Positions 1 to 57,106 of a DNA stretch of 57,106 nt are shown one piece after another. The stretch lies in the NCBI GenBank assembly GCA_012728955.1, contig JAAYED010000074.1, positions 1 to 57,106 on the forward strand. The letters are read 5' to 3'. The position numbers and the translations under genes are program-made. Each line of letters starts with the position of its first letter. Within the stretch, counting starts at the first letter, position 1. The notes below the pieces were generated by a model. It worked only from the letters and a program-made list of their open reading frames with translations, had not been told where the DNA came from and searched no databases. The DNA comes from Chloroflexota bacterium. Its GTDB lineage: Bacteria > Chloroflexota > Anaerolineae > UBA1429.

Positions 1-624
1 CCTCACCGGAGGCGTTATGTCACCCACCGGCACCACACCGGCGGGCCGCGGACGGAGGCGCAGCCACACGCCACAACCCACCGAAACCGATGCGAAGGTT
101 GCGGCACCCGGCGAGACGCTGGCCGGTGGCGGGCGGGATCAGATCCGCTTGCGGAACAGGCCGCCCGCTGCGGCCTCCGCCTGCAGGCCCCGGCGGCGTC
201 GGGAGATGCCAACTGCCCCGCAGCAAGCCGCCCCCCCCTGCCGCTCAGCCGTGCAGAGGGGCGCGGCGGGCCGCGGCACACCGCAACAGATGCGAAGGTT
301 GCAGTGCCGGGCGAGAGTCTGGCGAGTGGCGGGCGGGATCAGATCCGCCTGCGGAACAGGCCGCCCGCTGGGTCCTCCCCCCGTCAACGGTGGCGCCGGC
401 GGCTTTTACCAATGCCAACCGCTCAGGCGCCGTGCAGGCGGCGGCATCGGGAGATGCCAACTGCCTCGCAGCAAGCCGCCCCCCTGCCGCTTAGCCGTGC
501 AGAGGCGCGCTGGGCCGCGGTCGGAGGCGCAGCGGCGCAGGGAGCAGCGCACGCTGCAGCGCAGAACCTCGCGCGCAGCGACGGCGCGAGGATGTTACCC
601 CCGCGCCGCCGCCCGCTCACGCCC
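1..624. repeat. Gene-free GC-rich spacer with a diverged ~200-bp direct duplication
   Basis: I see no credible gene here. A segment starting at 89 (GATGCGAAGGTTGC) recurs at 289, exactly 200 bp later, and the two copies stay clearly alignable for about 82 bp. A further block starting at 203 (GAGATGCCAACTGCC) recurs at 451, so the second copy carries about 48 extra bases. A shorter element (GGGCCGCGG.CGGAGGCGCAGC) occurs near 43 and again near 515. The downstream part, before the end of the VIT gene at 625, shows no clear terminator. Confidence 0.7.
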
Positions 625-3156
625 TCAGCGCAGCTCGACCCGCAGCAGGGGCGCCGCCGTTGCCCAGGCCCCCTGCGGATCCTGCAACACCAGCTGCAGT
701 GACTGCCCCGCCCCACAGGACAGCGCGATGCGCACGCTGCCGCCCAGCGCCAGCACCTCGCGCAGCACCAGCTCCTGCACCAGCGCGCCATCCACCAGCA
801 GCAGCAGCCGCAGCTCCGCGGAGATGCTGCTCAAAGGCTGCCCCTCGGGGAGCAGCAGGGTCAGCCACCGCCAGCGCCCCTCCTCACGGCAGGTGCGCTC
901 CAGCAGCAGGCACTGGCCCCGCTGGTCGATGGTGGGCCGGCCCTCGTAGCGGATCTGCCGCTGGTCCGCGTCCCCCTCCACCGGCTCGCGCAGCGCCTCG
1001 CGCGCGGCACCAAGCGGAGCACCCGGATGGGGCCTGCTCTTGTGCATGCGATCCAGCAGCGTGGGCCGGCGGGCGCTGCCCTGGTCCTGCACCGCATTTG
1101 CCATCGGCCGCGGGGACATGGGCGACGCCATCGTTCTCAACTGCATCGAGCCGGGCATCTCCTCCCAGCCCGCCGGCAGGGCGCTGCCCACCTCCACGGT
1201 GCCCTCCACCGGCACGCCCCGCTCCTGCCGCACCGCCACAAACCCGGTGTGGGAGCAGAGCAACCCATAGCGCAGCGCCTCGGCCACCAGCAGCGGCTCC
1301 ACGGCGCTCCGCGCCAGCCCCTGATTCTCGGAATAGAGCGGCTGGCGCCCCTCGCCCGGTGCCCCGGGACCGTACCCCAATCGCTCCAGCTCACGGCGCT
1401 CCTCCGCTGCCGACAGGCGCCGTTCCAGCAGGCGCTCCAGCCCCAGCACCCGATAGGCCCCGAACACGGCCCGCAGCGCCCCCGCCAGATCGCCGGCGGC
1501 GCTGACGACCATCGCAGAGGAGGGCACCACGCTTCCATCGGCGGCCAGCAGCGCGATGCTGAGCGGTTCGGATCCCCCGGTGGGCACCCGACCCACCACC
1601 CACTGGGCCCGAGTGGCCGTAAGATCGCCCAGATCCAGCGCACTCCAGCCCTGGCGCGGGCTGGGCGCCAGCGCCGCGGCCCCGGTGGGCCCCTCCAGGC
1701 CCTCCCGATCCACCGCCAGGCGCAGCCCCGTGGCCAGCGGCAGCGCCCAGCCCTCCACGATCTCCAGCAGCGCCCCCTGCAGGTCGGCCTGCTCCGGGTC
1801 GCTGGAGAGAAAGCGGGCCACGCCGCCGCCCAGCGCCGCCAGTTGATGGGTGAGGTAGGCGTTGGGCGAGGCGTCGATGCACAGCACGCTGATGCGCCGC
1901 CGCGCCGCCTGGCGCGCCTCCCCCTCCACCAGCGCCAGGATCCGCGCATCGTCGGAAACCTGGGCGTCGGTGATGATCAGGATGTGCCGGCTGACCTCGC
2001 CCCGCGTGGTGCGCTGTGCCAGGGCCTGCTCCAGCGCGACGCCCAGCTCGGTGCCGCCCATGTCCGATCCCGCCTGCAAGAAGGCCTGCGCCCGCTCCAC
2101 CGTCTGGCCATCGAGCCGCTCCGGCTGGCTGTGCATCCAGCGGCAGCGATGGTCGAACACCGCCAGGTTGTAACGATCGCCGGGCTGCAGGCTCCCCAGC
2201 AGGTGCATGGCCGCCCGGTCGGCCGCTGCAACCTTGGATCCACCCATGGATCCCGAATGGTCCACCAGCACGATGGCCTCGCGCGGCAGCACCGGCAGCC
2301 CCTCCCGCTGCAGCGGCGGGGTCACCAGGGCGGCCAGATAGGTGCTGGCCGGATCCTCGGTAGACGGGGCCGTCCACACCTGCAGCGTGGGACGGGTGAG
2401 GTCCTCATCGGCGGGCTGGGCGGGATCCCAGCGCAGCACGCAATCGCGATCGGGGATCAGCTCGCCCGCCGCGAGACGCACCCGCCGGTGCCCATCCTCC
2501 TGACTGGAGACCAGCCCGTGGGTGCCGCTGCTGATGTTGCCTCCGGAGGTGATCAGGTCCAGCGCGAAACGGTGCCCCGGATCCCGATACAGCGCCAGGG
2601 GCTGGGCGTCGCGGCGACTGCCCCGCTCGTCGCGGCGGACATAGCGGGGGGCCGTGGTCAGCGGGATGCGCAGCGTCCAGCCGAGGCCCTCGGGGGCGGC
2701 CAGCAGCAGACAGGTGGTCTCCACCACCACATCCTGATCGGGCTGCAGACCGGTGACCCGCAGGGTGAACACGTCCGGCGACTCACGGGTGGTGAGCGCC
2801 GCCTGCCGACCCTCGCGCCGGGCCCGCTCATAGTCATGCTCGGCCTCCTGACGCTCCTTGAGCTCGGAGATGATCTCCACGCTGCCAAAGGTCACCACCA
2901 CGCGGCGCACGGCGGCGTCCCCGGGCAGGGGAAAGCGGTAGACCGCCTCCAGCACGCGATCGCACTGGGCGCGGGTGTAGCCAAAGGTGTGGGTGAGGGT
3001 CAGCTCGGCCAGGGGACCCTCCCAGCGGCCGTTGACGGTGCTGCGGCGCAGCGGCACCAGCGCCAGGGGCGCACGCTCCTCCTGGGGACCGGGCAGCGGC
3101 TCCAGGACGGCCACGCCCGCCGGCGCGGCATTGGCATAGTTGTTGGGATTCAGCAT
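625..3156 (-). CDS. VIT domain and von Willebrand factor A domain protein
   Basis: An 843-residue protein. The VIT (vault / inter-alpha-trypsin) domain lies at about residues 40-170. A vWA domain follows at about 293-470 with an intact metal-ion MIDAS motif, D299-x-S301-x-S303 (DHSGS). The remaining 350 residues are less conserved and include a small C-terminal beta-rich part. No signal peptide or membrane segment is apparent, so it is probably cytoplasmic, although many VIT/vWA proteins are surface-associated. The start ATG at 3156 is chosen because it has a GGGAGG site 9 nt upstream and overlaps the stop of the upstream XRE gene (ATGCTGA), implying translational coupling. The open frame continues to 3927 but that extension merely overlaps the XRE gene. 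Ligand and partner are unknown. Confidence 0.93.
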   Translation of the reverse strand: MLNPNNYANAAPAGVAVLEPLPGPQEERAPLALVPLRRSTVNGRWEGPLAELTLTHTFGYTRAQCDRVLEAVYRFPLPGDAAVRRVVVTFGSVEIISELKERQEAEHDYERARREGRQAALTTRESPDVFTLRVTGLQPDQDVVVETTCLLLAAPEGLGWTLRIPLTTAPRYVRRDERGSRRDAQPLALYRDPGHRFALDLITSGGNISSGTHGLVSSQEDGHRRVRLAAGELIPDRDCVLRWDPAQPADEDLTRPTLQVWTAPSTEDPASTYLAALVTPPLQREGLPVLPREAIVLVDHSGSMGGSKVAAADRAAMHLLGSLQPGDRYNLAVFDHRCRWMHSQPERLDGQTVERAQAFLQAGSDMGGTELGVALEQALAQRTTRGEVSRHILIITDAQVSDDARILALVEGEARQAARRRISVLCIDASPNAYLTHQLAALGGGVARFLSSDPEQADLQGALLEIVEGWALPLATGLRLAVDREGLEGPTGAAALAPSPRQGWSALDLGDLTATRAQWVVGRVPTGGSEPLSIALLAADGSVVPSSAMVVSAAGDLAGALRAVFGAYRVLGLERLLERRLSAAEERRELERLGYGPGAPGEGRQPLYSENQGLARSAVEPLLVAEALRYGLLCSHTGFVAVRQERGVPVEGTVEVGSALPAGWEEMPGSMQLRTMASPMSPRPMANAVQDQGSARRPTLLDRMHKSRPHPGAPLGAAREALREPVEGDADQRQIRYEGRPTIDQRGQCLLLERTCREEGRWRWLTLLLPEGQPLSSISAELRLLLLVDGALVQELVLREVLALGGSVRIALSCGAGQSLQLVLQDPQGAWATAAPLLRVELR

Positions 3157-3875
3157 GAACGACCTCCCTGTGGAACAGAATCGGTGCGAGTGAGGCGCTC
3201 CTGCAGCCAACGCAGGAGGCCGAGAAAGGTATCTTGATCGGCGAGGGGCAGCGCCCCCCAATGGGCCAGCACCGGCAGGAGTGCCGCCCGCAGGCGGGGA
3301 TCCGGCAGGGGCAGATCGCGCAGCGCCAGCGCCGGCTCTGCCGCCGGGGGCTCGGAGGCAGCCCCCAGTGCGGTGCGCAGCGGACCGGCCGCGGCGGGGG
3401 CCAGGGCACGGTCTGCAACGCCCGGCGTGCCCCCCCGGGCGGGCGGCTCGCCAATGGCATGCCCCGCCGTCCGGGAACAAGGATCGGACGCCAGCGCGAC
3501 GGCGGCGTAGAGCGGCGCGCGAGGGCCACCCTGCTCCGCCGACGGCGCGGCGACCGACGGCACGGCGACCGACGGCGCGGCGGTGAGATAGCCCGCGGCG
3601 TCCATCAGCGCGGTGAGGATCTGCTGCGCCAGCGGCGCGGGATCGGCCTCTGGAAAGGCTGCGGCCAGCGCGCTGGCGAGCTTGCCCATGATGGCCGCCG
3701 AGGGTACCACCGGGCGCCCGAGATCGTCGTGCCCGCGCTCGATGGTGCGCACATAGGTGGCGGAGACATCCGCCAGCTCGGCGAGGCGCTGGCGGGAGAG
3801 GCCGGCGGCCTGGCGCCAGTGGGCGAGCACGGCGGCGGTGGCGGGCGGCGCCGGCAGAGGGGCAGATGAGCACAT
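3150..3875 (-). CDS. XRE-family helix-turn-helix regulator
   Basis: A 241-residue protein. An N-terminal XRE/Cro-type helix-turn-helix spans about residues 14-75 (VLAHWRQAAGLSRQRLAEL, then the recognition helix region SATYVRTIERG). The central part is Ala/Pro-rich low complexity, including SVAVPSVAAPS-like repeats. The C-terminal ~45 residues form a probable helical module with a WxxERLTR-like end. ATG 3875 has a GGGAGG site and lies about 32 nt inside the transcript predicted from the promoter at 3915-3943. Its stop overlaps the VIT/vWA start, so both are made from one mRNA. The dyad that straddles its own promoter suggests autoregulation; this is inference. Confidence 0.88.
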   Translation of the reverse strand: MCSSAPLPAPPATAAVLAHWRQAAGLSRQRLAELADVSATYVRTIERGHDDLGRPVVPSAAIMGKLASALAAAFPEADPAPLAQQILTALMDAAGYLTAAPSVAVPSVAAPSAEQGGPRAPLYAAVALASDPCSRTAGHAIGEPPARGGTPGVADRALAPAAAGPLRTALGAASEPPAAEPALALRDLPLPDPRLRAALLPVLAHWGALPLADQDTFLGLLRWLQERLTRTDSVPQGGRSC

Positions 3876-3891
3876 GGCGAACCTCCCTGGG

Positions 3892-3943
3892 ACACTCAAC
3901 AGAATTCTGCGCACAGCATACACACAATTCTGTTGATTGTCAA
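3892..3943 (-). promoter_or_regulatory. Promoter and 15-bp inverted-repeat operator of the XRE-VIT/vWA operon
   Basis: On the minus strand a TTGACA -35 (3938-3943) is followed by a 17-bp spacer and a TATGCT -10 (3915-3920). An inverted repeat has arms at 3892-3906 and 3926-3940 (ACAMTCAACAGAATT and its complement), matching at 14 of 15 positions; the inner 10 bp (CAACAGAATT) are perfect. One arm covers part of the -35 and spacer, the other covers roughly +2 to +16. A related half-site, AACAGAAT, lies at 3174-3181 near the VIT gene start. Confidence 0.8.
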
Positions 3944-5219
3944 GGGGGGGGAGGAGGACATGAGCGCAGAGCCGGGGCTGTGAGCCCCGGGCTCGGCGGC
4001 GGGAGAGGCCGGAGAAGTGCCGCGCCCGGGCGCGGAGCAACTCACCCGCTGGGACCGCTCCGCCCGCGGAGGCGACCCCGCAGGCGCCGGAACCTGCTCC
4101 AGAGTGTGGGCCGCTCGAGGCGTGCCGCTCGCCGGTGCGGACCGTGGCTGCCGCACCGCCGCGCCCGCCACCGCACTACCCTCCGCGTACGCACCGCCCG
4201 CGGAAGGCACCACGCAGACACAAGTCGCGGGCTTGGCGGCGTGAGGCGCCGAAGGCGATCCGTTCCATGGACCAGAGCATGAGTGCCGTAGCAACCCGCC
4301 TGCGAACGCACCGCCCGCCGATGCGCCCGAGGGTCATCTGGCAGAGTATGGCAACCCATAGTGCAGACCCACACCGCCCGAAGCCACGCCGCAGTCACAG
4401 ATGCCGGCTCGACAGCGTGAGGCGCTCGAGGCGAGGCATCCTGCGCCGCGGACCGTGACTGCGACCGCGACCCGCCCGCCAATGCACAACCCGCCACGCC
4501 CGGGCCACACCGCCCGCGGAAGGCACCACGCAGGCGCAGGAGCGGGCTCGGCGGCGTGAGCTGCTCGAGGCGTGCCCCTCGCCGGCGCGGACCATGGCGC
4601 CGCAGCGCCGCATGCGTCCACCGGACTGCCCGCCACGCCCGCACGGCCCGCGGAACGCACCCCGCAGGCGCCGGAGCCTGCTCCAGTTGTTGGGCGCCGG
4701 AAGCGTGCCGCTCGCCGGTGCGGACCGTGGCTGCCACAGCGGTCCCGCTCACCCATGCACAACCCGCCACGCCCACACCGCCGGAAGCCACCTAGCGGGC
4801 GCAGGAGCGGGCTCGGCGGCGCGAGGCGCCGGAGACGGGCCGCTCGCCGGCGCGGAGCAACCCTGCCGCTGCAGGCGCCGGAGCCTGCTCCAGAGCGTGA
4901 GACGCCGGAGGCGTGCCGGACGCCAGTGCGGACCGTGGCTGCCACAGCGACTCCGCTCGGCTCTCCCCTGCCCACGCCCCCCCGGGTCCGCTCCGCCCGC
5001 GGAACGCACCACGCAGGCACAAGTGGCGGGCTCGGCGGCGTGAGGCGCTCGAGGGGTGCCGGACGCCGAGGCGGACCGTGACTGATACAGCGCCACCCTC
5101 GGCTCTCCCCTGCCCGCGCAGGCGCACGCGCGGTCCGCGAAAGGCACCACGCAGGCACAAGTGGCGGGCTCCAGAGTGTGGGCCGCCCGAGGGGTTCCCC
5201 TCGCTCTGCGCCCCGCCGT
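3944..5219. repeat. Gene-free spacer made of diverged ~140-bp repeats
   Basis: No gene is convincing here. The element GTGCGGACCGTGGCTG and close variants begin near 4135, 4447, 4586, 4719, 4926 and 5070, so the intervals are about 140 bp or multiples. A second recurring element, GGCACCACGCAGGCACAAG followed by GGCGGGCTCGGCGGCGTGAG, occurs near 4205, 4520, 5005 and 5143. The copies are substituted and rearranged, so this is an old locally duplicated array. Confidence 0.75.
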
Positions 5220-5247
5220 TTGACACCGGCTCCGCTCCGCCTATGCT
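5220..5247 (+). promoter_or_regulatory. Sigma70-like promoter of the ABC-2 transporter genes
   Basis: TTGACA at 5220-5225, a 16-bp spacer and TATGCT at 5242-5247, about 60 nt before the ATPase start. It is the only good promoter-like pair in the spacer on this strand. Confidence 0.65.
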
Positions 5248-5310
5248 TGCGGCCACGCACCACACCGTCCCGGCGGTGCGCGTCGGCGGCAGGAGGCGGC
5301 AGGAGGCTGC

Positions 5311-6183
5311 ATGAACGTCATCCAGGTGGAGCACCTCACCAAATTCTATGGCCAGGCCCGCGGCATCCTCGACCTCTCTTTCGACGTCCACGAGGGCGAG
5401 GTCTTTGGCTTTATCGGCCCCAACGGCGCCGGCAAGTCCACCACCATCCGTCTGCTGCTCTCGCTGATCTATCCCACCTCGGGCAGCGCCACCATTTTCG
5501 GCCGCGACTGCATCGCCCACGGCGCCGAGCTCCGCCAGGACATCGGCTATCTACCCTCGGAGGTCTTTTACTATGAGGGCATGCGCGTGGGCGATCTGCT
5601 CCACTATGCCGCCTCTTTTTACCGGCGCGACTGCCGCCAGCGCCTGCGCGAGCTCTCCGAGCTGATGGAGCTGGATCTCTCGCGGCGGGTGGACGACCTC
5701 TCCTACGGCAATCGCAAAAAGGTGGGCATCGTGCAGGGGCTGCTGCACTCTCCCCGGCTGATCATCCTGGACGAGCCCACGGCGGGCCTCGATCCCCTCA
5801 TGCAGCGCACCTTTTTCGATCTGATCCGTCAGGAAAACCAGCGCGGCGCCACGGTGTTCTTTTCCTCTCACATCCTCAGCGAGGTCCAGCGCCTGTGCAG
5901 CCGGGTGGCGATCATCAAAGAGGGGCGGCTCATCGACCTGCAGGACATCCGTACGCTGCAGCGGGATAACTATAAAAAGATCCACCTCGTGGCCCCGGGT
6001 GTGGACCCGGAGCGGCTGCAGGTGGAGGGGGTGACGGGGCTGCAGGCCGGCGCCGACGGGCTGACGCTCAACTTTCGCGGCGATATCAACCGGCTCACGG
6101 GGCTGATCGCCTCGCTGCCGGTGAGCGATCTCACCATCGAGGACCTCTCGCTGGAAGAGATCTTTATGCACTATTACCAGTGA
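5311..6183 (+). CDS. ABC-2 type transporter ATP-binding protein
   Basis: A 290-residue nucleotide-binding subunit. Walker A is GPNGAGKST at residues 36-44, the signature motif is LSYGN (130-134, in place of LSGGQ), and Walker B is LIILDEP (150-156). The H-loop is in SSHILSE. The Q-loop region reads GYLPSE, as usual in the ABC-2 subfamily. It ends with the short regulatory C-terminal domain typical of CcmA/NatA-like ATPases. ATG 5311 follows two AGGAGG sites. It precedes two permease genes, so the complex is probably one ATPase dimer with a permease heterodimer. The substrate cannot be told; drug, lipid or peptide export are all possible. Confidence 0.93.
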   Translation: MNVIQVEHLTKFYGQARGILDLSFDVHEGEVFGFIGPNGAGKSTTIRLLLSLIYPTSGSATIFGRDCIAHGAELRQDIGYLPSEVFYYEGMRVGDLLHYAASFYRRDCRQRLRELSELMELDLSRRVDDLSYGNRKKVGIVQGLLHSPRLIILDEPTAGLDPLMQRTFFDLIRQENQRGATVFFSSHILSEVQRLCSRVAIIKEGRLIDLQDIRTLQRDNYKKIHLVAPGVDPERLQVEGVTGLQAGADGLTLNFRGDINRLTGLIASLPVSDLTIEDLSLEEIFMHYYQ

Positions 6184-6992
6184 GCGCCATGAACATCTTT
6201 CGGCACGAGTTCAAGGCGCGGGTGCCTTCCGCGCTGATCTGGTCGCTGGCCAACGGGCTGCTGGTGATGGCATTCATGTCGCTGTACGCCTCCTTTGCCT
6301 CCGAGGCGGCCGCCATGGAGGAGCTGCTCTCGTCGATGCCCCGCGAGCTGCTGATCGCCTTTGGCATCACCAACATGGATCTCACCACTCCGCTGGGATA
6401 TTTTGCGCTGCTGTTTGTGTTCGTCCAGCTCTGCCTGGGGATCCAGGGGGCCAACTATGGGCTGGGGCTCGTCTCGCGGGAAGAGACCGAGCTCACCGCC
6501 GATTTCCTGCTGACCCGGCCGGTGACGCGGGTACGCCTGATGACGCAAAAGCTGCTGGCGGCCAGCGCGGCGCTGTGGATTACCGCCCTGGTGGTGACCA
6601 TCGGCAGCCTGGCGGCGGTGGCGCTCTTTCGCGACGGCGCAGCCGTCCCGCCGCGCCCGCTGGCGGCGCTGCTGCTGAGCGTGCCCCTCTTTCAGCACGT
6701 GTTCCTCGCGCTGGGGCTGGTGCTCTCGCTGCTGATGCACCGGGTGCGCAGTGTGCCGCCCCTCTCGCTGGCGCTGGTGTTTGCCCTGTACCTGCTCAAC
6801 GCCTTTGGCGCCCTGGTGGGCGAGCGGGGGCTGGAGGTGCTCTCGCCCTTTCGCCATTGGAGCCCCGCCGAGATCGTGGCCCGCGGCGGATGGGAGTGGC
6901 CGCTGGTGGCCATCAGCCTCGCCGCCACGGCGGTGGCCATCCCGCTGGCCTATCGGCTCTATGCCCGGCGCGACATCCGCGGGGCGGCCTAG
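6180..6992 (+). CDS. ABC-2 type transporter permease, first subunit
   Basis: A 270-residue integral membrane protein with about six hydrophobic segments and the ABC-2 pattern: a short cytoplasmic N-terminus, then a cytoplasmic loop ending TADFLLTRPVTRVRL, which resembles the coupling region of this family. GTG 6180 overlaps the ATPase stop (GTGA), implying coupled translation; an in-frame ATG at 6189 is an equally possible start. It is about 25 % similar by eye to the next gene, its probable partner. Confidence 0.88.
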   Translation: MSAMNIFRHEFKARVPSALIWSLANGLLVMAFMSLYASFASEAAAMEELLSSMPRELLIAFGITNMDLTTPLGYFALLFVFVQLCLGIQGANYGLGLVSREETELTADFLLTRPVTRVRLMTQKLLAASAALWITALVVTIGSLAAVALFRDGAAVPPRPLAALLLSVPLFQHVFLALGLVLSLLMHRVRSVPPLSLALVFALYLLNAFGALVGERGLEVLSPFRHWSPAEIVARGGWEWPLVAISLAATAVAIPLAYRLYARRDIRGAA

Positions 6993-7001
6993 GGGGTCGG
7001 C

Positions 7002-7796
7002 ATGCGCATCCTGATGCACGAGCTGCGCCGCAACGCCAAATCGCTGCTCACCTGGAGCGGCATCCTGATGCTGTTTGTGGTGGTGGGGTTCGCCAAGTTC
7101 TCGGCCTGGTACGGGAATCCCGAGATGCTGGCCATGCTGGATGCCATGCCGCCGGCCATGCTCTCGGCCCTGAGCCTGCGGGCATTCAACCTGACGACCG
7201 TGACGGGCTTTTTCGGGGTGATGGCCGCCTATTACGCCCTGCTGCTGGCCATCGCTGCGGTGCTGTGGGGCAGCGACGTGCTGGCCCGGGAGGAGCGGGA
7301 GCGCACCGCGGAGTTTACGCTGACGTTGCCCGTCACCCGGGGGCGGCTGCTCACCGCCAAGCTGGCGGCGGTGGTCCTCTGCGCGCTGGTGCTGAACGGC
7401 GTGGCCTGGGGCGCCACGCTGCTGGGCGCCCGGGGATATGCCCCCGAGCCCGCACTGGCCCCCTTTGTCACCCGCACCATGCTGGCCCTCCTGATGCTGC
7501 AGGGGATCTTTGTCTCTGTCGGCATCTGCCTGGCAGCCGTGCTGCCCAGGCCCCGGCGCACGGTCTCGGCGGCGGTGGGCGTGCTGCTGGGCACCTATTT
7601 CGTGTCGGTGATCGCCGGGCTGGATGCGCGGGTGGACTGGCTCAAGTACCTCACGCCCTTTCGTTATGTCGATGCCGGCGTGCTGCTGCGGCAGGGGGCC
7701 CTGCCCCCTGTCTACCGCTGGATCTCGGCGGCGCTGATCGTGACCCTGCTGGCCGCCACGTACCTCACCTACCAGCGGCGGGACCTGCACCTCTAG
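7002..7796 (+). CDS. ABC-2 type transporter permease, second subunit
   Basis: A 264-residue protein with about six membrane segments. The loop TAEFTLTLPVTRGRLLTAKL is the counterpart of TADFLLTRPVTRVRLMTQKL in the upstream permease, so the two genes arose by duplication and probably form a heterodimer. It starts 9 nt after the upstream stop, with a GGGGG-type ribosome site, and ends the operon. Export substrate unknown. Confidence 0.88.
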   Translation: MRILMHELRRNAKSLLTWSGILMLFVVVGFAKFSAWYGNPEMLAMLDAMPPAMLSALSLRAFNLTTVTGFFGVMAAYYALLLAIAAVLWGSDVLAREERERTAEFTLTLPVTRGRLLTAKLAAVVLCALVLNGVAWGATLLGARGYAPEPALAPFVTRTMLALLMLQGIFVSVGICLAAVLPRPRRTVSAAVGVLLGTYFVSVIAGLDARVDWLKYLTPFRYVDAGVLLRQGALPPVYRWISAALIVTLLAATYLTYQRRDLHL

Positions 7797-7888
7797 CGAC
7801 ACGGCAGTTGGCGGCACGCGGCGACAACCATCGCTCGAGCGGTGGCGACATTTCACCCTGCGACGGAATCTGTCGCGGCAGTCTGCAC

Positions 7889-7917
7889 TTGACACGCCAT
7901 TACAAATAGGCTAGCCT
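7889..7917 (+). promoter_or_regulatory. Promoter of the DUF262 gene
   Basis: TTGACA at 7889-7894, a 17-bp spacer and TAGCCT at 7912-7917, 70 nt before the start codon. The surrounding 190-bp gap is less GC-rich than the other spacers. Confidence 0.65.
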
Positions 7918-7986
7918 GTCGCACCAACAAACGCCACTGTTCAAGTCGCCCATGCCACCACCTTTCAAGAACCTGGAGTCCCGCCC

Positions 7987-9714
7987 ATGCCTGCCTTCTA
8001 TGATCGCATCAAGCCCACCTCGTACAGCATTCATACCTATCTCGAACGTCTGAGAGCCAAAGAGTATCAAATACCCACCTTTCAACGGGAGGTGGTGTGG
8101 GATCGCAACGCTGTGAAAAAGCTGTGGGACAGCATCATGCGCTATTATCCCATCGGCAGTATCCTGATCTGGATCACCGACGTAACGCTGCAGAGCCATC
8201 GCGAGATCGGCGGGCACGTCATCGCAAAGGAACAGGCGCCGGCCGTCAAACTGTATGTTCTGGATGGCCAACAGCGCACCACAGCCATGTTGACCGGGCT
8301 GTTCGGCGGCAGCATCGAGGGACAGCCCGATTTTGACCCCACCCTCTACATAGACCTGACCGTTGAGGATGAGGAATCCGAGAATGTGGCCACCGAGCGG
8401 TTCCTGTTTTGGGATGAAATCATAACTAGTCGGAATGCAGAGCGCTGGGAAAGGTATGAAAACGGCGAGATCGTGCGACTGCACGACATCATGTACAAGA
8501 TTGGTGAGCTGGAAAAAAAGTTGGTCAATGGGAGACACCCGGACTGGGAAGACCCAGTCCGCGAGCGCCTGCGCGACAGCCGTGATGTGCTCGGCAGCTA
8601 CCAGTTGTCGTTCATCGAGTTGTCAGGCATTGAGGTGGCTGAAGTCTGCGAGATCTTTGAACGGGTGAATCAGGAGGGCAAATCCCTCAGCATCTTTGAC
8701 ATCGTGGTCGCCAAGACCTTTCGTTTGCAAACTCCCCAGCAGAAAGGCTTTTATCTCAGGGAGCTAGTCGATCAATTTCGGAGCGAGACGCCCGGAGAGT
8801 ATCCTTCCATCCCGGACATTACATATCTCCAAAGCCTCGCTATCTTTATCAATCGGGACTTTCCCGAGTTGAATGTCAGTCGCGTCTCACCATGGTATCT
8901 GAACCGAATCCGTGCCGAACACATCGAGGCGGTATGGCCGTATGCACCCGATGCACTGCGGCGGATGTTTGACTTTTTGGACAACCATCTCCACATTCGC
9001 GGCCCGCGCCTTATTCCCAATGGGTACCTGTTCTTGACTCTAGCCTCCCACTTTTATCGCAATCCTTCACCCAACTATGCCTACCTGCGACGATACTTTT
9101 GGCACAATGTGTGCAGTACCACTGACTGGCTCCGTGACACGACCGGTATCAGACAACACGTGGCGCTTCTAGAGCAAGCCAGAACTGGTGAACCTCCTCT
9201 GCCGACGTTCGTGATAGACCGCGAGAGTCTGCGCGCAACACGCTACCGACGAAGCAACCGCCTGGCTACTGGAATACTCTGTTTGTTAGCCAACCAGCAG
9301 CCCCACGACTGGCGTGAGGTCGAAAAGCAGGTCCTGAACGATGTGTACTATCGGCTGGTTGACACACCCAACCTGCATCATGTGTTCCCTACCAACTTTC
9401 TTGCCTCACTTCCCAACGGACAACGGCTGCAGGGCGACAGCATGCTCAACATCGTGTACCTGAGCCAGCTGACCAATTTGAAAATCAGCGACACGAACCC
9501 CATGCTCTATCTGCGAGAACTGGACAGGCCGGGCTTTGATGCCGTGCTGCGTGAGCACCTGGTGCCCCTGGAGGTGTTGCAGTGGGCGAGGGCCGGCCAG
9601 ATGCCTGACGATGCTCTGCATCGCTTCCTCGAGGCGCGGATCGACCTGATTATTGAGGTACTGCGAACCAAGCTCGAGGGCGTACCCTTCCAGGTGATCG
9701 ACACGGGATCCTGA
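7987..9714 (+). CDS. DUF262 (GmrSD N-terminal-like) protein with an HNH-like C-terminus
   Basis: A 575-residue protein of the COG1479/DUF262 type. The N-terminal domain shows IPTFQREVVWD (29-39), YPIGSILIW (54-62) and the family hallmark DGQQRTT (93-99), the ParB/Srx-like putative NTP-binding motif. The C-terminal part has HHVFP at 464-468, then NIVYLS and NLKISDTNP, which fits the spaced H...N...N pattern of DUF1524/HNH-type nuclease domains. Known relatives include GmrSD, a modification-dependent restriction enzyme. No methylase or other restriction gene is adjacent. Its GC content and codon choice (many ACA, AAA, GAA, CTA) are clearly less GC-rich than its neighbours, suggesting horizontal acquisition. 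Start ATG has GGAG about 9 nt upstream. Confidence 0.85.
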   Translation: MPAFYDRIKPTSYSIHTYLERLRAKEYQIPTFQREVVWDRNAVKKLWDSIMRYYPIGSILIWITDVTLQSHREIGGHVIAKEQAPAVKLYVLDGQQRTTAMLTGLFGGSIEGQPDFDPTLYIDLTVEDEESENVATERFLFWDEIITSRNAERWERYENGEIVRLHDIMYKIGELEKKLVNGRHPDWEDPVRERLRDSRDVLGSYQLSFIELSGIEVAEVCEIFERVNQEGKSLSIFDIVVAKTFRLQTPQQKGFYLRELVDQFRSETPGEYPSIPDITYLQSLAIFINRDFPELNVSRVSPWYLNRIRAEHIEAVWPYAPDALRRMFDFLDNHLHIRGPRLIPNGYLFLTLASHFYRNPSPNYAYLRRYFWHNVCSTTDWLRDTTGIRQHVALLEQARTGEPPLPTFVIDRESLRATRYRRSNRLATGILCLLANQQPHDWREVEKQVLNDVYYRLVDTPNLHHVFPTNFLASLPNGQRLQGDSMLNIVYLSQLTNLKISDTNPMLYLRELDRPGFDAVLREHLVPLEVLQWARAGQMPDDALHRFLEARIDLIIEVLRTKLEGVPFQVIDTGS

Positions 9715-10081
9715 GTGCCCGCGTAGGGTCGGCAGTCTGGCACTGGCCAGAGCGACGGGAGAACACCTGTAGTCTTGTCAGGACCCGCACCGCTCAAGAG
9801 GCGGCGCGCTGGACTCCCCGCTCTGCGTCCGGCGGGCCACGCGGCAGCCGTTCCCGTTGGCGGGAACCCTCCTTTCCCCTGCGCCACCCGTGCCCTCTCA
9901 GCCCGGCAACCCTCTCCCACTCCGCGCGGCCGCTCCTCGCCATGGCCCATCACCAAAGCAGAGGCGGAATTCCCTTCGCGGAGACCAGCGGCACTCCGGC
10001 ACCGACCTCGCCTCCCACCGCCGACTCCGTCTCCGCAGGCGTCCGCCCGCCCGGCAACCCTCCCCCGCTCCGCGCGGCCGC
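9715..10081. repeat. Spacer with a direct repeat; no gene seen
   Basis: The element CCCGGCAACCCTC.CCC, followed by CTCCGCGCGGCCGCT, occurs near 9902 and again near 10049. Nothing else is recognisable; there is no strong terminator after the DUF262 gene. Confidence 0.5.
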
Positions 10082-10109
10082 TTGACCGCTGCCGCCGGCG
10101 GGGTATGCT
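10082..10109 (+). promoter_or_regulatory. Promoter candidate for the ferredoxin-type AKR gene
   Basis: TTGACC at 10082-10087, 16-bp spacer, TATGCT at 10104-10109, 42 nt before the ATG. It resembles the -35/-10 pair before the paralogous AKR at 30032 but has no MerR-type palindrome and a normal spacer. Confidence 0.55.
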
Positions 10110-10151
10110 GTCCCCATTGCCTTCAGCCTTTGGTCTACGGAGGGAGTCCCG

Positions 10152-11324
10152 ATGCTCTACACCACCTTTCACGATCTGCAACTCTCACGGCTGGGGATGG
10201 GCGCCATGCGCCTGCCCAACCTGGGCGAGCGGCGCGGGCCCATCGACGAGCCCGCCGCCCGTGCGGTGATCGAGGCCGCCTATGCCGGCGGCGTCAACTA
10301 TTTCGATACCGCCTATCGCTACCACGGCGGCGCCTCGGAGCCCTTTCTCGCCAGGGTGCTCAGCCAGTACCCCCGCGACAGCTACTATCTGGCCACCAAG
10401 CTGCCCGGCCACCAGATGACCTATCGCAACGGCGAGCTGGCCTTTACCGGCTATCTCTCCGGCGAGCCGGTCCAATCGCCGGCCACCATTTTTGAGGACC
10501 AGCTGGCCCGCTGCGGCGTCGAGTATTTTGACTTTTACCTGCTGCACAACGTCGCCGAGTCGTCCCTGCCGCTCTACAGCGATCCGCAGCTGGCGGTGGT
10601 GGATCTGCTGCTGGAGGAAAAGCGTCGCGGGCGCATCCGCCACCTGGGCTGTTCCTCCCACGGCCGACTGGAGACGCTGCAGCAGTTCCTCGATCGCTTT
10701 GACGGCGTGTTCGAGTTCGTCCAGCTGCAGCTGAACTATCTGGATTGGATCGTTCAGAACGCCCGGGCCCGCTACGATCTGCTGACCGCCCGGGGCATCC
10801 CCGTGTGGGTGATGGAGCCGGTGCGCGGCGGGCGGCTGGCGGCACCGGGTACCCAGGCCGAGGCGCTGCTGCGCGCCGCCCGGCCCGAGGCCTCTTACGC
10901 CAGCTGGGCCCTGCGCTGGCTCAAGACGCTGCCCAACGTGGGCGTGGTGCTCAGCGGCATGACCACCCTCGAGCAGGTGGAGGACAATCTGCGCACCATG
11001 AGCACCGTAGAGCCCTGGACCAGCGCCGACCAGGCGACCATCGACGCGGTGGTGGCCGCCATGGCCGATACGGTGCCCTGCACCGCCTGCCGCTACTGCA
11101 CCGAGCTCTGTCCACAGGAGCTGGATATCCCCCGCCTGATCGCGCTGTACAACGAGCTGGCCTTTGAGCCCCGGGCCGATCTGAGCGCCGTGCTGGCGCA
11201 GCTCGATCCGGAGGATCTGCCCAGCAACTGCATCGCCTGCCGCTCCTGTGTGTCGGCCTGCCCCCAGGGGATCGAGATCCCCGATGTGCTGGCCCGGCTC
11301 GCCGAGCGCATGGCGGCGCTCTAG
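10152..11324 (+). CDS. Aldo/keto reductase with C-terminal 2[4Fe-4S] ferredoxin domain
   Basis: A 390-residue protein. The TIM-barrel AKR domain fills about residues 1-290 with the expected tetrad region (FDTAYRYHGG supplying Asp and Tyr, LATKLPGH supplying Lys, LLHN supplying His). A ferredoxin-like module follows with two complete CxxCxxCxxxCP clusters, Cys 310/313/316/320 and 360/363/366/370. Such fusions are common in anaerobes and facultative anaerobes and are thought to couple carbonyl or sugar reduction to an electron carrier, but the reaction is not established. ATG 10152 has a GGAGG site. It is closely paralogous to 28845-30032. The flavodoxin-like gene downstream could be an electron partner. 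Confidence 0.92.
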   Translation: MLYTTFHDLQLSRLGMGAMRLPNLGERRGPIDEPAARAVIEAAYAGGVNYFDTAYRYHGGASEPFLARVLSQYPRDSYYLATKLPGHQMTYRNGELAFTGYLSGEPVQSPATIFEDQLARCGVEYFDFYLLHNVAESSLPLYSDPQLAVVDLLLEEKRRGRIRHLGCSSHGRLETLQQFLDRFDGVFEFVQLQLNYLDWIVQNARARYDLLTARGIPVWVMEPVRGGRLAAPGTQAEALLRAARPEASYASWALRWLKTLPNVGVVLSGMTTLEQVEDNLRTMSTVEPWTSADQATIDAVVAAMADTVPCTACRYCTELCPQELDIPRLIALYNELAFEPRADLSAVLAQLDPEDLPSNCIACRSCVSACPQGIEIPDVLARLAERMAAL

Positions 11325-11346
11325 TCCGGATCCAACAGGAGGACCC

Positions 11347-11979
11347 ATGCACGTCTTGATGATCAACGGCAGCCCGCACCAGTGGGGCTGCACCTGGCGC
11401 GCGCTGAGCGAGGTGGCGCTGGGCCTGCAGGAAGGCGGCGTCGACAGCGAGATTCTCTGGCTGGGCGACGGGGCCATGGCGGGCTGTACCGATTGCGGAT
11501 ATTGCCGCCCGGCGGGCCAGTGCGTGTTCGACGACCTGGTGAACGAGGTCAGCGCCCAGGCCGCCCGGGAGGATGGCTTTGTTTTCGGCGCGCCGGTGTA
11601 TTTCAGCGGCGTGCCCGGCAGCATGACCAGCTTTATGGATCGGCTCTTTTTCAGCAGGGGTTCGGGGGACGCCGATCCCTTTGCGCTCAAGCCCGCGGCC
11701 TGCGTGGTCTCGGCCCGCCGGGCAGGCACCACCGCCGCGCTGGATCAGTTCCAAAAGTACCTCACCATCGCCGAGATGCCGGTGGTGTCCTCGCGCTACT
11801 GGCCCATGGTGCACGGCAATACCCCGGCCGAGGTGGAGCAGGATCTGGAGGGGCTGCAGGTGATGCGGGTGCTGGGGCGCAACATGGCCTGGATGCTGGC
11901 GAACATCGCCGCGGGGCGCGCGGCGGGCGTGCCACGGCCCAAGCAGGAGCGCCGGCTGGGCACCAATTTCGTGCGCTGA
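11347..11979 (+). CDS. NADPH-dependent FMN reductase / flavodoxin-like protein
   Basis: A 210-residue flavodoxin-fold protein. The phosphate-binding loop NGSP is at residues 7-10. A cysteine cluster (GCTDCGYCRPAGQC, Cys 47, 50, 53, 59) follows strand 2, as in the iron-sulfur flavoprotein-like NAD(P)H oxidoreductases; GAPVYFSGVPGSMTSFMDR is the typical flavin-contact loop. ATG 11347 has AGGAGG 5 nt upstream and lies 22 nt after the AKR stop, so the two are cotranscribed. Probably moves electrons between NAD(P)H, FMN and the iron-sulfur AKR; this is inference. Confidence 0.88.
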   Translation: MHVLMINGSPHQWGCTWRALSEVALGLQEGGVDSEILWLGDGAMAGCTDCGYCRPAGQCVFDDLVNEVSAQAAREDGFVFGAPVYFSGVPGSMTSFMDRLFFSRGSGDADPFALKPAACVVSARRAGTTAALDQFQKYLTIAEMPVVSSRYWPMVHGNTPAEVEQDLEGLQVMRVLGRNMAWMLANIAAGRAAGVPRPKQERRLGTNFVR

Positions 11980-12556
11980 CGGGGGGGGTCCGGGCGCGCG
12001 GGCGAGCGTCCGCGACATCTTGACCTGCTTCCCGGCCGCCCACAGCACCTGATTCCAGCCTGCCGAGGCGCGCCCTCCGGCGCCAGTGGAGCGCCGCGGC
12101 GCACCCAGAGGCACAGACACTTCCCCCGTGCGGCCGGCCCGCCTCCCCTTGCGACTGACTCTCGGAATGGTGGGGCGGCAGGCTGGGGGCGTACCGCCGC
12201 ACCCGGAGGGCCCGCTGTTTCCACCAAAGGTAGCCGGCTCAGCGGGCGCGCGGGGCGAGGGGCTGGCGCGCCCGGAGGACGTCCCCTGACTCGGACAGAG
12301 CCAGCGTTTCCAACGCCCCACCCGGAAGCGACCGTCCGCGGCCGGAGAGCCGGCGCAGCATAGCGCGTGCCAGCACCTCACTCTCGGGTTGGTGGGGCGC
12401 CAGGCTGGGGGCGTACCGCCGCGCGCCGGGAGGGCCCGCTGTTTCCGGCGGATGCAGCCGGCTCAGCGGGCGCGTGGGGCGAGGGGCTGGCGTGTACCAG
12501 CGGCAGAGCTTGTGGCCTCGCCCTGACTGCGCTCCCAGAGTCGGCCGTGCCGGCGG
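11980..12556. repeat. Convergent spacer with a 120-bp direct repeat
   Basis: The segments beginning at 12159 and 12381 (CTCTCGG..TGGTGGGGC, then GGCTGGGGGCGTACCGCCGC) are alignable for about 120 bp at an offset of 222. Each copy ends with GCCGGCTCAGCGGGCGCG.GG. No gene and no clear terminator are visible between the two converging genes. Confidence 0.65.
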
Positions 12557-14959
12557 CTAGTGTGACCCGGCTCCCTCGCCCAGTGGCAAGAGCACACCGT
12601 CGGCGCCGGCGGCCGTGCGCAGGCGCTCGCCGCTGAGCGGATCGTACAACCCCACCAGCAGGGCCGGCTCCGGGCAGGAGGGCCCCTCCAGCGGCAGGGC
12701 GTGCACATCCCGCACCTGCTGGCCCCGCACCCAGCCGCCGGTAGGCAGGCGCCCCTCGGCGGGGGGACCGTCGTGCTGGGCGCGCAGCGCGCCGCCGCAG
12801 AGCAGATGCACAAAGACGTGGTAATCGCGGGTGCCATCGGCCAGTGCGCTCCACTCCAGCAGCAGCACCCCATCCGCCAGCGGATCCCCCCGCAGCGCAT
12901 CCAGCCGGATGGCGTCCCCCAGGACCTCGCCCACCGCCCGGACGTCCCCGGGCGCCTCCGCCTCGGCCTCCTCCAGCGGGGCCAGGGCCAGCGCGGCGGC
13001 ATCCTGCCCCGGCTGGAGCGTCGCCACCGCCACCGTCCAGGGGCCCTGGCCCAGCGGCGCCGCGCCGTCGGCCGGCAGCGTCAGCGTAAAGTAGACCGGT
13101 ACCGCTCGCTGAGGATCCCAGAATCCCGCGGAAAGCGTCCGATCCTGCCAGGCGACGCGCCGGCCCTCGGCATCCACCAGCCGCAGCTGCAGCGTCACGG
13201 GCTGGGCGGCATCGGGCGATCCCTGCAGATCCAGCCGCACCCGCAGGCCGGCGCCGGGGCGGGGCTCCACGGCCTCCAGCGCCCCGCCCTCCAGCGACAG
13301 GCCGGGCAACAGGTCGCCGCTGCGGGACGCGGAGCGCCAGCCGGGATCGGGAGAGCGACGCAGGGCCACCACCGCATCGCCCTCGGGCACCGGAACGGTG
13401 CGGTACGTGCTCTGAAACCAGGGATCCTCCCCGAAATTGAGGCCAAAGGTCTGCAGGCTGCTGGAGAGCACCAGCGCATCGGGCAGATAATGGGGGATCG
13501 TAAACCAGCGATCGCCCCGGGCCAGGGCGCGGGCCACCTCGGGCTCCAGCAGGCCGTGCAGATCGAGCATGCGCAGTCCCGAGACATAGCCCACCACACC
13601 CACATCGGCCACGGCGACGCTGGCCTCGGGGGGCAGGTTGGCGCGCAGCCAGCGGCCCACGGCGGCATAGCCCCGTCCCTGCAGGCCGGGGAGCACCTTT
13701 TCCTCGGCGGGATGGGCCTGCAGGCCCCAGCCCCGCTGCAGCGCCACGCAGCGGGCCAGCGCGGTGCCCTGGGCCACCAGCAGCGCCAGCGTCAGCAGCA
13801 GCGTCGCCGCGCGCCACCGGCGGCCGGGGCGGGTCAGCAGCAGGCGCAGGGCCGCCGCCGCCAGCAGGGCGCCGCTCACCGCCAGCGGCACATAATACCA
13901 CTGGTAGGGGCTCACCCGCAGCAGGATGTAGGCGGCGGCGTGCAGCAGTCCCCAGCCCGCCAGGACGATGGGCAGCGTGGCGCGGGGATCCCACCGGCCG
14001 CGCTGGGCCCCCGAGGCCGGGCTCGCCCCGGGCTGGACCGTCGCCCCCGGCCGGTAGATCGGTCGCAGCAGAACGGGCGGCCCCAGCAGCGCCACCGGCA
14101 GCCAGGCGGCCAGCGCCGGCGACTGCCGCCACCAGCCCCGCAGCATGATCCACAGGCCCTGGGCAAAGGTCGTGTCCGTGCCAAAGCCCGTCACGCCGAT
14201 GGCGATCTGGGCGCGCTTGGCCGCCAGGGTGACCGGCACCGGCGAGCCAAAGGCCAGGGTGAGGTAGAGCGCCAGGGGCGCCACCACCGCGGCGGCGGCC
14301 AGCAGGCCCCGCCAGGGGAGCCGACGGTGCTGCAACAGCCACCAGGCCGCCAGCAGCCCCGCCGGGAGCAGCGCGTCGGCACGGATGCCGATGGCCAGCC
14401 CCAGCAGCAGCCCGGCGAGGGCCTCCTGCCCGCGGGAGGCCGCAACAAAGGCGCCACAGATGCAGAGCAGCAGCAGGGGCGTCTCCATGCCCAGCACCAG
14501 CCAGAGCAGGGGCGCGCTGCACAAAAGCAGCGCCGCCAGGGCCGCCGGGCGCCGCCCCAGCGGAGCGGCCAGCAGGGCGTACAGGCAGGCGGAGCTGCCC
14601 CAGATGCTGGCGGCGCCCAGGGCATTGCTGGCCAGCGGGATGTCCAAGCCCAGCCAGGCGGGCAGCGCCAGCAGCAGGGCATACAGCGGCGCGGTGGTGC
14701 TCAGGGCCGGCGTGAGGGGATGCACCCGAAAGATGCCGCTGGAGGCCAGGTTGCGGGCGTAACAGTAGGTGATATAGGCGTCGTCCACGATCAGGTCGCG
14801 CAGGGCGAGGCCCAGGGCGGCCGCCAGCAGGGCCAACAGGGCGAGGAACAGCGCGGCGCAAAGCCCGCGGCCCACGGAGGGGCGCACGGAGGGGCGCCGC
14901 TGGGAGGCGGCCTGGGGCATTGGCTCGGGCGCCGGGGCGGGGACGGACGGCTGGCTCAC
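12557..14959 (-). CDS. GT-C type membrane glycosyltransferase-like protein
   Basis: An 800-residue protein. The first membrane helix is at about residues 33-53, followed directly by the periplasmic DD motif (LIVDDAYITY, Asp59-Asp60) typical of GT-C / ArnT / PMT-like glycosyltransferases. About ten further hydrophobic segments extend to about residue 425. The C-terminal ~350 residues are soluble and beta-rich, with an ADVGVVGYVSG / LDLHGL element seen in bacterial polyprenyl-phosphate-dependent sugar transferases. GTG 14959 is chosen because of GGAGG 11-12 nt upstream; ATG 14920 is an alternative without a ribosome site. Likely transfers a sugar from a lipid carrier on the outer membrane face; donor and acceptor unknown. 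Confidence 0.8.
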   Translation of the reverse strand: MSQPSVPAPAPEPMPQAASQRRPSVRPSVGRGLCAALFLALLALLAAALGLALRDLIVDDAYITYCYARNLASSGIFRVHPLTPALSTTAPLYALLLALPAWLGLDIPLASNALGAASIWGSSACLYALLAAPLGRRPAALAALLLCSAPLLWLVLGMETPLLLLCICGAFVAASRGQEALAGLLLGLAIGIRADALLPAGLLAAWWLLQHRRLPWRGLLAAAAVVAPLALYLTLAFGSPVPVTLAAKRAQIAIGVTGFGTDTTFAQGLWIMLRGWWRQSPALAAWLPVALLGPPVLLRPIYRPGATVQPGASPASGAQRGRWDPRATLPIVLAGWGLLHAAAYILLRVSPYQWYYVPLAVSGALLAAAALRLLLTRPGRRWRAATLLLTLALLVAQGTALARCVALQRGWGLQAHPAEEKVLPGLQGRGYAAVGRWLRANLPPEASVAVADVGVVGYVSGLRMLDLHGLLEPEVARALARGDRWFTIPHYLPDALVLSSSLQTFGLNFGEDPWFQSTYRTVPVPEGDAVVALRRSPDPGWRSASRSGDLLPGLSLEGGALEAVEPRPGAGLRVRLDLQGSPDAAQPVTLQLRLVDAEGRRVAWQDRTLSAGFWDPQRAVPVYFTLTLPADGAAPLGQGPWTVAVATLQPGQDAAALALAPLEEAEAEAPGDVRAVGEVLGDAIRLDALRGDPLADGVLLLEWSALADGTRDYHVFVHLLCGGALRAQHDGPPAEGRLPTGGWVRGQQVRDVHALPLEGPSCPEPALLVGLYDPLSGERLRTAAGADGVLLPLGEGAGSH

Positions 14960-15492
14960 GCTGCAGGGATCCTCCGGGAGTGCTGGCGGGGCCTCGGCCG
15001 CCGCGGCGGGCGCGGCGCGACCCAGCCTCGCGCCGGAGGATACCGCAGAGCGCGCCCCTTGCACAATCCGGGAGAAGGGGCGAGGCACAGTCCGGAGAGC
15101 GGTGATGGGACCCCTGAGCAGGGTCCGTCGCCTGCCAGACTCGGGCCCAGAGTCCGTGGGGCCATGCGCCGCTGCGGCCGAGGCATCGCGACAGCGCCCG
15201 GGGGAAAAGTGGCAGCAGGGAAAGTCCCCTTGCAGCAGCACCGAGCGGCCCCCCCCCGGGGCGGCCCGCTTGCAGCCCGTGGCCAGCAGAGAGGGGATGG
15301 CAAGGCCCCGCTGAGCAGAGAAGTGGACGCCGGCGCAGGTGGCGCCGGCCGCGGATCCCCCCTCAGACCCCGCAGGGCCGCCCAGTGGCGCGACGACCAG
15401 GGCTCACGAGCCCGGTGAACAACGCCGGAAGAGGGGCTGCAAAACAACTCCCCCACCCGCGCGGCGCCCCCTCACGCCGCGCCGTCGCAACC
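14960..15492. other. Intergenic region without recognised features
   Basis: A GC-rich spacer between the end of the ABC exporter operon and the glycosyltransferase gene, both on the minus strand. I see no gene, clear repeat or terminator. The glycosyltransferase promoter should lie near 15000-15060, but no good -35/-10 pair stands out. Confidence 0.4.
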
Positions 15493-17622
15493 TCAGGAGA
15501 CGTCTTCGAACTGGGCCTGGTACAGGTCGGCGTAAAAGCCACCCGCCTCCAGCAGCGCCTCGTGCCTGCCCTGCTCCACAATGTCCCCGTCGTTCATCAC
15601 CAGGATCAGATCCGCATTGCGAATGGTCGACAGGCGGTGGGCAATGATGAAACTGGTGCGCCCCACCATCAGCTCCGCCATGGCCTCCTGGATCAGCACC
15701 TCGGTGCGGGTGTCCACGCTGGAGGTGGCCTCATCCAGGATCAGCATGCGCGGATTGACCAGGATGGCCCGGGCGATGGTGAGCAGCTGCTTTTCCCCCT
15801 GGGAGAGATTGGTGGCCTCCTCGTTGAGCACCAGGCCATAGCCCTCGGGCAGCGTGCGCACAAAGTGATCCACCCGCGCCGCCTGGGCCGCGGCCACCAC
15901 CTCCTCATCGCTGGCGCCCGGGCGCCCGTAGCGGATGTTCTCCATGATGGTGTCGCTGTAGAGCCAGGTATCCTGCAGCACCATGCCGAACATGCAGCGC
16001 AGATCGCTGCGGCGCATGTCGCGGATGTCGTGGCCATCCACGCGGATGGCGCCGCCCTGCAGATCGTAAAAGCGCATCAGCAGCTTGACCATGGTGGTCT
16101 TGCCGGCGCCGGTGGGCCCCACAATGGCGATGCGCTGGCCGGGCAGCGCCTCGGCCGAAAAGTCGTGGATCACCGTCTGCTCCGGCGAATAGCCAAAGCG
16201 CACGTGCTCAAACTCGACGTGGCCCTGCACATCGGCGGGCAGCACCGGCGTGGCGCTGTCGGGGACCTCCTCGGCCTCGCCCATGAACTCGAACACCCGC
16301 TCGGCGGCGGCGGCCGTCTGCTGCAGCACGTTAGAGATGTTGCCGATCTGGGTGATGGGCATGGTGAAATTGCGCACGTACTGGATAAAGGCCTGGATAT
16401 CGCCCACGGTGATCAGGCGGCGGGCGGCCAGCCAGGCGCCCACCACGCTGATGACCACATACCCGATGTTGCCCACAAAGCCCATGGCGGGCCAGATCAG
16501 CGAGGTCAAAAAGCCCGACTTCCAGCCCGAGCGATACAGCTCGCCGTTGAGGGCGTCAAAGGTCTCCAGGCTCTGCTCCTCGCCGTTAAAGGCCTTGACC
16601 ACCCGATGCCCGCCAAACATCTCCTCCACATGGCTGTTGACGTGCCCCAGGTACTCTTGCTGGGTCCGGAAGAATCCCTGCGAATACTTGACCACCAGGG
16701 CCATGACGCCGGCGGAGAGGGGCAAAATCGCCGCGGCGGCCAGGGTCATCTGCCACGAGATGGTGAGCATCATGATCAGCACGCCCACCACCGACACCAG
16801 CGACGAGATCATCTCCGACAGGCTCTGGTTGAGGGTGTTGTTGACGGTATCGACGTCGTTGGTGAGGCGCGAGAGCACCTCGCCATAGGTGGTGCCGTCA
16901 AAGTACGACAGCGGCAGGCGGTTGACCTTTTCCGAGATGTCGCGCCGCAGGCGATATGCCATATCCGCCGAGAGCCGCACGGTGATGCGCCCCTGGATAT
17001 AGTTCAGCGCCGCCGAGATGATGTACAGCCCCAGCACCTGCAGCAGCACGCCGCCGATATACGGCAGATCGACCCCCGTGCCGGTGCCCTGGATCATGGC
17101 GGCCACGTTCTGAAAGAGCCGCGTGGTGGCCAGGCCCAGGATCTTGGGGCTGACGATGTTGAACACGGTGGCCGCGGCGGCCACCAGCAGCACCAGGATC
17201 AGCGAGAGGCGGTACTTGCCCAGATAGGCGTACAGCTTGGACATGGTGCCGTGGAAATCGCGGGCCTTTTCGCCGGGCATGAGGCCCATGGGCCCGCCGC
17301 CACCGCGACGGCGGGAGGTGGCCGTGCGCCGCGCGGCGCCCACGGGGCGCTCGCCGCCCCCGGCGGTGGGTACGCCAGCGGCGGGTGCACCGGCGGCGGG
17401 CGTTGTGCCCTCGGCCGCTGCCCCCTGCTCCCGGGGATCCGGCGCCGCGCCCTGGGGCACACCGCTCACGCCCGCAGGGCCCAGCGCGTTCTGGCGGTTG
17501 CTCTCGCGCTCGAGGCCGGTCGGCTGTCCCCCAGCCGCCGCCGGCTGTCCAGCCGCCGGCTGTCCGGCAGCCGCCGGGTGCACGTTCTGCTCGGGGATGG
17601 GCTGGTCCGTCCGTTTGCTCAT
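15493..17622 (-). CDS. ABC exporter half-transporter, catalytically complete subunit
   Basis: A 709-residue fused membrane-plus-ATPase protein. The first ~110 residues are Ala/Pro/Gly/Gln-rich low complexity (repeats of AAGQPAAGQP), longer than usual for the family. Six transmembrane segments span about residues 135-440. The ATPase domain has Walker A GPTGAGKTT, signature LSQGE and Walker B LILDEATSSVD with the catalytic Glu present. ATG 17622 overlaps the stop of the upstream exporter gene (ATGA). Together they form a heterodimer of the TM287/288, EfrCD, LmrCD type, exporting drugs or lipids. Confidence 0.92.
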   Translation of the reverse strand: MSKRTDQPIPEQNVHPAAAGQPAAGQPAAAGGQPTGLERESNRQNALGPAGVSGVPQGAAPDPREQGAAAEGTTPAAGAPAAGVPTAGGGERPVGAARRTATSRRRGGGGPMGLMPGEKARDFHGTMSKLYAYLGKYRLSLILVLLVAAAATVFNIVSPKILGLATTRLFQNVAAMIQGTGTGVDLPYIGGVLLQVLGLYIISAALNYIQGRITVRLSADMAYRLRRDISEKVNRLPLSYFDGTTYGEVLSRLTNDVDTVNNTLNQSLSEMISSLVSVVGVLIMMLTISWQMTLAAAAILPLSAGVMALVVKYSQGFFRTQQEYLGHVNSHVEEMFGGHRVVKAFNGEEQSLETFDALNGELYRSGWKSGFLTSLIWPAMGFVGNIGYVVISVVGAWLAARRLITVGDIQAFIQYVRNFTMPITQIGNISNVLQQTAAAAERVFEFMGEAEEVPDSATPVLPADVQGHVEFEHVRFGYSPEQTVIHDFSAEALPGQRIAIVGPTGAGKTTMVKLLMRFYDLQGGAIRVDGHDIRDMRRSDLRCMFGMVLQDTWLYSDTIMENIRYGRPGASDEEVVAAAQAARVDHFVRTLPEGYGLVLNEEATNLSQGEKQLLTIARAILVNPRMLILDEATSSVDTRTEVLIQEAMAELMVGRTSFIIAHRLSTIRNADLILVMNDGDIVEQGRHEALLEAGGFYADLYQAQFEDVS

Positions 17623-19874
17623 GCCAGCTCCTCCTCGCTCAGCTGCGAGCGGGCAATGTCGCGATAGGCCTCACAACTGTGCAGCAGTTCGGCATGGGTG
17701 CCGTGGCCCACCACGCGGCCCTCGTCCAGCACGATGATCTGCTCGGCGTGGCGGATGGTGGCCACCCGCTGGGTGACGATGATCACCGTGGCGTCGGCGG
17801 TCTCGGCGCGCAGGGCACGGCGCAGGGCCGCGTCGGTGCGATAGTCCAGCGCCGAGAGGGCGTCGTCAAAGATCAGGATGGGGGGCTGTTTGGCCAGGGC
17901 CCGCGCGATGGAGAGGCGCTGGCGCTGCCCTCCCGAGACGTTGGTGCCGCCCTGGGCGATCTCGGCCTCCAGGCCGTCGGCCCGGGCGCCGATGAACCCG
18001 CTGGCCTGGGCGATGCGGGTGGCCCGCTCCAGCGCCTCCTGGGGAGGCGTGCCGCTCCGGTTGCGCCGCAGCCCGTACTCCAGGTTGCTGGCGATGGTGC
18101 CGGAAAAGAGCGAGGCCGCCTGGGGCACATAGCCGATGCGGTCGCGCAGCTCGGCCTGCGACACGCTGCGCACGTCGCGCCCGCCCACCAGCACCGCCCC
18201 GGCCGTCACGTCGTAAAAGCGCGGGATCAGGTTCACCAGGGTGGATTTGCCACTGCCGGTGGTGCCGATAAAGGCCGTGGTCTCACCGGGGCGCGCCACA
18301 AAGTTGATGTCGCAGAGCACGTCCTCCTCTGCGTTGGGATAGCGAAAGCCCACCCCGCGAAACTCGACGGTGGCGACCAGCGGATCGGGAAAGGCCTGCG
18401 GATACTCGGGATCGGTGATGGCCAGCTCGGTATCCAGCACGTCGGCGATACGATCGGCCGAGACGGCGGCCCGGGGCACGTTGCCGAACATCATGGACAT
18501 CATCATAAAGGACATCAGGATCTGCATGGCGTACTGCATAAAGGCCATCATGTCGCCCACCTGCAGCTGCGACTGGGCGATCTGGTGGGCCCCCACCCAG
18601 ATCACCACCAGCGACACGCCGCTCATCACCAGGCCCATCAGCGGAAAGAGCAGCACAAACACGCGGCCCACAAAGAGGTTGATCTGGGTGAGCTCCAGGT
18701 TGGCCACGTCAAAGCGGTCGGCCTCGGCGCGCTGCTTGTTAAAGGCGCGGATCACCATCAGGCCGGTGAGGCGCTCGCGCATCACCAGGTTCAGGCGGTC
18801 CAGCTTGCGCTGGATGATCTGAAAGCGCGGGATCAGGATGCTGAACCCCACGCCCACCAGGCCCGTCACCACCAGCACCGCCAGCGCGATGACCCACCAC
18901 ATGCTGGTGGATTTGGAGAGGGCCCGCAGCACGCCGCCCACCGCCATGATGGGGGAATAGATCAGCATGCGCACGCTCATGCCCACCAGCATCTGCACCT
19001 GGTTGATGTCGTTGGTGGAGCGGGTGATCAGCGAGGCGGTGGAAAAGCGGTCGAACTCGGTGCTGGAAAAGGATTCCACCTTGGCGAATACGGCGCGGCG
19101 CACGTCGCGGGCAAAGCCGGCGGCGATGCGCGAGGCCAGCAGGCCCACGGTGATGGCGGCGGCCACGCCGGCCAGGGCCACCAGCAGCATCAGCAGGCCC
19201 ATGTGGATGATATAGTTGCGCTGCAGGGCAAAGGTGTCCATGCCCAGCGCCAGGTACTCATCATGCACCGCCGCGATGGCCATCTGGCGCAGGATGGCTT
19301 CATCCACGGCCCCCAGCTGGGATTGCACCGCGGCGCCCAGCCCGGCACGCTGCTGGGGCGAGAGCCTGGCCAGCAGCTCCCAGGGATCGCCGCCGGCGGC
19401 CAGCAGCGCCGGATCGACGCCCAGGGCCTGGGCGGCCTGCGCGGCGCGCTCGGGCTCGGCCTGCAGCTGCTGCAGACCGGTGGCGGCGGCCAGCGCCGGC
19501 GTGAGGATCTGCTCCAGGCCGTCCAGCGCGGCGGGATCGCTGGTGTTGAGCAGGGCCACGGGCTCGCTGCTCAGCACGGGGTAGCGGCCGATGAGCTCCG
19601 CCGCCTCGGCGCTGCCCGGCTCCACGCTGCGATAGGCGGCCCGCAGGGTGCTGGCAGCATCCTCCGAGAGCAGCAGGCTCAGCCGTTCCAGCTGTGAGCT
19701 GCGCAGGGCCTCGGGCACCGGCCGCGGGATGCCGTTCTGCTGCAGGCCCACGTTGACGATGCGGGACATATAGTCCGGCAGGGCCAGCTCGGTGTTGGCG
19801 CGGGCAAAGTGCAGCCCGGCGATCACCAGGATGAGCACGAGATAGGGACGCAAAAAGGGTAACAGTCTGCGCAC
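17619..19874 (-). CDS. ABC exporter half-transporter, degenerate-site subunit
   Basis: A 751-residue half-transporter. An unusually long external insertion (about residues 35-195) separates TM1 and TM2, starting LPDYMSRIVNVGLQQNGI, as seen in heterodimeric exporters of Firmicutes and Chloroflexota. The ATPase domain has Walker A GTTGSGKST and signature VSGGQ, but Walker B is LIFDDALSALD: Asp stands in place of the catalytic Glu. That marks the non-hydrolysing partner of an asymmetric heterodimer. GTG 19874 follows AGGAGG by 6 nt; the open frame upstream lacks a start with a ribosome site. First gene of a two-gene operon. Confidence 0.92.
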   Translation of the reverse strand: MRRLLPFLRPYLVLILVIAGLHFARANTELALPDYMSRIVNVGLQQNGIPRPVPEALRSSQLERLSLLLSEDAASTLRAAYRSVEPGSAEAAELIGRYPVLSSEPVALLNTSDPAALDGLEQILTPALAAATGLQQLQAEPERAAQAAQALGVDPALLAAGGDPWELLARLSPQQRAGLGAAVQSQLGAVDEAILRQMAIAAVHDEYLALGMDTFALQRNYIIHMGLLMLLVALAGVAAAITVGLLASRIAAGFARDVRRAVFAKVESFSSTEFDRFSTASLITRSTNDINQVQMLVGMSVRMLIYSPIMAVGGVLRALSKSTSMWWVIALAVLVVTGLVGVGFSILIPRFQIIQRKLDRLNLVMRERLTGLMVIRAFNKQRAEADRFDVANLELTQINLFVGRVFVLLFPLMGLVMSGVSLVVIWVGAHQIAQSQLQVGDMMAFMQYAMQILMSFMMMSMMFGNVPRAAVSADRIADVLDTELAITDPEYPQAFPDPLVATVEFRGVGFRYPNAEEDVLCDINFVARPGETTAFIGTTGSGKSTLVNLIPRFYDVTAGAVLVGGRDVRSVSQAELRDRIGYVPQAASLFSGTIASNLEYGLRRNRSGTPPQEALERATRIAQASGFIGARADGLEAEIAQGGTNVSGGQRQRLSIARALAKQPPILIFDDALSALDYRTDAALRRALRAETADATVIIVTQRVATIRHAEQIIVLDEGRVVGHGTHAELLHSCEAYRDIARSQLSEEELA

Positions 19875-19911
19875 GGGCGCCTCCTGAGGAAAAAACGAAC
19901 GCCGTCCTCCG

Positions 19912-19940
19912 ATTGTAACGAAAACGGCCGCGAGGGCGAA
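19912..19940 (-). promoter_or_regulatory. Weak promoter candidate of the ABC exporter operon
   Basis: On the minus strand TACAAT (19912-19917) is preceded by a 17-bp spacer and TTCGCC (19935-19940). The -10 is good and the -35 poor. The element GCCGTTTTCG is repeated twice just upstream. Confidence 0.35.
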
Positions 19941-20551
19941 AACGGCGCCGGGAGCGGCAGCGGGACCGGTCGCCCGGCGGGTGCCCCCCCGCAAGGATGA
20001 TTCAGGCCACCGGAGCAGCTCGGCCCGTCACGAGGACCCATCGGAGACGGCGCAGAAGCGGCGGGCCTCCACACTGCCCCAGGCGCAGGATCAAGGGAGG
20101 CACGCGAGAGACGGTGACTGACCACGCCGGCGGAGCGGACCGTCCGAGGTTTGGGCCGCCGGAGCAGCACGGCGCTCTCGGCGGGTGCGTCCCGCCGATG
20201 GCGCAGCGCGCACGGAGGCATGCTGCGGGCACGGCAGCGGCAGCAGGGCGTCCCGTGTGGCAACACCCGGGCGCCGGGAGCAGCGCCGATCCCGGTGGCC
20301 CGCGCCTTGGAGCCGCAAAGCGGGACCGGTCGCACGGCCTGCGCCCGTCCGCTGGGATGGTTCAGGCCCCCGGCGCAGCAGGGCGCGCCCTGCCGGTGCG
20401 TCCCGCCGATGGCGCAGCGGGCACGGAGGCATGCTGCGGGCACGGCAGCGGCATCGGCGCAGGCGTCCCGTGTGGCAGCACCCGGGCGCGGGATCGGCAG
20501 CGGCGGAGGGGCTGCCCACGGCGGCGCTGCGCGGGGACGGCGCACTCCCCC
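19941..20551. repeat. Divergent spacer with two families of direct repeats
   Basis: The element GGTGCGTCCCGCCGATGGCG, followed by CGGAGGCATGCTGCGGGC, starts near 20185 and again near 20395 (offset 211) and is alignable for about 110 bp. GGGACCGGTCGC.CGGC occurs near 19960 and 20320, each followed by GATG.TTCAGGCC.CCGG. No gene is apparent. Confidence 0.65.
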
Positions 20552-20580
20552 TTGACCGCGCGCCCGCCCCGACCTATAAC
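20552..20580 (+). promoter_or_regulatory. Promoter of the GH39-like gene
   Basis: TTGACC at 20552-20557, a 17-bp spacer and TATAAC at 20575-20580, 28 nt before the ATG. One of the best sigma70 matches in the window. Confidence 0.7.
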
Positions 20581-20608
20581 CTCCCCACTACCTGTCCCGG
20601 AGGTCGCC

Positions 20609-22285
20609 ATGTCCACCAGCGCCCCGCAAGAGGTCACCGTCCGCGTGGATGCCAGCCAGTGGCGCGGCATGCTGCCCCACGCCTGGACCTATATCGGCTA
20701 TGACGAGTGCAACTATACCACCAGCCCCGAGGGCGAGGCCCTGCTCAACCGCATCGGCGCCTTTCAGGAGCAGCCCTATTACGTCCGCTGCCACCACCTG
20801 TTCTGCACCGGCAACCGCCACGGCTTTTACAAATGGGGATCCACCAACGTCTATCTGGAGGACCCCGAGGGCGAGCCGATCTATGACTGGACCGAGATCG
20901 ACCTGATCCTGGATACCATCCGCGCGGCGGGGCTCAAGCCCTTTGTGGAGCTGGGATTCATGCCCCGCGACCTGGCCGACCCGCGCTTTTACGATGCCGC
21001 CGGCGACGGCGGGCGGCTGGAGCAGTACCAGCGCAGCGGCTGGGCCAGCCCGCCGCGGGTGTACTCGCGCTGGTACGACCTGGTGCGGGCCCTGGTGGAG
21101 CATCTTGTGGAGCGCCACGGCGCCGCCGAGGTGGCCAGCTGGTACTTTGAACTGTGGAACGAGCCCGATATCCGCTACTACTGGAAGGGCACGCTTCAGG
21201 AATACTGCACGCTGTACGATTACACCGCCGCCGCCGTCAAGGACGCCCTGCCCGAGGGGCGCGTGGGCGGCCCGGGCACCACCCATCCCATGCCGGGGAA
21301 CAACGCCGCCCAGTGGCTGGATGGGTTCTGCGCCCACTGCACCAGCGGCACCAACGCCGTGAGCGGAGAGGTGGGCACCCCGCTGGATTTTGTCTCTTTT
21401 CACCTGAAGGGCGGCGGCTACCGCGCCGATCCCCTCAACCGACCGCAAGCGCCGCCCTCGGTGCGCCGCATGCTGCAGGGCCTGCTCACCGGCTATGAGA
21501 TCCTGTCGCGCTACCCGGGGCTCACCGCGCTGGAATGCGTGATCTCGGAGTGCGATCCCGACGGCTGGGCCGCGGGCGGCGCCTGGGACAATGCCTGCCT
21601 GAACTTTCGCAATACCGAGTACTATGCCAGCTTTGTGGCCGCCGCCTTTACGCGGCTGCTGCATCTGGCGGCCCAGCGGGCCTGGGACGTGAAACTGCTC
21701 ACCTGGGCCTTTGTTTTCGTGGGCGAGCGCTGCTTTGAGGGCACCCGCGCCCTGAGCACCCAGGGCATCGACAAGGCCATCCTCAACCTGTTGCGCATGG
21801 GCGCGCTGCTGGGCCATCGGCAGCTGGCGCTGGAATCCAGCGGCGAGCGCGATCCGCTGGCCGAGGAGGGCCTGTGGGACGGCGGCGACGGGCCCGATGT
21901 GTGGGGGCTGGCCGCCCAGAGCGGCGACGGCGCCCTGCAGGTGCTGCTGTACAGCCATCACGATGACTGGGAGCGCCCCGAGCGCAGCACGGTGACGCTG
22001 GAGCTGGAGGGCCTGCCCCCCGAGGCGGCTGCCGCCCGGGTGGAGCACTATCGCATCGATGGCCAGCACAGCAACGCCTGGGCCGAGTGGCTGCGGCAGG
22101 GCCGGCCGCGCTATCCCGCCGGTGGCCAGCGCGAGGCGATCCTGTCCCGAGCGGGGCTGGAGCTGCTGGAGCCGCCCCGGGAGTTGCCGCTGGAGGAGGG
22201 CGCCCTGGCGCTCAAGCTGGAGATGCCTGCCCACAGCGTATCGCTGCTGCGGATCGTGCCGCAGCGCGCTCCAGCGGAGGGCTGA
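20609..22285 (+). CDS. GH39-like glycoside hydrolase (beta-xylosidase type)
   Basis: A 558-residue TIM-barrel hydrolase without signal peptide, so probably cytoplasmic. The general acid/base is Glu185 in ELWNEP (181-186), the clan GH-A hallmark. The likely nucleophile is Glu314 in VISECDPDGWAAGG, which matches the SE.DP.GWA pattern of GH39-like xylosidases. A C-terminal beta-sandwich follows from about residue 440. It would cleave non-reducing xylosyl or related residues from imported oligosaccharides; the exact sugar is unknown. ATG 20609 has a GGAGG site. It is a single-gene transcript ending convergently with an AKR operon. Confidence 0.88.
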   Translation: MSTSAPQEVTVRVDASQWRGMLPHAWTYIGYDECNYTTSPEGEALLNRIGAFQEQPYYVRCHHLFCTGNRHGFYKWGSTNVYLEDPEGEPIYDWTEIDLILDTIRAAGLKPFVELGFMPRDLADPRFYDAAGDGGRLEQYQRSGWASPPRVYSRWYDLVRALVEHLVERHGAAEVASWYFELWNEPDIRYYWKGTLQEYCTLYDYTAAAVKDALPEGRVGGPGTTHPMPGNNAAQWLDGFCAHCTSGTNAVSGEVGTPLDFVSFHLKGGGYRADPLNRPQAPPSVRRMLQGLLTGYEILSRYPGLTALECVISECDPDGWAAGGAWDNACLNFRNTEYYASFVAAAFTRLLHLAAQRAWDVKLLTWAFVFVGERCFEGTRALSTQGIDKAILNLLRMGALLGHRQLALESSGERDPLAEEGLWDGGDGPDVWGLAAQSGDGALQVLLYSHHDDWERPERSTVTLELEGLPPEAAAARVEHYRIDGQHSNAWAEWLRQGRPRYPAGGQREAILSRAGLELLEPPRELPLEEGALALKLEMPAHSVSLLRIVPQRAPAEG

Positions 22286-22517
22286 GGGGAGCGAGGCGGG
22301 TTAGGCGCGGCTGGCTCTCAGCACAGGCGCCAAGCACCCGGTGACACGACGGCATGGCCGGGGGCCGGATAAGACGGGTAAACAGCCCCGGGGAGCCGCC
22401 CGCTTGGAGGCGCCCCCGCAGAGCACGACGCCGGCGGCAGGAGGCGTTCGCCCCGCGCCGCCGGCCCATGCCATGCTGCCCGCTCAGCCTCCCTGAGGGG
22501 GCGCCCGTTTGCGCTCC

Positions 22518-23558
<1,041 letters not shown>

Positions 23559-24497
23559 CTAGATCCGATAGGCCAGCGCCGCCGTACCATAAAAGAGCCA
23601 GTACCTCTCGAGATCGGAGAGGTCCTCGGTCACCAGCTGCGCGGCATCCCAATAGTCGCCATAAGCAAAGGCACGGCGATCCACCGGAAAGTTGCTCTCC
23701 AGCATGCAGCGCCGGGCGCCAAACCGGGCGATGCAGTAGCGGTACCAGGGGCGCATCAGCTCCGCCAGCTCCCGGGCATCGGGGGCGCGGGGGGCCGTCC
23801 AGCCGGCGCTCACCAGGTCCATGCCCAGGCCGCCCAGTTTCATATAGAGATTGGGCTGCTGCGCCACCTCGTCGATCAGGCGGGCCCAGGGCTCCCAGCG
23901 GTGGCACCGGGCCAGCGCCTGCTCCCCCTGGGGCGGCGGAAAGGCGGGCGTGAGGCCCAAGTGGTTGAGGATCACGGGGGTGTGGGGGTGGCGGGCGGCC
24001 ACCTCCGCCGCCCCGCGCATGCGCTCGCCCCTGGCCGAGAGGTCCAGCGAGAGCCCCCGCTGGGCCACGGCGGCGCAGCCCTCCAGAAAGTGCCGGTCGG
24101 CCAGGTCGCTGTCGCCGGAGGGGCGGATGCCCCGCAGCCGGCCCTGGCCCGCCCGCAGGTGGGCCTCCAGCACCGCTTCCACCGCGGCGCCCTGCCCCAG
24201 ATCGGCATAGCCCACGATGCCGGCGGCGATACGGGTGCGCCCCGGGTTACCGCGCCCCTCGGCCACGGCCCGGGCGGTCTCCTCCCAGGGCTGGCGCAGG
24301 CCGCCGCCATCCCGCAGGTTGCGCGGCCAGGCCTCCACGGCGATGGTGGCCACTACGGGCAGGGCACCCACGTCCTGCTGCAGCTGCTCCGCCAGATAGA
24401 GGCTGTCGGGATAGCTCCAGAGATGCTGATGGGCGTCGCAGATGCGCAGCCCACCGGCGGGCGCGGCTCCCACGCTGCGCGGGCCTTGATGCTCCAT
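23559..24497 (-). CDS. Amidohydrolase 2 family protein, fuconolactonase-like
   Basis: A 312-residue TIM-barrel metal hydrolase. The metal-binding start motif is ICDAHQHLWSYP, a central NHLG sits in VILNHLGLTP, and MLESNFPVD precedes the C-terminal FYGTAALAYRI; this is the usual pattern of L-fuconolactonase / PDC-hydrolase-like lactonases. Two AKR genes flank it, suggesting a dehydrogenation-then-lactone-hydrolysis route for a sugar; this is inference. ATG 24497 has GGAGG 5 nt upstream. Confidence 0.88.
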   Translation of the reverse strand: MEHQGPRSVGAAPAGGLRICDAHQHLWSYPDSLYLAEQLQQDVGALPVVATIAVEAWPRNLRDGGGLRQPWEETARAVAEGRGNPGRTRIAAGIVGYADLGQGAAVEAVLEAHLRAGQGRLRGIRPSGDSDLADRHFLEGCAAVAQRGLSLDLSARGERMRGAAEVAARHPHTPVILNHLGLTPAFPPPQGEQALARCHRWEPWARLIDEVAQQPNLYMKLGGLGMDLVSAGWTAPRAPDARELAELMRPWYRYCIARFGARRCMLESNFPVDRRAFAYGDYWDAAQLVTEDLSDLERYWLFYGTAALAYRI

Positions 24498-24517
24498 GCT
24501 GCCTCCTTTGTACACGC

Positions 24518-25360
24518 TCAGTCCGCCTGCGCCTCGGCCTCCAGCGCGGCCATGGCCTCGGGGCTCATGGGGCTGAAGGCGCGGGCCAGGCGCACGTTTT
24601 CCTCCAGCTGGGCGATATTGTCGACCCCCACAATGGCGGTGGCCACCGGATGGCTGAGCGTCCAGGGCAGCAGCTGCTCCATGCGCAGCCCCCGTCGCAC
24701 CAGGTTGCCGCGCTCTACCACCTTCATGGCGATGACCCCCGTGCCGCGCGCCTGGGCCACCCGGAAAAAGCGCTCCAGATGATCCACATCCTGCATGACC
24801 GCGTGGGCGGGATTGAGGGTGATCAGCGCCGTGTCATAGGCATAGTCCTCCAGGGCGTCGGCCAGCAGCCGCGCCGAGTGCGCCGTGACGCCGATAAAGC
24901 GGATCACGCCCTCATCGCGCAGCCGCTCCATGGCCTCCCGGGCGCTGTGCCCGGTCTGCAGCTGCTCCAGATGCAGGCTCTGTCCCAAAAAGTGGTGCTG
25001 ATACAGATCGAGGTGATCCGTCTGCAGGCGGGCCAGGCTGCGCTCCACCAGAGCCAGGGTGCCGTCGTAGGTGGGATTGTGGGACTTGCTGGTGAGAAAG
25101 ACCTCGTCGCGGCGCTGGCGCATGACGACGCCGATGTTGAGCTCGCTGGCGCCATTGCCATAGCGCGAGGCGGTATCGATATAGTTGATGCCCAGATCGA
25201 TGGCGCGGTTGATGATTTCCACGGCCTGCTCGTGGCCGCTCAGCTGGGCGACGCCGTACAGCCCTCCCAGCCCCAGCTGGGTGACCTGCACGCCGGTTTT
25301 GCCCAGGGGCCGGGTGGGCAGCAGCGGCCGTTGAAGGGTGGTCTCGGTCGTCGTGCTCAT
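24518..25360 (-). CDS. Aldo/keto reductase, sugar dehydrogenase-like
   Basis: A 280-residue AKR with LGKTGVQVTQLGLGGLYG, then YIDTASRYGNGASE, FLTSKSHNPTYDG and DLYQHHFLGQ holding the tetrad Asp, Tyr, Lys and His. It resembles L-fucose/D-threo-aldose dehydrogenase-type AKRs, which would match the fuconolactonase-like gene 20 nt downstream. First gene of the three-gene operon. ATG 25360 has AAAGGAG. Confidence 0.92.
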   Translation of the reverse strand: MSTTTETTLQRPLLPTRPLGKTGVQVTQLGLGGLYGVAQLSGHEQAVEIINRAIDLGINYIDTASRYGNGASELNIGVVMRQRRDEVFLTSKSHNPTYDGTLALVERSLARLQTDHLDLYQHHFLGQSLHLEQLQTGHSAREAMERLRDEGVIRFIGVTAHSARLLADALEDYAYDTALITLNPAHAVMQDVDHLERFFRVAQARGTGVIAMKVVERGNLVRRGLRMEQLLPWTLSHPVATAIVGVDNIAQLEENVRLARAFSPMSPEAMAALEAEAQAD

Positions 25361-25787
25361 GATGTGCTCCTTTGGCCCGGCTCCGGGCCGGGTTGGGATG
25401 GGCCCCCGAGGGGAAGGCGCCATCGGGCGGGGTGGCAGAGGTTCACACAGAAGGACGATTCAGCGAGGCCCGCCGCCGGCAGCGCCCAGCCGACGGGACC
25501 GCGTTCCATGGGGCCGCCGGCGCCCCCCACTGGGGCCAGGCCCCCTGCGGGATCCGGCCACGGGCGGGCCTGCCCCCGGCCGGCGTCGGTCACCTCCCGA
25601 GGCTCAGCGCGGCACGTGCCGGCCGGGCCGCGGACAGGGCGGTGCCGGGCCGTGCCGGGCCCGCCCGCAGGCTGCCGCAGGCCGCAGGCGGTGCCGGCCG
25701 CTCTCTTGCGAGGCGGGCCGGCGGATCTCATTCGGGCGCCGGCCGCCGCCGACGCCCGAACGGATCGATGCGCAGCACCTGCGCAGG
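25361..25787. other. Intergenic region without recognised features
   Basis: A 427-bp GC-rich spacer in which the promoter of the AKR-lactonase operon should lie. I found no convincing -35/-10 pair, repeat or gene. Confidence 0.4.
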
Positions 25788-26612
25788 TCAGAAGGGGTTG
25801 CCCTGGTCCTTGGCGTCCAATCCAAAAAAGCTGAGCGCCTTTTGGATGGTCAGATCCCAGAAACGCCATTCGTGGGTATAGCCCTCGTACTCTTCAAAGG
25901 TGATGTCCGCCCCGATGGACTGGGCGTACTCTTTGAACTCTTGATACCAGCTGTACAAAAAGTCGTTCTTGCCCACGGCGCAGTACATGCGGGGCAGCTC
26001 CACCTTGCCCACCTTTTCGCCCAGCAGGCGCCAGGTGTTGGCGGGGGAGGCCAGCAGCGCCTCGATGCCGCCGGCGTTCTGCACGCTGGTGGCGGTGCGG
26101 TGGTTCTCCAGCGCCCCGGGCTCGCGCAGGGTGCGCTCATAGTTGCGGGCCGCCGAGGAGAGCACCGCCGCGCCGGCGAACTTGTCCGGATGGTTGAGGG
26201 CATAGATCAGCGTGCCGCCCCCGCCCATGGAGAGCCCGGCCACAAAGTTGTCCTCGCGCCTGGCCGAGGCCGGGAACCAGTTCTGCACCAGCGGCATGAG
26301 CTCCTCGGTCATATAGTCGAACATGTGATAGCCCATCATGCAGTCGTTCCAGTTCACATAGTTGCTGTTCAGCGCGCTGGGCATCACCACGATCAGGTCT
26401 TTTTCACAGGCGTACAGCTCGACGCTGGACTTGCGGATCCAGTCCGAGTGGTCGCCAAAAGTGCCGTGCAGCAGGTAGAGCACCTTGTATTTGGCACCCG
26501 AGCCATAGAACTCGGCGGGGCTGGTGGCCCGGGGCTTGTCCGGCAGGATGATGCTGACTTCGGTGTTGCCGTTGAGGTATTGGCTCTCGAAATTCAGGTT
26601 GACCAGTGCCAT
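25788..26612 (-). CDS. CE1/esterase D-like alpha/beta hydrolase
   Basis: A 274-residue esterase of the tributyrin esterase / feruloyl esterase family. The nucleophile elbow is GLSMGGGG with Ser128, the oxyanion region is LYLLHGTFGDHSDW, and the catalytic His is His247 in GYTHEWRFWD; Asp is probably in VGKNDFLYSW. No signal peptide, so it acts in the cytoplasm, possibly deacetylating sugars. ATG 26612 has AAAGGAG 8 nt upstream. It lies 218 bp downstream of the CMD-like gene and may have its own promoter (TATGAT near 26716). Confidence 0.9.
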   Translation of the reverse strand: MALVNLNFESQYLNGNTEVSIILPDKPRATSPAEFYGSGAKYKVLYLLHGTFGDHSDWIRKSSVELYACEKDLIVVMPSALNSNYVNWNDCMMGYHMFDYMTEELMPLVQNWFPASARREDNFVAGLSMGGGGTLIYALNHPDKFAGAAVLSSAARNYERTLREPGALENHRTATSVQNAGGIEALLASPANTWRLLGEKVGKVELPRMYCAVGKNDFLYSWYQEFKEYAQSIGADITFEEYEGYTHEWRFWDLTIQKALSFFGLDAKDQGNPF

Positions 26613-26830
26613 CGTACCAACTCCTTTGTTCCAGATGCCCACGGGTGGCGCGGGGGCGCGGGGTGGAGGCCTGTCGCCACCGACAGGGCCGACGCCAGCG
26701 GGCGCCGACGGATTCATCATAGGATGCAACGGGCCACAATTCCAGTGCTCCCGCCGGCGGGCGCGGGCCGCGTCCCGGGGCGTCTGAACCGGATGGCCGG
26801 TCCCGCGCCCCGGGGACCCGCGGGGCCCGC

Positions 26831-27154
26831 TCAGGCCTGCTCGGCGAACACCTCCCGGGCCACCCGCACCGCGTTCACGGCGCAGGGCCAGCCGGCGTAA
26901 AAGGCCATGTGGGTGATCAGCTCCGAGATCTCTTCCCGGGTGAGCCCGTTCTGCAGCCCGATGCGGATATGGCTCTTGAGCTCGCTGGTGCGATACAGCG
27001 CGATCAGCGCGGCCACGGTGGCCAGGCTGCGATCGCGGGGGGAGAGCCCCGGCCGCGCCCACACGTCCCCAAAGAGCACCTCGTCGGTCAGCTCCGCCAG
27101 GTGGGGGGCGACATCCCCCACCGCCCGTTGCCCTGCGCTCTGTTGCTCGCTCAT
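26831..27154 (-). CDS. Carboxymuconolactone decarboxylase family protein
   Basis: A 107-residue protein of the CMD/AhpD-like fold. The conserved segment is REEISELITHMAFYAGWPCAVNA, with E...H and Y.G.P positions conserved but no CxxC pair, so peroxidase activity of the AhpD type is unlikely. It follows an AKR gene by 39 nt in the same operon. Probably a gamma-carboxymuconolactone decarboxylase-like hydrolase or isomerase of unknown substrate. Confidence 0.88.
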   Translation of the reverse strand: MSEQQSAGQRAVGDVAPHLAELTDEVLFGDVWARPGLSPRDRSLATVAALIALYRTSELKSHIRIGLQNGLTREEISELITHMAFYAGWPCAVNAVRVAREVFAEQA

Positions 27155-27193
27155 CTCGCTCCTTTCCCTCATGCAGAATCTGCCCCGCCCGCC

Positions 27194-28063
27194 TCAGGCG
27201 CCGATCATGGCGGGATCAGGCCCGCCCCGCAGGCCCGTATCCAGCCCGTCGATGGCCGCCATCTCCTCCGGCGAGAGCTCCAGGTCGAACAGGTCCACAT
27301 TCTCGGCGATGCGGACCGGATTGACGGACTTGGGTATGGGCACCACGCCGTTCTGCAAGTGCCAGCGCAGGATCACCTGAGCGGCGGACTTGTGGTGGGC
27401 CTCGGCGATGGACACGATGGCCGGGTGCCGCAGCGGGTCACCCAGGCGCTGGGCGTTGTCCAGCCAGTAGCGGTTCACCCCGCCGATGGGCGACCAGGCC
27501 ATGCTGAGGATGCCGCGCTGGCGGTGGTACTGGCGTAGCGCCGGCTGGCTGAAAAACGGGTGCAGCTCCACCTGGTTCACCGCGGGCACCGCCCCCGTCT
27601 CGCCGATGAGGGCCTCGATCTGGTCGGCATCCAGATTGCTGACGCCGATGGCGCCCACGCGCCCCTGGGCCTGCAGCTCCGCCAGGGCCCGCCAGGCGGC
27701 CACGGTGCGCTCAAAATGCGCGGTGAGGGGCTGGTGCAGCAGATACAGATCCAGCCGCTCCATCCCCAGCCGCTGCAGGCTGGCCTCATAGCCCCGCAGC
27801 GCCTCGTCATAGCCATAGTCGCTGATCCAGAGCTTGCTGGTGACAAAGACGCCTGCAGGATCCACCCCGCTGCTGCGCAGCGCCTGGCCCACCTGCTCCT
27901 CGTTGCCATAGGCGGTGGCGGTGTCGATCAGGCGGTAGCCGGCGGCCAGCGCCGCCTGCACCGAGCGGATGGTCTCCTCGGGGCTGCAGCGATACACCCC
28001 CAGCCCGATGAGGGGCATGGCCAGACCGTTATTCAGTTGGATGTTGTCCTGTGCGCTGAGCAT
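27194..28063 (-). CDS. Aldo/keto reductase, AKR5 / 2,5-diketogluconate reductase-like
   Basis: A 289-residue AKR. LNNGLAMPLIGLGVYRCSPE at the N-terminus, LIDTATAYGNEEQVG (Asp, Tyr), VTSKLWISDYGYD (Lys) and LYLLHQPL (His) are typical of AKR5. IPKSVNPVRIAENVDLFDLEL is the NADPH-binding C-terminal signature. ATG 28063 has GGGAGGAAG; the frame continues upstream but without a ribosome site. It begins a two-gene operon with the CMD-like gene. Confidence 0.93.
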   Translation of the reverse strand: MLSAQDNIQLNNGLAMPLIGLGVYRCSPEETIRSVQAALAAGYRLIDTATAYGNEEQVGQALRSSGVDPAGVFVTSKLWISDYGYDEALRGYEASLQRLGMERLDLYLLHQPLTAHFERTVAAWRALAELQAQGRVGAIGVSNLDADQIEALIGETGAVPAVNQVELHPFFSQPALRQYHRQRGILSMAWSPIGGVNRYWLDNAQRLGDPLRHPAIVSIAEAHHKSAAQVILRWHLQNGVVPIPKSVNPVRIAENVDLFDLELSPEEMAAIDGLDTGLRGGPDPAMIGA

Positions 28064-28093
28064 GTTCTTCCTCCCGATAACGTTGCTTGGTTG

Positions 28094-28120
28094 GCCGATA
28101 CGGTTGCAGTTGCCGATACG
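28094..28120 (-). repeat. Short direct repeat upstream of the AKR5-like gene
   Basis: GCCGATACG at 28094-28102 recurs at 28112-28120, 18 bp apart, with similar flanks (TTG on one side). It lies 30-60 nt before the AKR start and could be a regulator site; nothing else supports this. Confidence 0.35.
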
Positions 28121-28206
28121 CTTGTGTCCACGACAGCCCTGTGTCGCCGACAGCGTGACTGTCCCTGAGAGCCATGTGTGGTCCAGTGCCCGTGGCAGTT
28201 GCCGCC

Positions 28207-28450
28207 GAGCGCCCCACTCGGGCGGGCGGAGACCCAGCGGGGCGCCCCCTCTGCTCAGCACCCGCTCTGCTCGGCGGCCGCCTTACCGAGCGCCCCACTT
28301 GGGCGGGCGGAGACCCAGCGGGGCGCCCGCTCTGTTGAGCGCCCGCTCTACTGGGCGCCCGCCTTACTGGGCGCACGCTCTACTGAGCGCCCGCCCTGCT
28401 GAGCGCCCGCCCTGCTGAGCGCCCGCTCTACTGGGCGCCCGCCTTACTGG
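28207..28450. repeat. Tandem 16-bp repeat running into the MerR 3' end, plus an 81-bp direct repeat
   Basis: Eight consecutive copies of a 16-mer (GCGCCCGCTCTACTGG and variants) fill 28323-28450. The last copy overlaps the final codons and TAA stop of the MerR gene (ends 28444). Upstream, CGCCCCACT.GGGCGGGCG followed by GAGACCCAGCGGGGCGCCC occurs near 28210 and again 81 bp later. Confidence 0.85.
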
Positions 28451-28824
28451 GCGGCGAGCTCCTGCTCGCGGGGCAGCAGGATGTCGTCATAACGGGCGAT
28501 CTTTAAATCCAGCCGGTCGAGCACGGCCTGTTGCTCGGCGATGCGCTGCGCCAGCTGCTCCCGCTGGTCCCGCAGGATGGCCAGACGTGCCTCGATGGTG
28601 CCGTCGCCCTGGCGAAAGAGAGCCACATACTGGCGCAGGGCCTCGATGGGCAGGCCCGCGCTCCGCATGCAGCGGGCAAACTCGACCCAGCGGCAATCCT
28701 CCTCGCGATAGTCCCGCAGGCCGTTCTCCCCCCGCGGCACCGGCGGGATGAGCCCGATTTTTTCATAGTAGCGCAGCGTGTCGGTGGAGAGATCGAAACG
28801 CTCGCTCACCTCGGAAATCTGCAT
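28444..28824 (-). CDS. MerR-family regulator, AdhR/NmlR-like
   Basis: A 126-residue MerR protein. The winged helix-turn-helix begins MQISEVSERFDLSTDTLRYY and continues EKIGLIPPVPR; a long dimerisation helix follows (about 80-118). It lacks the metal-binding C-terminal cysteines of CueR/ZntR. It has Cys44 and Cys52; Cys52 lies at the position of the conserved cysteine of AdhR, the carbonyl-electrophile regulator of Bacillus. It starts 20 nt after the ferredoxin-type AKR stop with AAAGGAG, so it is the second gene of the operon driven by the palindrome array at 30070-31009, which it probably binds. Confidence 0.9.
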   Translation of the reverse strand: MQISEVSERFDLSTDTLRYYEKIGLIPPVPRGENGLRDYREEDCRWVEFARCMRSAGLPIEALRQYVALFRQGDGTIEARLAILRDQREQLAQRIAEQQAVLDRLDLKIARYDDILLPREQELAAQ

Positions 28825-28844
28825 GGCGGCTCCTTTCCCTTTGG

Positions 28845-30032
28845 TCAGCGCGGCCGGGCGGCGCGAAAGGCGGTGATCCGTTCATCCAGCTCGGCCAGCA
28901 CCCGGGGCACCTCGATCATTTGCGGGCAGACCTGCATGCAGGCCTCGCAGGCGATACAGTTGGCGGGCATGTCCGCCTCCCCCAGGGCCTGCAGCGCAAA
29001 GAACACGCTGGCCGTGGGCTCAAAGGACAGCTCGTTATACAGCGCGATGAGCGCCGGGATATCCAGCTCCTGCGGACAGGTTTCGCAGCAGTAGCGACAG
29101 GCGGTGCAGGGAACGAGATTCACCAGGCTGTCGGTGACCTGCTGCAGCACCTGGCGATCGCCAGCGCTGAGGGGCTGGGGCGCGTCAAAGAGCTGCAGGT
29201 TCTCCTCCAGCTGGGCCAGCGTGCTCATGCCGCTCAACACCACCGCCACCTGCGGCAGGTCCTGCACAAAGCGCAGGGCCCAGGAGGCAAAGGATGCCTC
29301 CGGCCGGGCCGCCCGGAGCAGCTCGGCGGCCTGGGGCGCCGGATTGGCCAGATAGCCGCCGCGCACCGGCTCCATCACCAGCACGGGCAGGCCCCGCTCC
29401 GCCAGCAGGGCGTACTTGGCCGCCGCATCCTGCAGCGTCCAGTCCAGATAGTTGAGCTGCAGCTGCACAAACTCAAAGGTATCGGGGCGCCAGTCCAAAA
29501 AGCGCGCGATGGTCTCGGTGCGGCCATGGGACGAAAAGCCCAGATGGCGGATGCGCCCCGCCGCCCGCTGCTCCTCCAGGTAGGCCACCACGCCGAAATC
29601 GGCGTCGGTATAGGTATCATAAGAGGACTCGCACAGATTGTGCAGCAGGTAATAGTCGAAATAATCGACCCCGCAGCGGGCCAGCTGGTCCTCAAAGATG
29701 GTGGCCGGGCTGGAGACATCCAGCCCGCTGAGATAGCCCTGCATCTCTACGCGACCGTTGCGGATCTGCATCATGTGGCCGGGAAACTTGGTGGCCAGAT
29801 GCCACTGGGCCCGCGGATACTCGTTCAGCACCTGGCCCAGCAGCAGCTCTGAGGCGCCATTGTGGTAGCGATAGGCGGTATCAAAATAGGTGATGCCCCC
29901 TTCCAGGGCGCGGCGGATCAGGGCACGGGCGGCGGGCTCGTCGATGGGGCCCCCCTGCCCGAGGGTGGGCAGGCGCATGGCGCCCAGGCCCAGGCGAGAG
30001 ACGGTGCAGCTGCCCAGCGTACGGTACTCCAT
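28845..30032 (-). CDS. Aldo/keto reductase with C-terminal 2[4Fe-4S] ferredoxin domain (second copy)
   Basis: A 395-residue AKR, about two-thirds identical by eye to the 10152-11324 product. FDTAYRYHNGASE, LATKFPGHM and YYLLHNL carry the tetrad. The ferredoxin module has two complete clusters, Cys 309/312/315/319 and 359/362/365/369. ATG 30032 has AGGAG and lies just downstream of a MerR-type promoter. The adjacent electrophile-type MerR gene suggests a role in removing reactive carbonyls, or a response to them; the substrate is not known. Confidence 0.92.
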   Translation of the reverse strand: MEYRTLGSCTVSRLGLGAMRLPTLGQGGPIDEPAARALIRRALEGGITYFDTAYRYHNGASELLLGQVLNEYPRAQWHLATKFPGHMMQIRNGRVEMQGYLSGLDVSSPATIFEDQLARCGVDYFDYYLLHNLCESSYDTYTDADFGVVAYLEEQRAAGRIRHLGFSSHGRTETIARFLDWRPDTFEFVQLQLNYLDWTLQDAAAKYALLAERGLPVLVMEPVRGGYLANPAPQAAELLRAARPEASFASWALRFVQDLPQVAVVLSGMSTLAQLEENLQLFDAPQPLSAGDRQVLQQVTDSLVNLVPCTACRYCCETCPQELDIPALIALYNELSFEPTASVFFALQALGEADMPANCIACEACMQVCPQMIEVPRVLAELDERITAFRAARPR

Positions 30033-30063
30033 GTCTGACTCCTGTGGATCGTGATGATACCAG

Positions 30064-30094
30064 CATAACACCTGGAGTGCACTCCAGGTCAAGT
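30064..30094 (-). promoter_or_regulatory. MerR-type promoter of the AKR-MerR operon
   Basis: On the minus strand TTGACC (30086-30091 region) is followed by a 19-bp spacer and TATGCT (about 30061-30066). The palindrome ACCTGGAGTGCACTCCAGGT (30070-30089, perfect) fills the spacer. Over-long 19-bp spacers with a dyad inside are the defining mark of MerR-activated promoters. It is the gene-proximal unit of the array. Confidence 0.85.
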
Positions 30095-31009
30095 GGCGGA
30101 AAAGGACCGTGGGCGGAAGTCGATTGTGGGCGGAAACTGTCCGGCCAGGCCCTCCGCGGGCTCGGCCGCCAAGCGCCCCGCCACCCACTCTGCCCCTGTG
30201 CTGACACCTGGAGTGCACTCCAGGTCAAATCGCGGAAAAGGACCGCTCGCGGAAATCGAGCGTGGGCGGAAGCCCTCCGGCCACGGCCCCGCGGGCTCCA
30301 CTGCGACCCACCATTCTATCCTAACACCTGGAGTGCACCCCAGGTCAGATCGCGGAAAAGGACCGCTGGCGGAAAACGACCTTGGGCGGAAACCGTCCGG
30401 CCACGCCCTCCGCGAACTCGCCCGCCAGGCACCCCGCCACCCAGCCTGCCCCTATGCTAACACCTGGAGTGCACTCCAAGTCAAATCGCGGAAAAGGACC
30501 GCTCGCGGAAATCGAGCGTGGGCGGAAGCCCTCCGGCCACGCCATCCGCGATCTCCACTGTGGGCCGCAATTCTATCCTAACACCTGGAGTACACTCCAA
30601 GTCAAGTGGCGGAAAAGGACCGCTGGCGGAAATGAGCGTGGGCGGAAGCCGTCCCGGCCACCCCACCGCGGGCTCGGCCGCCGAGCGCCCCACCGCCCAG
30701 CCTGCCCCCATGCTAACACCTGGAGTGCGCTCCAGGTCAAATGGCGGAAAAGGACCGCTGGCGGAAAGCGAGCGTGGGCAGAAGCCGTCCCGGCCACCCC
30801 ACCGCGGGCTCGCCCGCCGAGCGCCCCGCCGCCCAGCCTGCCCCCATGCTGACACCTGGAGTCGGCTCCAGGTCAGATCGCGGAAAAGGACCGCTGGCGG
30901 AAGACGAGCGTAGACGGAAACCGTCCGGCCACGCCATCCGCGAACTCGCCCGCCGAGCGCCCCACCGCCCAGCCTGCCCCCATGCTAACACCTGGAGTGG
31001 GCTCCAGGC
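30070..31009 (-). repeat. Array of eight MerR operator/promoter units of 120-136 bp
   Basis: The palindrome ACCTGGAGTGCACTCCAGGT or a variant with one to three changes starts at 30070, 30206, 30326, 30462, 30593, 30718, 30854 and 30990 (intervals 136, 120, 136, 131, 125, 136, 136). On the minus strand each copy carries TTGACC, TTGACT, CTGACC or TTGGCC on one side and, 19 bp away, TATGCT, TAGCAT, TAGGAT, CAGCAT or CAGCAC on the other. The rest of each unit is shared too (GCGGAAAAGGACCG, GGCGGAA, GCCCAGCCTGCCCC). No gene is present in the array. Confidence 0.92.
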
Positions 31010-31083
31010 CAAATCGCTCACGATCGCCGTTCTGTCCGCCGCGCGGCCCCGCGGGCGGCACCATCACAGCCGAGCGCAAACCC

Positions 31084-31111
31084 TTTACCCGCGCAAGGGA
31101 CGTGGTATACT
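31084..31111 (+). promoter_or_regulatory. Promoter candidate of the Gfo/Idh/MocA gene
   Basis: TTTACC (31084-31089), 16-bp spacer, TATACT (31106-31111); the -10 is strong, the -35 moderate. It lies 36 nt before the start codon. Confidence 0.5.
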
Positions 31112-31146
31112 CGCCCTGTCCGATCGGATCGGCTTGAGGAGGGGCA

Positions 31147-32373
31147 ATGTCAGAAGAGATCTTTCGTCTGGGATTGGTGGGAGCGGGCATCATCGCGCGC
31201 ACGCACATCCGCGCCATGGGTCTGCTCAAGGAGCGGGGCCTGGGGGGCTTTGAGGTAGTGGCCATCTGCGACATGAACGCCGAGGCGGCCGCCGAGGCCG
31301 TGGCCCTGGCGCAGGAGCTGCTGGGCCAGACCCCCAAGGTGTACGCCGATTATCGCGCCATGCTGGACAACGAAGAGCTGGATGGCGCCGATCTGTGCCT
31401 GCCGCACGGGCTGCATCACACTGCGGCCATCGACTGCATGGAGGCGGGCGTCAACGTGCTGTGCGAAAAGCCGCTGGGCATCACCATCAAGGCCAGCCGC
31501 ATGATGGCCGAGGCCGCCGATCGCACCGGCGCGGTGTTCTCCCTGGCCGTGCCCCAGCGCCGGCTGCCCGGCATGCGCATGGTACGCTGGGCGCTCAACG
31601 ACTCGGGGCTGCTGGGCAAGCCCCTGACCTTTTTCCACACCATGGCCCGCGCCGGCGCCCGCCGCGATCCCAACGCGCCGGTGCCCTATGCCAGCCGCTG
31701 GCGCGCCGATCGCCTGATGTCGGGAGGCGGCCCCGCCATGGACGGCGGCTTTCACTGGTGCGATGGCATGCGCTTTTTGATCGGTGAGGTGGATACGGTC
31801 TATGCCCGGGCCATCGAGATCGGTGGCGGCCAGGTGCAGAACGTGCCCGAGGTGCGCGAGGATACGCTGCACGCCGTGCTCACCTTCAAGAACGGCATCA
31901 CCGGCACCTGGGCCTGGTCCTTTGACGCCCCGGGGGAGGGCTTTCAGAAGGTGCTCTTTTACGGTACCGAGGGCTCGCTGAGCACCGAAACCCGGCACGC
32001 CATTTTCCACCTGTACTGGCGCCAGGGCGAGATGATCGAGGAAGGCCTGCTGACCCAGCGCGAGGGCAAGCAGTTCACCTTTGACGAGCTGCACGGCCTG
32101 TACAAGGCGGCCACCCCGCCGGAGCAGTACGAGTTCCTCTTCCCGGCCGGCGTGCAGAACGGCTTTGCCTATGAGATCTGGGAGTTCATGGAGGTGGTGC
32201 GCGGCAACCGCGAGCGGGTGGAGGTGGATGCCTGGGACGGTATCAAGTCGCTGGCGGTGTGCGAGGCGATCTATGAATCGGCCACCTCGGGGATGCCCGT
32301 CAAGGTGGAGGACGTGCTCTCGGGCAAGGTAGAGGCCTACCAGGCCCCGATCAACGCCCACTGGAACATCTAG
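31147..32373 (+). CDS. Gfo/Idh/MocA family oxidoreductase
   Basis: A 408-residue NAD(P)-dependent oxidoreductase. The N-terminal Rossmann motif is LVGAGIIARTH (10-20), and the EKP motif with the catalytic Lys is at residues 107-109 (CEKPLG). The C-terminal GFO/IDH/MocA domain includes DGGFHWCDGMRFL, supplying the second conserved Asp/His region. It probably oxidises or reduces a sugar or inositol derivative. ATG 31147 follows GAGGAGG. Single-gene transcript. Confidence 0.92.
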   Translation: MSEEIFRLGLVGAGIIARTHIRAMGLLKERGLGGFEVVAICDMNAEAAAEAVALAQELLGQTPKVYADYRAMLDNEELDGADLCLPHGLHHTAAIDCMEAGVNVLCEKPLGITIKASRMMAEAADRTGAVFSLAVPQRRLPGMRMVRWALNDSGLLGKPLTFFHTMARAGARRDPNAPVPYASRWRADRLMSGGGPAMDGGFHWCDGMRFLIGEVDTVYARAIEIGGGQVQNVPEVREDTLHAVLTFKNGITGTWAWSFDAPGEGFQKVLFYGTEGSLSTETRHAIFHLYWRQGEMIEEGLLTQREGKQFTFDELHGLYKAATPPEQYEFLFPAGVQNGFAYEIWEFMEVVRGNRERVEVDAWDGIKSLAVCEAIYESATSGMPVKVEDVLSGKVEAYQAPINAHWNI

Positions 32374-32430
32374 CGAGCTGGCAGCGGCGCCGCTGCCGGT
32401 GGGCTGGCGCCGCCCAGATTGCCCGAAGAG

Positions 32431-32476
32431 AACCCCTCGTCGCCACGGCGCGTCGCGCCCCTGCGGCGAGGGGTTT
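32431..32476 (+). terminator. Possible terminator after the Gfo/Idh/MocA gene
   Basis: AACCCCTCG (32431-32439) can pair with CGAGGGGTT (32467-32475), followed by a T run (GGGGTTTTG). A smaller hairpin, CCCCTGCGGCGAGGGG, sits directly before the T run. The second half recurs near 32767-32800, so part of this is also repeat sequence. Confidence 0.5.
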
Positions 32477-32880
32477 TGCGAGCCAGACCCCGTGCCCGCC
32501 CGCGGCGACGCCCCCTGCCCCGTGCAGCGCAGCGCCCGCAGCCGGTGTCGCATCGGCGGGCGGGAGGGGCTCCGGCGGCGCGCACTCCGCAGCCTCCGCC
32601 CCGCTCCCGGCGCGACTCCCTGCCCCGTGCAATGCAGCGCCCGCGCCCGGTGTCCCATCGGCGGGGCGGACGGCCTCCGGCGAGGCGCACTCCGCAGCCT
32701 CCGCCCCGCTCCCGGCGACACACCCTGCCCCGTGCAGCGCAGCGCCCGCGCCCGGTGTCCCATCGGCGGGCGTCGCGCCCCTGCGGCGAGGGGTTTTGTG
32801 AGCCAGGCCCCGTGCCGGCCCGCGGCGACGCCCCCTGCCCCGTGCAGCGCAGCGCCCGCGCCCTGTATCGCAGGGGCGGG
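32453..32880. repeat. Tandem ~105-bp repeats
   Basis: TGCCCCGTGCAGCGCAGCGC (with small changes) starts near 32516, 32621, 32726 and 32836. Between copies the units share CCGGTGTC.CATCGGCGGG and CGCACTCCGCAGCCTCCGCC. A longer block, GTCGCGCCCCTGCGGCGAGG to GCGGCGACGCCCCC, occurs at about 32453 and 32767. No gene. Confidence 0.8.
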
Positions 32881-32901
32881 CGTGGCGGTCCCCGGCGAGG
32901 T

Positions 32902-33435
32902 TCAGCAGCGCCAGTCGATCCGGGCGGGATGCGGCTCGTCCGCCACGGCCATGGCCCGCAGCGCGGCTTCCATCCGCCCGCACTCTTCCGCCGCCGCCCG
33001 CTCCAATTCCTCCCAGGGCGCCTCGGGACCCAGGCGCTGATAGGCCAGCGCCAGCGCCCCGTACAGGGCCAGCCCCAGGCAGTGCCGCGCGGCGTGGATG
33101 CTGGAGGCGCACTGGGCTATGGCCCGGGCCGCCCCCTGGGCCGCCGGATGCCCCTCGGCCTCGCGGGCAGCGGCGTGGGCCTCCTGCAGGATGATCCCCT
33201 TGACGGCCGGCAGCTTGACCTCGCCCCGCAGCCAGGCCCGGGCCCCCTGCAGGGCGTGCAGCGGACGCTCATCCCCGGGAAAGGCCTGCCCATAGATCGG
33301 GGCCAGATGCTGCTCGGCATAGCCCAGGCACCACTCTACCAGCGTCGCCTTGGACTGGGTCTGCACCAGGTCCACCAGGCTCTGCAGGCAGGGCGCCTGC
33401 CAATCGGTCCACATCCTGCGATAGCGCCTGACCAT
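32902..33435 (-). CDS. Imm5-like putative immunity protein
   Basis: A 177-residue, Ala-rich, mostly helical protein. The pattern CLGYAEQHLAPIYGQAFPGD.RP, AARAWLRGE-like and HAAAREAEGHPAAQGAARAIAQ with a following HAARHCLGLALYGALA segment matches the Imm-5-like helical family found beside polymorphic toxins. No toxin gene is visible here. ATG 33435 follows GGGAGG and lies 30 nt after the antiporter stop, so it is probably cotranscribed. Family assignment rests on pattern recall only. Confidence 0.6.
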   Translation of the reverse strand: MVRRYRRMWTDWQAPCLQSLVDLVQTQSKATLVEWCLGYAEQHLAPIYGQAFPGDERPLHALQGARAWLRGEVKLPAVKGIILQEAHAAAREAEGHPAAQGAARAIAQCASSIHAARHCLGLALYGALALAYQRLGPEAPWEELERAAAEECGRMEAALRAMAVADEPHPARIDWRC

Positions 33436-33465
33436 AGATCCTCCCAGCGACAGTTGCGGCGCCCC

Positions 33466-34668
33466 TCAGGCGGGGTCATCCTGCGGCAGCAGCCGCCTCC
33501 AGGAACGCTCGATGGCGATCACCCCCAGAGGCGCGGTTACCAGCATGGAGAGCACCGCCAGGGCACAGGCCACCCCTCCGCAGGGCAGCCCCAGCGCCAG
33601 CGGCACCGATCCGATAGCGGCCTGGACCGTGGCCTTGGGCAGACAGGCCAGCAGGCAAAAGGCGCGCTCGCGGGTGGTGAGAGGGGTGCCCAGCAGCGAG
33701 AGCCAGGTGGCCGCCGACCGCGCCAGATAGGCCGCCAGCAGCAGCAACAGTCCCGCGCCCCCCACGGCCAGCGTGGCCCGGGGATCCACCCCGGCGCCCA
33801 CCAGCACAAAGAGCACCACCTCGGCCCACAGCCAGAGGTGCCCCAGGGCCGCAGCCAGCTCCTCTGCCGCGGGAACGGGGCTGCACCAGCGATAGCAGGC
33901 CGCCATGCCCAGCACCGCCAGCAGCCCGGAAAAGGGCCACTGGGCCGGGGCCAGCCCCTCCAGCCCCTGCAGCAGGAGCGCCAGGGCCAGCAGCGTCAGC
34001 ACCACCAGCGTGGGTCGGGGAGCGGCCCCCCGACGCAACAGGGTCCTCTGCCCGCGGGCCAGCGCCCAGCCCGTCGCCAGCCCCAGGGCCAGCCCGCTCA
34101 GCAGGGCCAGCGGGATGCGCAGGAACGGTCCGGCTCCGGCCCCGTCCTGTGCCACGCGAAAGGCCGCCGCCGCCAGGGCCAGCACAAAGACGTTATCCAG
34201 CGACACCGCCGTGGCCAGGATGTGGGGCACCCGGTGGGCGGTGCCGCGCCCCTGCTGCATCAGCCGCAGCATGGCTGGCACGATCACCGCCGGCGAAATT
34301 GCCGCCAGCACGCAGCCCAGCACCAGCGCGCCGGACGCATCCAGCCCCAGCAGGGGGGGCGCCAGCAGCAGCGCCGCCAGCACCTCGGCCAGAGGCGGCA
34401 GCGTCGCGATCAGCAGGATCGGGCGGGCCACGGCGGCTGCCCCCCGCAGATCCACCGCCAGCCCCGCGTGCAGCAGCAGGATCAGCAGCGCCAGCCGACG
34501 CAGATCAGGCGAGAGGGCCAGCAGATCGGCGCCCAACAGGTTGAGGCCCACCGGACCCACGGCGATCCCCGCCAGAATCATCCCCAGGATGCGGGGCAGG
34601 CGCGCCTTTTGCGCCAGTGCCGCCCCCGCCAGCCCGGCCAGCATCAAGATCCCCATGGAAATCAGCAT
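33466..34668 (-). CDS. Cation/proton antiporter, CPA2 family-like
   Basis: A 400-residue protein with about 12 hydrophobic segments. It begins LISMGILMLAGLAGAALAQ, then RLPRILGMILAGIAVGPVGLN, the usual CPA2 start. SPAVIVPAML and SLDNVFVLALAAAAF align with the conserved core helices; the Asp in SLDN is a candidate ion-binding residue. It lacks the C-terminal TrkA domains of KefB/C. ATG 34668 has GGAGG. Probably exchanges Na+ or K+ for H+. Confidence 0.85.
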   Translation of the reverse strand: MLISMGILMLAGLAGAALAQKARLPRILGMILAGIAVGPVGLNLLGADLLALSPDLRRLALLILLLHAGLAVDLRGAAAVARPILLIATLPPLAEVLAALLLAPPLLGLDASGALVLGCVLAAISPAVIVPAMLRLMQQGRGTAHRVPHILATAVSLDNVFVLALAAAAFRVAQDGAGAGPFLRIPLALLSGLALGLATGWALARGQRTLLRRGAAPRPTLVVLTLLALALLLQGLEGLAPAQWPFSGLLAVLGMAACYRWCSPVPAAEELAAALGHLWLWAEVVLFVLVGAGVDPRATLAVGGAGLLLLLAAYLARSAATWLSLLGTPLTTRERAFCLLACLPKATVQAAIGSVPLALGLPCGGVACALAVLSMLVTAPLGVIAIERSWRRLLPQDDPA

Positions 34669-34708
34669 CCGCACGCCTCCTGCGCAGCGCCCCGCGGGCA
34701 TGGCCCCG

Positions 34709-34737
34709 AGCATAGTCCCGACGGTGCGGGGAGCCAA
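34709..34737 (-). promoter_or_regulatory. Promoter candidate of the antiporter operon
   Basis: On the minus strand TTGGCT (34732-34737), 17-bp spacer, TATGCT (34709-34714), about 40 nt before the antiporter start. Confidence 0.5.
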
Positions 34738-35232
34738 CTCGGCGGTGGCGCCGGGCAGGCAGGAGGGATGGGCCGCGGAAGGGTGGCTTGGAGTGGAAGC
34801 GGCACGGTCGGAGCGAACGGGTGGCACTGGCGGGAGGTCTCCGGCAGGGCACCCGCCCACTGTGTCAGCAGCCCGCCGCGACTGTGGGCGGCGGCAGCGC
34901 TTGGAGTGGCATGGCCACCGGCGGAGGGAACGGGTGGGCGCGGACGCGGCACTGCCTGCTGTCCAGCGCGCCGCGGTGCGTGCCCCCCCCTCGGGACGCC
35001 CCGACGGCACCCACGGGCGGCGTCGGCAGAGCCGCAATCCGAAGGCCCGGCGCTTGGCGCGGGCAGTGGGGCCTCCTACGGACCCGAGGGCCCACCGCTC
35101 GGCGCGGGCGGGAGGTCAGCGGCAGGGGAGCCGCCCACTGTGTCAACAGCCCTCCGCGACTGTGGGCGGCGGCAGCGCTTGAAGTGGCATGGCCATCGGC
35201 GAAGGGAACGGGTGGCCGAGGGCCCGCGGCCC
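34738..35232. repeat. Spacer with a ~95-bp direct repeat
   Basis: The block CCCACTGTGTCA.CAGCCC, then ACTGTGGGCGGCGGCAGCGC and GGAACGGGTGG, occurs at about 34855-34943 and again at about 35133-35220 (offset 278). A partial third copy (GGAGTGGAAGCGGCACGG to AACGGGTGG) lies near 34790. No gene is visible. Confidence 0.7.
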
Positions 35233-35715
35233 CTACTCTGCGCCGGGCACCTCGGCCGCCGCTGCTTGCTGCGCCGCTGCCTGCTGCGCCGCTGTCTCCG
35301 GCGCCGCTGCCTGCTGCACCGCTGCTTGCTGCGCCGCCTCCCAGGCGGCGGCCTCGGCGGCACCCAGCTGCCGATAGGCCTCCTCCACCGGCTCCCACAA
35401 CTCGATGGGCCGCCCCTGCGGATCGGCGATCTGGGCAAAGCGGCCGTACTCCCACTGGCTGATCTCTTGCAGCACCGTCACGCCCCGCCCGCGCAGCAGC
35501 TCCAGATAGGCCGGCAGATCATCCACCGTAAAGTTCAGCAGCGCGCTATCGGGATGTCCATCCAGCGTGATGATGGTGAACAGGTTGGGCTCCATAAAGC
35601 CGATGCCCGCGGCGCCCACCGCCAGCCCCAGCACATCGTGGTACCAGCTGAGCAGCGCCTGCGTGTCGCCATCCAGCTTCAGAAAGACGCCCCCCAATCC
35701 GGTGATCCGTGCCAT
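35233..35715 (-). CDS. VOC (glyoxalase/bleomycin resistance) family protein with Ala/Gln tail
   Basis: A 160-residue protein. Residues 1-110 form one VOC module (GGVFLKLDGDTQALLSWYHD at the start, FAQIADPQGRPIELWEP at the end, with the metal-ligand-like Glu). Residues 117-160 are low complexity, almost entirely Ala and Gln, encoded by a tandem 15-bp GCTGCCTGCTGCGCC-type minisatellite. ATG 35715 follows GAGGAGG and lies 15 nt after the MFS gene stop. A dioxygenase-like or lyase role is possible; substrate unknown. Confidence 0.85.
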   Translation of the reverse strand: MARITGLGGVFLKLDGDTQALLSWYHDVLGLAVGAAGIGFMEPNLFTIITLDGHPDSALLNFTVDDLPAYLELLRGRGVTVLQEISQWEYGRFAQIADPQGRPIELWEPVEEAYRQLGAAEAAAWEAAQQAAVQQAAAPETAAQQAAAQQAAAAEVPGAE

Positions 35716-35730
35716 GTGTCCTCCTCTCCT

Positions 35731-37047
35731 TCAGGCCCGCGCGGTAGTATCGCTCGCGCCCCCCTGCCCCGCCCGGCGCCGGGTGCGCCGCGTCAGGATC
35801 ATCGCCAGGCCGGCGCTGATCAGCGCCGCCACGGTGCCCGCCAGAAAAACGGGGGCATATCCCGCCCGAGCCACCACCTGACCGCCCACGAGCCCCATGC
35901 CTCCGAATCCCAAACTCATGGACATGGAGGTGAGGCCCGAGACGGCGGCGCGCTGCTCGGGACGCGCCATCTCCATCTGCAGCGACTGATAGGCCGGACG
36001 CCAGAGCCCCAGCACCCCAAAGACGCCGATCAGCCCCAGCACGGCGCCGGCGGGGGCCCGCCAGAGGGCCATGGTCAGCAGCGCCAGAGCCATCCCCAGC
36101 GCCCCCACGATCATCATCAGGCCCGAGGGCAGCCGCCGGCCCAGCCGCCCCGCAATCAGCGCGGTGAGAGCGGTGGCGCACATCCCGCTGCTGGTGATGG
36201 CCCCGATGGTGGCCGAGGGAAGCGCAAAGACGCGGTCCAGATAGACGGTGGCAAAGGTTTTGCAGGCGGCGTGGCCGGCGTTGGTGGCAAAACCGCAGGC
36301 GGCCAGCAGCAGCAGGATGCCCTCCAGCGGGATGCGGCGCCGGGGCTGGGTGCGGGGGCCATCGCTGGCGCTGGATCTGGCGGGTGCGGACGAGGGCGCC
36401 ACCGGGACCCTGCCGGCCCCCCGCTGCAACATGCCGATGGGCAGCCAGTTGGCCAGGCCGCCCGCCACCGCCACCCAGAGCGCCAGGGCATAGGGGCCGG
36501 GCAGCTCGGTGCTCACCCCCTGCAGGCGGGCGATGGCCCCCGGGAGCATCCCGCCCACCGCGGCGCCCAGCAGCATCCCGCCGCTGGAAAAGACCTCATT
36601 CAACGTAAAGGGCCCCCGGCCGCGGCTGCCCTGCGTGACGGTCCCCAGCGCGGCGATCACGTTGACCACCTGCAGCGACCAGCCGGAGGAGATGACCACC
36701 TGTGCCAGCAGCATCCAGATGCGCTGCAGGCCCGCGGGCAGCGCGCCGGTGAGGGGCGGCATGGCCATCCCCAGGGTATAGGTCACAGCGCCCAGCGCCA
36801 GGGTGCGAAAGGGGCCCAGCCGGGTGCCCAGGTAGCCCCCCAGCATGCAGCTCATGGAGAAGGAAAAGGCGCCGGTGGCCGCCACGGTGCCCCAGAACTC
36901 GGGACCATAGCCCAGGCGCAGGACAAAGAGGGCGTTGAGCAGCTGATGCATCCCCAGATAACTGCCGGCCCCCAGTGCCGAGGCCAGACACAACAACCAG
37001 ACCCGCCGGTCGTATCCGCCGGGGGCACGCATTCGCGATGCAGACAT
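35731..37047 (-). CDS. MFS transporter
   Basis: A 438-residue major facilitator protein with about 12 membrane segments, GGYLGTRLGPFR at the loop 2-3 position and a central cytoplasmic loop after TM6 rich in Ala, Pro and Ser. The second half contains IAGRLGRRLPSG, the loop 8-9 counterpart. ATG 37047 has AGGAGG. Upstream in-frame extension is rejected because it has no ribosome site. It forms an operon with the VOC gene; drug efflux is a reasonable guess. Confidence 0.88.
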   Translation of the reverse strand: MSASRMRAPGGYDRRVWLLCLASALGAGSYLGMHQLLNALFVLRLGYGPEFWGTVAATGAFSFSMSCMLGGYLGTRLGPFRTLALGAVTYTLGMAMPPLTGALPAGLQRIWMLLAQVVISSGWSLQVVNVIAALGTVTQGSRGRGPFTLNEVFSSGGMLLGAAVGGMLPGAIARLQGVSTELPGPYALALWVAVAGGLANWLPIGMLQRGAGRVPVAPSSAPARSSASDGPRTQPRRRIPLEGILLLLAACGFATNAGHAACKTFATVYLDRVFALPSATIGAITSSGMCATALTALIAGRLGRRLPSGLMMIVGALGMALALLTMALWRAPAGAVLGLIGVFGVLGLWRPAYQSLQMEMARPEQRAAVSGLTSMSMSLGFGGMGLVGGQVVARAGYAPVFLAGTVAALISAGLAMILTRRTRRRAGQGGASDTTARA

Positions 37048-37610
37048 GATCCTCCTGCGAGGGGTGATGGTCGCTCGGGCTCTGATGTGGAACAACTGGT
37101 CACCGCCGCCGGGCCGGCCCGCTGGCCGAAGGAACACCGGCGGCGCAGATCCACCGGCGGTGCAAGGCCATCGGCGGCGCAGAGACACCGGCGGTCCCGT
37201 GGCGCCGGCGCGTCCAACCATCGAGGCCGATGTGGCAGGCCCGCGCCCGGCAGCGCACTTGCCAACCTGCTGAGGCACAACCGGCAGCCAAAGGGTGGCC
37301 GCCTTGCGGCATCCAGGGCCAGCCGACAGGCCGCTGAGGGTCCCAAGCGACAGTTTCATCATATGCAATGTGCGACGGGAGGCGAACGGCGCCCCGGGGC
37401 CTGCAGCGGGCCCGGCAGAGAGCGGGCGCGGGGCCAGGGGAGCGGAGGAAACCCGGCAGACGGCGAGCGCCTCGCGGACGATCCCCGCGGCGGCCGGCGA
37501 GGATGCCCGGGAGGAGCTGTGTTCAAGAACCGGGCACCAGGCCCGGGACGCACACCGGCCCTGGTGGGAACGCCCCATCTCGCCGCACGGCGTCGCGGCG
37601 AATCGACCGT
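37048..37610. other. Leader region of the MFS-VOC operon; no gene seen
   Basis: A GC-rich spacer. On the minus strand TTGCATATGATGAAAC (near 37350-37365) resembles the TTGCATCCTATGATGAA element near 26710-26727; each lies upstream of a minus-strand gene. Neither has a good -35. Confidence 0.35.
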
Positions 37611-38340
37611 CCGCAGGGCGCCAGCGGTGGCCCGTCGCCGATGCGGTGGACGGGGGGTGGCAGGGGCCGCCACGGCCCCGTGGGCGGCCTGGATGCGAGG
37701 CTCGGCGGAGGGCAGTCGCCTGCAGAGAGCGCTCCCGTCGGCCAGTGGAACCAGCCACGCTGCCACGGGGGGCGCCCGGCGGTGGCCCGTCCCCGAGACG
37801 GAGAACCGGGGGCGGCCTGGATGCGAGGCTCGGCGGAGGGCAATCACCTCCAGAGAGCGCTCCCGTCGGCCAGTGGAAACAGCCACGCTACCGCGGGGCC
37901 GGCAGTCGCAGCTGCCACGCAGGGCGCCAGGCGGTGGCCCGTCCCCGAGGCGGAGGATGGGCTTCTGGAGGGTAGGAGGTTTGCTGTGTTCCATAGGGGC
38001 GCCAGGCGGTGGCCCCGTCCCCGAGGCGGAGGATGGGGGGTGGCAGGGGCCGCCGCGGCCCTGCGGGCGGCCTGGATGGGAGGCTCGCCGGAGGGCACTC
38101 GCCTCCTGAGAGCGCTCGCATCGGCCAGTGGAAACAGCCACGCTACCGCGCAGGGCGCCCGGCGGTGGCCCGTCCCCGATGCGGGGGACGGGGGGGGTGG
38201 CAGGGGCCGCCACGGCCCTGCGGGCGGCCTGGATGCGAGGCTCGGCGGAGGGCACTCGCCTCCAGAGAGCGCTCCCGTTAGCCTGTGGCACCAGCCGCAC
38301 TGCCACGGGGGGCGCCAGCGGCAGCCTCCCGTGAGGATCC
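37611..38340. repeat. Tandem ~155-bp repeats
   Basis: CGGTGGCCCGTC or a close variant starts at 37625, 37780, 37932, 38007 and 38161. Full units also share GCGGCCTGGATGCGAGGCTC, GGCGGAGGGCA and CAGAGAGCGCTCCCGTCGGC followed by CAGTGGAA.CAGCCACGCT. The 37932 unit is truncated to 75 bp. No gene is convincing. Confidence 0.8.
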
Positions 38341-38584
38341 CGCCCTGCCTCGCCGGGCCCGGATCCGGCGGCGCCGCGAGACCACCCTCACACGGGATCC
38401 GCAAACCCACTCACGGCCGCGGCCTCGCACAGAGGCCAGCCCGGGCGGCGTGAGCACCCGGAGAGGCTGGCGTCTTCGAGGCGGGGCGCCCACGGCGAGC
38501 GGGTAAGTGGATCGCCATCCCGGCCGGCGGGCGGAGGCTGAAAGGGCAGCGTGGCGGCAGGCGGTGGTCGGTCTGCAGTCGTTC
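38341..38584. other. Short spacer without recognised features
   Basis: GC-rich sequence between the repeat block and the end of the response regulator. It has no clear terminator. Confidence 0.3.
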
Positions 38585-39274
38585 TCAGCTCGGCGAGCGG
38601 TTGAGCCCCACCAACCCCCGCCGCAGGGCCGTCAGCACCGCCTGCGTGCGGTCGTTGGCCTGCAGTTTGGCGATGATGTGGCTCACATAGTTGCGCACGG
38701 TGCCCTCGGTGAGGTACAGCCGCGTGGCGATCTCGCGGTTGGAGAGCCCCTGCACCAGCAGCTCCAGCACCTGCTCCTCCCGCACCGTCAGGCGCTCGGG
38801 CGCGACCCCCTCGTCCTCCAGGCGGGCCGCCGCGGGCAGCGAGGCCAGCCGCTGGAACTCGCCCAGCACCTTGCGCGCCACGGTGGGATCCAGCTGCGAT
38901 TCGCCCCGCATGGCGCCGCGCACCGCCTCGGCCAGCGCCTCGCCGGTAACGTCCTTGAGCAGATAGCCCACCGCCCCGGCGCGGATGGCCTCAAACACCA
39001 GCTCGTCGGTATCGTGGGTGGTGAGGATGATCACATGGGTGTCGCGCAGGGCATCGCAGATCTGCCGCGTGGCGGGCACGCCCCCCAGCACCGGCATCTT
39101 GAGATCCATCAGCACCACGTCGGGCTGCAGCAGCAGGGCCTGTTCCAGCGCCTGCTGTCCATCGCCGGCGTGGCCCACCACGGTGATATCGGGCTCGTAC
39201 TGCAGGATGGTGGCCAGTCCCTGCCGCACGATCTCCTGATCATCCACCAGCAACACACCGATGGTCTCGCCCAT
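38585..39274 (-). CDS. NarL/LuxR-family response regulator
   Basis: A 229-residue protein with an N-terminal receiver domain (VLLVDDQEIVRQGL, phosphoacceptor Asp57 in VVLMDLKMP, and Lys in YLLKDVTG) and a C-terminal LuxR-type helix-turn-helix (LTVREEQVLELLVQGLSNRE, then GTVRNYVSHIIAKL). It starts 4 nt after the stop of the sensor kinase gene, so the pair are one operon. It probably activates or represses from inverted-repeat sites such as 40558-40589. Confidence 0.95.
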   Translation of the reverse strand: MGETIGVLLVDDQEIVRQGLATILQYEPDITVVGHAGDGQQALEQALLLQPDVVLMDLKMPVLGGVPATRQICDALRDTHVIILTTHDTDELVFEAIRAGAVGYLLKDVTGEALAEAVRGAMRGESQLDPTVARKVLGEFQRLASLPAAARLEDEGVAPERLTVREEQVLELLVQGLSNREIATRLYLTEGTVRNYVSHIIAKLQANDRTQAVLTALRRGLVGLNRSPS

Positions 39275-39278
39275 CCTG

Positions 39279-40523
39279 TCACCTCATCAGGACACAGGTC
39301 ACCTGGGTGCCGGCCCCCGGCTGCGAGCGAAGGGTGAGCTCTGCCCCCATCAGCGATGCCCGTTCATGCATGCCCACGATGCCAAAGTGATCGGGCCCCA
39401 CCTGCTCCGGCAGGAAGCCGACCCCGTCATCCCGCACCGAGACCGACACCCGCTCGCTGGACTGCTCCAGTTCGATCTGCACATGGCCGGCCCGGGCGTG
39501 GCGCTCGACATTGAGCAGGGCCTCCTCGGAGATGCGATAGAGCATCCGCGCCTCTTCCGCAGTGAGGTCGGGCTGGCCGCCGACGGTGCGAAAGGCCACG
39601 CGCAGGCCCGTGCGGGCCTCAAAGTCGGTGGCCATGTCGCGCAGGGCGCCCTCCAGCCCCATGCTGGCCACCGGATCCACCCGCAGGGCCTGGATGGCGT
39701 GGCGGGCCTCGGCCAGGCCGGCCCGGGCGAGCCCCCCCAGCTCGAGCACGGTGGCCTCGGCGGCGCCGGGATCGTGGGCCAGCTGCGCCCGCACCGCCTC
39801 CAGCTGCACGGCGATGGCCGCCAGCGAGTGGGCCAGCGTGTCGTGCAGGGCCCGGGCCAGCCGGTTGCGCTCCCGGCTGATGGCCAGCTGCTCCACGGTG
39901 GCCGCGTGCCGCCGCAGCCGCTGATAGGCCGACTGGAGCGCCTCGCGCTGGCGACGCTCACTCTCGGCCAGCACGCTGACGATGGTGGGCAGCACGGAGA
40001 ACATCAGCACCAGCACAGCCACACTGAGCAGGTACTGGGGCACGGCCACCCCGGCATCTACGGCGACGTACACCCCCAGCAGGACAAAGAGCGTCGCCAG
40101 CAGGCCGCCCACCAGCGCCCCCAGCCGGCCATAGCCCCATCCCGCCAGGGTGGCGGGCACCAGCAGCAGATAGGCCTGCGGAGGCACCTGGAGGCAGGGC
40201 TCCAGCCGCGCGATGCCCGAGTGAGGCCCCTGCCAGGGACCGCCAAAGACCACCGGCGCCAGGGCGGTATCCACACCTCCCAGCACGATCTGGACGGCCA
40301 GCAGCACCGCCAGGTGGTAGCGGCCCAGGCGCAGGCTGAACCAGGGCAGCGTGGCCACCAGTGCCAGCACCAGCCGGGGGGCCAGAAACAGCCAGTACCA
40401 GCGCTCGCGGCCGCCATCGCCCACCGCCTGAAAGAGCAGCCCCAACACCCCAACCATGATCTCGGCTGCCAATACGAGGCGATAGATGCGCAGAGCTTCC
40501 CGTTGCGATCCGGTGGTATCCAT
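39279..40523 (-). CDS. NarL-type sensor histidine kinase (HisKA_3)
   Basis: A 414-residue membrane kinase. Residues 11-185 hold about six hydrophobic segments and little external domain, suggesting sensing within the membrane. The dimerisation/phosphoacceptor motif is ERNRLARALHDTLAHSL with His227. The ATP-binding domain has EEALLNVERHA, DDGVGF and GIVGMHERA. ATG 40523 lies only 6 nt after a perfect TATAAT, so the mRNA may be leaderless; there is no normal ribosome site. First gene of the two-component operon. Confidence 0.93.
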   Translation of the reverse strand: MDTTGSQREALRIYRLVLAAEIMVGVLGLLFQAVGDGGRERWYWLFLAPRLVLALVATLPWFSLRLGRYHLAVLLAVQIVLGGVDTALAPVVFGGPWQGPHSGIARLEPCLQVPPQAYLLLVPATLAGWGYGRLGALVGGLLATLFVLLGVYVAVDAGVAVPQYLLSVAVLVLMFSVLPTIVSVLAESERRQREALQSAYQRLRRHAATVEQLAISRERNRLARALHDTLAHSLAAIAVQLEAVRAQLAHDPGAAEATVLELGGLARAGLAEARHAIQALRVDPVASMGLEGALRDMATDFEARTGLRVAFRTVGGQPDLTAEEARMLYRISEEALLNVERHARAGHVQIELEQSSERVSVSVRDDGVGFLPEQVGPDHFGIVGMHERASLMGAELTLRSQPGAGTQVTCVLMR

Positions 40524-40529
40524 GGGCCT

Positions 40530-40535
40530 ATTATA
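40530..40535 (-). promoter_or_regulatory. TATAAT -10 of a probably leaderless transcript
   Basis: A consensus TATAAT whose expected +1 coincides with the A of the kinase ATG (40523). The -35 position (40553-40558, CATCCT) does not match TTGACA, so an activator may be needed. Confidence 0.65.
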
Positions 40536-40557
40536 GCCGCTGCCAGGGAAAAAGGAT

Positions 40558-40605
40558 GTGGTCCGGGGAGGGAGAGCACCCCGGACCACCAGTCTGGTTC
40601 CAGAC
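40558..40605. promoter_or_regulatory. Strong inverted repeat upstream of the two-component promoter
   Basis: GTGGTCCGGGG (40558-40568) and CCCCGGACCAC (40579-40589) form a perfect 11-bp inverted repeat with a 10-nt centre. A second palindrome, GTCTGGTTCCAGAC, is at 40592-40605. The first ends at the -35 position of the kinase promoter, where an activator would bind. It could also fold as an RNA hairpin, but no T run follows. Confidence 0.6.
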
Positions 40606-41915
40606 CGCGCCCGCCCCAGGTATCGCAACTCACTGGATCAGGCATCTCATACCAGGATGCCGGGAGGAGTGTCCAGACATCATGGACATCGACATGGGGA
40701 ACGGCATAGAGCCAGTTGAACAAAGCGTACAGAATATGAGGCAGGGGAACCAGTGTCCAGCGTCACATGCTGGTGATGACAATTGTCACATCGTGCGGAA
40801 GGGGGCCAGTGCGGGGCAGATTGCGGCGCGTGGGAACCCTGGCGCCTGCCACCGCTGCGGCCATAGCGTGGAGCCCCACGGCGCGGGCCGGGGGCCCGGC
40901 CGCTGCTCCTCCCCCGCCGCCCGGCCCGCCGGAACCGCGCACCTGCCGGGGGAAAAAAGAGTCAGTGTTCGCAGTGCGACTCTGACAAAAAGCGGCGGCG
41001 GCAACACCGGGCTGGCCACAGAACAGACTGCCCATGCCAGCGTAGGTCATCGCGGCAGCGGCAAGGCCCCGGCTTCCGGACCGGCGGCCCGGCCCGCCGG
41101 AACCGCACACCTGCCGGGGGAAAAGCGACGGCCTCGCAGCGGGCCTCCATAGCCTTACCAGCAGATTTCAGGGCTGTCGGCTGACATCGCGGCAGCGGCA
41201 AGGCCCCCTGCTCCGTCCCGGCCGCCGAGACCGCCGGCAAGTTGCACGCAACTGCTGCCCGGGCTGGGCGGCTGCGTCACCGCCAGCTAAGCGTGCCTGC
41301 CTGGCAAAAGCCCGGGGCTGTGCGCTCCAGTGGCAGGGGCGTCGCCGGTGGGGGGCGCACACGCCGCTGGGGGCGCTCCGAACGGTGAGCTCGCCGCTGC
41401 GGGGGCGCTGCGCTGTGACGGGCGTCCTCCCTTTTTGGGCGCAGGCACGCGCTGGCAGCCGCAGGCTCTTCCAGCGGCGCGCTGGCAAAGGGCCTTACGC
41501 GAGCAGTGCGCCTGCCTTAGGGCACAGGCCCCCCTGCTCCGGACCGGCCGCCCTGCACACCTGAGCCGCGCACAAGCCGAGGACAGAGCGAGGGGCTCGC
41601 AGCGGCACTCTGGAGAAAAGAAGCAGCGGCGGCAACACCGCGCCGGCCGCAGAACAGACTGCCCATGCCAGCGGAGGTCATCGCGGCACCGGCAAGGCCC
41701 CCCTGCTCCGGCCCGCCCGCGACGCGGCACCCAGCCGTGGGAAAAGCGACCGGCTCGCAGCGGGCCTCTGGAGAAGAGAAAGAAGCAGCGGCAAAACCCC
41801 GCACCCGCCGCAGAACAGGTCGTCCCTGTCGGCGGAGGTCATCGCAGCAGCGGCAGGCCCCCAGCGGACCCTGCCTCCCGCCGACAACCAGCCGCGCACG
41901 GGCACCCTCAGCGCC
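40606..41915. repeat. Spacer with dispersed repeats and a 12-bp palindrome
   Basis: GTCATCGCGGCAGCGGCAAG (variants) occurs near 41046, 41180, 41678 and 41838. CAGAACAGACTGCCCATGCC occurs near 41020 and 41650. GCCGGAACCGC.CACCTGCC with GGGGGAAAA occurs near 40927 and 41096. TGACAATTGTCA (40777-40788) is a perfect palindrome of unknown role. I see no gene. Confidence 0.65.
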
Positions 41916-42905
41916 TCAGCTCTCCCGCAGGCCCCCCTGCTCCGCCCAGGGCTGCCCCCTGGGCAGCTCGGGCCACAGCAGCGCCATGGCGTACAGGCAC
42001 AGCAGGCTGCGCACCATAAAGGTGGGCTCGTACCCCGCGGCGTGGGCGATGGTGTTGCGCTGCCGCCGGATGAGGTGCGCCATGTCCACCGCGTCGCGGG
42101 GCAGCACCTCCAGATCGGTGGCCTGCTGGATCAGGTCATAGAGGCTGTCGCGCTCGCTCTCGGGGCGGTGCAGCAGCCAGCGCAGGCGATCTTCCAGCAG
42201 GCGCCCCACTCGGAGGGGCAGCTCGCCGGAGAGTTCCAGCTCGCGCAGCACGGGGGCAAAGGTGCTGTCGTTGCCGGTAGCGTCCAGCGCCATCTGCTTG
42301 AGCTGCACCTGCAGATCGCTGCCCCGGGTGCGTTCCAGCAGCTCCTGCTGGAGGCCCTCCAGGGCCTGCCTCGCCGAGGCCAGCTCCTTTTTCAGCCCCT
42401 CACGCTGGGCCTCGTTGCCCCGCGCCTCGCGGCGCAGATCGGCGATGGTGGCGTCGGCCAGGGCTCGGGTGGCCACCAGCTGTCCCCGCGCCTCCTCCAG
42501 CTGCCGGCTGAGCTCGGCGATCTGAGCGTCCTCGGTGCGCTCCAGGTCCGCATCCAGCACCACGTGTACCGGCGCGTTGAGCGCCTCCCGCAGCTCGGCG
42601 TTCTCCTGCTCCAGCTCGCGCATGCGCTCCCGCTGATCCTCAGGCGTGGGGGCCTCCTCCGAGGGCACCGGCCGCACCCGCGCGGCGCGGGTGAGCTCGT
42701 CGCCAAACTCGGCCACCAGCGCGTCCCACACGGCCTTGGTGCGCGGATACACCCAGCAGCGACGCTGCACGTCCCAGCGATAGCCGCGGATCACCTTGGC
42801 GCGCTCCTTGAGCCCGGGATGGATAAAGAGCAGAAACTCGTCCTCGGTGGCGGTGAGGGTCGGTCGGTTGGTGAAGGCTGCTTGGCTGCGGCTGCTGGTA
42901 GTCAT
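41916..42905 (-). CDS. Coiled-coil protein with HARP-like N-terminus and HEPN-like Rx4H motif
   Basis: A 329-residue protein I cannot name. Residues 17-75 contain GYRWDVQRRCWVYPRTKAVW, similar to the IPG-RWD-WvyP element of HARP-like domains. Residues 92-190 form a long charged coiled coil. The C-terminal ~130 residues are helical and end in RRQRNTIAHAAGY; R283 and H288 (RNTIAH) match the Rx4H catalytic pattern of HEPN ribonucleases. No signal peptide; a late hydrophobic stretch (LLCLYAMALLWPEL) is probably part of the helical fold. It is transcribed divergently from the G1P dehydrogenase gene. ATG 42905 has only a weak GAGGG site. An RNase or stress effector is possible; confidence in function is low. 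Confidence 0.75.
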   Translation of the reverse strand: MTTSSRSQAAFTNRPTLTATEDEFLLFIHPGLKERAKVIRGYRWDVQRRCWVYPRTKAVWDALVAEFGDELTRAARVRPVPSEEAPTPEDQRERMRELEQENAELREALNAPVHVVLDADLERTEDAQIAELSRQLEEARGQLVATRALADATIADLRREARGNEAQREGLKKELASARQALEGLQQELLERTRGSDLQVQLKQMALDATGNDSTFAPVLRELELSGELPLRVGRLLEDRLRWLLHRPESERDSLYDLIQQATDLEVLPRDAVDMAHLIRRQRNTIAHAAGYEPTFMVRSLLCLYAMALLWPELPRGQPWAEQGGLRES

Positions 42906-42981
42906 CTGGCAATGCCCTCGTCTGATCGCTGAGCAGGTGGAACGGTCCGGGGAGTGCGCCGCCCGTCCGGGCGACAGCGGC

Positions 42982-43011
42982 AGTCTAGCTCCATCGGTGC
43001 CCCGCCGTCAA
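42982..43011 (-). promoter_or_regulatory. Promoter of the HEPN-like gene
   Basis: On the minus strand TTGACG (43006-43011), 18-bp spacer, TAGACT (42982-42987). Its -35 lies 16 bp from the -35 of the divergent promoter. Confidence 0.55.
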
Positions 43012-43027
43012 GGGATCGCGGCAGCAA

Positions 43028-43056
43028 TTGACACCCCTCTCCCTCTGCGGCAGAAT
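43028..43056 (+). promoter_or_regulatory. Promoter of the G1P dehydrogenase operon
   Basis: TTGACA (43028-43033), 17-bp spacer, CAGAAT (43051-43056), 32 nt before the ATG. Confidence 0.6.
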
Positions 43057-43088
43057 CAGGGGCAGCGCAATGCACCGGGAGGCCCGCC

Positions 43089-44342
43089 ATGCCTGAACCC
43101 AGCCTGTACATCGGTCCCGAGGCCCTCACCGCCCTGCTGGCCTGGCTGCAGAGCCAGCCCTGGCGCGACATCGCGCTGGTGTGCGACGATCGCACCTGGC
43201 CGGTGCTGGGGGCCGCCGCGGAGGGGCGCCTGCGCGAGGCGGGCTGCTCCGTGCGCACCATGCGCCTGGGCGGGCCCGGCGTGGTGGCGGACGAGGAGCG
43301 CATCGTCGAGATCCTGCAGCAGGCCGGCGCCCCCGGCCACCTGCTCTATCTCGCGGTGGGCTCGGGCACCCTGTGCGATCTGACGCGCTTTGCCAGCCAC
43401 CGCAGCGGGCGGCCCTTTGTGTCGCTGCCCACGGCGCCCTCGGTGGATGCCTACACCTCGCGCAACAGCCCGCTGGTGCTGCGGGGCCTCAAGGTGACCG
43501 TCGACGCGCAACAGCCCCTGGCGGTGTTTGCCGATCTGGAGGTGCTGCGCAGCGCGCCCTCCGCCATGATCGCCGCGGGCGCCGCCGATGTGCTGGGCAA
43601 GTACACCGCCCTGGCCGACTGGCGGCTGGCGGCGCTGCTGTGGGGCGAAGAGATCGATGGCGCGATCGTGCGGGAGCAGTACGCCGCGCTGGCGCAGGTG
43701 GCGGGCGCCGCCCGGGGCATCGGCCGGGGCGAGCCCGAGGCCATCGCCGCGCTGACCGGGGCCCTGATGGCCTCCGGATCGGCCATGGCCCGCTGGAAGA
43801 ACTCGCGCCCCGCCTCGGGCGCCGAGCACCATCTCTCGCACTATTGGGAGACCATGCATCTGCTGCAGGGCCGGCCCGCCAGCCTGCACGGCGCCAAGGT
43901 GGGCCTGGGTGCCCTGCTGATGGCGCGGGCATGGGCGCGGCTGCGCACGCTGAACGCCGCGCAGGCCGCCACGCTGATGGGCGCCGCCCGCCCGCCTGAT
44001 CTGGAGCAGGAGCGCGCCGCCATCGCCAGCGGCTATGGCCCCATCGCCGAGGCGGTGTTTGCCGCCCAGGGCGACCTGCTGCCCATGGCGCCCGAGCGCT
44101 GGCAGGGCCTGCGGGAGAGGGTGGTGTCCCATTGGGACGAGGTGCTGGCCATCGCCGCCGATGTGCCCTCCCCCGAGGAGCTGGAACAGCTGCTGTTGGC
44201 GGTGGGCGCCCCCACCGATCCCGCCGCGCTGGATCTCTCCGCCGTCGAGGTGGCCGACGGCCTGCGCTATGGCCACTATGTCCGCGACCGCTTTACCCTG
44301 CGCCGGCTGGAGGCCGCGCTGGGGCTCGATCTCGTGCTGTAA
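43089..44342 (+). CDS. sn-Glycerol-1-phosphate dehydrogenase family protein (AraM/EgsA-like)
   Basis: A 417-residue iron-alcohol-dehydrogenase-type protein. The NAD(P)-binding GGS-like loop reads VGSGTLCDLTRF (90-101), followed by PTAPSVDAYTS (114-124), characteristic of G1PDH. Metal ligands are probably Asp167 (GAADVLGKY), one of the histidines in AEHHLSHYWE (247-251) and His267 (SLHGAKVG). It would reduce dihydroxyacetone phosphate to glycerol-1-phosphate, the archaeal-type backbone made in bacteria by AraM. ATG 43089 has GGGAGG. It forms an operon with the racemase gene. Confidence 0.88.
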   Translation: MPEPSLYIGPEALTALLAWLQSQPWRDIALVCDDRTWPVLGAAAEGRLREAGCSVRTMRLGGPGVVADEERIVEILQQAGAPGHLLYLAVGSGTLCDLTRFASHRSGRPFVSLPTAPSVDAYTSRNSPLVLRGLKVTVDAQQPLAVFADLEVLRSAPSAMIAAGAADVLGKYTALADWRLAALLWGEEIDGAIVREQYAALAQVAGAARGIGRGEPEAIAALTGALMASGSAMARWKNSRPASGAEHHLSHYWETMHLLQGRPASLHGAKVGLGALLMARAWARLRTLNAAQAATLMGAARPPDLEQERAAIASGYGPIAEAVFAAQGDLLPMAPERWQGLRERVVSHWDEVLAIAADVPSPEELEQLLLAVGAPTDPAALDLSAVEVADGLRYGHYVRDRFTLRRLEAALGLDLVL

Positions 44343-44353
44343 GGAGTTCCGCC

Positions 44354-45019
44354 ATGCCCACCGTCGCCGCCGTCTACACTTCCACCTCGATCATCCCGGC
44401 CATGCAGGCCCTGTTCGACGAACTGCTGCCCGAGGTGCGCCTGATCAACATCGCCGATTCGGCTCTGATCCAGGACGTGATCGCCGCCAACGCCGTCACC
44501 GACGGGGTGATCCAGCGGCTGGTGCATTACTGGCAGGCCGCCGAGGCCACCGGCGCCGATCTGATCCTGAACACCTGCTCCTCGGTGGGCGAGGTGGTGG
44601 CGCTGGGGCAGCATCTGGTGCGCACGCCTATTCTGCAGATCGACCACGCCATGGCTGAGGCGGCGGTGCAACAGGACGGCGCCCGGGTGGGGGTGCTGGC
44701 GACGCTGCCCACCACGCTGGGGCCCACGGTGCGGCTGGTGCAGCGCAAGGCCGCCGAGGCGGGCCACCGCGTGACGGTACAGGAGGGGCTGGCGGAGGGG
44801 GCTTATCAGCAGCTGGTGAGCGGACACCCCGAGGAGCATGACCGGCGCATCCTGGCGGCGGCGGAGGGGCTGGCGGACCGCGTGGACCTGTTGCTGCTGG
44901 CGCAGGCCTCCATGGGCCGCATGCAGGAGGCGCTGGAGGCGGCCACGGGCCGGCCGGTGCTCACCAGCCCGCGGCTGGGGGTGCAGGCGGTGGCGGCGCG
45001 GCTGGCGGCAGGCCGCTAG
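44354..45019 (+). CDS. Aspartate/glutamate/hydantoin racemase family protein
   Basis: A 221-residue protein of the Asp/Glu racemase superfamily. The first catalytic region is LILNTCSSVGE with Cys75. The second region reads LLLLAQASMGRM, with no Cys, as in several members that are not classical two-cysteine racemases, so racemisation is uncertain; decarboxylase or isomerase chemistry is possible. ATG 44354 is 11 nt after the dehydrogenase stop with AAGGAG. Confidence 0.85.
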   Translation: MPTVAAVYTSTSIIPAMQALFDELLPEVRLINIADSALIQDVIAANAVTDGVIQRLVHYWQAAEATGADLILNTCSSVGEVVALGQHLVRTPILQIDHAMAEAAVQQDGARVGVLATLPTTLGPTVRLVQRKAAEAGHRVTVQEGLAEGAYQQLVSGHPEEHDRRILAAAEGLADRVDLLLLAQASMGRMQEALEAATGRPVLTSPRLGVQAVAARLAAGR

Positions 45020-45903
45020 GCCCGGCGGGTACCGAGGGCCTGGCGACCGATCCTGTCGCAGTACCCCTCACGCTGCAGGCCAGGCAACGGCCGGGATGGG
45101 GCGGAAAGGGCCCCTGTGGCGCCAACGGTGCGTCCAACGGCCGCCCGGGGCGCCAGAACCTGTCGCCACGGCGGCGCGGCCGCACGGAGCGGCGCAGAAG
45201 AGGTGACCTGCGGGCGCTGAGGCGCGGCGCAGACGCTGAACGGTGCCCGAGCGGGCGTCCTCGGAGAGGGGCCTGAGGGCGTGCCGCAGCGCCAGCGGCA
45301 CTGCCGGCCGGCACAAGCGTGCGGCGCCACTCAGCCCACGGCGTTACGGAGTGGCGAGCTGGCGCGGCGCGGAAGAGGTGACCTGCGGGGGCTGAGGCGC
45401 GGCGCAGACCCCGAACGGTGCCCGAGCGGGCGTCCTCGGAGAGGGGCCTGAGGGCGCGCCGCAGCGCCAGCGGCACTGTCGGGTGGCACAGGCGTGCGGT
45501 GCCAGTCAGCCGACGATGGCAGCCCGCGGCGCCCCAGCGCAGGCAAGTGGTTGCGCTGGCTTCCGAAGCTCAGTGCAGTGCCCGGCGGGCAATGTCCGGA
45601 CCGCAGCGATGTCCGAGGGCGCGAGGCAATCGTTGGCCCGTGCGGGCAAGTCCGGTCCGCAGGGCTGCCCGAGTGCGCCAGGCACCGTTTGAGCAAGCGA
45701 GCGCGGCGGCCTGCATGTACATGTGAGGGGCGCGCCCCGGAGGCAGCGAGCCGGCATCACCCGGAGCGTGGCATCCGCTGGTGACGGGAACCCAGTGCAG
45801 TGCCGGCGGGGCGGAGCCTGTCCTCAGGGTCAGCGCCAGTCGCCGGGAGCGCCCCAGCCGCCGCGCCCGGCCGGAGCAGCCTTGCGCAGGCAAAGGAGTT
45901 GTC
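45020..45903. repeat. Spacer with a ~131-bp direct repeat
   Basis: The block AGAGGTGACCTGCGGG.GCTG through GCCGCAGCGCCAGCGGCACT occurs at about 45198-45329 and 45374-45504 (offset 176), differing at roughly one base in fifteen. Gene-free. A further GC-rich stretch to 45903 shows no clear promoter for the PAP2 gene. Confidence 0.8.
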
Positions 45904-46848
45904 GTGTCATCCACCATTCTGGTCCGCAGCATCCCCTGGATCCTGTGGCTGCAGCAGTTCAGCCCGGGGCTCGATTGGCCCATGGGCGCCATCACTCAGC
46001 TGGGGGAGGCCACCGGCATCCTGCTCTTGATCAGCCTGCTCTACTGGGGGCTGGATCGGCCGCTGGCCGTGCGCATGACGCTGCTCTTTGTGCTCTCCCT
46101 GGCGGTCAACACGCTGGCCAAGGAGCTGCTGGGGCAGCCCCGCCCCTTTGAGCTTGACCCGCGGGTGCTGCGGCTGGATTCCGCCAGCGGCGGCGGGCTG
46201 CCCAGCGGGCACACCCAGGCCGCGGTGGTGACCTGGGGCCTGCTGGCGCTGACCCACCGGCGCCGCTGGGTGATGGCCCTCTGCGGCGCCCTGCTGCTGC
46301 TGGTGCCCCTCTCCCGTCTGTATCTGGGGATGCACTTTCCCACGGATCTGCTGGGCGGCTACCTGCTGGGGGCGCTGCTGCTGTGGGGCTGGTGGCGCTG
46401 GGAGCCCGCCGCCACCCGCTGGCTGGGGGAGCGCCCGCGGCTGACCCAGCTGGCCCTGACGGTGCTGCTGCCCGCGGCGCTGCTGCTGGCGCTGGGCCGC
46501 GCCGATCGCCGGGCGCTGCTGGGTGCCTGCCTGCTGGTGGGCGCGGGCCTGGGATATCACCTGCTCTGGCCGCCGGCGCGGCAGAACAGCGCCGGCACGC
46601 TGCTGCAGCGGCTGCTGCGCTGGCTGGTGGGCCTGGGCTCTACGGTACCGCTGGCGCTGCTGGCCCTCAGCCTGCCCATCGGGCCGCTGCCGGTGGCCCT
46701 GCTGCTGATGCTGGTGGGCGTGTGGACCACCGTGGGCGCCCCGTGGCTCTTTGTGCGGCTCGGGCTGGCCAGCGGGCGTCCCCTGGCGCGCCGGCGGGCC
46801 GTTCGCCCCCGGGGAGGAGGTCGCCATGATCGTCATTCTGGATTTTGA
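45904..46848 (+). CDS. PAP2-family membrane phosphatase
   Basis: A 314-residue protein with about eight membrane segments. All three PAP2 motifs are present: KELLGQPRP (73-81), PSGH (100-103) and SRLYLGMHFPTD (137-148), giving the catalytic His103 and His144. The second half adds extra membrane segments beyond the usual six. It would dephosphorylate a lipid or polyprenyl phosphate on the outer face. GTG 45904 follows AAAGGAG. The 3' end overlaps the HAD gene by 23 bp. Confidence 0.9.
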   Translation: MSSTILVRSIPWILWLQQFSPGLDWPMGAITQLGEATGILLLISLLYWGLDRPLAVRMTLLFVLSLAVNTLAKELLGQPRPFELDPRVLRLDSASGGGLPSGHTQAAVVTWGLLALTHRRRWVMALCGALLLLVPLSRLYLGMHFPTDLLGGYLLGALLLWGWWRWEPAATRWLGERPRLTQLALTVLLPAALLLALGRADRRALLGACLLVGAGLGYHLLWPPARQNSAGTLLQRLLRWLVGLGSTVPLALLALSLPIGPLPVALLLMLVGVWTTVGAPWLFVRLGLASGRPLARRRAVRPRGGGRHDRHSGF

Positions 46849-47692
46849 CGGGACGCTCACCGCTGAAGAGAGCCAGGCGCCCCTGCTGGCCCGACGGGCC
46901 CTCACCAGTCTGGCGCGGGAGGTGCTGCAGGTGCCCCGCCCGCAGCTGGTGCGGGACTATCGCCGCACGCGGCGGGCCATCCGGGCGCGGCCCTGGGAGT
47001 ATGGCTGGTGGGTCAATGGCCTGCTGGCGGGCTATCCCGACGAGGGCGCCTTTCAGTGCAACACGGTCACGCTGCAGACGCTGCTGGCGCAGGTGCCCGC
47101 CTATGCCCGGCGGGTGCAGGAGCGCTTTGCCCAGGCCCAGTACGATCCCATTGTGGATTGCACCAACTGGCTCTTTCACCGGCACACCGCCGAGCTGGGC
47201 ACCGCCTTTCGGCCAGAGGCGCTGCCGGTGCTGCAGGCCCTGCTGGACGATCCCCAGATCACCCCGCTGGTGCTGACCAACTCGCTGGGCGACAAGGTGG
47301 CCCGCCAGCTGGCCACGCTGCCCCTCTCGCGCCAGCCCGAGATCCTGGGGGACACCCGTCAGTACGAGATGGATCCCCACTGGCAGCCGCCCCTGGCGTT
47401 GGCCGATGGCGGGGACCTCCACTGGCAGGTGGATCCGCAGCGCCGCATCGACCTGCGCCGTCCGGACTATTTCCGGGCGCTGGAGCGGGTGCGGGCCCGG
47501 GATCCGCAGCTGGCGGTGGTGGCCGACAGTCTGTCGCTGCCCGGGGCGCTGCCGCTGGCCCTGGGGATCCCCTTTTTCCTGCTGCGCACGCCCTATACGC
47601 CGGATTGGTGCATGGCCGCGGTGCGGGCCCGGCCCACGGGACGCCTGCTGGGCTCGCTTTCGGAGCTGCCCGCCGCCCTGCGCCAGCTGTAG
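46826..47692 (+). CDS. HAD-superfamily phosphatase-like protein
   Basis: A 288-residue protein with the HAD nucleophile motif DFDGTLT (Asp6, Asp8) at its N-terminus. LVLTNS and VVADSLS are candidates for motifs II and IV, but the latter lacks the usual second Asp, so activity should be checked. ATG 46826 follows GGAGGAGG inside the PAP2 gene. Two phosphatase genes overlap here, suggesting consecutive steps in one pathway. Confidence 0.85.
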   Translation: MIVILDFDGTLTAEESQAPLLARRALTSLAREVLQVPRPQLVRDYRRTRRAIRARPWEYGWWVNGLLAGYPDEGAFQCNTVTLQTLLAQVPAYARRVQERFAQAQYDPIVDCTNWLFHRHTAELGTAFRPEALPVLQALLDDPQITPLVLTNSLGDKVARQLATLPLSRQPEILGDTRQYEMDPHWQPPLALADGGDLHWQVDPQRRIDLRRPDYFRALERVRARDPQLAVVADSLSLPGALPLALGIPFFLLRTPYTPDWCMAAVRARPTGRLLGSLSELPAALRQL

Positions 47693-47700
47693 GAGATCGT

Positions 47701-48699
47701 TCAGGGGCTGGGCGCCGGCCCGGCCTCGGGGGGGATGGAGGGCCCCTCGGGCAGGCGACGGATTTCGTCGCAGCCCCACAGGGTCACATCGTCCCACACA
47801 TACCCCTCGGACACAAAGGTGTCGATATCACGGATCCAGTGGCGGCGCCCCTCCCGCAGCACATAAATGTGCGGGCTCTCGGAGCACTTGACCACCAGAT
47901 CCAGCGGGCGCCCCTCGGGAAAGCGCTCCAGAAAGGCGTCCTCCACCTCGTGGACGTCCTCCCAGGTCAGGCCCAGCGCGTCAAAGGCCTCCAGCGACGA
48001 GATCCAGCGGCGCTGGCCGTCCTGCAGCATATAGATGCGGGCGTCGCTGCCCTTGAGGACCAGCCCATCGCGGATGGTGAGGGCGGCGCTGTCCGGCAGG
48101 ATGCGGGCCAGGCTGACGCCGTGGGCCGTCAGGGGGATGTTGATCAGCACCACCAGCGCGGCCAGCGCGATCAGCATGCGGCGCAGCAGGCGATCCACAC
48201 CCAGCGGCGCACGGAGCGGCGCGTCGTGCGACGCACGCAGCGGCGCACGGAGCGGCGCACGGAGCGGCGCACGGAGCGGCGGCGATTCCGTACTGGCGAG
48301 ATCCCTGGCCGCGGCGCCAGGTGCGGCGGCCTCCCCGTCGCCGGACGAAGCGGCGACGGGCCCGGTATCCCAGGGCCTCGCAGCGGAGCCTGGCTCCGCA
48401 GAGGCAACGTGCCCGGCCGCAGAGGGGTCCTCCCGCGGGGTGGCATCGGGCGCCGCGACCCCGGTCGGCGCCGCGACTCCGCTTCGCGCCGCGACCCCAG
48501 TCCGCGCCGCGACCCCGGTGGGCGCCTCGGGCTGGGGCGAGGCCTCACGGGCCACCGTGCGCTCTGCCGGATCCGCAGGTGTGGTCGGTTCCGCCGCGGC
48601 GGCGGCCCGCTGGCGGGCCCGCTCCTCCAGCGCATCCAGCAGGGCATCCAGAAAACGGTCGCTGGCGGCGGGAGCGCTGCGATTCTCCTGATCAGCCAT
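47701..48699 (-). CDS. Single-pass membrane protein with low-complexity N-terminus and two external repeats
   Basis: A 332-residue protein. Residues 1-170 are Ala/Pro-rich and include TGVAAR/TGVAAP repeats (61-84) and tandem PLRA units (141-165; a 12-bp DNA repeat). One transmembrane helix spans 174-192. The external part has two similar modules (about 212-266 and 267-322), each with xIYxLxxGxRxWI, then a WxDV element and an LPEG/FPEG end. Similar modules occur in secreted proteins of Chloroflexota and Actinobacteria; function unknown. ATG 48699 follows GGGGGAG, 8 nt after the upstream gene. It ends 8 nt from the HAD gene's end (tail-to-tail). Confidence 0.8.
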   Translation of the reverse strand: MADQENRSAPAASDRFLDALLDALEERARQRAAAAAEPTTPADPAERTVAREASPQPEAPTGVAARTGVAARSGVAAPTGVAAPDATPREDPSAAGHVASAEPGSAARPWDTGPVAASSGDGEAAAPGAAARDLASTESPPLRAPLRAPLRAPLRASHDAPLRAPLGVDRLLRRMLIALAALVVLINIPLTAHGVSLARILPDSAALTIRDGLVLKGSDARIYMLQDGQRRWISSLEAFDALGLTWEDVHEVEDAFLERFPEGRPLDLVVKCSESPHIYVLREGRRHWIRDIDTFVSEGYVWDDVTLWGCDEIRRLPEGPSIPPEAGPAPSP

Positions 48700-48707
48700 G
48701 GCTCCCC

Positions 48708-49388
48708 CTAGTAGACCCTGTGCAGTCCGAACACCTCGCCCAGGCTGGCAAAGACGTCCGCGTAAAAGTTGCCCCCCAGGTGCCGAAAGAGCTCAAAGGG
48801 CATGCTGGGGGCGCCGATAAAGGGCCGCAGAGTCCAGGCCATCTGGCAGCCCACAAAGGCGTACAGCACCACCCACAGCCAGGTGACGCATCCGCGGCCG
48901 CGACCGCTCTCGGGGGCCACCATGGCGAGGCCCTGGGACAAAAAGTAGACCCCCACCACCCCGCACACCGCAAACACGCCCACGTTGAGCACCTTGAAGA
49001 ACTGGTAGCCGGCGGTGGTCAGCAGGAAAAAGAGGGCGATGGGCGTAAAAGAGAGCAGCAGCACCGCGGTGACGGTGATGGCGGTGAGCATGAGCGCCAC
49101 GGTCTGGGCCAGGCCCTGCTGGGCGCCCAGCAGCAGATGGAAAAAATAGAGCGTGGGGGCGCACACCAGCAGCGTGGCCAGAAACAGGATGGGGAGCTTG
49201 ACGGCCGAGCTGAGGGCCTGCAGCACCCCCGCCTGGGAGCCCAGCACGGCACCATACAGGGCGAAAAAGAGGACGCTGGAGACCAGCATGGCCCGGATCT
49301 TGTGGCGGATGGCGATGCCGTCGCGGATCTCGAGAAAAAAGCTGCGCCTGTCCCGCAGGATGGCCTCGATCACGGTCAGATCGCGCAC
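48708..49388 (-). CDS. Conserved six-helix membrane protein, unknown function
   Basis: A 226-residue protein. After a 30-residue N-terminus (LTVIEAILRDRRSFFLEIRDG) come about six membrane segments, including FFALYGAVLGSQAG and SSAVKLPILFLATLLVCAPT, a pattern of a conserved but uncharacterised family. It has no catalytic motif. It precedes the repeat-module protein in a two-gene operon, so the two may work together in the envelope. ATG 49388 has AAGGAGG. Confidence 0.82.
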   Translation of the reverse strand: MRDLTVIEAILRDRRSFFLEIRDGIAIRHKIRAMLVSSVLFFALYGAVLGSQAGVLQALSSAVKLPILFLATLLVCAPTLYFFHLLLGAQQGLAQTVALMLTAITVTAVLLLSFTPIALFFLLTTAGYQFFKVLNVGVFAVCGVVGVYFLSQGLAMVAPESGRGRGCVTWLWVVLYAFVGCQMAWTLRPFIGAPSMPFELFRHLGGNFYADVFASLGEVFGLHRVY

Positions 49389-49880
49389 AGGAACCTCCTT
49401 TCAGGGGACGGGCCCGGCCCCGCTGGCGGCAGTCCAGCACAGCGCCGGGGCGGGCCGAAATCGGTAACGCCTGTGCGTGGCACGGGCGAACAGAGACGCC
49501 TGTCAGGAATACGCACAGAATGGCGGACGGTTGCGCCGGCCGCGTTGCCCAAGCCGCTCAGCGGCGGCTCGGAGGGGCCCGCCGAAACGACCGTGGCGCC
49601 GGCGAAGCGACAAGTGCTCACAACCGGTTGCGCCGCGGGCGTAGCGCCCACCGCTCAGCGGCGGCTTCGGAGGGGCCCGCCGAAACGGCGGCGGTACCGA
49701 CGGACTGACAAGCGCTCGCAACCAGTTGCGCCGCCGTCGTTGCGCCCTGCCTCTCCGCGGCAGCTCGTGGGGGGCTCGCAGCAATGGGTGCGGCGCCGGC
49801 AACGCGACGGGCGCTCGCAACCAGTTGCGCCGCGGGCGTAGCGCCCACCGCTCAGCGGCGATTCGCTGCTCCTTAGCCCG
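49389..49880. repeat. Tandem ~98-bp repeats
   Basis: GTTGCGCC starts units at 49530, 49627, 49725 and 49824 (intervals 97-99). Units share CCGCTCAGCGGCGGCT.GGAG followed by GGGCCCGCCGAAACG, and GCGACAAG.GCTC.CAACC. The third unit is the most diverged. No gene. Confidence 0.85.
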
Positions 49881-51149
49881 TCAGCCCTCGGCGCCGCCCT
49901 CCAGGCTCGGCTGCCAGCGGTGGATCGCCCACACCAGCACCATCCCCAGCGCAAAAAACACCATCAGCAGCGCAAAGGGCAGCGCCCGGTCGATGGCCGA
50001 AAGCTGCCCCGCGATCCAGCCAAAGGGCGTGGTCGCCAGGATCAGCAGCACGTACACCAGCCCCGTCAGCCGCGCCCGCTCGTGGGTCTCCAGCGACACG
50101 GTGAGCAGCGACTCGGTCATCGGGTTGACCAGCGCCGCCGCAAAGGCCTCCAGCAGCACGCTCAGCACCAGCAGGGGCACCGAGCGGGGCGGCATGAACA
50201 CCAGCAGCCCCTGGGCCACGAAATAGGCGCCAAAGCCGGTCCACAGAGGCAGGCGAAAGCGCCGCAGGCTGGTGAGCCGCGGCGACACCAGAAACAGGCA
50301 CACCGCCATCACGATGGAGCGCAACGCCATGTAAATGGCGATCTGGGCGTCGGGAAAGCCCAGCTTGCTGGTAAAGAGCACCCCCCAGAAGCTGGTGTTG
50401 ACGGTACGATAGACGTTGGTCACCACCAGCAGGGCCAGGGCGGCCATAATGGGCCGCGAGCGCAGCAGCTGGCCGAACACCCGGTGCGACTCGCCCACCA
50501 GGCTGGCCACGGATCGCTGGCGCGTCTCCTCCATCCGCCGGATGCCCCGCTCGGTCTCGTGCGAGTAGAAATACAGCACCACCGCCTTGGCCGTCAGCAT
50601 GACCGAGGCCACCGCCAGCAGCCCGCGCATGGCGGGCACCAGCCCAAAGCGGTTCACCACCCAGCCGCCGATGGGCGTCAGAAAGGAGGCCGACATGCCA
50701 AAGAGGCTGATCCAGGTCCAGATGTGCACCAGATGGTGCTCCTCGGCATCCTCGATCATCAGGCAGGTCCAGGCGGTGTGGGCGATGCGCCACAGGCCGT
50801 TGATCAGCGCCGCCACCACGAAATAGACCGCGTTCTGCGCCGCCGCCCAGATCAGGCAGGCCACGCCAAAGGAGATGATATCGGCTACCAGCACGGTCAC
50901 CCGGCGGCCGAACTTGTCCACAATGGCGCCGCTGAGCCAGGTGGCCACCAGCTGCGAGAGCAGCCCCAGGCTGGCCAGCGTGCCGATGCCCCGATCGGTG
51001 ACGCCCAGGGCCAGCATGTACACGGACATAAAGGGCATGTACAGGTTATAGGGCACCCCGAACATGGGCTCGGTGAGCACACAGGCGCGGGGGTTGCCGC
51101 GCAGCTCGCGCAGGGTGCGGACCAGCGGGTTGTTGACGATAGCAGCCAC
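49881..51149 (-). CDS. MFS transporter, second of a tandem pair
   Basis: A 422-residue MFS protein with about 12 membrane segments and the conserved start LRELRGNPRACVLTEPMFGV. IVDKFGRRVTV is the loop 2-3 motif; HETERGIRRMEETRQ is in the central loop. It is clearly paralogous to the next upstream gene. GTG 51149 follows AAGGAGG by about 9 nt. It is the last gene of the GH3 operon and probably imports a glycoside. Confidence 0.9.
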   Translation of the reverse strand: MAAIVNNPLVRTLRELRGNPRACVLTEPMFGVPYNLYMPFMSVYMLALGVTDRGIGTLASLGLLSQLVATWLSGAIVDKFGRRVTVLVADIISFGVACLIWAAAQNAVYFVVAALINGLWRIAHTAWTCLMIEDAEEHHLVHIWTWISLFGMSASFLTPIGGWVVNRFGLVPAMRGLLAVASVMLTAKAVVLYFYSHETERGIRRMEETRQRSVASLVGESHRVFGQLLRSRPIMAALALLVVTNVYRTVNTSFWGVLFTSKLGFPDAQIAIYMALRSIVMAVCLFLVSPRLTSLRRFRLPLWTGFGAYFVAQGLLVFMPPRSVPLLVLSVLLEAFAAALVNPMTESLLTVSLETHERARLTGLVYVLLILATTPFGWIAGQLSAIDRALPFALLMVFFALGMVLVWAIHRWQPSLEGGAEG

Positions 51150-51178
51150 GGGCGATCCCCTCCTTGCCGACGACGATG

Positions 51179-52417
51179 TCAGGCGGTTCCCTCCAGCGGG
51201 CGCTGCTCACGGCCGATGGCCCAAACCAACAGCATCCCCAGCGCAAAGAGCCCCAGGTTCAGCCCAAAGGGCAGGGCACGATCCACGGCCGAGAGCTGAC
51301 CGGCGATCCAGCCAAAGGGCGTGGTGATCACCAGCAGCAGCATGTACACGATCGAGCTGATGCGGGCGCGCTCGTGGGTGTTCATGGCCACGGCCAGCAG
51401 CGCCTCGATGATGGGGTTGACCAGCGCGCCGCCGATGCCCGCCAGCATCACGGCGGGGATCAGCATCCAGAGCGAACGGGGCGGCATGGCCACCAGCAGC
51501 ATCTGGCTGAGCAGATAGAGCCCGAATCCCAGCCAGAGGGGCGGGCGCGCGTGGGACAGATTGCGAAAGCGAGGCCCGATGCCAAAGATGCCCACCGCCG
51601 TGGTGATAGAGCCCAGCGCCGCAAAGAGCGCGATGCTGGCCTCGGGAAAGCCCAGTTTGCCCGTCACCAGCACGCCGAAAAAGCTCCCGTTGACGGTGTT
51701 ATAGATGTTGGTGACGGTCATCAGCGCCAGGGCGCCCCGGATGCGCCGCGAGCGCAGCAGCGGCCCCACCACCTGCCGGTACCCGCTCAGCAGGCTGAGC
51801 AGCGACTGGTCGCGGGTCTCCATGCGGCGCTGCACGCCGCGTTCCGTCTCGTGCGAGAGCACGTACAGCACGGCGCACTTGGCGGTGAGCATCACAAAGC
51901 CAAACAGCAGCAGGCCGCGCATGGCGGGCACCAGCCCAAAGCGCTGCACGAACCAGCCCCCCACCGGCGTAAAGAAGGACGAGCCCACGCCAAAGATGGT
52001 GATCCAGGACCACATGTGCACCAGCAGGTGTTCCTCGGCATCCTCGATCACCAGGCAGGTCCAGGCGGTGTGGGCCACGCGCCAGGTGCCGTTGATCAGC
52101 GCGGCCACCACGAACCAGGTCATGTTCTGGGAAAAGGCCCAGATCAGGCAGGGGATGCTGAAGGACACCAGATCGGCGATAAAGAGCGTGAGCCGCCGGC
52201 CGTACTTGTCCACCAACGTGCCGCTCACCAGCTGGGAGAGGATCTGCACCGCCAGGCTGAGGCTGGCGATCAGTCCGATCCCCTGGTCGGTGACGCCCAG
52301 GGCCAGCATGTACACCGACATAAAGGGGTTGAACATGTTGTAGGGGATGCCAAACATCCACTCGGTGAGCACCGAGTAGCGCGGATTGCCCCGCAGCTCG
52401 CGCAGGGCCTGAAACAT
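51179..52417 (-). CDS. MFS transporter, first of a tandem pair
   Basis: A 412-residue MFS protein, half identical by eye to the following gene (LVDKYGRRLTLF, then HETERGVQRRMETRDQ). The first ATG, 52417, has no ribosome site. A GGGGGAGAG at 52440-52448 is ideally placed for a non-standard ATT start at 52432, which also matches the N-terminal length of the paralogue, so an ATT start is possible. A strong hairpin lies 60 nt upstream. Confidence 0.85.
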   Translation of the reverse strand: MFQALRELRGNPRYSVLTEWMFGIPYNMFNPFMSVYMLALGVTDQGIGLIASLSLAVQILSQLVSGTLVDKYGRRLTLFIADLVSFSIPCLIWAFSQNMTWFVVAALINGTWRVAHTAWTCLVIEDAEEHLLVHMWSWITIFGVGSSFFTPVGGWFVQRFGLVPAMRGLLLFGFVMLTAKCAVLYVLSHETERGVQRRMETRDQSLLSLLSGYRQVVGPLLRSRRIRGALALMTVTNIYNTVNGSFFGVLVTGKLGFPEASIALFAALGSITTAVGIFGIGPRFRNLSHARPPLWLGFGLYLLSQMLLVAMPPRSLWMLIPAVMLAGIGGALVNPIIEALLAVAMNTHERARISSIVYMLLLVITTPFGWIAGQLSAVDRALPFGLNLGLFALGMLLVWAIGREQRPLEGTA

Positions 52418-52479
52418 CGGATGGTTGCGAATGCCGATCTCTCCCCCTTGACCAGATCCGTTACGGACGGAAAACCGGG

Positions 52480-52511
52480 GGGTGCGCCGCACGTGGATGC
52501 ACGGCGCACCC
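52480..52511 (-). terminator. Intercistronic hairpin between GH3 and the MFS pair
   Basis: A perfect 10-bp stem (GGGTGCGCCG at 52480-52489, CGGCGCACCC at 52502-52511) with a 12-nt loop, followed on the minus strand by CCCCGGTTTTCC. It may terminate part of the transcripts or stabilise the upstream mRNA; the T run is weak. Confidence 0.5.
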
Positions 52512-52521
52512 ATCAAGTCAC

Positions 52522-54789
52522 TCAACGCCGGATCTGCTGCAGCAGATCCGCCACAAAGGCCTCGGGCGGCTTGGGCAGCGCGCCCGCTCGAAACTCGAGC
52601 ACGCTCACCAGGGGCGTGTCTACGAACATGTCCATGATGTTGAGCCCCAGCCCCTCGCTGCCGTCCCCCTCGCCGAACAGTCGGCGGGAGGCAGCCGCCA
52701 TCTCCTCCAGCACCGGCGCCAGCAGCGCCTTGCCCTGCGGATCGGCCAGCCACTCGCGCATGGTGGATTCCATATCCAGCACCGAGGGCAGCGGCTGGCT
52801 GACCTGCATGGTCACCGGCAGGCAGGCGCGCACATCCACCGAGGAGGCCGCCACCAGCAGCGTGAAATCACCGGGCTCGGCGATCCAGCGGCCATGATCG
52901 GGATGCCAGTAGGAAAAGGCGCGGGCATCCAGGGTGATGGTGACCGTCCTGGTCTCGCCGGGCTCCAGGGCCACTTTGGCAAAGCCCTTGAGCTCCTTTT
53001 CGGGGCGCACCAGGTCGGCTTGACAGTCGTGCACATAGAGCTGCACCACCTCCTGGCCCGCCACGCAGCCGGTGTTGGTGACATCCACCGAGACCTGCAC
53101 CCCGTCCACGTCCATAAAGGTATCGGCCGAGACCCGGGCGTTGCTGTAGGCAAAGCTGGTATAGCTCAGGCCATAGCCAAAGGGGAACAGCACCCGGGCG
53201 CCCTTTTTGTCATAGTAGCGATACCCGATAAAAAGCCCCTCGCCATAGCGCACGGCGCCGGCCTCACCGGGCCAGTTGAGGTAGGCCGGGGTGTCCTCCA
53301 GCGCCTCAGGAAAGGTCTCGGCGAGCTTGCCGCTGGGGTTGACGGCCCCGGTGAGCACCTCGGCGATGGCCACGCCGCCGGCCTGGCCCATCATGTAGGC
53401 CTCCACCACCGCCGCCACGCCGTCGATCCACTCGCCCATGGCCACCGGCGCGCCATTGTTGAGGATCACCACGGTGCGGGGCTGCACCGCCGAGACGGCC
53501 TTGATCAGGGCCACCTGCTGCTCGGTGAGATCCAGCGACTGGCGGTCGTACCCCTCGGACTCGATATAGCTGGGCAGCGCGATGTAGAGCAGCGCCACCT
53601 CGGCAGCGGCGGCCTGGGCTACGGCCTCGCCGATGAGATCGGGACGCGCGGCGGCGTCGGCGGGATAGCCCTCGCAATACGTGATGCTGGCCTGGCCCAG
53701 GCGGGCGCGCAGCTCTTCCAGCGGCACGGCCACCTTGGTGGGGTTGATGTGCGACGAGCCGCCGCCCTGATAGTGGGGCTGCTCCGCCGAGCGGCCGATG
53801 ACGGCCACGCGCTCCACGCCGCACAGCGGCAGGATGCCGTCGTTCTTGAGCAGAACGATGCCCTCGGCAGCCACCCGGGCGGCCAGGGCGTGGTGCGCCT
53901 CGATGTCAAAGCCCTGGGTACGCTGGGCGCCCTGCCCCTTGGCCACCATCTCCAGCAGCCGGCGCACGGCACGGTCGAGCACGGCCACATCCAGCGTGCC
54001 GGCCTGGACGGCGTCCACCACGGCCTGCACCCGCAGCGGCTTGGGCCCGGGCATCTCCAGATCCAGCCCGCCCTTCAGGGCCGCCACGCGGTTGTGCACG
54101 GCGCCCCAGTCCGACACCACCACACCTTCAAATCCCCACTCGCCGCGCAGCACCTGGTTCAGCAGGAAATCGTGCTCCGAGCCATAGGTGCCGTTGATTT
54201 TGTTATAGCTGCACATCACCGTCCAGGGCTGGCCCTGGCGCACGGCGATCTCAAAGGCGGTCAGATAGATCTCGCGCAGGGTGCGCTCGTCCACCCGGGT
54301 ATCGATGCTGAAACGCTGGAACTCTTGGTTGTTGGCGGCATAGTGCTTGAGCGAGGTGCCCACCCCGCGGGACTGGATGCCCTGGATGAGCGCGGCGGCC
54401 AGCTGGCCCGCCAGGAAGGGATCCTCGGAATAGTACTCAAAGTTGCGGCCGCAGAGCGGCGAGCGCTTCATGTTGACCCCGGGCCCCAGGACGACGTTCA
54501 CGTCCATGGCCAGGGCCTCCTCGGCGATGGCCTCACCCACGCTGCGCACCAGGGCGGTGTTCCAGGTAGAGGCCTGCAGAGAAGCGGTGGGGAAACAGGT
54601 GGCGGGCAGCGAGCGCTGCCCCAGGCCCGTATTCTCGGGGGTGCGCCGCAGGCCGTGGGGCCCGTCCGAGACCACCGCCGCAGGCAGCCCCAGCCGCTCC
54701 ACGGGTGTAGTGGTCCAGGCGGTGTCGCCGGTACACAGCGCAGCCTTTTCCTCCAGGGTCATGCCAGCCAAAATCTTGTCGACGTCCAT
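52522..54789 (-). CDS. GH3 family beta-glycosidase
   Basis: A 755-residue intracellular GH3 enzyme without signal peptide. The N-terminal barrel has VSDGPHGLRR (40-49), KHYAANNQE (148-156) and the nucleophile Asp227 in VVVSDWGAVH. A five- or six-stranded domain and a C-terminal Fn3-like domain (AFSYWHPDHGRW) follow. The length is normal for bacterial beta-glucosidases/xylosidases. ATG 54789 has GGGAGG and is 2 nt after the stop of the preceding MFS gene, so translation is coupled. It would hydrolyse glycosides imported by the adjacent carriers. Confidence 0.94.
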   Translation of the reverse strand: MDVDKILAGMTLEEKAALCTGDTAWTTTPVERLGLPAAVVSDGPHGLRRTPENTGLGQRSLPATCFPTASLQASTWNTALVRSVGEAIAEEALAMDVNVVLGPGVNMKRSPLCGRNFEYYSEDPFLAGQLAAALIQGIQSRGVGTSLKHYAANNQEFQRFSIDTRVDERTLREIYLTAFEIAVRQGQPWTVMCSYNKINGTYGSEHDFLLNQVLRGEWGFEGVVVSDWGAVHNRVAALKGGLDLEMPGPKPLRVQAVVDAVQAGTLDVAVLDRAVRRLLEMVAKGQGAQRTQGFDIEAHHALAARVAAEGIVLLKNDGILPLCGVERVAVIGRSAEQPHYQGGGSSHINPTKVAVPLEELRARLGQASITYCEGYPADAAARPDLIGEAVAQAAAAEVALLYIALPSYIESEGYDRQSLDLTEQQVALIKAVSAVQPRTVVILNNGAPVAMGEWIDGVAAVVEAYMMGQAGGVAIAEVLTGAVNPSGKLAETFPEALEDTPAYLNWPGEAGAVRYGEGLFIGYRYYDKKGARVLFPFGYGLSYTSFAYSNARVSADTFMDVDGVQVSVDVTNTGCVAGQEVVQLYVHDCQADLVRPEKELKGFAKVALEPGETRTVTITLDARAFSYWHPDHGRWIAEPGDFTLLVAASSVDVRACLPVTMQVSQPLPSVLDMESTMREWLADPQGKALLAPVLEEMAAASRRLFGEGDGSEGLGLNIMDMFVDTPLVSVLEFRAGALPKPPEAFVADLLQQIRR

Positions 54790-54791
54790 GT

Positions 54792-56093
54792 CTACCTCCC
54801 CTCGTGAGCGCGAGCCGTGACGGTTGAGCGGTGCGAGGCCAGGACGGCCAGGCCATAGGCCGCCGCCAGCGCCAGACACACCAGCAGCAAAAAGAGCGGA
54901 ATGGTCTCCAGCGATACGCGACGGGCCAGCACGCCCATCAGGCTGGGGACCACCATGGTGCCGAGCCCGGTAGCGGTCATCTGCAGGCCGATGGTGTTGG
55001 CCGCGTGGCGCGCGCCCACCCGCTGCTCGGTGCCCGACATGAGCGCCGGAAAGATGGGCGCGATGCTGAACCCGATCAGGGCCACCGCCAGCACGTTGGC
55101 GCCCTGCGAAGGATTCCAGAGCAGCAACAGCGCGCCCAGCACCGCGCCGGCGATGCTGACGGCCACCAGCGACTCGGAGCGCACCCGCAGGGCCAGTATG
55201 CCGGCCAGCAGGCGCCCCACGGTAAAGGTGGCCCAGTAGCTGCCGGTGAAAAAGCCGGCCAGGGCGGGCTCGATGCCGCGGGATTCCACCAGCAGGGTGT
55301 AGGTCCACACCCCGGCGCCCGATTCGGCCCCCACGTACAAAAGGTACATGAGAAACGAGAGCCAGACAAGGGGGCTGCGCAGCGATTCCAGCATGGGGGT
55401 GTGATAGTCGGTGAGCAGCGCCTCCGGTTGGGCGCCTGTGGTGTCGGCGGCGGCGCCACCAACGGCATCGCCGTTGCCAACGGCAGCGCCGTTGCCGTTG
55501 CCGTTGGCGGGGCGGGGCGCATCGGCCCAGCGGCCTGCGGTGATCGCAAACACCACCGCCAGAACCAGCTCCAGGGCGCCCACCACATGATAGCCCGCAT
55601 GCCAGCTCCCCAGGCGCCGCAGCCCCAGCGTCATGATCACGGGTCCGGCGGTGATGCCCACCCCCCAAAAGGCGTGCAGCCACTGCATGATGGATTCGCC
55701 AAAATGGGCGGCCACGTAGGTGTTCAGGCCCGCGTCGATGGCGCCCGCTCCCAGGCCGGCGGCCACGCCCAGCGCCACCATCAGGCCCCAGCCGGGCACC
55801 AGGGTATAGCCGATCAGGCCCAGCCCCGAGAGGGCGCAGCTCAGCACCAGCACCCGCCCCACCCCCAGCCTGCTGGTGACCGGCCCGCTGAAAAAGGCGG
55901 CGGTCATATAGCCCGCGGTGACGGCGGTGATCAGCATGCCGATGGCGTCCAGCTGCAGGCCGAACTGGCCGCGGATGGAGGGCCAGGCCACACCCAGCAG
56001 ACCGTCGGGCATGCCCAGGGCGATAAAGGCCACAAAGGCCAGCAGGATCAGCAGCAGGTGCGGATGATGGCGCAGGCGGTACCACAGCGACAT
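54792..56093 (-). CDS. MFS transporter, FucP/MdfA-like sugar carrier candidate
   Basis: A 433-residue MFS protein with about 12 membrane segments: GMPDGLLGVAWPSIRGQFGL in TM1, then RLGVGRVLVLSC. The central loop contains an Asn/Gly/Ala-rich stretch (PANGNGNGAAVGNGDAVGG) encoded by short GTTGCC-type repeats. TM5 and TM7 keep polar residues typical of sugar porters. ATG 56093 has GGAGGG. First gene of the MFS-GH3-MFS-MFS operon. Confidence 0.88.
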   Translation of the reverse strand: MSLWYRLRHHPHLLLILLAFVAFIALGMPDGLLGVAWPSIRGQFGLQLDAIGMLITAVTAGYMTAAFFSGPVTSRLGVGRVLVLSCALSGLGLIGYTLVPGWGLMVALGVAAGLGAGAIDAGLNTYVAAHFGESIMQWLHAFWGVGITAGPVIMTLGLRRLGSWHAGYHVVGALELVLAVVFAITAGRWADAPRPANGNGNGAAVGNGDAVGGAAADTTGAQPEALLTDYHTPMLESLRSPLVWLSFLMYLLYVGAESGAGVWTYTLLVESRGIEPALAGFFTGSYWATFTVGRLLAGILALRVRSESLVAVSIAGAVLGALLLLWNPSQGANVLAVALIGFSIAPIFPALMSGTEQRVGARHAANTIGLQMTATGLGTMVVPSLMGVLARRVSLETIPLFLLLVCLALAAAYGLAVLASHRSTVTARAHEGR

Positions 56094-56151
56094 GGGCAAC
56101 CCTCCGGTCGAGGCAGAGTAGAGAGCGGAGGGTGCCTCCGCCACAGGCTGG

Positions 56152-56180
56152 AATGTAACACCTCGCCGGGGTATGGGCAA
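56152..56180 (-). promoter_or_regulatory. Promoter of the MFS-GH3 operon
   Basis: On the minus strand TTGCCC (56175-56180), a 17-bp spacer and TACATT (56152-56157), about 59 nt before the MFS start. Confidence 0.5.
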
Positions 56181-56307
56181 ACGGAGGGTCCAGGAGGCTG
56201 GCGGCGCCGGGCGGCGCGGGTTAGAATGGGGCCCGTAGAGATCGATCGGCGGCGTACCTCCCGGCTCGGGGCGGGCCGCCGGCTCACAGCGAGGGAGGCT
56301 TTGCGCC

Positions 56308-57015
56308 ATGGATCAAACCCCCATCAGCATTGTGCACTATAGCGAGCGGGTGGCCGCGCTGAAACAGGGCGGCGTGCGCAGTTTTGTGGTCACCGGCAGC
56401 CAGCGGGCGCTGCTCATCGACACCGGCTTTGGCGGCCCCCAGCTGGCCGAGCGGCTGGCCCAGGTGACCACCCTGCCGCTGGACCTGCTGCTGACCCACA
56501 GCGATGGCGACCACACCGGCGGCGCCTCGCTCTTTGAGCGCATCTATCTGCATCCCGCCGAGATGGATCGGCTGCGGGAGCGCCTGCCCGAGCTGCAGGC
56601 CACGCTGCTGCCGGTGCAAGAGGGCGATACGCTGGATCTGGGCGACCTGCAGCTGCAGGTGTTGCACACGCCGGGGCACACCCCGGGGAGCATCTGCCTG
56701 CTGGAGGCGCAGCAGGGCGAGCTCTTTTCCGGCGACACCGTCTCTCACGGACCGGTGTTTCTGTTCGGGCCCGGGCGCGACGCGGCGCTGTACGCCAGCA
56801 GCCTGGAGCGGCTGGGGGGGATGGCGGGGATCCGGCGGATCTATTGCTGCCACGGCCCCTGCCCCATCGGCCCGGAGGTGATCGGCGAGCTGCGGGCCTG
56901 CCTGGCGGGGATACTGGACGGCACGCTGCAGGGCACGGTGCCGGAGCGAGAGTTTGGGGCGGGGGCGCAGCCGCTACTGTACAGCATCGGCAAGACGGGG
57001 ATCTATGCGCCCTGA
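56308..57015 (+). CDS. MBL-fold metallo-hydrolase
   Basis: A 235-residue metallo-beta-lactamase-fold protein. The metal motif reads THSDGDHTGG (63-72): His64, Asp66, Asp68, His69, with Asp instead of the second His of HxHxDH. HTPGHTPGS, FSGDTVS and CCHGPCP supply the third to fifth ligands. ATG 56308 has GGGAGG. It is transcribed divergently from the MFS-GH3 operon; TTAGAAT (56221-56227) may be its -10. A hydrolase or lactonase of unknown substrate. Confidence 0.9.
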   Translation: MDQTPISIVHYSERVAALKQGGVRSFVVTGSQRALLIDTGFGGPQLAERLAQVTTLPLDLLLTHSDGDHTGGASLFERIYLHPAEMDRLRERLPELQATLLPVQEGDTLDLGDLQLQVLHTPGHTPGSICLLEAQQGELFSGDTVSHGPVFLFGPGRDAALYASSLERLGGMAGIRRIYCCHGPCPIGPEVIGELRACLAGILDGTLQGTVPEREFGAGAQPLLYSIGKTGIYAP

Positions 57016-57106
57016 GGCGCGCGGCGGTCGCTGAGGGGCGAGTGAGGCACCGAGGGCGCTCCATCCGCCGCGGCGAGCGGAACGCAGCGGACACACCATC
57101 CGCCGC
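57016..57106. other. Edge spacer
   Basis: GC-rich tail of the window with CCATCCGCCGC occurring twice (near 57061 and 57096), perhaps the start of another intergenic repeat block. Confidence 0.3.

Follow-up and report, generated by a model that had tools for sequence, protein, structure and literature searches.

Eight tandem MerR-type operators upstream of an aldo/keto reductase-MerR operon in a Chloroflexota bacterium

The window analysed here is a stretch of 57,106 nucleotides from a Chloroflexota bacterium. It carries an operon whose first gene encodes an aldo/keto reductase (AKR), and the operon also encodes a MerR-type regulator (Table 1). The AKR reading frame and its reductase domain are intact, and the ATG at 30032 is preceded by AGGAG at 30043-30039. 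The best NCBIfam model for the regulator is NF041849 (NmlR; E 9.4e-42) with 141.8 bits, which is below the curated 175, and HI_0186 is among its closest solved chains. A preliminary description, made from the letters alone, had pointed out Cys52 of this protein; indeed, the residue is invariant in the window MerR and in 80 of 80 homologues. AdhR and NmlR are both MerR-family electrophile sensors with Cys52/Cys54. For AdhR of Bacillus subtilis, Cys52 is required for the response to formaldehyde (PMC4776306). An eight-copy array of a 16-bp unit (GCGCCCGCTCTACTGA) is located between a second AKR gene and the 3' end of the MerR gene (window 28321-28453) and overlaps the MerR stop region.

Table 1. 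Coordinates of the operator array, its single copies and the adjoining features in the window (scores are given by the profile of natural sites described in the text)
Feature	Position	Strand	Description
AKR, first operon gene, C-terminal 4Fe-4S domain	28845..30032 (incl. stop)	-	PF00248 6e-36, PF13187 6.5e-8
NmlR/AdhR-like MerR regulator, 126 aa, Cys52	28444..28824	-	PF00376; presumed operator binder
Whole array	30066..31017	.	eight 32-bp cores (TAAC..dyad..ATCGC) and seven linkers of 88-104 bp
u1, native promoter-operator nearest AKR	30062..30092	-	TTGACC-19-TATGCT around perfect dyad 30070-30089; score 41.6, 42nd percentile
u2	30198..30228	-	perfect dyad 30206-30225 (26.1); TTGACC; dead -10 CAGCAC (-11.4)
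u3	30318..30348	-	dyad 30326-30345 with one mismatch, 18.4 (below 5th percentile of 20.7); -35 CTGACC 2.0; -10 TAGGAT 6.1
u4	30454..30484	-	TTGACT; strong dyad 30462-30481 (29.8); weak -10 TAGCAT (2.5); total 40.0, 29th percentile
u5	30575..30605	-	TTGACT; dyad 30583-30602; -10 TAGGAT; total 41.5, 42nd percentile
u6	30710..30740	-	TTGACC; dyad 30718-30737; weak -10 TAGCAT (2.5); total 33.7, 7th percentile
u7	30846..30876	-	dyad 30854-30873 (24.1); -35 CTGACC and -10 CAGCAT, both poor; total 20.4, 1st percentile
u8, outermost	30982..31012	-	weak dyad 30990-31009 (18.5); -35 TTGGCC; -10 TAGCAT; total 28.7, 4th percentile
Separate dyad-free promoter-like site of divergent Gfo/Idh/MocA gene 31147-32373	31084..31111	+	TTTACC-16-TATACT; consensus match only

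Upstream of the AKR-MerR operon, eight 20-bp dyads of the form ACCTGGAGTGCACTCCAGGT follow each other in one orientation on the minus strand, with dyad-to-dyad spacings of 136, 120, 136, 121, 135, 136 and 136 bp. In all eight copies, a -35-like and a -10-like hexamer enclose a 19-bp spacer and are directed to the AKR gene. Both the palindromes recurring at 120-136 bp and the hexamers facing the AKR had been described from the letters, and the coordinates bear them out for every copy. The array, which is also called by Tandem Repeats Finder, has a core-linker-core layout: a common core of 32 bp (TAACACCTGG...AAATCGC) is present in eight copies and the linker in seven, with linkers 2 and 4 sharing a deletion of 15-16 bp. 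The outer flanks are unrelated, and the DNA upstream of u8 is not repeated. Over full units, the copies are 74-93% identical; the right half-site ACTCCAGGT is unbroken in eight of eight copies, despite a divergence of up to 26% between whole units. A search of the 2.64-Mb assembly with up to two mismatches found the dyad pattern only in the eight array copies, and outside the array the genome contains no true further locus of the unit DNA, a weak match in contig C104 being located within coding sequence.

Several other readings of the pattern were considered and rejected. An assembly artefact was rejected because, over the full unit, 7-26% of positions differ between most copies, which are thus not one repeated read, and an interspersed repeat because the unit is found nowhere else. 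A protein-coding repeat is contradicted by units of 136, 120 and 121 bp, which are not all multiples of three, and by overlapping open reading frames in many frames. The spacings of 120/121 and 135/136 bp keep no single phase, which argues against constant helical phasing of the sites. Candidate terminators within the units gave weak hits in u2, u4 and u6; however, only u2 and u4 have a 6-pair stem, and the run contains only four T's. With a GC content of 70%, the contig differs from the sampled contigs of at least 3 kb (60-68%), but its tetranucleotide profile is close to that of other contigs of the bin (r 0.99 for C5 and 0.98 for C140). Thus, the contig was not regarded as foreign and is taken as native, with a residual chance of a binning error.

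The link between palindrome and regulator was drawn from related loci. The operator of the MerR relatives reads TTGAC(C/T)TGGAGTnnACTCCA(A/G)G and lies between the -35 and a -10 spaced by 19 bp. The survey comprised 84 loci encoding MerR homologues, of which 80 came from scanned genome contigs, three from plasmid records and one from a genome belonging to the same family. In 68 of them, sites of the TTGACTTGGAGTnnACTCCAAG type with up to three mismatches are present, 95 in total; the reversed pattern used as a control gave 2. In around 25 loci, the site is located directly upstream of an AKR gene, usually followed by the MerR gene. In the same-family genome G004, one site (TTGACTTGGAGTTGACTCCAGGTATTACAGT) precedes a cupin-flavodoxin-MerR operon, the last gene of which encodes a MerR protein with 64% identity. 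The gene of this 64%-identical protein (L040 3633-4001) is interrupted by an in-frame TGA close to its beginning, and may therefore be a pseudogene or reflect a sequencing error; its operator is intact. On the grounds of comparative genomics, the palindrome is the operator of the operon's own MerR, and the earlier assignment of a MerR-type operator in a 19-bp spacer to the NmlR/AdhR-like regulator stands.

MerR-family switches are textbook one-site devices, and eight sites had been considered abnormal for MerR control. The survey of relatives agrees: among 103 loci, at most one operator per 400 bp is present in 79, two are found in six and three, the maximum, in one, and none was detected in 17. 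Matches with up to one mismatch occur in 17 of 396 genomes of the class, and clustered sites only in the window. No same-strand pair of sites at the spacing of the array was detected in 400 genomes of the phylum outside the window. Across the genomes compared, the eight-site copy number is exceptional. Another member of the class carries two full NmlR-type promoters one after the other, at a distance of 85 bp and directly before a MerR gene (L179 1502-1617). This tandem is the closest natural analogue of the array and possibly represents a two-site ancestral state.

Each copy was scored with a profile built from 109 natural sites of relatives, covering the -35, the dyad and the -10; the 5th percentile of the natural sites is 20.7 for the dyad and 2.9 for the -10. 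Six dyads score within the natural range and two are weak. u1 and u5 are normal throughout, u5 being the only distal copy with a normal -35, dyad and -10. The copies u4 and u6 are borderline, as dyad and -35 are good and the -10 is just below the natural 5th percentile. The remaining four, u2, u3, u7 and u8, have a damaged -35 or -10. If transcription starts around 7 bp past the -10, the leader from u1 to the ATG at 30032 would be approximately 23 nt long. The native -10 TATGCT is present in u1 only. The repeated core begins with TAAC on the plus strand and thus holds only the TA of the minus-strand -10, so that the distal hexamers consist of this TA and the GCAT, GGAT or GCAC of the linker end, giving TAGCAT, TAGGAT or CAGCAC. 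The distal copies lack the native -10 because the boundary of the repeat falls inside this hexamer. The description of eight complete copies therefore had to be abandoned: eight operators are accompanied by two to four plausible promoters, as judged from their profile scores. An AKR paralogue with 61% identity, followed by a flavodoxin-like gene, is encoded elsewhere in the window (10152-11324, +); its dyad-free promoter-like site TTGACC-16-TATGCT has the hexamers of u1 without the MerR operator.

The copies could also act as stacked promoters, with u1, u5, u4 and u6 each firing toward the AKR gene and thereby increasing the output or producing a long structured leader. All copies share one direction and the 19-bp spacer, the scores of u1, u4, u5 and u6 are within the range of natural promoters, and L179 shows that two full promoters can stand in tandem before a MerR gene. 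However, the distal -10s are made at the repeat junctions and are mostly weak, and constraint on the -10s is not apparent (P 0.38). Moreover, engineered tandem promoters in Escherichia coli can attenuate each other by collisions instead of adding up (PMC11339919). The folded units have no match in Rfam and are mostly no more structured than shuffles (z-scores of 0 to -1.4), except for that of u4 (30454-30574, -2.8), and a riboswitch or another known RNA was rejected on the same data. Stacked promoters are hence regarded as improbable.

Do the distal dyads show signs of being maintained? Changes among the dyads fall on positions that are tolerated in natural sites, with a profile loss of 13.4 compared to 33.2 expected (P 0.0057), and the same bias is seen when dyad and -35 are taken together (P 0.0086). 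In the profile test, changes in the -10 show no such bias (P 0.38), in line with the earlier impression that distal copies keep the dyad better than the -10. The dyad arms are variable in 3 of 17 columns, the linker in 37 of 77 (P 0.019). As had also been suspected, conservation extends beyond the dyad: the block GCGGAAAAGGACCG just upstream of the -35 is near-invariant in seven copies and, in a post hoc comparison, varies in only one of 15 columns, which makes it at least as conserved as the dyad. Homogenisation or another element may thus account for some of the conservation. A 20-column window on the dyad ranks 16th of 117 in conservation. The modest constraint on the dyad favours retained binding, but it is suggestive rather than proof because only about eight events are involved, the GCGGAAAAGGACCG block varies even less, and the dyad window ranks no higher. 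A near-invariant GCGGAAAAGGACCGCtgGCGGAA block, unique to the array, was observed beside each -35, at window 30096-30118 and at six equivalent places.

The conserved block raises the question of whether the array belongs to a different class of element, such as an iteron, partition or second-regulator array, of which the GCGGAAA direct repeats would be the functional part. GCGGAA-like direct copies do occur three times per unit with a period of around 17 bp, next to the near-invariant GCGGAAAAGGACCG. On the other hand, this block is absent from the rest of the genome, the neighbouring genes that were scanned for protein families encode oxidoreductases and MerR, not replication or partition proteins, and the dyads fit the operator class of the adjoining regulator. 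Such an element is very improbable.

The operator array is an intergenic head-to-tail (VNTR-like) array in a genome that contains others. Seven tandem arrays with a period of at least 60 are present in the 57-kb window, all of them intergenic; the six others have periods of 98-175, and the operator array is the longest and has the most copies. In sampled stretches of the same genome, five arrays were found in 181 kb, four of which are located in one 17-kb contig; a genome of the same genus has none in 110 kb and G004 has one in 132 kb, all densities being slightly understated since contigs below approximately 3 kb were read as N and yet counted in bases. Tandem duplication is general in the window contig and in contig C140 (L137). 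An array with a 105-bp unit is located downstream of the Gfo/Idh gene (window 32495-32898), where an intrinsic-terminator-like sequence (cgcccctgcggcgaggggtttt) is found near 32455 and again near 32775. Further intergenic arrays with units of 98-175 bp are present at window 4447-5195, 37997-38318, 45189-45515 and 49530-49860. By these counts, tandem duplication is a local habit of this genome region, and the presence of an array alone does not indicate a function.

The main rival to a titration role therefore is that the array is a neutral by-product, i.e., one of many intergenic duplications, with u1 as the only relevant copy and the rest as decaying passengers. The six neighbouring arrays and the four in a single 17-kb contig would be expected from it, as would the copied terminator in another array of the window, the broken -35 or -10 in four of eight copies and a non-operator block that is as conserved as the dyad. 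It accounts less well for the bias of dyad changes towards tolerated positions (P ~0.006), for a right half-site that is unbroken in every copy and for the rank of this array as the longest and most-copied one of its period class in the window. We consider neutrality possible but doubtful.

The preferred reading is that of a normal NmlR-type promoter combined with tandem-duplicated, bindable operators, which most likely act as decoys for the regulator; our confidence in it is evenly poised. It builds on the anatomy of the array, the pairing of regulator and operator across genomes, the outlying copy number and the better-kept dyads, from which we infer binding at the distal copies, titration and unequal recombination between operators. 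u1 is an ordinary MerR-type promoter, at which, by analogy with the MerR family, a regulator dimer would bind the dyad in the over-long 19-bp spacer and repress in the resting state. Upon sensing of an electrophile by Cys52, MerR would twist the DNA, thereby activating u1. The seven upstream copies would have arisen by tandem duplication of the operator and its linker, probably through unequal recombination between operators in a two-site ancestor, as suggested by the core-linker-core layout and the unrelated outer flanks. The duplication would have carried along the operator and usually the -35 without the native -10, so that most distal copies are putative binding sites without a good promoter. 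Since the distal copies probably still bind, and most lack a good -10, the likely effect is titration: binding of the same MerR to the distal sites would reduce the free regulator, so that the self-regulated operon responds at another threshold and with another steepness. u5 and, more weakly, u4 and u6 are possible upstream starts, the transcripts of which would have to pass regulator-bound copies. Against titration, no other MerR target that it would affect is known in this genome, of which the finer profile scan covered ~0.25 Mb; the assembly consists of 317 contigs and is 89% complete.

A rather unlikely variant is that the array was naturally selected, with the seven extra promoter-poor sites forming a built-in sponge that determines at which threshold and how sharply the operon responds to electrophiles. 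As a natural eight-site MerR switch in which operators were kept and promoters let go, the locus would be a ready test of regulator buffering by operator arrays. If the array is neutral, it would be a clear case of intergenic tandem duplication that multiplies regulatory elements but not working promoters.

The AdhR regulon of B. subtilis and NmlR regulons resemble the locus in their MerR-family regulator with an invariant Cys52, the operator in the promoter spacer and oxidoreductase targets (PMC4776306). However, in the homologous loci of our survey, a promoter has a single operator and rarely two or three, compared to eight in tandem in the window. BldC of Streptomyces is also a DNA-binding protein of the MerR type that has several sites within a control region; it lacks the coiled-coil dimerisation domain and forms cooperative multimers on direct repeats (PMC5859096). 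In contrast, the window MerR is of the classical type, and instead of contiguous short direct repeats, the array has separate 20-bp dyads 120-136 bp apart. The clbR VNTR of E. coli is likewise a tandem array before a regulated gene, in this case with an 8-bp unit repeated 2-20 times ahead of a regulator gene, and 20 instead of 5 repeats changed reporter output around twofold (PMC7364221). An effect of array length on expression thus has a precedent, although the clbR unit is much shorter and part of the untranslated leader, whereas the window unit holds a full operator. Repeated promoters or sites for one regulator are also known from synthetic circuits with tandem promoters or with decoy and titration sites (PMC11339919, PMC7505660); these circuits are engineered, whereas the array in the window is natural.
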